Source of the DNA: a virus
Strand: one strand, 5' to 3'
IMG/VR virus record: IMGVR_UViG_3300009008_000211
Location: 1-26,423 of that record
DNA: 26,423 nt
The notes beneath the pieces are model-generated. The model did not search any database. It was not told the DNA's origin and saw only the letters and a program-made list of their open reading frames with translations. Positions 1-26,423 of this stretch are shown here, piece after piece. Position numbers and translations under genes: made by a program. The first letter of the stretch is position 1, and every line of letters starts with the position of its first letter.

Positions 1-471
1 GTGACTAAACAAACCCCAAAAGAGCGTAACAAGGACCGCCTACCGCACCGGGAGCAAATCGACAGCGACCCGAAACCGGGCAGCGTTGACTATATCCTGT
101 CAATGGTGCAGGTGGAAGCCGAGAAGATCGACATCGCAAAGCACGCGTTCAATCAAGGGCTGATATCGTTCAGCCAGTACCACAAACTAACCAACAGCAT
201 CACCGATAACGTGGCGAAGATTACCCGGCTGGCCCGTGACCTCGCGGGGGAATATTCCCACCTTGGCGACATTCACGTTGAGCTCACCACCGCGCCGCAG
301 ATAGCACAGCCGCACGAAGATGGGAGCGTTGACCTGGAACCGCTAGAAGAAGTCACGTTCAACGGGAAGCAGTTCTACCAGTTCACAGATGACGAGGGCA
401 TGATCCGCTTGTTGCCCATTTACAACCATGAGGGGGGGGATGATGAAACCACCGACACAGGAAAAGACTAG
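1..471 (+). CDS. Hypothetical phage protein at window edge, possibly 5'-partial
   Basis: A 156-aa open frame begins with GTG at the first base of the window, so the true start could lie upstream. I do not recognise the family. The N-terminus is charged. Residues about 28-85 look helical, and the C-terminal third is strongly acidic (EGGDDETTDTGKD). It overlaps the next gene, whose start and G-rich ribosome-binding site lie inside its 3' end, which suggests translational coupling. It sits two genes upstream of a methyltransferase and three upstream of terL, a position where small terminase subunits occur, but no helix-turn-helix is evident, so no function is assigned. Confidence 0.7.
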   Translation: MTKQTPKERNKDRLPHREQIDSDPKPGSVDYILSMVQVEAEKIDIAKHAFNQGLISFSQYHKLTNSITDNVAKITRLARDLAGEYSHLGDIHVELTTAPQIAQPHEDGSVDLEPLEEVTFNGKQFYQFTDDEGMIRLLPIYNHEGGDDETTDTGKD

Positions 472-703
472 AGTACCGTGGAGCATGGTCAAGCGCCGCA
501 AGCCCGAAGAAGTCACCACCGTTGGCGATTACATCGAGATCGGCGGGGGCGTGTTCCGCGTCCACAAGTTGACCGGCAAAGATATCACCTTGCGATCCGT
601 GCCCGTGCCTGATGAGATGCAGAAGGTGATTGATGAGCGCAACTCGCAACCAGATGCGACTTACACACCAGAACCGCAACAACTCGCCACTGATGGCGAA
701 TAG
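443..703 (+). CDS. Hypothetical small phage protein
   Basis: The frame encodes about 86 aa from the ATG at 443. In-frame ATGs at 428 and 440 are alternatives. The run of eight G at 432-439 would act as the Shine-Dalgarno sequence for 443, which is why I prefer it. The N-terminus is basic. A central stretch (VGDYIEIGGGVFRVHKLTGK, then DITLRSV) looks like a compact beta domain, and the C-terminus is Pro/Gln-rich and probably disordered. I do not recognise a family. It overlaps the upstream gene and abuts the methyltransferase start (TAG directly followed by ATG), so it belongs to the same operon. Confidence 0.65.
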   Translation: MKPPTQEKTRVPWSMVKRRKPEEVTTVGDYIEIGGGVFRVHKLTGKDITLRSVPVPDEMQKVIDERNSQPDATYTPEPQQLATDGE

Positions 704-1771
704 ATGACTAGACACGAAACCATAGCAGACGGTGTTGACCTGTACCTTGGGGATTGCCGGGACGTGTTGCCGGAGCTAGAAGGCGTTGACGCCGTGGTGA
801 CTGATCCGCCGTATTTCAAGGTCAAGGGCGAGGCGTGGGACCGGCAATGGGACAAGCCCGCCGCTTTTGTGTCTTGGTTGGGCGGCATCGCTGACGAGTG
901 GCTGCGACTGCTCAAGGCTAACGGTTCCCTTTACTGTTTCGCTTCGTCACGCATGGCGGCGCATGTTGAGGTTGAACTATTTCGCCGCTTCAATGTGCTG
1001 AACCGGATTAGATGGGCAAAACCTAAGTTTGCAACCAAGGCAGAGATGTCTGACAAAGACGCATTACGGGCGTTCTTTCCTGCGTCCGAAGAGATCGTCT
1101 TCTGCGAACACTACGGAGCCGACAACGCAGCCAAGGGCGAGGCTGGATATATCGCCAAGTGCGATGAACTGCGCGGGTTCGTGTTTGAGCCACTGCGAAT
1201 GTACCTAAAAACAGAATTTGAGGCGCTCGGATGGAACGCCGATAAGCTAAACGAGATATGCGGTACCGCGTCAATGGCCGGGAGACATTACACGGCACGG
1301 TCGCAATGGTGCCTGCCGACCGCCGAGCACTACGCGAAGCTTCAAGAGGCAGCCAACGGACACTTGCGCCGTGAGTACGAAGACCTGCGCCGTGAGTACG
1401 AAGACCTGCGCCGTGAGTACGAAGACCTGCGCCGTGAGTACGAAGACCTGCGCCGCCCGTTCTTTGCCTCTGCTGATCGCCCCTACACGGACACATGGAC
1501 CTTTGACACGGTGAAGCCATACCCCGGCAAGCACCCATGCGAGAAACCGCAGGACATGCTGCGGCATATACTCAAGACAAGCACCCGCGACGGTGCGACC
1601 GTGCTTGACTGTTTTGCGGGCACAGCATCAACCGGCGTTGCCTGCGTCAAGATGAACCGCCGCTTCATCGGAATCGAAATGGAACCGCGCTACTTTGACA
1701 CAGCCTGCCAGCGGCTAGAGCAGGCAGTCAGACACCAACGCACCGCGCTACCGTTTGCGCCCAAAGGATAA
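704..1771 (+). CDS. DNA amino-methyltransferase (N6-adenine or N4-cytosine), beta-type motif order
   Basis: This 355-aa protein has the catalytic motif IV DPPY at residues 34-37, followed much later by the SAM-binding motif I region LDCFAGTASTG at 301-311. HPCEKP lies just before it (277-282) and GIEMEPRYF just after (323-331). This order, catalytic motif first and SAM motif last, is that of the beta class of exocyclic-amino methyltransferases. Residues about 105-270 would hold the target-recognition region. They include an array of four identical heptads (RREYEDL) at 222-249, probably a charged helix or coiled coil. No cognate restriction nuclease is adjacent, so it is best read as an orphan phage methylase that marks phage DNA against host restriction. 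Its target is unknown. It starts directly after the previous stop codon and ends 2 nt before terL. Confidence 0.93.
   Translation: MTRHETIADGVDLYLGDCRDVLPELEGVDAVVTDPPYFKVKGEAWDRQWDKPAAFVSWLGGIADEWLRLLKANGSLYCFASSRMAAHVEVELFRRFNVLNRIRWAKPKFATKAEMSDKDALRAFFPASEEIVFCEHYGADNAAKGEAGYIAKCDELRGFVFEPLRMYLKTEFEALGWNADKLNEICGTASMAGRHYTARSQWCLPTAEHYAKLQEAANGHLRREYEDLRREYEDLRREYEDLRREYEDLRRPFFASADRPYTDTWTFDTVKPYPGKHPCEKPQDMLRHILKTSTRDGATVLDCFAGTASTGVACVKMNRRFIGIEMEPRYFDTACQRLEQAVRHQRTALPFAPKG
1367..1455 (+). repeat. 21-bp tandem repeat, four exact copies, inside the methyltransferase gene
   Basis: Four identical 21-bp units occupy 1367-1387, 1388-1408, 1409-1429 and 1430-1450, followed by a 5-bp partial unit (CGCCG). 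Each unit encodes one heptad, RREYEDL, so the frame survives gain or loss of units. Exact identity at synonymous positions indicates recent expansion or continuing homogenisation. Confidence 0.97.
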
Positions 1772-1773
1772 CC

Positions 1774-3147
1774 TTGCCACCCAACCACATAACCCGCGCC
1801 CGCATCGTCTACCCTATCCACGAACGTACACGGTTCTGCGGTGCCCTGCCCTACCAGCAACAAATGCACGCCAGCGAGCATCAAGTGCGCTTGTTGCAAT
1901 GGGGCGTGGGTACGGGCAAGACACAATGGGGCAGCGTGGAAGCCCTTGTCAATATGGCACGCTTTCCCGGCAAGTATGGCCTGATCGTTGCGCCGACTTA
2001 CCGGATGCTCAAAGATGCCACCATACCCAAGATCCAGATGACCCTTGACGCGTTCCGCAAGGTCAACGGGTTCTCACTGGTTCAGCACTGGCACAAATCC
2101 GACATGATTCTAACCGTGTTGGGCGGCGGCGAGGTGCGGCTACGTTCCAGCGATGACCCCGACAAGATCCGTGGGCCTGATTACGCGTGGGCGTGGTTTG
2201 ACGAAGCCTCGATGATGATGAACCAGGATATGATATGGGATATCACAACCAGCCGTATGCGTGCCGTCGCTGACCCCCGCATATGGATCACCACCACGCC
2301 CCGCGGCAATGATGGAATGTTGCGCATGGTCCATGAGCAAATCGCCGCTGGCAACCCGCACTACTGCTATTCACAGGTGCCCACGTTCCAAAACATACTA
2401 CTGCCGCCCGGTTACTGTGACCGGATGAAGGAAGAGTATAGCGAGGACTTCTACAGGCAGGAAGTGTTGGCCGAGATCGTTGAAGGTTCCGGCACCGTGT
2501 TTGGGCGCATGTTCAGCCGTACAACGCATATGGTTGAGTTTGACCTTGCTAGGGAAGTGCGCCGCAAGTCTGACGCGTGGGACATCTACGTTTCGATAGA
2601 TTGGGGTGACGTTTACAATCACGCAATCTATGTGGCACACCACCGCGAGAAAGAGCTTGATTTCGTGTTTGGTGAGTTGCTAAAGGACAACGGGACCATT
2701 GACCAGTTCCGCGAAGAGTTGGCTGAAGATGTGCGCAAGTTCCCGAAGATGCCCAAGCAGATCTTCACCGACCCCACCGGGCAATCCTACAACGGCAAGT
2801 TGCGCAAGCTGCTCAAGTACAAGGTTCCCGTCAACTACGATTGGCGAACCAACGTGCGGGATATCGCCTTTGGGGTTGAGTTGTGCAAGCGCCGCTTACT
2901 TTCCGCCAACGGTAAGAAGCGAACGCTTTTCGCTGCCAACCTTCTGCGCCAGCCTCAGAATAGGGGTAAAGGAAGGGGGATCATCCTGTCGCTTGAGAAC
3001 TACAAATATCAGTCTAGCCGTGATGGGTTTGCGTGGCGGGATAAGTTCGTGGATGATTCGTGGCATAATCACGCGGTAGATGCGTGGCGGTATTACATCA
3101 TAAATCGCTACAAGGACTCACCGGGGCGGGGGCAGTTGTACGTGTAG
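1774..3147 (+). CDS. terL: Terminase large subunit (packaging ATPase/nuclease)
   Basis: This 457-aa protein is a complete large terminase, the motor that pumps DNA into the prohead and cuts concatemers. The ATPase half shows Walker A GVGTGKT at residues 44-50, Walker B ending in WFDEAS at about 141-146, and the coupling motif TTTP at 173-176. The nuclease half has an RNase-H-like fold. Its first acidic site is in SIDWGD (D276), a second candidate is in FTDPTG (D333), and a third is in the C-terminal NHAVDAWRY segment. The start is TTG at 1774, with AAAGGA at 1763-1768 as ribosome-binding site, directly after the methyltransferase stop. The last 170 codons (2638-3147) have a second copy at 5353-5862. 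Confidence 0.96.
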   Translation: MPPNHITRARIVYPIHERTRFCGALPYQQQMHASEHQVRLLQWGVGTGKTQWGSVEALVNMARFPGKYGLIVAPTYRMLKDATIPKIQMTLDAFRKVNGFSLVQHWHKSDMILTVLGGGEVRLRSSDDPDKIRGPDYAWAWFDEASMMMNQDMIWDITTSRMRAVADPRIWITTTPRGNDGMLRMVHEQIAAGNPHYCYSQVPTFQNILLPPGYCDRMKEEYSEDFYRQEVLAEIVEGSGTVFGRMFSRTTHMVEFDLAREVRRKSDAWDIYVSIDWGDVYNHAIYVAHHREKELDFVFGELLKDNGTIDQFREELAEDVRKFPKMPKQIFTDPTGQSYNGKLRKLLKYKVPVNYDWRTNVRDIAFGVELCKRRLLSANGKKRTLFAANLLRQPQNRGKGRGIILSLENYKYQSSRDGFAWRDKFVDDSWHNHAVDAWRYYIINRYKDSPGRGQLYV

Positions 3148-3363
3148 GTTTTCCATTTCTTTCCGCGCAAAACGTAATGATTCCGGACGCTTGTGCGATG
3201 TTGGCGTGACTTCCGTGTTTGCTGGATCGTGGGTCAACAAAAAAACACAGGACACGCAAAAACTTGCGCCCAAAACCGCAATGATTCCGCTGGCTTATGG
3301 CGTGCCGGAAACTTTCTTCGAGAGAAGCGCCACTTTTTGCTATTTTTCTGATACAATAAGACC
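3148..3363. other. Intergenic region between terL and the HNH gene
   Basis: These 216 bases hold no convincing gene. They contain an imperfect direct repeat with the core AATGATTCCG at 3176-3185 and 3280-3289. The core is preceded by AAAACG or AAAACCG and followed three bases later by GCTT. They also contain the 11-mer AAAAACTTGCG at 3258-3268, which recurs in the other two large gaps, and an extended -10 promoter candidate at the right edge. No terminator hairpin with a U-tract is evident after terL. Confidence 0.6.
3349..3357 (+). promoter_or_regulatory. Extended -10 promoter candidate before the HNH gene
   Basis: TGATACAAT matches an extended -10 element (TGn followed by TACAAT, five of six to TATAAT). 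No recognisable -35 lies 16-18 bp upstream. The expected transcription start, 6-7 nt downstream, falls on or next to the ATG at 3364, so the mRNA may be leaderless. Confidence 0.4.
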
Positions 3364-3780
3364 ATGGAAAAGGGAAAGAAAACAAGCCGAAACGAAACCT
3401 GGGCCGGGATGAACTGGATTCGCCAGGACAAGCGGCTGGCGATCTACTTGCGCGACGGCTGCGCCTGTATGTACTGCGGATCTGGGATCGAAGACGGCGT
3501 AACCTTGACACTCGATCACGTCAAGCCGCACAGCAAAGGCGGCAGCAACAGTGAACGCAATCTTGTTACCTGTTGCGCCAAATGCAACAGCACGCGCGGC
3601 AATCGCCCGGTGAGAGACTTCGCCGCCGCTGTTGCTGGCTATGTCAACCACGGCGTCACTGGCGAAGGCATCTTGGCCACGATTCGCAGCAACACCAGAA
3701 AGAGCCTTCGTCCCTACCGGGCGGAAGCAAAAGAACTAATCGCCCGCCGCGGTTCTGCGGCCAAGGCGTTACACCAGTAA
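3364..3780 (+). CDS. HNH endonuclease
   Basis: This 138-aa protein has a classic zinc-supported HNH motif. The first pair is C35-x2-C38 (CMYC), then LDHVKPHSKGG with the catalytic D51-H52, an Asn at 66, and the second pair C71-x2-C74 (CAKC) followed by N75. Such enzymes nick or cut DNA. Next to terminase genes they either assist packaging, as in HK97-like phages, or act as free-standing homing endonucleases. Its position between intact terL and the duplicated terL fragment is compatible with a mobile homing gene. The start could be 3364 (possibly leaderless) or ATG 3409, which gives MNWIRQDKRLAIYLRDG, a beginning more typical of the family. Its substrate is unknown. Confidence 0.92.
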   Translation: MEKGKKTSRNETWAGMNWIRQDKRLAIYLRDGCACMYCGSGIEDGVTLTLDHVKPHSKGGSNSERNLVTCCAKCNSTRGNRPVRDFAAAVAGYVNHGVTGEGILATIRSNTRKSLRPYRAEAKELIARRGSAAKALHQ

Positions 3781-3784
3781 ACCT

Positions 3785-4173
3785 AGCGCCGCCGGGGGCC
3801 TTGTACCCGTGGGAGGGAATCATGCAGAAATGGACAGATGAGCACAGCATCGGCGTTGGCGTAAACGTGGGCTTTCTTATCGAATCTTCGCACGACTTCA
3901 AAAGCGGATCGCGGTGGCACTTGTCCGATCGCGCAGCGCGCGCCAACATGAGCGGCGAAGAACGCTCGTCCGGTTGGTGCGGAACCACGGACAATGTCGC
4001 ACTTTACGCGCACGGTGTAGGGCGCATCGTCCGCACCGCTAATAACGGGCGCGTGCTGCTGAAGCAGCTCACAGGGGAGGAAGCGCGGGCGGCTTATCTG
4101 GATCTGGGGCATCCTGACCTTGCAGACGAAGACCCCAATTGCTAAACACCCAACGGCCAGCCGGGGCCTTGTA
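3785..4173. repeat. Paired intercistronic leader repeats
   Basis: The gaps before the 107-aa gene (about 3778-3822) and the PLD-like gene (about 4143-4192) share a leader. Each begins at the upstream TAA stop with TAAAC and then carries GCCGGGGGCCTTGTA (about 3791-3804) or GCCGGGGCCTTGTA (about 4160-4173). A run-of-G Shine-Dalgarno and ATG follow within about 20-25 nt. The shared part covers roughly 25-30 nt with small gaps. Confidence 0.6.
3822..4145 (+). CDS. Hypothetical phage protein, 107 aa
   Basis: The ATG at 3822 follows GGGAGGG at 3811-3817, a good ribosome-binding site with 4-5 nt spacing, so I prefer it to longer versions of the frame. The product starts MQKWTDEHSIGVGVNVGFLI and ends with an acidic tail (HPDLADEDPNC). 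Two Cys and several Trp residues are present, with no metal-binding pattern, membrane segment or signal peptide. I do not recognise the family. It lies in a rightward accessory operon (HNH, this gene, PLD-like, HTH-like). Its leader resembles that of the next gene. Confidence 0.6.
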   Translation: MQKWTDEHSIGVGVNVGFLIESSHDFKSGSRWHLSDRAARANMSGEERSSGWCGTTDNVALYAHGVGRIVRTANNGRVLLKQLTGEEARAAYLDLGHPDLADEDPNC

Positions 4174-4191
4174 TCGGCAAGGGGGGGGCAA

Positions 4192-4851
4192 ATGAAACCA
4201 CGAAGCAATCCGCTTTTTGCGCACCGCGTCCGCGACCCGCGCATTGACGCTACCAAACTAGCAGACGCGACGCACTTGCAAGGACAGGAGCGCCGGGACT
4301 TTGTGCGGCGCTTCTGTCGGGGGCAGACGGCAAAGGAGGCGATCGCAGACTGGCGACCGCCGCTGTCAATGTTCGGGTTTACTAAGGGCCAGTTTTCATT
4401 GTCCGATCTGCTTGACGCAGTGCTTGACAAGATCGGCCCGGCGGCGCTGGACGTTTCTACATGGACAGCCGGTCACGCCGACATTAGGCACCTTGATAAG
4501 TTGTTACACAGTGGGCGCATCGCCAATCTGCGTCTTTTGGTTGACGGCAGTTTCGCACAGCGCCAGCCGCAGATCCTGAAGTCGGCGGTTGACCGCTTTG
4601 GCAACGAGTCTATCCGCGTCTGCAACAATCACGCAAAATTCATGCTTCTGCGGAACGACGCCGCAAGCGTGGCGATCAAGACCTCGATGAACCTGAATTA
4701 CAATCCGCGCTTTGAGGACTTTGACATAACTTGCGATCCTGGCCTGTGCGACTTCTTGCAGGAAGTTGTTGGCGACCTGTGGGAGCAAGCGCGGGGCAAC
4801 CTGACAAAGAAGGCAGCAATGGAAGCCTTCGGAGGGCAAATAAATGGATGA
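4192..4851 (+). CDS. Phospholipase-D-fold (HKD) family phage protein
   Basis: The ATG at 4192 is preceded by eight G (4181-4188), giving a 219-aa product. The C-terminal half has the single HKD-type signature NNHAKFMLL (H147, K149), followed by SMNLNYNPRFEDFD with conserved-looking Asn residues at 167 and 169 and acidic E175. The strand LRLLVDGSF precedes it (113-121). Proteins with one HxK motif usually dimerise to form the active site; known members are endonucleases or phosphodiesterases. Phage homologues with an HAK...NLNxNPRxExF pattern occur near terminase genes, but their function is not established to my knowledge. The last bases overlap the next gene. There is no signal peptide, so it is cytoplasmic. 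Confidence 0.75.
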   Translation: MKPRSNPLFAHRVRDPRIDATKLADATHLQGQERRDFVRRFCRGQTAKEAIADWRPPLSMFGFTKGQFSLSDLLDAVLDKIGPAALDVSTWTAGHADIRHLDKLLHSGRIANLRLLVDGSFAQRQPQILKSAVDRFGNESIRVCNNHAKFMLLRNDAASVAIKTSMNLNYNPRFEDFDITCDPGLCDFLQEVVGDLWEQARGNLTKKAAMEAFGGQING

Positions 4852-5128
4852 CCTGCACGCGGTTGTTATTGGCTTTGTTGTGGACGGGAATACCCGCGGC
4901 GATATTGTAGAGTGGTTGGCCAAAAAACGCACTGACTGCAAAGACCCAGGCAAGGCATTTGATGCGGCGTGCGATGCGATCCGCAAGTCTTATCTGGAAC
5001 TCCATGGACACTATCACCCGTGGGTTGTCGTGGGGCTAAAAGAGCTTTATCGGCGCTGCGTTGAGATTGGCGACCACAAGACTGCGGCGGGGATTCTGAA
5101 GGACATCTACAAGTTGACGCCACGATAA
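4844..5128 (+). CDS. HTH-like small protein, candidate small terminase subunit
   Basis: The start ATG at 4844 overlaps the upstream stop by 8 nt and has GGAGGG about 7 nt before it. The 94-aa product has an N-terminal segment FVVDGNTRGDIVEWLAKK that could form a helix-turn-helix. The C-terminal helices (LKELYRRCVEIGDHKTAAGI, then LKDIYKL) resemble the LYxxAxExGDxxxA pattern common in phage small terminase and related DNA-binding proteins. Supporting context: the fragment at 5353-5862 downstream is a terL remnant, so an ancestral small-to-large terminase order is plausible. The family call is tentative. Repeat A begins only a few bases after its stop codon. Confidence 0.5.
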   Translation: MDDLHAVVIGFVVDGNTRGDIVEWLAKKRTDCKDPGKAFDAACDAIRKSYLELHGHYHPWVVVGLKELYRRCVEIGDHKTAAGILKDIYKLTPR

Positions 5129-5358
5129 CCAACCCAACGCTTGAAGCGCGGGTGTCTAAGTTTGCCGGACTTGAACCGACCGTTACAGGTTGCCGCGAAC
5201 TTTCGCCCAAGGTTCCGATCTTCGTAGCACGTCAACTCCATCCTGGTATCATCGTCAAGCCCGCCAACCAGCGTGCGTGACCCATCGTCAGCCTCACCAA
5301 TGATACTCTTCACCATGCCCCCGTACCGTTCACTGTCTGACGTGGTATAGCCCACCAC
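5107..5358 (-). pseudogene. Truncated copy of the 117-aa leftward gene
   Basis: Reading leftward, this frame starts at GTG codons matching the second VV of MMVVGYTTSDSERYGG in the intact gene at 5967-6320. It then follows that gene closely to HPRFKRW and diverges at the end (VGYRGVNL). It lacks the first 23 or so residues, including the real ATG and ribosome-binding site, because terL-fragment sequence replaces them at 5359 onward. At DNA level this is repeat A (5133-5358), with 11 mismatches and no indels against repeat B. It is most likely not expressed. Confidence 0.85.
5133..5358. repeat. 226-bp direct repeat, copy A
   Basis: The copy runs from CCCAACGCTTGAAGCG to GGTATAGCCCACCAC. It aligns without gaps to 6023-6248 at a constant offset of 890 bp; I count 11 mismatches (about 95% identity). 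It directly abuts the terL fragment on its right, at the shared bases CCACCAC. Confidence 0.95.
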
Positions 5359-5862
5359 AAGGAAACTGACATTGATTTTGTTTTTGGTGAATGGCTACAG
5401 GACAACGGACACATTGATCAGTTCAGAGAAAACCTAGCAGAAGAGGTCCGCAAGTTCCCGAAGCCGCCAAGGTGCGTTTACACTGATCCCACTGGATCGC
5501 AGTACAACTACAAGTTGAAGCAGCTCATGCGGGGTAGGATTCCGATTCACTACGATTGGCGCACCAACGTGCGAGATATCGCTTTTGGGGTTGAGTTGTG
5601 TAAGCGCCGCTTACTTTCAGCCAACGGTAAGAAGCGAACGCTTTTTGCTGCCAACCTTCTGCGTCAGCCTCAGAACAGGGGTAAGGGTAGGGGTATCATC
5701 CTGTCGCTGGAAAACTACAAGTACCAGTCTAGCCGTGATGGGTTTGCGTGGCGGGATAAGTTCGTTGATGATTCGTGGCACAATCACGCGGTTGATGCGT
5801 GGCGATATTACATCATCAATCGCTACAAGGACTCGCCGGGGCGGGGCCAGTTGTATGTGTAA
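5353..5862 (+). pseudogene. 5'-truncated second copy of terL (C-terminal nuclease half)
   Basis: These 510 bp align without gaps to the last 170 codons of intact terL (2638-3147). The reading frame is open but begins inside the gene at HHKETDIDFVF. A TGA lies in frame at 5338-5340, and the first plausible start is an internal TTG at 5515. The ATPase domain and the first nuclease Asp (D276 equivalent) are missing, so it cannot be a working terminase. Its first 67 residues differ from terL at about 26 positions. From DWRTNV to the stop the protein is identical, with 24 synonymous base changes in 309. It looks like a relic or recombination donor rather than a functional gene, though a short C-terminal product of 115 aa cannot be excluded. 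Confidence 0.9.
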
Positions 5863-6010
5863 GTTCCCCCAATGCCAGCCATAGTTCAACTATAGCGTCA
5901 CTTACTTCCCCGACATGGTGTAGGTTTGCTGTGCGATCAACGATCCGCTGCTTGACCTGTAGAACTTCATCTCCTGTCAACTCTCTGCCGTTCTGAATAA
6001 ACACTCCCAT
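5816..6010 (-). CDS. Hypothetical small protein, last gene of the leftward operon
   Basis: A leftward ATG at 6010 has GGGGAG a few bases upstream, a good ribosome-binding site. It overlaps the end of the 117-aa gene by 44 nt. The product is 64 aa, starting MGVFIQNGRELTGDEVLQVK, with a predicted amphipathic helix through IVDRTANLHHVGEVSDAIVE. Its last 15 or so codons are read antisense from the 3' end of the terL fragment, so the C-terminus may have been created by the junction. I do not recognise a family. Confidence 0.5.
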   Translation of the reverse strand: MGVFIQNGRELTGDEVLQVKQRIVDRTANLHHVGEVSDAIVELWLALGELTHTTGPAPASPCSD

Positions 6011-6320
6011 CACTCTCCCCTTCCCAACGCTTGAAGCGCGGGTGCCTAAGTTTGCCGGACTTGAACCGACCGTTACAGGTTGCCTCGAACTTTCGCCCAA
6101 GGTTCCGATCTTCGTAGCACGTCAACTCCATCCTGGTTTCATCGTCAAGCCCGCCAACTAGCGTGCGTGACCCATCGCTTGCCTCACCGATGATACTCTT
6201 CACCATGCCCCCATACCGTTCGCTGTCTGACGTGGTATAGCCAACCACCATCATCGGCACAATGTCGCAATCGTCCGGCATGGCATCGCAGTCGATGTAG
6301 TTGCTTCGCTCAATTTTCAT
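5967..6320 (-). CDS. Hypothetical phage protein, 117 aa
   Basis: The leftward ATG at 6320 has AGGGGGC upstream and overlaps the end of the XRE gene by 11 nt, which supports translation in the same operon. The N-terminus is Asp/Cys-rich (IDCDAMPDDCD), followed by MMVVGYTTSDSERYGGMVKS, an acidic middle (GGLDDETRMELTCYED) and a basic tail (KSGKLRHPRFKRW). No domain is recognised. It may be a small regulatory or host-takeover protein, but that is only a guess from position. A truncated, about 95% identical copy lies at 5107-5358. Confidence 0.65.
   Translation of the reverse strand: MKIERSNYIDCDAMPDDCDIVPMMVVGYTTSDSERYGGMVKSIIGEASDGSRTLVGGLDDETRMELTCYEDRNLGRKFEATCNGRFKSGKLRHPRFKRWEGESDGSVYSERQRVDRR
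6023..6248. repeat. 226-bp direct repeat, copy B
   Basis: This partner of 5133-5358 lies within the intact 117-aa leftward gene. It continues beyond the repeat on both sides as coherent gene sequence, so B looks like the ancestral location and A the derived one. Confidence 0.95.
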
Positions 6321-6624
6321 TGGTGCCCCCTGTAAGCACTACGTCTTCGTGGCTGACTGTTGTGCGCAACATCTTGCGGTGACGTTCGCGCAGTTCGTCT
6401 TGCCCAAACCGCGCGGGCCTGTACGCTTCAATCACGAAGTCGGCAATCGACACTTCAAGCGCCCGACACAGGCGCGTCAACGTCTTCAACTTCATCCCTT
6501 CGTCGCTCCCTAGTTGCTTGCTGACAGTGGACGCTGACAGCCCCATGCGGGCGGCTAGTTCCTTCACCGTCAACCCTTTCTCTGCCATGATTCGCTTTGC
6601 TGCTAGTCTGGTGTTGGGTTTCAT
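6310..6624 (-). CDS. XRE-family helix-turn-helix repressor
   Basis: The leftward ATG at 6624 has a strong AAGGAGA ribosome-binding site and overlaps the preceding Lar-like gene by 4 nt. The 104-aa product carries a lambda-repressor-like HTH at about residues 18-38 (LTVKELAARMGLSASTVSKQ), continued by LKTLTRLCRALEVSIADFVI, the usual helices 4-5 of this fold. The C-terminal 35 residues are basic and unrecognised. It probably binds a palindromic operator in the divergent control region at 7240-7695 and may repress either the rightward structural promoter or its own leftward operon. There is no peptidase domain, so it is Cro-like or a small regulator rather than a LexA/CI-type repressor. Confidence 0.9.
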   Translation of the reverse strand: MKPNTRLAAKRIMAEKGLTVKELAARMGLSASTVSKQLGSDEGMKLKTLTRLCRALEVSIADFVIEAYRPARFGQDELRERHRKMLRTTVSHEDVVLTGGTNEN

Positions 6625-6866
6625 TGGTTCTCCTTGGCTTGTGGACCCTTTAATGCGGCAGACAATTCTTCATAATTGGCAACCATAGCGCGGGCCCGGC
6701 ACAAGAGATTCCAGTCAACCACCGCGGCTGACCTGCTTCCGTTGACCGGACCGCGGGCAGCGCAACGCCCGTTCATGCACCAGACCTGCCACCAGTCTTT
6801 CCGAGATGTGTCAAACTCCGTGTCTGTATAGTGCCCGCACCAGGGACACGGCATAGACTCACTCAT
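6621..6866 (-). CDS. Lar-like restriction-alleviation protein (zinc ribbon)
   Basis: The 81-aa product has a four-cysteine ribbon with CPWC at 7-10 and C30/C35 in VWCMNGRCAARGP, then AAVVDWN at about 47-53. The pattern CPxCG...VxCxxCxAxGP...AxxxWN is that of the Lar/Ral family. In the Rac prophage of E. coli, this protein lessens type I restriction and promotes modification. Family membership is inferred from the motif, and anti-restriction activity here is untested. It follows the 63-aa gene with an 8-nt overlap and has a GAGGG-type ribosome-binding site. With the methyltransferase at 704-1771 it gives the phage two possible answers to host restriction. Confidence 0.75.
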   Translation of the reverse strand: MSESMPCPWCGHYTDTEFDTSRKDWWQVWCMNGRCAARGPVNGSRSAAVVDWNLLCRARAMVANYEELSAALKGPQAKENQ

Positions 6867-7050
6867 GATTCGCCCTCGCTTGTGATATGCTCTGATCCGT
6901 GCATGCTATCGCCACTCCAGTCGCCACCAATTTTTTTGCTCGGTCAAGCCCGATCATCCCCGCCATCGTTCCGCCGTAAGTCCAAAACTGCACGCGGTCT
7001 GTTTTTAGTGTTGCCGGATCGTGCTGCCATGCTTGTCGGTTCCGTTTCAT
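6859..7050 (-). CDS. Hypothetical small protein, 63 aa
   Basis: The leftward ATG at 7050 has GGGGGC about 4 nt upstream. The product is basic at its start (MKRNRQAWQHDPATLKTDRV), with a hydrophobic middle (GGTMAGMIGLDRAKKLVATG), and contains no recognised domain. The middle segment is too short and polar to be a convincing membrane helix. It lies 9 nt after the stop of the first leftward gene and overlaps the Lar-like gene, so it is embedded in the leftward operon. Confidence 0.6.
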   Translation of the reverse strand: MKRNRQAWQHDPATLKTDRVQFWTYGGTMAGMIGLDRAKKLVATGVAIACTDQSISQARANHE

Positions 7051-7059
7051 GTCTGCCCC

Positions 7060-7239
7060 CTAGTAAGATGCCATACGTTCTACACTGGCCGCTTCTGCCC
7101 TTAGCATTGCCGTCATGTTGTCAACCGTCTGCGTGTAATTGCTGCCGCAGGATACACCGGAAAGATTCTGCTTTATTGTCTCAAGTGCCCTGATGCTGCT
7201 CTGAATCTTCCTGATTTGTTTTCTTGCTTTTGCGTTCAT
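7060..7239 (-). CDS. Hypothetical small helical protein, first gene of the leftward operon
   Basis: I chose the leftward ATG at 7239 because AGGGG lies 6-8 nt upstream; a longer upstream version lacks such a site. The 59-aa product is predicted to be mostly helical, with a basic N-terminus (MNAKARKQIRKIQSSIRALE) and an alanine-rich end (MLRAEAASVERMASY). I do not recognise a family. It is the first gene after the divergent control region. Confidence 0.6.
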   Translation of the reverse strand: MNAKARKQIRKIQSSIRALETIKQNLSGVSCGSNYTQTVDNMTAMLRAEAASVERMASY

Positions 7240-7282
7240 CGTCAACCCCTTAGTTTCACCGCCGCTCCCTTGCGACACATAC

Positions 7283-7311
7283 AGACTAACCCGCCTAACT
7301 TCACAAGTCAA
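7283..7311 (-). promoter_or_regulatory. Leftward promoter candidate for the small-gene operon
   Basis: On the minus strand, TTGACT (7311-7306) is a five-of-six -35. A 17-bp spacer separates it from TAGTCT (7288-7283), a weak -10 that keeps TA...T. Transcription would start near 7276, leaving a leader of about 37 nt before the ATG at 7239. Confidence 0.4.
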
Positions 7312-7612
7312 CCCACGCAATCAACTTTATTCGCCCGCAATAGACGAAAAACAGCGCAAACCCGCACGGTTACTTGCTCAAAAAACTTTCGCCGCCATGT
7401 CGTTTTTTTGTTGCCAGTCACGCACCCCACCCCTGGAGTTTTTCCCGACATCAGGAGTGAGGCGCTAGCCCGAAACAAGGTATACAGCGAAACTACCATA
7501 CGTGTTGCCAAATGTCAAACTGCACGCACCCCGGCCAACGAGGGTAGTTGACCGGAAATGCCGGGAGGGTGTGTGACGAAACACCTACACTTATACCAGC
7601 CCGCCGAGGTTT

Positions 7613-7640
7613 TGTAAAACGAAACTGTTTCTGTTTTACA
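7613..7640. promoter_or_regulatory. Palindromic operator candidate
   Basis: The arms TGTAAAACGAAAC and GTTTC-T-GTTTTACA are near-perfect inverted repeats spanning 28 bp, with one extra T in the right arm. The arms are AT-rich and no U-tract follows, so an operator is likelier than a terminator. The right arm ends in TTTACA, the -35 of the rightward promoter, where a bound repressor would block RNA polymerase. Confidence 0.6.
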
Positions 7641-7663
7641 CACCTGCTTCATTCTGATACACT
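7635..7663 (+). promoter_or_regulatory. Rightward promoter for the head and tail genes
   Basis: TTTACA (7635-7640, five of six to consensus) and TACACT (7658-7663) are spaced by 17 bp, with an extended TG at 7655-7656. The expected start is near 7670, about 26 nt before the portal TTG. The core TTCTGATACA is shared with the element before the HNH gene. Confidence 0.6.
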
Positions 7664-7695
7664 TACTAGCACGGGAGGCAGCGAGGGGGTTTTCG

Positions 7696-9282
7696 TTGCT
7701 TTGGAATGATCAGACAGCACCGACAGTTGAAGAAACACTCAAGGAAGCCAAACGCCGCATCAGGCTTGAATATAACGCCCACGTTGCAGAACTTGTGGAC
7801 TATGCCGAAGGTGTGTTTAGCCCCTGGTTCGAGGGCACGCTAGAAGGCCGCCCAAGTGGACGCGGGCCGGGACTTGCCAGCGAGACCCCCGAAAGCCGCC
7901 TATCTTCCCTGAGTTCCCCTGCCTACTTCCAACGCTACTTCCCCAACGCCTACGATTACGGGCGCGGTTCCTTGCAACCGTCATACCTCAAAGTGCTTCG
8001 GCGGTTGGTACATCTCAAGGCGGGGCTGTTCCACCGGCAACCGGAATACATCTGGACCGTGGACGGTGAACCCATCGAGGGCGATGACGCCCTTGCACAA
8101 ACGCTCAAAAAGATTGAGTTTCAGTGCAGGTTGACTACCCGACTCAAAGACCTTGACCGCAAGACCCGCCTGTGTAAAACGGGTTTCAGCGTTTGGGCGT
8201 GGCGTGGCGACAAGATCAACCTTGACATCTACACGCCTGACATCGTTGACTTCTGGCAGGACCAGAACGATCCCGCCAACCTTGATTCATGCTATATCAT
8301 CGCCCATGAGCTGCCCCAGCCGCAAGATACCGTGCTATCAGTACAGCAGCGCCGGTTCGCAGAATGGGAACGCCCTAGCGCCGGTGAGCTGGAAGTTGGC
8401 GACGGGCACGAGTCAAGCGCGTGGACGATGCGCGTGCTTGACATCAGCGGCAAGGAATTAGACAACCCGCTATTCCCTGACAACGTGAACCATTACGGCG
8501 TATATCCGTACATCGTGTGGCATGAGTGCGATCCAACTGATTCGATCCTAGTGCCCCTTGACGAGTCTTACAGGACGATGCAGATCGGGATCAACATGCT
8601 GTGGTCGCATTACGTGCTGAACGCACAGCGATCAGGCGGGACGATGAAGTTGACAACGCAACGGGACTTCGGGCCAAGCGATCTTCCCCTTGGCATGGAC
8701 CGGGCTGTCTTGCTTGAGCCTAACGAAGATTTCACGTTTGAAAAGATCGAGTTTGACGCGGAGTCAATGGTGCAGTTCGCCCAGGCCTATATGCAGGCGT
8801 TTGCGGCTAGTGAGGGCATCCACCCTGACGCCTTCGCCATTGACGGACAATCGTTCTCAAACGCAATAACAGCCGTTGCAAAACAAATGGATCGTATGGA
8901 CTTGCAAGAGGAACGCGAGGACAGCGAGCGGTACTGGGAATACAAGGCTACGGAACTGGCGGCGAAGTTGGTTCCCGTGTGGAATTACCACAACCCCACC
9001 GAGCGCCTACCCGAAGGCTTGAGCCTGATGATCAATTGGGCGGTCCCTGACATGCCGATGGACCCACTACACAAGATCCAGGCACGTCAGGCCGCATACA
9101 ATAGCGGCACCCGTTCACCCGTTGACGATGTATGGAAGGACGATCCAACCATCAACACCCGTGAAGAAGCGTTCAGCAAGTATGGGCGCAATATTGGCGA
9201 AGTAGCGATCCGCAACCGTGACCTTGAGGGCGGGATGCGACAGACACCAGAAACACCGCGCGAAGGAGCGCAGGAGGAATAG
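7696..9282 (+). CDS. Portal protein
   Basis: This 528-aa protein fits the phage portal, the dodecameric ring at one capsid vertex through which DNA passes. Length and layout agree: a helical N-terminus, a central domain with alternating beta strands and helices (for example LKVLRRLVHLKAGLFHRQPE near 95-115), the conserved-looking IGINMLWSHYVLNAQRSGG region, and a long helical C-terminal stem (about 370-450) rich in EE/RE pairs. It is the first gene after the divergent control region and is followed by other head genes. The TTG start at 7696 has GAGGGGG 6-7 nt upstream. The call rests on family resemblance and synteny, since no single catalytic motif exists for portals. Confidence 0.85.
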   Translation: MLWNDQTAPTVEETLKEAKRRIRLEYNAHVAELVDYAEGVFSPWFEGTLEGRPSGRGPGLASETPESRLSSLSSPAYFQRYFPNAYDYGRGSLQPSYLKVLRRLVHLKAGLFHRQPEYIWTVDGEPIEGDDALAQTLKKIEFQCRLTTRLKDLDRKTRLCKTGFSVWAWRGDKINLDIYTPDIVDFWQDQNDPANLDSCYIIAHELPQPQDTVLSVQQRRFAEWERPSAGELEVGDGHESSAWTMRVLDISGKELDNPLFPDNVNHYGVYPYIVWHECDPTDSILVPLDESYRTMQIGINMLWSHYVLNAQRSGGTMKLTTQRDFGPSDLPLGMDRAVLLEPNEDFTFEKIEFDAESMVQFAQAYMQAFAASEGIHPDAFAIDGQSFSNAITAVAKQMDRMDLQEEREDSERYWEYKATELAAKLVPVWNYHNPTERLPEGLSLMINWAVPDMPMDPLHKIQARQAAYNSGTRSPVDDVWKDDPTINTREEAFSKYGRNIGEVAIRNRDLEGGMRQTPETPREGAQEE

Positions 9283-9286
9283 CACA

Positions 9287-9697
9287 ATGGCATCTAAGGC
9301 AGAACGGAAAACGATCACCATCGCACAGGGCGCAACCGAAACCACCGGCTTCTATCTGCCGCCCGGCGCTAAGTCTATCCGCGTGGGGCTGTCGGTGGCT
9401 GATGCCGCTGCAACCTTCGATTTACAGTGTTTCTATGGTTCAGCCGACGAGGGCGCGTATGTTGAATCCAGCGGTGGCCCGCCTACCGCGTCAGCTGATT
9501 GGGTGGACGTGTTCATTGGCGGTAGCAACACCACGAAGATCGCCATTGCAACCACGCCCGTCAGGATGACCACCCTTGACGTACAGGGTGACTCGCCCGC
9601 TTTCCTTGCGCCGGGATGGTACCGCTTCCAAGCATCGCAGGCAACCGCCGCGGCCATGACCTTTGAGATCGTCTACTCGCTGGCAGTAGGGGGCTAA
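9287..9697 (+). CDS. Small beta-rich virion protein, hypothetical
   Basis: The ATG at 9287 follows AGGAGG in the end of the portal gene. The 136-aa product consists almost entirely of alternating beta-type segments (TITIAQGATETTGFYLPPGA, then SIRVGLS; ATFDLQCFYG; WVDVFIGGSN; WYRFQASQ; MTFEIVYSLAV). It is low in charge and rich in Ala, Gly and Thr. This composition suits a capsid-surface or connector protein. I do not recognise the family. Position between portal and the gp10-like gene supports a structural role. Confidence 0.6.
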   Translation: MASKAERKTITIAQGATETTGFYLPPGAKSIRVGLSVADAAATFDLQCFYGSADEGAYVESSGGPPTASADWVDVFIGGSNTTKIAIATTPVRMTTLDVQGDSPAFLAPGWYRFQASQATAAAMTFEIVYSLAVGG

Positions 9698-9698
9698 C

Positions 9699-9782
9699 AT
9701 GACCAAGCTGCACGTGCAGATAGCCGAGAGTGGTTCACCTTCTGCGTCAGTGTTAGCCATGTTTGACGGATGGACGGAGTAA
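9699..9782 (+). CDS. 27-aa microprotein ORF
   Basis: A very short frame starts at ATG 9699 with AGGGGG 4-5 nt upstream and ends at TAA 9780-9782, directly before the next ATG. The product (MTKLHVQIAESGSPSASVLA, then MFDGWTE) has no recognised feature. It fills the only gap between its neighbours, and its end carries the ribosome-binding site (GGAG) of the next gene, so it may serve mainly for translational coupling. Confidence 0.35.
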   Translation: MTKLHVQIAESGSPSASVLAMFDGWTE

Positions 9783-9783
9783 G

Positions 9784-10389
9784 ATGCTTGAATTTGACAT
9801 AGAATGGAAGGCGCTAAAGAACCTGTCAGCATTGGAACTTGAGGATCAAACCTTCCTGCGCTGGCTTGCCCCTAGAATGGCAAAGGGCATCCGTGAGCGC
9901 ACACTAAGGGGGCGTCTACCGTCAGGACGGGCAACTGACCCCCTATCCCCCAAGTATGCCAAATGGAAGCCAAAGCGGGGCGCTAAGGGGATTCGTGATG
10001 CGTGGTTGTCCGGTAAGATGTGGCGCAGTCTGACAGCGAAGGTAGACAACAAGGAACGGTTCACCCTGTTCTTCTCCGGTAGCCACGGGGAAGTGGTAAC
10101 CAAGACGCAGAAGACTGACACCAAGACCCGCAAGCGTGGCGACATCGTCAAGCGCAAAGTCAGGAACCAGGATATCGCTAATATCTGGGCGGGACTAGGC
10201 GAGGCACCACGAAGCGGCACAGTGCCATCACACGCGTTCATGGCGGCAGACGCCAAACAGGAGCGCATGATCCAGCAGCAATACGAGCGCCGGGTTATTT
10301 GGAAGGGATTGAATCAGATACCTAGTGACACAGCCCAACGCGGAATTTTCGTGCGGGCATCAGTAATAGGTAACACCAACAGTCTATAG
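9784..10389 (+). CDS. Minor virion protein, HK97 gp10-like or morphogenesis protein candidate
   Basis: The ATG at 9784 follows GGAG and the upstream TAA. The 201-aa product is strongly basic (KWKPKRGAKGIRDAW; TKTQKTDTKTRKRGDIVKRK). It contains the pattern PLSPKYAKWK...LSGKMWRSLTAKV, reminiscent of tail-completion or virion-morphogenesis proteins of the gpG/gp10 type, and a later VPSHAFMAAD segment like the R-x-F motif of that group. The assignment is by pattern and position only. It may act as a head-tail joining or tail-completion factor. Confidence 0.5.
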   Translation: MLEFDIEWKALKNLSALELEDQTFLRWLAPRMAKGIRERTLRGRLPSGRATDPLSPKYAKWKPKRGAKGIRDAWLSGKMWRSLTAKVDNKERFTLFFSGSHGEVVTKTQKTDTKTRKRGDIVKRKVRNQDIANIWAGLGEAPRSGTVPSHAFMAADAKQERMIQQQYERRVIWKGLNQIPSDTAQRGIFVRASVIGNTNSL

Positions 10390-10398
10390 GGGGCAACC

Positions 10399-11001
10399 AT
10401 GACTGTAGAGAACACCACGCAGCCCAGCGATAAGGGTGCCACGCAACCCACCGGCGATACAGGTGCGGACACCAACACGCAGCCCAGCGATAAGGGCACA
10501 CCACCCGTCAGCGGTGCGGACGATAGCGCATCGAAAACCTACACGCAGGCAGACATTGAGTCAGCAAAGCGTGGACTAGTGAAGCAGCAGAACGAGTTGC
10601 AGCAGGAATTGGAACAGGCCAAAGCGGCACTGGCCAAGCATGAGGAGGCGAATCTTTCGGAACTTGAGAAGGCCACAAGGGGCAGGGAAGCCGCCGAAGA
10701 ACTTGCACGGCAGAAGGACGCACGGATCGCAGAGATGACAGAAGAAGCGAACCGACGCGATGCCGCAACCGTGCTTGCCGGGTTGAAGGTTGAAAACGCT
10801 GGCTTGGTAGTAGCAGCGATTCCGCCCGATATCCTTGGCGACGCAGAGAAGGTTGAACAGTGGGCGAAGGATCAGAACTTGATCAAGCCCGTTGGCGGAA
10901 ATCTTCCCACCGGCAGACAGGGAACCACCGGCAGCAATAGCGGGCAGAAACCCCGCGGCAACCTGTTCAGCACACCCTACGATCACAAGCACAACCGATA
11001 G
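10399..11001 (+). CDS. Scaffolding protein candidate
   Basis: This 200-aa acidic protein lies three genes upstream of the major capsid gene, the usual place for a scaffold. The first 45 residues are low-complexity and disordered, with the heptapeptide TQPSDKG at 7-13 and 27-33. Residues about 50-115 form a long coiled coil (KQQNELQQELEQAKAALAKH and following). The C-terminus is Gly/Asn-rich and ends in the basic HKHNR. A disordered N-terminus, helical middle and basic C-terminus are typical of scaffolds, which bind the capsid protein through the basic tail and leave the prohead. The start has GGGGGC upstream. Confidence 0.7.
   Translation: MTVENTTQPSDKGATQPTGDTGADTNTQPSDKGTPPVSGADDSASKTYTQADIESAKRGLVKQQNELQQELEQAKAALAKHEEANLSELEKATRGREAAEELARQKDARIAEMTEEANRRDAATVLAGLKVENAGLVVAAIPPDILGDAEKVEQWAKDQNLIKPVGGNLPTGRQGTTGSNSGQKPRGNLFSTPYDHKHNR
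10417..10496 (+). repeat. 20-bp direct repeat in the scaffold gene
   Basis: ACGCAGCCCAGCGATAAGGG occurs at 10417-10436 and again, identical, at 10477-10496, exactly 60 bp apart. A degenerate third copy begins at 10441 (ACGCAACCCA). It encodes the TQPSDKG peptide repeat. Confidence 0.95.
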
Positions 11002-11013
11002 AGGAGCGTTACA

Positions 11014-11577
11014 ATGGCGACTAAAGCAGAGCTAAAGCAGAAGGTAGCAGAACTGGAAGCGGCGGCAAAGAAGGCTGATCCCGCAGTCACCGACCTGCCC
11101 GAAGGGTTTGGAACGGATGAACACGGGATTACAACTATGGACCCGCTCACCGTTGACTCGCTGGAGGTGATCCCGTCTGATCATTTCAGCCACTACTTCA
11201 GCGAAAAGACCGGCGAGAAGTTGCAGGGCGGCGGCGTCAAAACCGAGTTCGCCTATTACATCTTCCCGCACGATCTACCCAAACCGCAACTAGATGCCAA
11301 ACTTGCCGAGTTCCGCGCAGAAGGTTGGCGCGTGGTGCAGGGCGTCCGGTGCCAGGATCTTCACGGTACTATCGTCCGGCGACCGCGTGCATTGCAGGAA
11401 CAAGCCCGGAAGCGCCGCCGCCACCTCAACGCAATCCAGAGCAACGAGCCAACCCCGTTTGAACAGTCTGAGGCAGCTCAGGCGCTAACCAATAGCACCA
11501 ACGAGCGTGATGGTGTATCGGGTGGGCTGACGACGAAGAAGGCAACACTGAGCATGAACGAAGCATTGAACCAGTAA
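11014..11577 (+). CDS. Hypothetical head-region protein, 187 aa
   Basis: The start has GAGGAGC about 7 nt upstream. The N-terminus is a short coiled coil (MATKAELKQKVAELEAAAKK). The middle is mixed alpha/beta (EVIPSDHFSHYFSEKTGEKL; FAYYIFPHDLPKPQLDAKLA) and contains the strand GWRVVQGVR. A basic helix follows (RRPRALQEQARKRRRHLNAI), with a polar disordered tail. It lies between the scaffold-like and decoration-like genes, so it is probably a capsid assembly or minor capsid protein. I do not recognise a family. Confidence 0.6.
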   Translation: MATKAELKQKVAELEAAAKKADPAVTDLPEGFGTDEHGITTMDPLTVDSLEVIPSDHFSHYFSEKTGEKLQGGGVKTEFAYYIFPHDLPKPQLDAKLAEFRAEGWRVVQGVRCQDLHGTIVRRPRALQEQARKRRRHLNAIQSNEPTPFEQSEAAQALTNSTNERDGVSGGLTTKKATLSMNEALNQ

Positions 11578-11589
11578 CGGAGGCCAGCA

Positions 11590-12411
11590 ATGGCGAATGT
11601 TGATAGGCCCAACGGGTTCCGACCTGTAACCCAGTTGGATCAAGTAGCATCTATTACTCTCTACCCTGTGGAAGCCGCACAGACTTTCGCACAGGGCGAC
11701 CTTTTGGACTTGAACAGTTCCGGGCAGATTGAACTTGCAACCGCTTCAAGTGGCGCGCTTATTGGTGTCGCCGCTGCCGCTTCTGCTGCACAAGCAGACG
11801 GCACGCAGGTTCCTGTCTATGCCGACCCCGATCAGTTGTTTGAGGGGCAGTGCAGTGGCACCTTTGCCATTACCCTGATTGGCAACGCTGTGGATATTGA
11901 AGGCACCACCGGGATCATGGAGATCAACGAAAACGCCATCACCAAGGGCGTTGTTCAGATCATCGACTATCCCCGTAACGGTCCTGATGGCAACCCGCAG
12001 ACCGTGGGCGCAAACTCCCGCGTGTTCTTCAAGATTGCCAAACACCGACTTTCCCCGCTCGTCAACATTGCCAACACGGAAGAGGCCGTTGTGCTTGGCA
12101 AGCGCCTGCGACTCAATGCCGGTGCCAACGTCGAAACCCTTGGCGGCAACAAGACCCTCACCGTACTTGACGCCAAGTATCAGAAACTTGATCCCGATGG
12201 CAGCAACCGGGATGTGAACTTGCCAGCCGAAGCCAGCAGCATCGGGCTTGAGTTCTGGATCGCCAATGCAGCAAACGGCGCTAAAAACTTGGTTGTAAAG
12301 AATGACGGAGCCGACACGATTCTCACTCTCAATCAGGACGAGGCAGCCGTGTTTATTTGCGACGGAACCGATTGGGTTGGAATGAACGTACTTTCCGCGG
12401 CCCTGACTTAA
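11590..12411 (+). CDS. Head decoration protein with a fibre-like C-terminal domain
   Basis: The 273-aa product begins MANVDRPNGFRPVTQLD, a beginning common in head decoration proteins encoded next to the major capsid gene. Residues about 20-155 form a beta-rich domain (FAQGDLLDLN...GALIGVAAAA...QVPVYADPDQLFEGQ). The last 95 residues (from ETLGGNKTLTVLDAKYQKLD) look like a separate small beta domain, with GLEFWIANAANGAKNLVVKN and AAVFICDGTDWVGMN. Similar segments end many phage fibre and tail proteins. The protein is therefore probably a capsid-surface decoration carrying an outward domain. It is directly upstream of the capsid gene, with AACGGAGG-type ribosome-binding sequence before its start. 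Confidence 0.65.
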   Translation: MANVDRPNGFRPVTQLDQVASITLYPVEAAQTFAQGDLLDLNSSGQIELATASSGALIGVAAAASAAQADGTQVPVYADPDQLFEGQCSGTFAITLIGNAVDIEGTTGIMEINENAITKGVVQIIDYPRNGPDGNPQTVGANSRVFFKIAKHRLSPLVNIANTEEAVVLGKRLRLNAGANVETLGGNKTLTVLDAKYQKLDPDGSNRDVNLPAEASSIGLEFWIANAANGAKNLVVKNDGADTILTLNQDEAAVFICDGTDWVGMNVLSAALT

Positions 12412-12422
12412 GGAGATAGACA

Positions 12423-13361
12423 ATGACCGTAATCAGAAATAACCTGTCTGGGATTCTTGATCCCGGCCATAAAGCGTATCAGGATCGGTTCTTCGATGTA
12501 CTAGAGGGCCAGCCCATGCTCTTCCCGGCATTGTTCAATATCCGCGGAAGTATGAAGGGCGATGAAACCATGTACCGCGTCAGTGACGTTGCTTACATTC
12601 CCAAGCGGAATAACGAACAGGGCGTTATTGAGGAGCGGGAATACCAGGAAGATGGCAGCGTGACCTTCACGCACAGTGAGTATGTGGCCAAGTTCGTTGC
12701 AACCAAGGCCACTTGGGAAGATATGAGCGATGACCTTCGGGCCGCTTACCCTGACCTTTACGCACTGTCTGCCCGTTCCACGATGGAAAACACCGCGTTT
12801 GGCGTGCTTCGGGATGCCTTCGACGGTAACACCTACACCGGGCCGGACAGCTTGAGCCTGTGCAACGATTCGCACACCTTGAAGTCCGGCGACACTGCCG
12901 ACAACAAGACCACTAGCGCGCTGTCCGTTTCCAGCATCAACGCCTCCCGTGCAGCTATGATGCGATTGAAGACCTCACAGGGCCGAGTGCAGATCAACCA
13001 GATGGCGCGCTTTCTTGTTGTGCCGCCTGAGAAGGAAGCCGACGCAAAGCAGTTTACCGGGGCGCAGTATTACGGACTTTACCCCAATGGTGGCGATGGT
13101 TCGGAATCTGACTTCAACTTTGCCGCACGGCAGGGTCTCGAAGTTCTGGTAGTTCCCTACCTCACTGATGTCAATGACTGGTTCCTTGTGATTGACAAGG
13201 GTGCCAGCCCGCACGGCCTTGTTTTCTACGACCGCAAGCAGCCGGAATTTGAAGCCGCTTGGAACAGTGAGAACAAGTATTACTGGGGAACCACCTACAT
13301 GCGCTTTAGCGTAGGCTTTGACAACTGGCGTCAGGTTTACGGTTCTAGCGCGTCTGCGTAG
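12423..13361 (+). CDS. Major capsid protein (HK97 fold, Mu gpT-like)
   Basis: This 312-aa protein follows the decoration gene by 11 nt, with AAGGAGA as ribosome-binding site. Length, position and layout match HK97-fold capsid proteins of the Mu gpT-like type. The N-arm is followed by an E-loop-like strand region (REYQEDGSVTFTHSEYVAKF), a long helix (MENTAFGVLRDAFDG), CNDSHTLKSGDTADN, then MMRLKTSQGRVQINQMARFL followed by VVPPEKEADAKQF (the typical LVVPP strand), and a final WFLVIDKGASPHGLVFYDRK beta segment. There is no fused N-terminal protease or long delta domain, in line with a separate scaffold gene. It forms the icosahedral shell. Confidence 0.88.
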   Translation: MTVIRNNLSGILDPGHKAYQDRFFDVLEGQPMLFPALFNIRGSMKGDETMYRVSDVAYIPKRNNEQGVIEEREYQEDGSVTFTHSEYVAKFVATKATWEDMSDDLRAAYPDLYALSARSTMENTAFGVLRDAFDGNTYTGPDSLSLCNDSHTLKSGDTADNKTTSALSVSSINASRAAMMRLKTSQGRVQINQMARFLVVPPEKEADAKQFTGAQYYGLYPNGGDGSESDFNFAARQGLEVLVVPYLTDVNDWFLVIDKGASPHGLVFYDRKQPEFEAAWNSENKYYWGTTYMRFSVGFDNWRQVYGSSASA

Positions 13362-13375
13362 GACGAGGAGCGGGG

Positions 13376-14305
13376 ATGCTGCGTAAACAGCGAATCATAG
13401 AAGACAAGCAAGCGACCATCTACTTTGATGCACCAGAGGGCCGCGCATCGGCTGCTACCGTCACCGTCAAAACAGCATTGGGGCAAGACCTGCCCGATTC
13501 GGCGGTTGAAGACGAGAGTGCAACCATTGATTCTGTGAGTACAACTATCGCTGCGGGTTGGGATTCAGACGATCCGCGCAGCATCCCCGTCGCTTCTGCA
13601 ACAGGAATAACCGTGGACCGGGATTACCTGATCACCACGGCGGGCGGTAGAACTGAATGGGTGAGAGTGGTCGCCATTTCGGGATCAGATCTCACCGTTC
13701 AGTCAACCCCCGGTTTTGACCTTACCACTGGCGACGCCTTCGTGGGCACCCGCCTGACTTACGTTATCACCGCTGCAAACGCTGCCGACCGCGCACACGA
13801 TTACCGTGCAGTGTGGGAGTACACCGTGAGCAGCATCGCCTACGATGGCGAGAATGTTTACGATGTAGTGCGCACGCCCCCGAAGAACCCGGCCAACACA
13901 GCGGGGCTACGGAAGTACGCACCGGAACTAGTCAACGAGTGGAACGAGATTCTGGACGAAAACTACGACCTGCAAGATCGCATTGATGACGCCTTTGACC
14001 GGGTGATCGTGTCGATGCAATCCAGGTCACCGGATGACAACACATGGGCTGATGCAATCGTGCAATGGTCACAGTGCGAGCGTTCAGTTTATGAGCGCGT
14101 CCTTTTGGACCTTGCCCTTGCCGGATACATTCCTCCCGCCTTCAACGAACAAGGCGACATCTGGATTGACCGGCGGGAATTGGAATACAAGGAGGCGATT
14201 GAGGAGTGGACCCGTAAGATCATCTGGTATGACGCAAACGACGATCGGATACAGGGCGCAGGCGAAGAAGGTAAGAACCTCTGGTCCGTTAGATTGGTGC
14301 CATAA
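13376..14305 (+). CDS. Head-tail connector candidate with N-terminal beta domains
   Basis: The ATG at 13376 follows GAGGAGCGGGG. The 309-aa product has two beta modules in residues about 1-150. They include SIPVASATGITVDRDYLI, then a V-V-GSDLTVQSTPGFDLTTGDAF unit of a type seen again in other tail genes here. A helical, acidic C-terminal half follows, with ELVNEWNEILDENYDLQDRI and VLLDLALAGYIPP. The helical half would fit an adaptor that docks on the portal ring. It lies between capsid and tail genes, exactly where connector genes occur. The function is inferred from position and composition; no family is recognised. It overlaps the next start by 1 nt. Confidence 0.55.
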   Translation: MLRKQRIIEDKQATIYFDAPEGRASAATVTVKTALGQDLPDSAVEDESATIDSVSTTIAAGWDSDDPRSIPVASATGITVDRDYLITTAGGRTEWVRVVAISGSDLTVQSTPGFDLTTGDAFVGTRLTYVITAANAADRAHDYRAVWEYTVSSIAYDGENVYDVVRTPPKNPANTAGLRKYAPELVNEWNEILDENYDLQDRIDDAFDRVIVSMQSRSPDDNTWADAIVQWSQCERSVYERVLLDLALAGYIPPAFNEQGDIWIDRRELEYKEAIEEWTRKIIWYDANDDRIQGAGEEGKNLWSVRLVP

Positions 14306-14781
14306 TGGGCGTAGTAAGCGAGATACTAGAGAACAGCATGGACACGGTGGAAGCACTCACGCCGCGCACCAAGTCTAACAAAGCGTTCAAGGCCATCCGT
14401 AAAGCCGACATGGAATCGCTGCCACGCGTACCGGAATCACACCGCGCCTTCAACGTGATGTATTCGGATGAGTTGACCATTGACACATCGTTCCCGTGGC
14501 GCACCCAGACCGAGATGGCAATCAACCGTATCATGGATTTCAAGATGGTTCTGCGGATGAAGGGGCGCAACGTGGTGGAAGCGTTGAAGGATGCCCACGA
14601 AGACGCAGACCAGATCATCATATCACTGTTGCAAGTAGAGAACTACACGAGCGCCAGCGCATCAGATGGGCGCTTGATCATGCGGGACATCAACGAAGGC
14701 CCGCTAATTGAAATGGACATAGAGCAGGGATCGGCAATTCTCACCATGTCATTCCTGTGCAAGTATGAGGTGATCATCTAA
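14305..14781 (+). CDS. Tail completion or terminator protein candidate
   Basis: This 158-aa protein has a helical N-terminus, a beta-alpha core (FNVMYSDELTIDTSFPWR; MAINRIMDFKMVLRMKGRN), a helix (VVEALKDAHEDADQIIISLL) and a beta finish ending in LTMSFLCKYEVII. Size and position, just before the tail tube gene, match tail terminators of the gpU type, which cap the tail tube and join it to the head. The assignment is by synteny. Overlaps of 1 nt on both sides (ATG within TAATG) indicate tight translational coupling. Confidence 0.5.
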   Translation: MGVVSEILENSMDTVEALTPRTKSNKAFKAIRKADMESLPRVPESHRAFNVMYSDELTIDTSFPWRTQTEMAINRIMDFKMVLRMKGRNVVEALKDAHEDADQIIISLLQVENYTSASASDGRLIMRDINEGPLIEMDIEQGSAILTMSFLCKYEVII

Positions 14782-14969
14782 TGCCAAGCGATGCAAGATC
14801 GGGCTACCTTGCCCAACTAGAAGATCAGCTTCTTGCGGAGCGCGCCCGTTGTGCCGCTTTGCAGGATGCCCTTGATCAGAAAGATGCACACATTGACGAA
14901 CTCAACGCCGAAGTTGCCAGCCTGACCAGACCGAAGGGCAAGGCCAAAGGCAAGAACAAGGAGGAATAA
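14781..14969 (+). CDS. Small coiled-coil protein
   Basis: The 62-aa product is nearly all one coiled coil (SGYLAQLEDQLLAERARCAA, then LQDALDQKDAHIDELNAEVA) with a Lys-rich tail (KGKAKGKNKEE). It overlaps the previous gene by 1 nt and ends 2 nt before the tail tube gene. It carries the GAGGAATAA ribosome-binding site of the next gene in its end. It could be a small assembly or virion protein; the function is unknown. Confidence 0.6.
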   Translation: MPSDARSGYLAQLEDQLLAERARCAALQDALDQKDAHIDELNAEVASLTRPKGKAKGKNKEE

Positions 14970-14971
14970 AC

Positions 14972-16261
14972 ATGGCTGGCTTCATTTGGGAAGTTGGGAA
15001 ATTTCTTTACAAGCAGGAGGTCACCTTCGGGGTTGACCCCACCACGGATACATACATCCCGTTGATCAGCCGCCCTGATCTGTCGGGTGCAGGCAAAGCC
15101 TATTGGCCCGCGGACAACATGAAGCAGGGCGTATACATGGAGGAAGGGATCGTTGGACACGGTTCCGAGGCAACCATGTCTATCAGCCACTACATGCACG
15201 GCTGGTCAAGCACTGCGCCTGCGTCCCTGGTTGGACCCACTGCGGTACACCCTGACGCGGAACTGGCATCACTGGCGTTGGGCAACTACACCCTATATGA
15301 CGCGGGTAGCGGTGACGCCTTTGTGAGCGCCACAACGGTTGACGCTGACAAGTTCACGGTCAACGTTGACGCCGATCCAGATGCAGCAGGATATAAAGCC
15401 GGTGACGTGATTGGTATTGAGACTGACAACGGATACGAGTACGGTGTAATCAAGACCGTGACCGCCGCACCCACCGGACCGATTGTCCTGCGTGCGGAAC
15501 TGTCCACCGACCAGATTGCGGGCGCAGCAAGTGACTTGGTGTGGAACGGTTCCACCGTGTTTACCACTACCACGTTCCAACAGAGCAGCGTAGCGGCAAA
15601 CATTGGCGGGCAAGACGCATCCGATGACGCACTGCTTTTGGGCGGGCGTCCGACTTCCTACAAGATCACCGCTAACCCGCGTGACTTCGCAATGGCCGAG
15701 ATGGAACTGCTGTTCAATTCCATCGAGCGTGACAACGCAGGCGGCGCACCCGCTGCCACATCATACGGCTACCCTGCCCGGCGTGAAATCATGGGCGGCT
15801 GTCTTGTGCTTTGGGATGGCACGGACCGCATTGAACTTGATTGCTCAACCTTTGAGTTGGACCTTGGGCTTGAAGTTGTGCAGCCACTAGACCCATGCAA
15901 CGATCAGGGCGCAGGCGATCCAATCCTGACGAACCGCACGCCACGAATCACCATCAACCCGTTGCAAACGTCAGACGTAAAGGACGGGGCAGGCGCAGGC
16001 GATAACAAACTTGACCCGCCCGCCGCATTTGAGGCTGGCACATCGTTTGACCTTCGGTACTACTGGGGAACGCCGGGTAACGCCATTTGCATCAGCGCAC
16101 CGGCTTGCCGTCTTGTTGAGTTCCCGCAGCCCGCAGACCGTGACAGTTTGACGGCATGGCCACTTGTGTTTGAATGTCAATCCTACACGGGTGACACGGG
16201 CACCGCAGAACTAACCGACAACGTGCCGGGTGACAAAGATCTGTGCATCGGTTTTGTCTAA
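14972..16261 (+). CDS. Major tail tube protein
   Basis: This 429-aa beta-rich protein lies directly before the tail chaperone and tape measure genes, the standard place for the tail tube subunit. It begins MAGFIWEVGKFLYKQEVTFG. It has a middle insertion (about 105-190: SGDAFVSATTVDADKFTV...YKAGDVIGIET) that resembles an Ig-like or surface module. It then continues with typical tube-like strands (PTSYKITANPRDFAMAEMEL; GCLVLWDGTDRIELDCSTFE; TPRITINPL; LVFECQSYTGDTG). It is longer than the usual 200-300 aa tube proteins because of the insertion. The start has AAGGAGG upstream. Confidence 0.8.
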   Translation: MAGFIWEVGKFLYKQEVTFGVDPTTDTYIPLISRPDLSGAGKAYWPADNMKQGVYMEEGIVGHGSEATMSISHYMHGWSSTAPASLVGPTAVHPDAELASLALGNYTLYDAGSGDAFVSATTVDADKFTVNVDADPDAAGYKAGDVIGIETDNGYEYGVIKTVTAAPTGPIVLRAELSTDQIAGAASDLVWNGSTVFTTTTFQQSSVAANIGGQDASDDALLLGGRPTSYKITANPRDFAMAEMELLFNSIERDNAGGAPAATSYGYPARREIMGGCLVLWDGTDRIELDCSTFELDLGLEVVQPLDPCNDQGAGDPILTNRTPRITINPLQTSDVKDGAGAGDNKLDPPAAFEAGTSFDLRYYWGTPGNAICISAPACRLVEFPQPADRDSLTAWPLVFECQSYTGDTGTAELTDNVPGDKDLCIGFV

Positions 16262-16285
16262 TCAACCAACCACATGGGGGCGTCC

Positions 16286-16771
16286 ATGAACTCACTCAAA
16301 ACACACGAGACTATCCATTACATCAACATGCTTGATCCGGCTATCGCGTGGCCCAAGGGCAAGAAGAAACGCGAGGCGCTAGAAGACCAGTACGCAGACA
16401 CCCTTGACACCGGGTTGTTGACGCTGGAAGGGGAGCCGCTCAAGTGGGAACTGCGACCGTTGACACCCAATCAGGTTACATGGGTTTATCAACAGTCGAT
16501 GGAACGGGGAAGCAGCGAGATCAGTGATTCGCTATTTTTCCACTATGCCTTGGCGGGGGTTGTCGGTATTGCGGACGCCCCCCACGATATGCCCCCGCCG
16601 GGCTTCATTAGGGACGGGCGAAGGATTCAATTCCTTGACCCCGAATGGCTGGATTCCATCAGCGCACCTTATGACTACGTTTGCAACTTGGGCGTGGCTG
16701 TAGCGCGGTTGTCCAGCCGTGACAACGAGGCGGAAAAAAACTCCTTCTGTCTCTCCGTGAAGCGCAGATAG
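16286..16771 (+). CDS. Tail assembly chaperone, short form (gpG-like)
   Basis: I prefer the ATG at 16286 because GGGGGCG (16276-16282) just before it forms a ribosome-binding site, whereas ATG 16274 has none. The short product is 161 aa. It contains helical segments (WELRPLTPNQVTWVYQQSME) and a slippery sequence near its end, which yields a longer product in the next frame. In siphophages such chaperones coat the tape measure protein before tube polymerisation. The order tube, G/G-T, tape measure is exactly as expected. Confidence 0.85.
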   Translation: MNSLKTHETIHYINMLDPAIAWPKGKKKREALEDQYADTLDTGLLTLEGEPLKWELRPLTPNQVTWVYQQSMERGSSEISDSLFFHYALAGVVGIADAPHDMPPPGFIRDGRRIQFLDPEWLDSISAPYDYVCNLGVAVARLSSRDNEAEKNSFCLSVKRR

Positions 16772-17142
16772 AGAAGTTCATCGGTGGTTGCGATATCTGC
16801 ACGGAGGGACGGAAGAAAGGATGGGGCTGCAAGATGGGCACGCTAGCAAAAGAACCAATATCGCTACTAGGGCAAGAGTTCGCCCGGTGCCCCCTTGCGA
16901 TCCTGCGTGATATGCCGCCTGACAGCCGCATGGAAGTCGATCAAGTGATCCGGCTATCTATCGCCAAACGTAACGGCAACCTTTCACCATATCCCGGCAA
17001 CTATTCGCTTCGTGGCTTGTGCCTGATTGACTTTGCGGAAAGCGAGTTGATGAGGATGCAAGAGCAGGCGAGGGAAGAAGCGCAGCGGCAAGCAGAAGTT
17101 GAAGCCAAGCGCAAAGCCAAGGGACCGCGCAGGGTGGTATAA
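16286..17142 (+). CDS. Tail assembly chaperone, frameshifted long form (gpG-T-like)
   Basis: A -1 shift at A-AAA-AAC (16735-16741) joins frame 0 to an open frame that runs without stop from 16741 to 17142, giving about 285 aa. The extension starts LLLSLREAQIEKFIGGCDIC, continues TEGRKKGWGC, and contains the region from ATG 16834 (MGTLAKEPISLLGQEFARCP). The end is a charged helix (ELMRMQEQAREEAQRQAEVE) with a basic tail. This T domain would bind the tube protein while the G domain binds the tape measure. The long form is expected at low frequency. Without the frameshift the 16834-17142 frame has no ribosome-binding site that I can see. Confidence 0.85.
16735..16815 (+). promoter_or_regulatory. 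Programmed -1 ribosomal frameshift element
   Basis: The heptamer A AAA AAC lies in frame (codons GAA-AAA-AAC) at 16735-16741 in a run of seven A. Two bases later, 16744-16759 pairs with 16800-16815 over 16 consecutive base pairs, two of them G-U, with a 40-nt loop. The frame-0 stop TAG (16769-16771) is in the loop. Confidence 0.88.
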
Positions 17143-19634
17143 TGGGCAGGTATCAGAGCAAGTTTGAGTTGTTGATCAACGCCAGCGCAGGCGGTGCGAA
17201 GCGCGTACTTTCCAACCTTCAAAACGACATGCGCAAGGCGGGCGGCAGTGGCAGGCGCGCGGCATCTATCATGGAGTCAGGATGGGCAAAGGCGGGGCTT
17301 GCTATTGCCGGTGTCACTGCCGGGGCTTTTGCGCTCAAGAAGGCGTTGGACTTTGCCGCCGAAGGTGAGAAGATCCGAAACATCGCAGTAGCGTTTGAGC
17401 AGTTGAACGAAAACGCCACCGCAACACAACGGGCTTTGAGCAGCGCCCTGCGTGGAACGGTTGATATTACCAGCCTGCAAACCTTCGCTAACCAACTTTC
17501 AACGATGGGAATTGCGGCGGAAGAGATGGGCGTGCTTGCTGATAGCGCGTTCAAGATTGCCGCAACACAGGGGCGCAAAACAATCGACGTGATGCGCACG
17601 CTTGCAACCGCAATCGGAACGGGGCGACTTGCCACCGCTGCGCAGTTCGGGATCGTGGTTGACGCTAAAGAAGCACAGGCGGACTACGCGGCAGAATTGG
17701 GAGTTGTAGCAGATAGCCTTGACGCCACCGCAAAGCGGCAGGCACTAGTCAACGCATTACTTGAGGAAGCAGAGAAGAAGTTCGGCGATATAGACACAAA
17801 GAACCTCTCAACGAGGGTGCAGGAAGAACAGGCCCGCCTTGAAGATGTGTGGTCAGACATAACCGAGGCGGCAGGTGACGCAGGGATTGCCACCATAGGT
17901 TTCTTTGACCGGGCTTCTGACTCTGCGGTGACGTTGGCGGCAGCAGTTACCGGGACGGGCACGGCATACGTTGAGACAACCAACGTCTTGCCTGAGTTCG
18001 TGCGGCAGAACCAGGAAGCAGCGGCAGCAGCGGCACAACTAGAAGCACAGGAGCGGCAACTTGCACACGTTGAAGCGGCGCGGGCGCAGTCCCTTGCAAT
18101 CATTATTGAGGCAACCGGGCGGCAGGTTCCGAAGTTGCTGGAAGAAGCAAAGTTGCTTGACGAGATCCGCAAGACGTGGGTGCCCATCAATGACCTGATG
18201 GAAGCCAACGTAAGCACGCTGGAAAAACGCAAGGCGAAGATTGACGCTTTGCTGCCAAGCATCGAGGCAGAGATCCAGCGCCTTGGCGAAACTGGAGACG
18301 AGGCACGGGCGCTCATTCGTTGGCGTGACCTTGAACTTGCAAAACTCAAAGACCTGATCCCGTTGCGGCGTCAGGCGGCACAGACAGAAGAAGCGCAGAC
18401 GGCAGCGCAGCAGGCACTAAATCAAGCGGTGCGGGGGTTCATTGATGTTGGGTTGCCTGCTGAACTGAAGAAGACGATCAAGGGGTTCAACGAGGGCGCG
18501 GTATCTGCCTTCGAACTATTTGCCGTAATGAAGTCAGGCGCAGAGCAGACGGGGCTGACGGGGTTGGCGGCCAACCTTTCCGCCGGGCTGGATACTCTGA
18601 CCGTTGCACGCGAGAAGATGCGCAAGGAAGCCGAGAAGCGGGCGCAACGTGACAGCGGCGCAGCGTCGGCAATGCTGCCCGACCCAGAGACTATCGGCAG
18701 GGAAGCGGCAAGGCTTGAGCGGGAACTGGCGACAGCGCAGGGCACGATTGAACAAGTCACCATCGCAGCGCAGATATCCCGCAACGAGATACTTGAAGAG
18801 TTCGCAATGGGGCGCATTGATGCCGTCAAGCGTGAGCATGAATTGGAACTGCTTGAAATCAACACGCAGCACGCACTAAAGAAAGCGCAGGAAGAAGGGT
18901 TCAATCAGGAAATGGCGTTGATTGCCAAAGAGCAGCGACGGCTAGACAAGGAACAGGCAGACGCAGACCGGGCAGCACTTGACGAGAAAAACCGTATCTT
19001 CAGAGAGCAGCAAGAGAAGTTCCGAGACAACGCCAACGCCATCAACGCACAGATTGAAGCCACCCGCTCAAGCCTTGACGCGATGGCAGCATCGGGCGTG
19101 GGGTTCGCGGAAACCTTCGGGCAAGCAATGAACGAAGCGCGCACCGTAACTGATGCTTTCAATCAAGCGGTGGTGTTTGGGTTTGACAGCGCAAAGCGAG
19201 CGGTCCCTGGTGCCATCGCCGCAAGCGGTAGAATCACGGGCGCTTTCATTGGCAACACACGCGCACAGGCGCTTGTCCAAGGTGGGTTTGAAGCAGCCGC
19301 CGCAATCGCATCATTCGCAACCGGAAACTTTGTTGGCGGCGCACAGCACGCACTAGCATCAACGCTATTCTTCGCAGTGGCAGGCAAGGGCAAGCGGGGC
19401 GGCAGTGGTGCGGGTACGGGCGCACAGAGTTCACAACAAACCGCAGCAACCCAACCTGCACAACTAGCGGGCGGGGGCGGTAGCACGTCAACCACAACCG
19501 TAATCAACCTAAACGGGTTCCTTGGCACCAAGCAGGAACTGGGCACGAAGATCACGGACGCGCAGAACAGTATAGCCGGGCTCGGGCCTGTCATTGACCC
19601 GCGCATGTTCGGCAGTCAACAGCAGGGGTTCTAA
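17142..19634 (+). CDS. Tape measure protein
   Basis: This 830-aa protein sets tail length. As a rule of thumb (about 0.15 nm per residue) it predicts a tail of about 125 nm. The N-terminus has an Ala/Gly-rich hydrophobic stretch (GLAIAGVTAGAFALKKAL, about 52-69). The middle is long helices and coiled coils rich in Ala, Glu and Gln (for example about 290-330, 355-420 and 500-660). A second hydrophobic region lies near 715-765 (GFEAAAAIASFATGNFVGGA; HALASTLFFAVAG), followed by a Gly/Ser/Thr-rich linker and a short beta end. No lysozyme or peptidase domain is seen. It starts with a 1-nt overlap (TAATG) after the long chaperone form. Confidence 0.93.
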   Translation: MGRYQSKFELLINASAGGAKRVLSNLQNDMRKAGGSGRRAASIMESGWAKAGLAIAGVTAGAFALKKALDFAAEGEKIRNIAVAFEQLNENATATQRALSSALRGTVDITSLQTFANQLSTMGIAAEEMGVLADSAFKIAATQGRKTIDVMRTLATAIGTGRLATAAQFGIVVDAKEAQADYAAELGVVADSLDATAKRQALVNALLEEAEKKFGDIDTKNLSTRVQEEQARLEDVWSDITEAAGDAGIATIGFFDRASDSAVTLAAAVTGTGTAYVETTNVLPEFVRQNQEAAAAAAQLEAQERQLAHVEAARAQSLAIIIEATGRQVPKLLEEAKLLDEIRKTWVPINDLMEANVSTLEKRKAKIDALLPSIEAEIQRLGETGDEARALIRWRDLELAKLKDLIPLRRQAAQTEEAQTAAQQALNQAVRGFIDVGLPAELKKTIKGFNEGAVSAFELFAVMKSGAEQTGLTGLAANLSAGLDTLTVAREKMRKEAEKRAQRDSGAASAMLPDPETIGREAARLERELATAQGTIEQVTIAAQISRNEILEEFAMGRIDAVKREHELELLEINTQHALKKAQEEGFNQEMALIAKEQRRLDKEQADADRAALDEKNRIFREQQEKFRDNANAINAQIEATRSSLDAMAASGVGFAETFGQAMNEARTVTDAFNQAVVFGFDSAKRAVPGAIAASGRITGAFIGNTRAQALVQGGFEAAAAIASFATGNFVGGAQHALASTLFFAVAGKGKRGGSGAGTGAQSSQQTAATQPAQLAGGGGSTSTTTVINLNGFLGTKQELGTKITDAQNSIAGLGPVIDPRMFGSQQQGF

Positions 19635-20368
19635 TGTCAAGCCGGTGGGAATCTAGTTTCATCGTCGAGAACGCCCAGCAATTCGACATAACGCAGGGCG
19701 GTGGACCCTTCCCCGTGACCATCGCAGCGGGCGAAGAATTTGACAGTCTGCAAGACCTGTTGGCCAACATCGAACTAAGGGCACAGATAGCCACCGGGAA
19801 CCCGTGGACTCTATCGGTCACAGACTCAACCGAGCGCGTGCGGATAGCCACGACTGGCGGCCCATTTTCATGGGACTGGACAGGCGGCGCGGTAGTGTCA
19901 ACTGAGGTTCGGGATCTGCTAGGCTACGCTGCTGACGCTGCCGCACAGCCGTCACCGTGGGACGCAAGCAGCGCACCGGACTATACCATATGGCTGGCAG
20001 AGCGCCCGCAAGTGGGCACGCAACCTGACGGGTATAGCCTAACCCATCAGGCACAGTCTGCGCGCACGATAGACGGCACGCACGACGCCTCAAGCGTATA
20101 TGGCGCACAGGTACAGCGGCGCACCGTGGTTGTCAATCTTCGGCGGGATGGTGCAGGGGCATGGGATGAGATAACCGACTGGCACACTTTCCTTGCGGAC
20201 ATTGGCGACGGTAGGTTGTTTACGATATGGCCGGACGTTGACGAACCGGGCGGGGAGTTTCCAATGTACTTTGCAGGCCCGGAAGTCATGCCCGTAACGA
20301 AGCGGTTTGAGCGCAGCGCAACATATTGGCGAACAACCATCACAGGCAACGGAGTTGACCCGGCATGA
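19634..20368 (+). CDS. Minor tail protein, distal-tail-like, paralogue 1
   Basis: This 244-aa protein follows the tape measure with a 1-nt overlap. The N-terminal half (FIVENAQQFDITQGGGPFPV; TIAAGEEFDSLQDLLANIEL; PFSWDWTGGAVVSTEVRDLL then GYAAD) and the C-terminal half (RRTVVVNLRRDG; WHTFLADIGDGRLFTIWPDV; ATYWRTTITGNG) are both beta-rich. The same order of elements is found in the next gene, so the two appear to be diverged tandem copies. Position suggests a distal tail ring or adaptor between tube and tip. No catalytic motif is visible. Confidence 0.65.
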   Translation: MSSRWESSFIVENAQQFDITQGGGPFPVTIAAGEEFDSLQDLLANIELRAQIATGNPWTLSVTDSTERVRIATTGGPFSWDWTGGAVVSTEVRDLLGYAADAAAQPSPWDASSAPDYTIWLAERPQVGTQPDGYSLTHQAQSARTIDGTHDASSVYGAQVQRRTVVVNLRRDGAGAWDEITDWHTFLADIGDGRLFTIWPDVDEPGGEFPMYFAGPEVMPVTKRFERSATYWRTTITGNGVDPA

Positions 20369-21117
20369 GCGCCAAAATAGAATCGTGGCTAGTAGTACAA
20401 AGCGGGGCACGCATCACCGCTGACGGGCATCTGCGGGTTCGCACCACTGCGGGACCGGGGGCGTGGATATCCGTTACGCTTACAGCCGGAACATACAAGA
20501 CGTTTGATCTCGCGGTTGCCGAGTTGGCCGCAGCCCTGAACGCAGACGCCGCGGCCATTGGTGCGTGGTCCGCATCGGCACCGCTTGACGTTGCTGGCTT
20601 TGGCACCGTTGCCCAATCGTTTGACTGGGAATGGTTGGACCTTGAGACAGCAACGTACTTTGGCTTTTCTGACATACAAGGCACCAGCACGCTGCTGCTT
20701 GGCATTACATGGGCAGCGATATCAGATATCGACTCAACCGGCAAGGTCACGCTGGCGCATCCGATGGACGTTGACTATACGATCGTATTGCCGCACCGCC
20801 ACACAGAGGACCATGCAGCACGTAGGTTCGGCACAGACTACACGATCCGCCACGGGCAAGATTGCCGCTTCATTGTCAACGATAACGAAGAGGGAGCGTT
20901 TGTCGGTTGCCTGAAACGGTTGACGCAGGGCTATCCCGCACGGATATGGTTAGACGCAACGCTCTCGGGCACGTTTGATTGGACAAACGCAGACTGGAAG
21001 AAGGGGCGGGATTTGGCACTAGTAGACCCGGCGGCAGACCTGGATCTAACCAACTGGCTTGCCGCTGATGTTGCCTACTATCGGCGGTTAGAATTGCGCA
21101 TGGTGGAGGCTGGCTAA
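20365..21117 (+). CDS. Minor tail protein, distal-tail-like, paralogue 2
   Basis: This 250-aa protein overlaps the previous gene by 4 nt (ATGA) and the next by 1 nt. The N-terminal region (ISVTLTAGTYKTFDLAVAEL; SFDWEWLDLETATYFGFSDI) aligns by eye with paralogue 1. The C-terminal part (ARRFGTDYTIRHGQDCRFIV; RLTQGYPARIWLDATLSGTF; VAYYRRLELRMVEAG) corresponds to its second half. It probably forms another ring of the tail end complex. The function is inferred only from gene order. Confidence 0.65.
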   Translation: MSAKIESWLVVQSGARITADGHLRVRTTAGPGAWISVTLTAGTYKTFDLAVAELAAALNADAAAIGAWSASAPLDVAGFGTVAQSFDWEWLDLETATYFGFSDIQGTSTLLLGITWAAISDIDSTGKVTLAHPMDVDYTIVLPHRHTEDHAARRFGTDYTIRHGQDCRFIVNDNEEGAFVGCLKRLTQGYPARIWLDATLSGTFDWTNADWKKGRDLALVDPAADLDLTNWLAADVAYYRRLELRMVEAG

Positions 21118-23933
21118 TGGCGTTCGTAGACAGACTGTCAGACCCGCAAGTCAACAAATGGTTCGCCCTGTTCATCGAGGGTATACCGCAAGTGTTCACA
21201 TCGCAGGAGTTGCCGCCTACATTCTACACGGGCGGGCGCAGTGAGATCATAGCCCTTGACGTGTCGGGCGGGATCAATCCCCCGGCGCAGACCTTGAACC
21301 GTAAGGCGGGGGTTGCCACGCCAACGAGCATGAGTTTCCGCATCGGGCCTGACGATAAGGACGGGACGTTAAGGAAGTTGTTTGCGACCCGAAACGCAGA
21401 CGCAACGGTGAGCGCACTTACCACTACGTTGGAGTGGAACGAAGCCAACACTATGGATGTTGGCGACGCATCCCTGTTTGATGCTGGTGGGGGCGAAGTT
21501 TACATCGGAAGAGAAACCATCAGCTTTCTGCAAACCGATGTGCCTGGAAACTCGCTAGACCGTCTCACTAGGGGCCTTTATGGCAGCGTAGCATGGAAGT
21601 TTGAGGTCGACCCGGACACGATGATAGGCACGCGCCTTGTGAGTACCCATCCCGCCGTATGGCAGGGCAGAACCGCTACTCTTCACATCGGCATTTGCAA
21701 CAACGCAGGCCAGCCTCTTGACACGGGTTTCGATGGTGACGATTCCGCGGTCATGTGGAAGGGAACCATATCAGGACTAAAGGCAAATTCAGACTGGAAG
21801 AGTTGGAGTATGGCTTGCTCCAGCCTTGACAAAGCGATTGACACGCAAGTGGCGGGGCACCAGCCATCGGGAAGAATTAGTTGGACAAATTCTAGTTGGA
21901 ACAACCCCGAGGCTGTCGAAATACAATCCGCTGCGGGATACATTATAGACGGGCAGAACGAAGTTGAGATCAAACTGCGACCACCAGGGCAAACGGAATT
22001 CAAGGACATCAACACGGTAACAGTGTCGGTGTCTCCTTTTGGGTACTCGTCGCACATTGACGAACACATGTACACGTCGATTGCGGACCAACTGACCGCT
22101 GCTGCCGTCGCGGGCACTGGCGACATCCCCCCCGCCGCCGTGTTTACCTCTTTCAACGCGTCACTCTATAACGCCAGCCTAAAAGACGACCCCTACGATG
22201 AACGGTTCAAGTTGCGGATCGCAGTAGACGATTCCGTCAGCGCGGACTGGGGCATGAGAATAGACGTGAACAACAGATCAATTCTTCGTTCCCTGGGGTG
22301 GGAAGTTGGGAGCGTTGGCTTTGCTGATCCAGTGGAGACTGTTGGCACTCGTGCGGTATTCTTTTGGGACCAGCCTAAAGGTTCGCCTTTCATGTACGTT
22401 TCACCGCAGGCCGAGAGTATCCTGGTATACGAAGAGACAGTGCAAAATGAAAGGGACTTCGGGGCCGGACCCGGAACGGGATTCGCCAAACTCACAGTAG
22501 GCGAAGATCAAGAGATCATCAGATACACTGGAGTTTCCGTGGTGGCAACGGGACCGCCGCGCATAGTCCTGCTTTCTGGGTTGACTAGAGGTTACTGCGG
22601 GACCAAGGCCCTTGAATATTATATCGGCGCAGAGGAAGTCGACCAAGGCAGCGGAACCTATGAGGCCACCAACGACCCGCCAAAAATAGAGGGGTGCTTG
22701 GCGTTTCAGAACACGGGGCTTCTGTCGATGTTTCTACAGTTGGCAATGGGCACGGGCGGCAACGTCCCCAGAAATGCAACATACGACACCGCGGGGGTTC
22801 CCGAATTTACCGCGGCTGGGATGGACGCAGACTGGTTTGATATACCAACATTTGAGGGGGTAGACGCATCCCTGAATGGCGTATTTGGAACCCGTCAAAT
22901 GGCATGGTCCAGACCGTTCAACCTCAAGGACTGGATCGCAGATGAACTTGCCGCGATTGGATGGGTATTGATTTCCAGACAGACAGAGAACGGTTTTCAG
23001 ATCACGTTAGATCAAGTGACTGAACCTGCAATCGTTGGATTCAAGGCGCTGGGTGCTGGCGATATCCACCTGGACCCGTGGCCAGAGATAGATACTAGCG
23101 TTAGGGATATGGCGAATTCAGTCGAGCTAAAACTAGACTGGAACGTGGCAAAAGAGGAATTTGGTCGGCACCTGTTTGTTGTAAACGACAAGCGCAGCCA
23201 AGTTGACCACGGAACAACCAACCCCTTGAAACTTGAGATCCAGGGGATGCAAAAAGACAAGACACAGGCCACACACGCAGCCATCACGCTAAGCGCAAAA
23301 CTGCTGGCGCACTTCTCAGAGCCCTATGAGATTGTGACTCTAGCGGTCAAAAAAGACGTTTGGGCGTGGCGACCAGGAGATAACGTACTGGTAACGCTGG
23401 CCGACGTGCCTAACGATGACGGTTCAGCGGGGTGGGTAGACGAGCCTATGCTGCTGGTTGCAGTATCCCCCGCGTTGGCCGGAACGGGTAACACAGCGGC
23501 ATGTATTGTGACGCTCCTGCATATGCCGGGCCGACGACATTCCTATTACGTCCCCAGCGGAGACATTACATCGTTCAATGTTGGAAATAAGACTGTCACG
23601 ATTGCCGCAAACGCCTACTCAGAAGCAACAGAAACCAACCCGATTACCGGCCAACTTGCCAATGATGTGGACTGGTTTGAGGCGGATATGCTGATAGATA
23701 TTGCACCTCTCGGGGAAGCCGCAAGCGGGACGAACAACCTGATTGTATCCAAGGCGGGGCAGATTCTCACGCTAACTGACGCGCTTCCGGGATCAATTGC
23801 AGTGGGTGATGTGATCTACTATTCCGATTATACGACTGCGATCACGATAGCGCAGAAGAACCATGTCTATATTGCAGACATCAACGGCGTACTTGGCCCA
23901 GCAAATGACCTGGCTTTCCAATATGGGGCGTAA
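21117..23933 (+). CDS. Large tail-tip (hub or host-attachment) protein
   Basis: At 938 aa this is the largest protein in the window and follows the two distal-tail-like genes, the place of the tail hub. The N-terminus (VNKWFALFIEGIPQVFTSQE; SFRIGPDDKDGTLRKLFATR) resembles a tip/baseplate domain. Small beta modules occur at about 110-180 (GGEVYIGRETISFLQTD... LDRLTRGLYGS) and 450-490 (QEIIRYTGVSV...RIVLLSGLTRGYCGT). A middle region from about 600 (WSRPFNLKDWIADELAAIGW; QITLDQVTEP) suggests a hub fold, and a final module lies at about 850-910. No peptidase or glycosidase motif is visible. Confidence 0.75.
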   Translation: MAFVDRLSDPQVNKWFALFIEGIPQVFTSQELPPTFYTGGRSEIIALDVSGGINPPAQTLNRKAGVATPTSMSFRIGPDDKDGTLRKLFATRNADATVSALTTTLEWNEANTMDVGDASLFDAGGGEVYIGRETISFLQTDVPGNSLDRLTRGLYGSVAWKFEVDPDTMIGTRLVSTHPAVWQGRTATLHIGICNNAGQPLDTGFDGDDSAVMWKGTISGLKANSDWKSWSMACSSLDKAIDTQVAGHQPSGRISWTNSSWNNPEAVEIQSAAGYIIDGQNEVEIKLRPPGQTEFKDINTVTVSVSPFGYSSHIDEHMYTSIADQLTAAAVAGTGDIPPAAVFTSFNASLYNASLKDDPYDERFKLRIAVDDSVSADWGMRIDVNNRSILRSLGWEVGSVGFADPVETVGTRAVFFWDQPKGSPFMYVSPQAESILVYEETVQNERDFGAGPGTGFAKLTVGEDQEIIRYTGVSVVATGPPRIVLLSGLTRGYCGTKALEYYIGAEEVDQGSGTYEATNDPPKIEGCLAFQNTGLLSMFLQLAMGTGGNVPRNATYDTAGVPEFTAAGMDADWFDIPTFEGVDASLNGVFGTRQMAWSRPFNLKDWIADELAAIGWVLISRQTENGFQITLDQVTEPAIVGFKALGAGDIHLDPWPEIDTSVRDMANSVELKLDWNVAKEEFGRHLFVVNDKRSQVDHGTTNPLKLEIQGMQKDKTQATHAAITLSAKLLAHFSEPYEIVTLAVKKDVWAWRPGDNVLVTLADVPNDDGSAGWVDEPMLLVAVSPALAGTGNTAACIVTLLHMPGRRHSYYVPSGDITSFNVGNKTVTIAANAYSEATETNPITGQLANDVDWFEADMLIDIAPLGEAASGTNNLIVSKAGQILTLTDALPGSIAVGDVIYYSDYTTAITIAQKNHVYIADINGVLGPANDLAFQYGA

Positions 23934-23936
23934 CTA

Positions 23937-25034
23937 ATGGCGAAGACAGCACCAACTGATTTCCCTTATCTCAAGTCAGGCAACATTCTAGTCAAGGAGC
24001 CAGTAGTGGAAGACGTTACTGACGGGACTGGGCTATTGGAGTTTGTGCAGGGGCTAAACCACGTCACGAGGTTCCTTACGCCAACTGTGATTATGCAATG
24101 GATGCAATTCTTCCAAGCGGTATCTGCCCCTGCGGGGTTGCCATACCTTTCTACCAGTGAGCAAGGTACAGATACCGTCATGACTCGCCGCCTGATGTAC
24201 CGCATACCTATCATACGAAGCCTTGGCAGTGTCGCTGGCGCAGCAGTAGATCGCTTGCAATTTAGAGTTTGGGCAGAAGCATTGACCGCCACCGCTGGAA
24301 CCTTGCGAATAATCTCAGGGGACGGCGGATCGCCGTTTGACACAGCCATCACACAGAATGGCGATTGGACAGAGTATAGCGTGAGCGTGCCTTATCAGTC
24401 TGTCGGAACATTTGAAGAGATTGAAGTGCACACGGCGGCGGGGCTGGCGGGCGACGATATAGCTGTCAAGTCTCTGACCGCGTGGATAGAACCGGGACAT
24501 TCCACACTGCCAGCAATAACTGAGCATGGCATGGATACGGCAGCGTGGCAAGATGATCAACCATTGGCCACTCACCTGCACAGAACTGCCGCAGAGAAGT
24601 TAGAGACATTACTGCGCAAGCGCGTGGGGGTGGTCTGCAACTATTCGGATGACTACGAAAACCTTGGGCGTGGCGATGGTAGTTTTACAGGGACAGCCAC
24701 GGAAACCGAAGGGCTCTTTATGAGGCAGATGCAAGCTAAACTGGGGCCTTTCACTAGAGAGTTACGGGTTCACATCAACGGCTATTATGTAGGCGGCGTG
24801 GCGGGCGAAGTCAAGGTTTCCACGCAGAGCAATGACGCGGGCCATACGTTTACCATGCCCACTAAGGCTGCTTTTGACGTCGACCCCACCGCTACATGGC
24901 AGACAGCTGTTGTTTCCATGACGAATACTGAGCCCCTGGAGCCGACAACCGATTTAGTCTCTGTGCTAATCAAGTCCCCCAACACGATCCAAACAGTGAT
25001 CGCTTCCATCTGCATATGGGAGGAGCCTAGTTAA
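23937..25034 (+). CDS. Distal tail protein, possible receptor-binding component
   Basis: The ATG at 23937 lies 3 nt after the hub stop codon. The 365-aa product has a short helical N-terminus (LLEFVQGLNHVTRFLTPTVI). Two beta-sandwich-like regions follow, at about 70-190 (VDRLQFRVWAEALTATAGTL; GDWTEYSVSVPYQ; EEIEVHTAAG) and 225-365 (RELRVHINGYYVGGVAGEVK; TWQTAVVSMTN; DLVSVLIKSP). The sandwich character and gene position fit a receptor-binding or tip-fibre protein, but no specific family or ligand can be named. It overlaps the next start by 1 nt. Confidence 0.55.
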   Translation: MAKTAPTDFPYLKSGNILVKEPVVEDVTDGTGLLEFVQGLNHVTRFLTPTVIMQWMQFFQAVSAPAGLPYLSTSEQGTDTVMTRRLMYRIPIIRSLGSVAGAAVDRLQFRVWAEALTATAGTLRIISGDGGSPFDTAITQNGDWTEYSVSVPYQSVGTFEEIEVHTAAGLAGDDIAVKSLTAWIEPGHSTLPAITEHGMDTAAWQDDQPLATHLHRTAAEKLETLLRKRVGVVCNYSDDYENLGRGDGSFTGTATETEGLFMRQMQAKLGPFTRELRVHINGYYVGGVAGEVKVSTQSNDAGHTFTMPTKAAFDVDPTATWQTAVVSMTNTEPLEPTTDLVSVLIKSPNTIQTVIASICIWEEPS

Positions 25035-25639
25035 TGAGTACGTTCAGGACTCAACCAAAAGCGGTGTTTGGCCAAATCTCTAACGTGGACCTAGTAAAAG
25101 CGTCCCACTGGAACGCAGAGGGACTAGATGGGTTCCTTACCTATCTGGCGGCATCCCGCCATCTGATGATTCCGCAGCAGATTAGCAGGCCGATAGAAGA
25201 GGCCTTCTGTAACAATGACACGATAGGCGATGCGCGCATTACCCTTCGCGTGCCTGCCTATACTGGCCACTTGACTACAATGACATTTGGCACTACGCCA
25301 AGAGAAGTTTCATCGTTCCCCGTGACTGTGCCGGTGGACCAGTGGACTTATCCCGGCATGACACAGGAGATCGATAGTGGTGCGGGGTTTGGGGATATCA
25401 GTTTAGTTAAGGTTCCCTATAGTGGTGCAGATGGCGTGAGCAGCGCCAAGTGGAGTGTTACAGATGTGCAATCTCTGTCTGACGCCCCTACAGAGTACAC
25501 GCCATTTCCCCTGCCGATTGCATACGACGACACAGAAAACACCACGCTGGCCATCAAGATCAACACAAACGCCGAGACTCTAATCAATGTGATCTGGTTC
25601 CGGTCTGACTTTCTACCAAGTTCGACGTTAGCTACATAG
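25034..25639 (+). CDS. Hypothetical distal tail protein, 201 aa
   Basis: This gene starts within the TAATG of the previous one. The N-terminus (FGQISNVDLVKASHWNAEGL, then DGFLTYLAA) is mixed, and the remainder is beta-rich (DARITLRVPAYTGHLTTMTF; VSSFPVTVPVDQWTYPGM; TTLAIKINTNAETLINVIWF). There are only a few charged residues and one Cys. The character resembles the previous protein and suggests a tail-tip or fibre accessory. I do not recognise a family. Confidence 0.55.
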   Translation: MSTFRTQPKAVFGQISNVDLVKASHWNAEGLDGFLTYLAASRHLMIPQQISRPIEEAFCNNDTIGDARITLRVPAYTGHLTTMTFGTTPREVSSFPVTVPVDQWTYPGMTQEIDSGAGFGDISLVKVPYSGADGVSSAKWSVTDVQSLSDAPTEYTPFPLPIAYDDTENTTLAIKINTNAETLINVIWFRSDFLPSSTLAT

Positions 25640-25647
25640 GAGCAACC

Positions 25648-26010
25648 ATGCCGCCCGACTACATAACCGCCGCTGAATTCAAGCAGTTCGAGAAGCGCAT
25701 TGACGAGCGGCACGAGGTATACAAACAGGACACGGAAGACCTCAAGCGGGGGGTCAAGGACATTCAAGAGTCTATAGACTTAAAGGAATGGGGCGCGCCC
25801 CCGCCCGCGCACACGATGGGCAATGACACCAGCGAGATAGTAAACTCAGCGTCAACAATCGTGCAAGCGGTCAAACGCTATGGACCCATCATCGCCCTGT
25901 TGTTGGGCGCTTTGGGCATCGGCGTGGGCGCAGGGGGTGACACGTCTGAGGATATGCAGGAAGCCGCCAAGCAAGCAGTCATTGAAGCCATGAAGGAAGC
26001 CGCAGAATAG
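25648..26010 (+). CDS. Small one-TM protein, holin candidate
   Basis: The 120-aa product, with AGGAGC before its ATG, starts with a charged coiled coil (about 8-45, FKQFEKRIDERHEVYKQDTE). A proline-containing linker and one hydrophobic segment follow at about 79-97 (YGPIIALLLGALGIGVGAGG), and it ends with an acidic amphipathic helix. A soluble coiled coil followed by one C-terminal membrane helix resembles XhlA-type holin or hemolysin proteins. Its place at the end of the tail genes, where lysis genes commonly start, supports this. A virion or membrane anchor protein is an alternative. No endolysin follows in the window. Confidence 0.5.
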   Translation: MPPDYITAAEFKQFEKRIDERHEVYKQDTEDLKRGVKDIQESIDLKEWGAPPPAHTMGNDTSEIVNSASTIVQAVKRYGPIIALLLGALGIGVGAGGDTSEDMQEAAKQAVIEAMKEAAE

Positions 26011-26028
26011 TTTTCCACCGCCCGACAT

Positions 26029-26122
26029 TGTAACCTACTGCAATCGTTACACTTTCCCGGTTCACTTTCGATTAGTTACAAAGCGGTGCACGTCAAGCAA
26101 TAAAAACTTGCGACACTGTAAC
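26029..26122. promoter_or_regulatory. Cluster of four TGTAAC/GTTACA sites
   Basis: TGTAAC occurs at 26029-26034 and 26117-26122, and its complement GTTACA at 26046-26051 and 26075-26080. The first two form an inverted pair and the last two a pair in the opposite orientation. Four identical half-sites in 94 bp suggest binding sites for a dimeric regulator. Confidence 0.45.
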
Positions 26123-26188
26123 TATTTTTTTGAGCCTACAGCCATGCGGGTTTGCGGCGATCTGTCGCTAGTTTTGGCGTGGGTGGGG

Positions 26189-26216
26189 TTGCGTGGGTCT
26201 GGGGTTGTGGTAGAGT
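26189..26216 (+). promoter_or_regulatory. Promoter candidate before the last gene, overlapping a G-quadruplex motif
   Basis: TTGCGT (26189-26194) and TAGAGT (26211-26216) are separated by 16 bp, a fair but not strong sigma70-type match. Four G-tracts (26181-26183, 26185-26188, 26195-26197, 26201-26204), with loops of 1, 6 and 3 nt, overlap the -35 and spacer. Confidence 0.35.
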
Positions 26217-26258
26217 TGTTGCATGGCAACGAGGAAAACAACCGAAGGAGAAAGGACG

Positions 26259-26411
26259 ATGAGCCATTACGAAGAGATCGCAGCAAGTTGGGAAATGTGG
26301 ATGGATTACGCAGACCCGCAGGCCACGATGGAGAAGGCAGAGTTCGACGCGATGACGCACGAAGATCGGATGGAGTTTTTGATCGGTTGTTTTGGACCGG
26401 AGCACGACTAA
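26259..26411 (+). CDS. Small acidic hypothetical protein, 50 aa
   Basis: The ATG at 26259 is chosen because AAGGAGAAAGG precedes it. An in-frame ATG at 26223 would give 62 aa and would lie six bases after the -10 candidate, allowing a leaderless version. The product (MSHYEEIAASWEMWMDYADP...FDAMTHEDRMEFLIGCFGPE) is acidic and helical with several Trp and Met residues. Small acidic proteins of this kind in phages often bind host proteins, but nothing specific is recognised. Confidence 0.6.
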   Translation: MSHYEEIAASWEMWMDYADPQATMEKAEFDAMTHEDRMEFLIGCFGPEHD

Positions 26412-26423
26412 CAACAACCATCG

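Follow-up and report, generated by a model that had tools for sequence, protein, structure and literature searches.

Phage mosaicism arises by illegitimate and homeologous recombination and leaves abrupt changes of ancestry, short joints and leftover pieces of genes. It is normally visible only as breakpoints in finished genomes. Lambda Red recombines genes that are 22% diverged efficiently (PMC2327257); since phage recombinases act in this way, breakpoints between diverged genes for the large terminase subunit (terL) are to be expected. Two further systems resemble the locus described here. Intronless homing by free-standing endonucleases (T4 SegF; the I-HmuI-like HNH genes of Skunavirus) shares with it a free-standing HNH gene, here just behind terL in a variable cassette, and elements that integrate at gene 3' ends and restore the gene, such as tRNA- or gene-end islands, share the combination of an intact gene, inserted genes and a displaced gene end.

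The window analyzed here, 26,423 bp long, is one unclosed virus contig that contains no N and thus no scaffold gap. It carries a merodiploid region in which terL, an HNH/NucT cassette and the end of a DNA ligase gene are followed by a second terL 3' end, a spacer, a second ligase end and an HTH gene (Table 1). In contrast to the usual mosaicism, both products of an unequal join, namely, two terL ends and two ligase ends, persist, so that the event is directly readable. Its best explanation, which we consider probable, is one natural illegitimate join of microhomology size between two related phage genomes. The first-pass annotation had seen in the terL fragment a mosaic relic of a second phage lineage. 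Absent from it were the second duplicated block (R1 and R2 in Table 1), the microhomology at the joint and the terL-HTH order of relatives; with these, the fragment is no longer an isolated relic but belongs to one of the two halves of a merodiploid.

Table 1. Features of the terL region (coordinates refer to the window; E values where a family search gave the assignment).
Feature	Coordinates	Strand	Basis or remark
Intact terL, terminase large subunit, 457 aa	1774-3147	+	Pfam Terminase_6N, 1.5e-14; 81% amino acid identity to L004
Cassette separating terL from the ligase-end repeat R1	3148-5132	+	HNH, NucT-like nuclease and two ORFs
HNH endonuclease	3364-3780	+	Pfam HNH, 1.8e-13
Cassette ORF without matches	3822-4145	+	No Pfam or PHROGs match
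NucT-like PLD nuclease	4192-4851	+	Compare NucT-like nucleases of Gordonia and Arthrobacter phages
Cassette ORF without matches	4844-5128	+	No match in Pfam, PHROGs or phages
R1, ligase-OB ORF copy that is truncated and lacks its start	5133-5358	-	95% identical to 6023-6248
Junction CACCAC, at most 6 nt attributable to either side	5353-5358		Direct comparison: R2 AACCAC, intact terL CACCAC
terL fragment, divergent part (terL codons 289-354)	5353-5550	+	33% nucleotide divergence from intact terL, dS about 1.3; GC 0.48 over 5353-5553
terL fragment, near-identical part including stop	5551-5862	+	Protein as in intact terL, 24 silent nucleotide changes
Spacer X, no similarity detected to the sequence 3' of intact terL	5863-6022		Sequence comparison
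orfR (contains R2, 6023-6248), 117-aa C-terminal OB end of an ATP-dependent DNA ligase	5967-6320	-	phrog_114, 1.9e-9
Cro/C1-type HTH gene	6310-6624	-	Pfam HTH_26, 7.4e-13

The intact gene and the fragment are the only terL matches in the window. A terL profile search of viral contigs identified as close relatives only L003 and L004, which are nearly the same phage, and their duplicates L008 and L009; the former two were the sole close relatives across the collections searched, with a terL nucleotide identity of about 75%. In both, terL directly adjoins a homologue of the HTH gene, which lies 2 nt past the terL stop, an order that corresponds to the right-hand half of the region minus spacer and ligase end. 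The terL genes of L010 and L011 are 25 to 27% identical in the ATPase part only and are uninformative for the fragment. Terminase profile searches of bacterial and archaeal genomes gave no match, the best terL identity among annotated phages was 32%, and the structure prediction for terL (pLDDT 32) was unusable. Two differences from the relatives were noted elsewhere in the window. A DNA methyltransferase gene just 5' of terL, which contains four tandem 21-bp units (REYEDLR repeats, 1356-1460), is missing between the corresponding genes of L004. Moreover, the L003/L004 counterpart (L004 7573-9057) of the protein encoded at 11590-12411 is about 220 residues longer, and these extra residues contain two similar stretches, LKLGDDAGVSIVAGAADV and LKLGDDQGVSLIAGAADV, that the window ORF does not have.

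The fragment pairs with the terminal 170 codons of intact terL (2638-3147 against 5353-5862), and the first-pass description of this alignment held in every count that could be checked. Both segments comprise 510 nt and align without gaps. Within codons 1 to 67, differences affect 43 codons, 66 nt and 26 residues. The other 103 codons, which include the stop, show 24 nucleotide differences, all in third positions and one of them in the stop codon itself (TAG/TAA), and no difference in any residue. The change point was placed after codon 66 (2835/5550) and was not reached in value by any of 20,000 shuffles (permutation p = 5e-5). NG86 estimates of dS are 1.33 before and 0.44 after the break, those of dN 0.31 and 0, and third positions differ in 30 of 67 as compared to 24 of 103 codons (Fisher p = 0.004). 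The divergent 201 bp (5353-5553), with a GC content of 0.483, are among the lowest 1.5% of the 201-bp windows of the record.

Part of the contrast at the protein level is relaxed constraint. The first stretch is the least conserved of this terL, with 67% amino acid identity between the intact gene and that of L004 as compared to 82 to 83% on both flanks. Constraint alone is insufficient because the ratio of residue differences between intact gene and fragment to those between intact gene and L004 changes across the break, from 26:22 to 0:19 (p = 1e-5). Synonymous divergence shifts as well, and there is therefore a real change of ancestry at this point. The recombination breakpoint that had been placed at about 2839/5554 is thus well supported by these comparisons, near 2836-2839 / 5551-5554, and the two parts can be taken to differ in age. 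As the fragment's version of the first part was absent from all other sequences searched, either of the two copies may be the recombinant.

The near-identical part carries information on the past of the fragment. With L004 as the outgroup, 7 of the 24 silent differences fell on the side of the intact gene and 7 on that of the fragment, whereas 10 were not resolved. Since about 28% of random changes in codons 68 to 170 would be silent, the chance that 7 such changes are all silent is about 0.28^7 = 1.5e-4. Because all 24 differences are silent and at least 7 of them arose on the fragment's side, the fragment derives from a terL under selection in another genome, as had been proposed from the first reading; this divergence arose while the gene was working and consequently predates the arrival of the fragment at its present place. 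In this position the fragment is dead. It begins at codon 289, without a start codon and without the N-terminal ATPase/Walker motifs that a functional second terL would need, a TGA lies in frame at 5338, and the earliest possible start is a TTG at 5515. It also begins downstream of Asp276 (motif SIDWGD); reading the motif and its location, we regard this residue as the putative first catalytic aspartate of the nuclease domain. A search of viral contigs revealed no locus representing the fragment's own lineage. Neither the exact strings common to both terL ends nor those common to both ligase ends were found in another contig, and neither fragment nor junction was found in any other record.

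These data bear on an origin by simple tandem duplication in a single genome, after which the copies would have diverged or undergone gene conversion. The order terL-R-terL-R would fit such an event. However, a divergence of 33% over 201 bp next to silent-only divergence of 8% is impossible after duplication with a dead copy, and the sequences that lead from terL to the ligase end in the two halves (1985 and 160 bp) are unrelated, so that we regard this origin as extremely improbable. Both this duplication and intragenomic conversion were rejected because of the silent-only divergence. The conversion between the two copies suggested in the first-pass annotation, whose selected terL origin and breakpoint stand, is accordingly unlikely as the last event in this genome, because it would have wiped out the differences present until then, and a dead copy would afterwards have collected changes of every kind.

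The second duplicated block concerns the ligase ends. For orfR, the match to the Pfam family DNA_ligase_OB_2 (E = 0.002) was under the family cut-off, and tblastn retrieved DNA ligases of podophage-size genomes (2e-7). No adenylation domain was found beside orfR, which may be either a relic or a stand-alone OB protein. The terL and ligase blocks are collinear (2638-3147 / 5353-5862 and 5133-5358 / 6023-6248), and the record contains no other repeats of comparable size. The match between R1 and R2 ends exactly at the first bases of the fragment, with 5 to 6 nt shared with terL, an overlap judged from the intact gene as a stand-in for the terL sequence that once lay upstream of 5353. As in illegitimate (microhomology) recombination, the joint thus involves few shared bases (CACCAC or less), and the silent-only divergence together with the change of ancestry at codon 66 points to partners from two different genomes.

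A joint of this type calls for weighing an artificial junction, either an amplification or library chimera or the misassembly of two co-occurring strains. The record is unclosed, two strains with diverged terL genes in one sample are plausible, and chimeras in amplified DNA likewise use short homologies. On the other hand, with at most 6 nt at the joint, overlap or de Bruijn assembly from two correct genomes would not produce this join, although a chimeric molecule formed in amplification could give rise to it; the long exact runs, 52 nt between the ligase ends and 41 nt between the terL ends, would favor other joins. The record contains no N, and a chimeric molecule would need to have outnumbered the true ones. 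An artificial origin is therefore judged unlikely, at a level that still has to be taken seriously.

The cassette behind terL is absent at this position from L003 and L004, and no HNH match was found in those records. Its HNH gene starts about 220 bp past terL, and between these genes lie two similar non-coding stretches (3168-3210 and 3267-3305; CAAAAC..AATGATTCCG..GGCGTG) that are possibly regulatory or target-like. Five viral contigs encode relatives of the HNH protein with 58 to 77% identity; the similarity is confined to the gene itself, and the surrounding genes, as far as ORFs read by eye show, are not terL neighbors. The HNH gene thus appears to behave like a mobile gene, with relatives scattered over unrelated phages. 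The cassette also gave an endonuclease match to phrog_16945 (5.7e-43), whereas searches of Pfam and PHROGs detected no integrase or recombinase in it, its two small ORFs being without matches. The ORF at 4844-5128 was considered as a small terminase subunit and rejected, as only its place after the NucT-like gene would suggest this.

This gene content raises the possibility of aberrant homing, in which a donor HNH endonuclease would have cut the terL end of a recipient and the fragment would be the displaced native 3' end. Donor terL end, cassette and ligase end would have been copied by homology on one side, and the other side would have closed illegitimately at CACCAC within the recipient's own terL. 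The resulting product would show the observed anatomy, and both the position of the HNH gene (3364-3780) and the occurrence of its relatives in unrelated phages, away from terL, are in keeping with homing. However, neither a target site nor evidence of cleavage or a co-conversion tract was seen, the cassette is without an integrase, and homing normally leaves no displaced gene end. The donor tract must start 5' of codon 289, yet the comparison of the intact gene with that of L004 shows no breakpoint. Furthermore, HNH genes near terL often have a role in packaging, not in homing (PMC12724721). Aberrant homing is for these reasons considered quite unlikely. Still more doubtful, and to be given little credence, is a homing-type capture in which the HNH cassette would be a mobile unit that swaps in its own terL end, leaving the old end behind and keeping terL working. 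Elements integrating at gene ends differ in that here no integrase is present, the end repeats are 8 to 33% diverged instead of identical, and the joint lies at a microhomology. A cassette originally placed upstream of the second terL, in the manner of Gordonia phages, whose NucT gene lies 5' of the terminase genes, was also rejected; it needs two joins, leaves R1 and R2 unexplained and is less simple.

Returning to the join of two related genomes, we infer that two separate parents and a single event in nature were involved. One parent would have had the order terL, HNH/NucT cassette and ligase end, and the other the order terL, short spacer, ligase end and HTH gene, close to that of L003 and L004; the collections searched contained neither arrangement. 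The ligase end of the first would have been joined to codon 289 of the second parent's terL at the common CACCAC or a shorter stretch. The product would retain the intact terL, the cassette and the cut ligase end of the first parent, followed by the dead 3' third of the other terL and the spacer, ligase end and HTH gene of the second. The parental terL genes would already have been mutually mosaic, near-identical in the last 309 bp and strongly diverged just upstream; this mosaicism most likely preceded the join, or the end of the working copy may later have been swapped in from a third phage. Synonymous divergence between R1 and R2 is smaller than that between the terL ends (0.13 against 0.33, p = 0.018), and a single, uniformly diverged pair of parents therefore fits imperfectly, so that segments of different age are assumed. 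The parents, if there were two, would themselves be mosaics of such segments, which is normal for phages. The arrangement is predicted to be unstable. Loss of 890 bp (5133-6022 or equivalent) through recombination of R1 with R2 would restore the first parental order, and loss of 2715 bp through recombination of the two terL ends would restore the second.

The value of this locus hinges on the junction being natural. Because both duplicated blocks are still in place, together with the joint and two independent divergence ages, one sequence is enough to argue in what order the events took place; the segregation predicted above, with the loss of 890 or 2715 bp, is testable. The region would represent an ordinary phage process in an unusually readable and probably unstable state, which leaves the general view of phage mosaicism unchanged.
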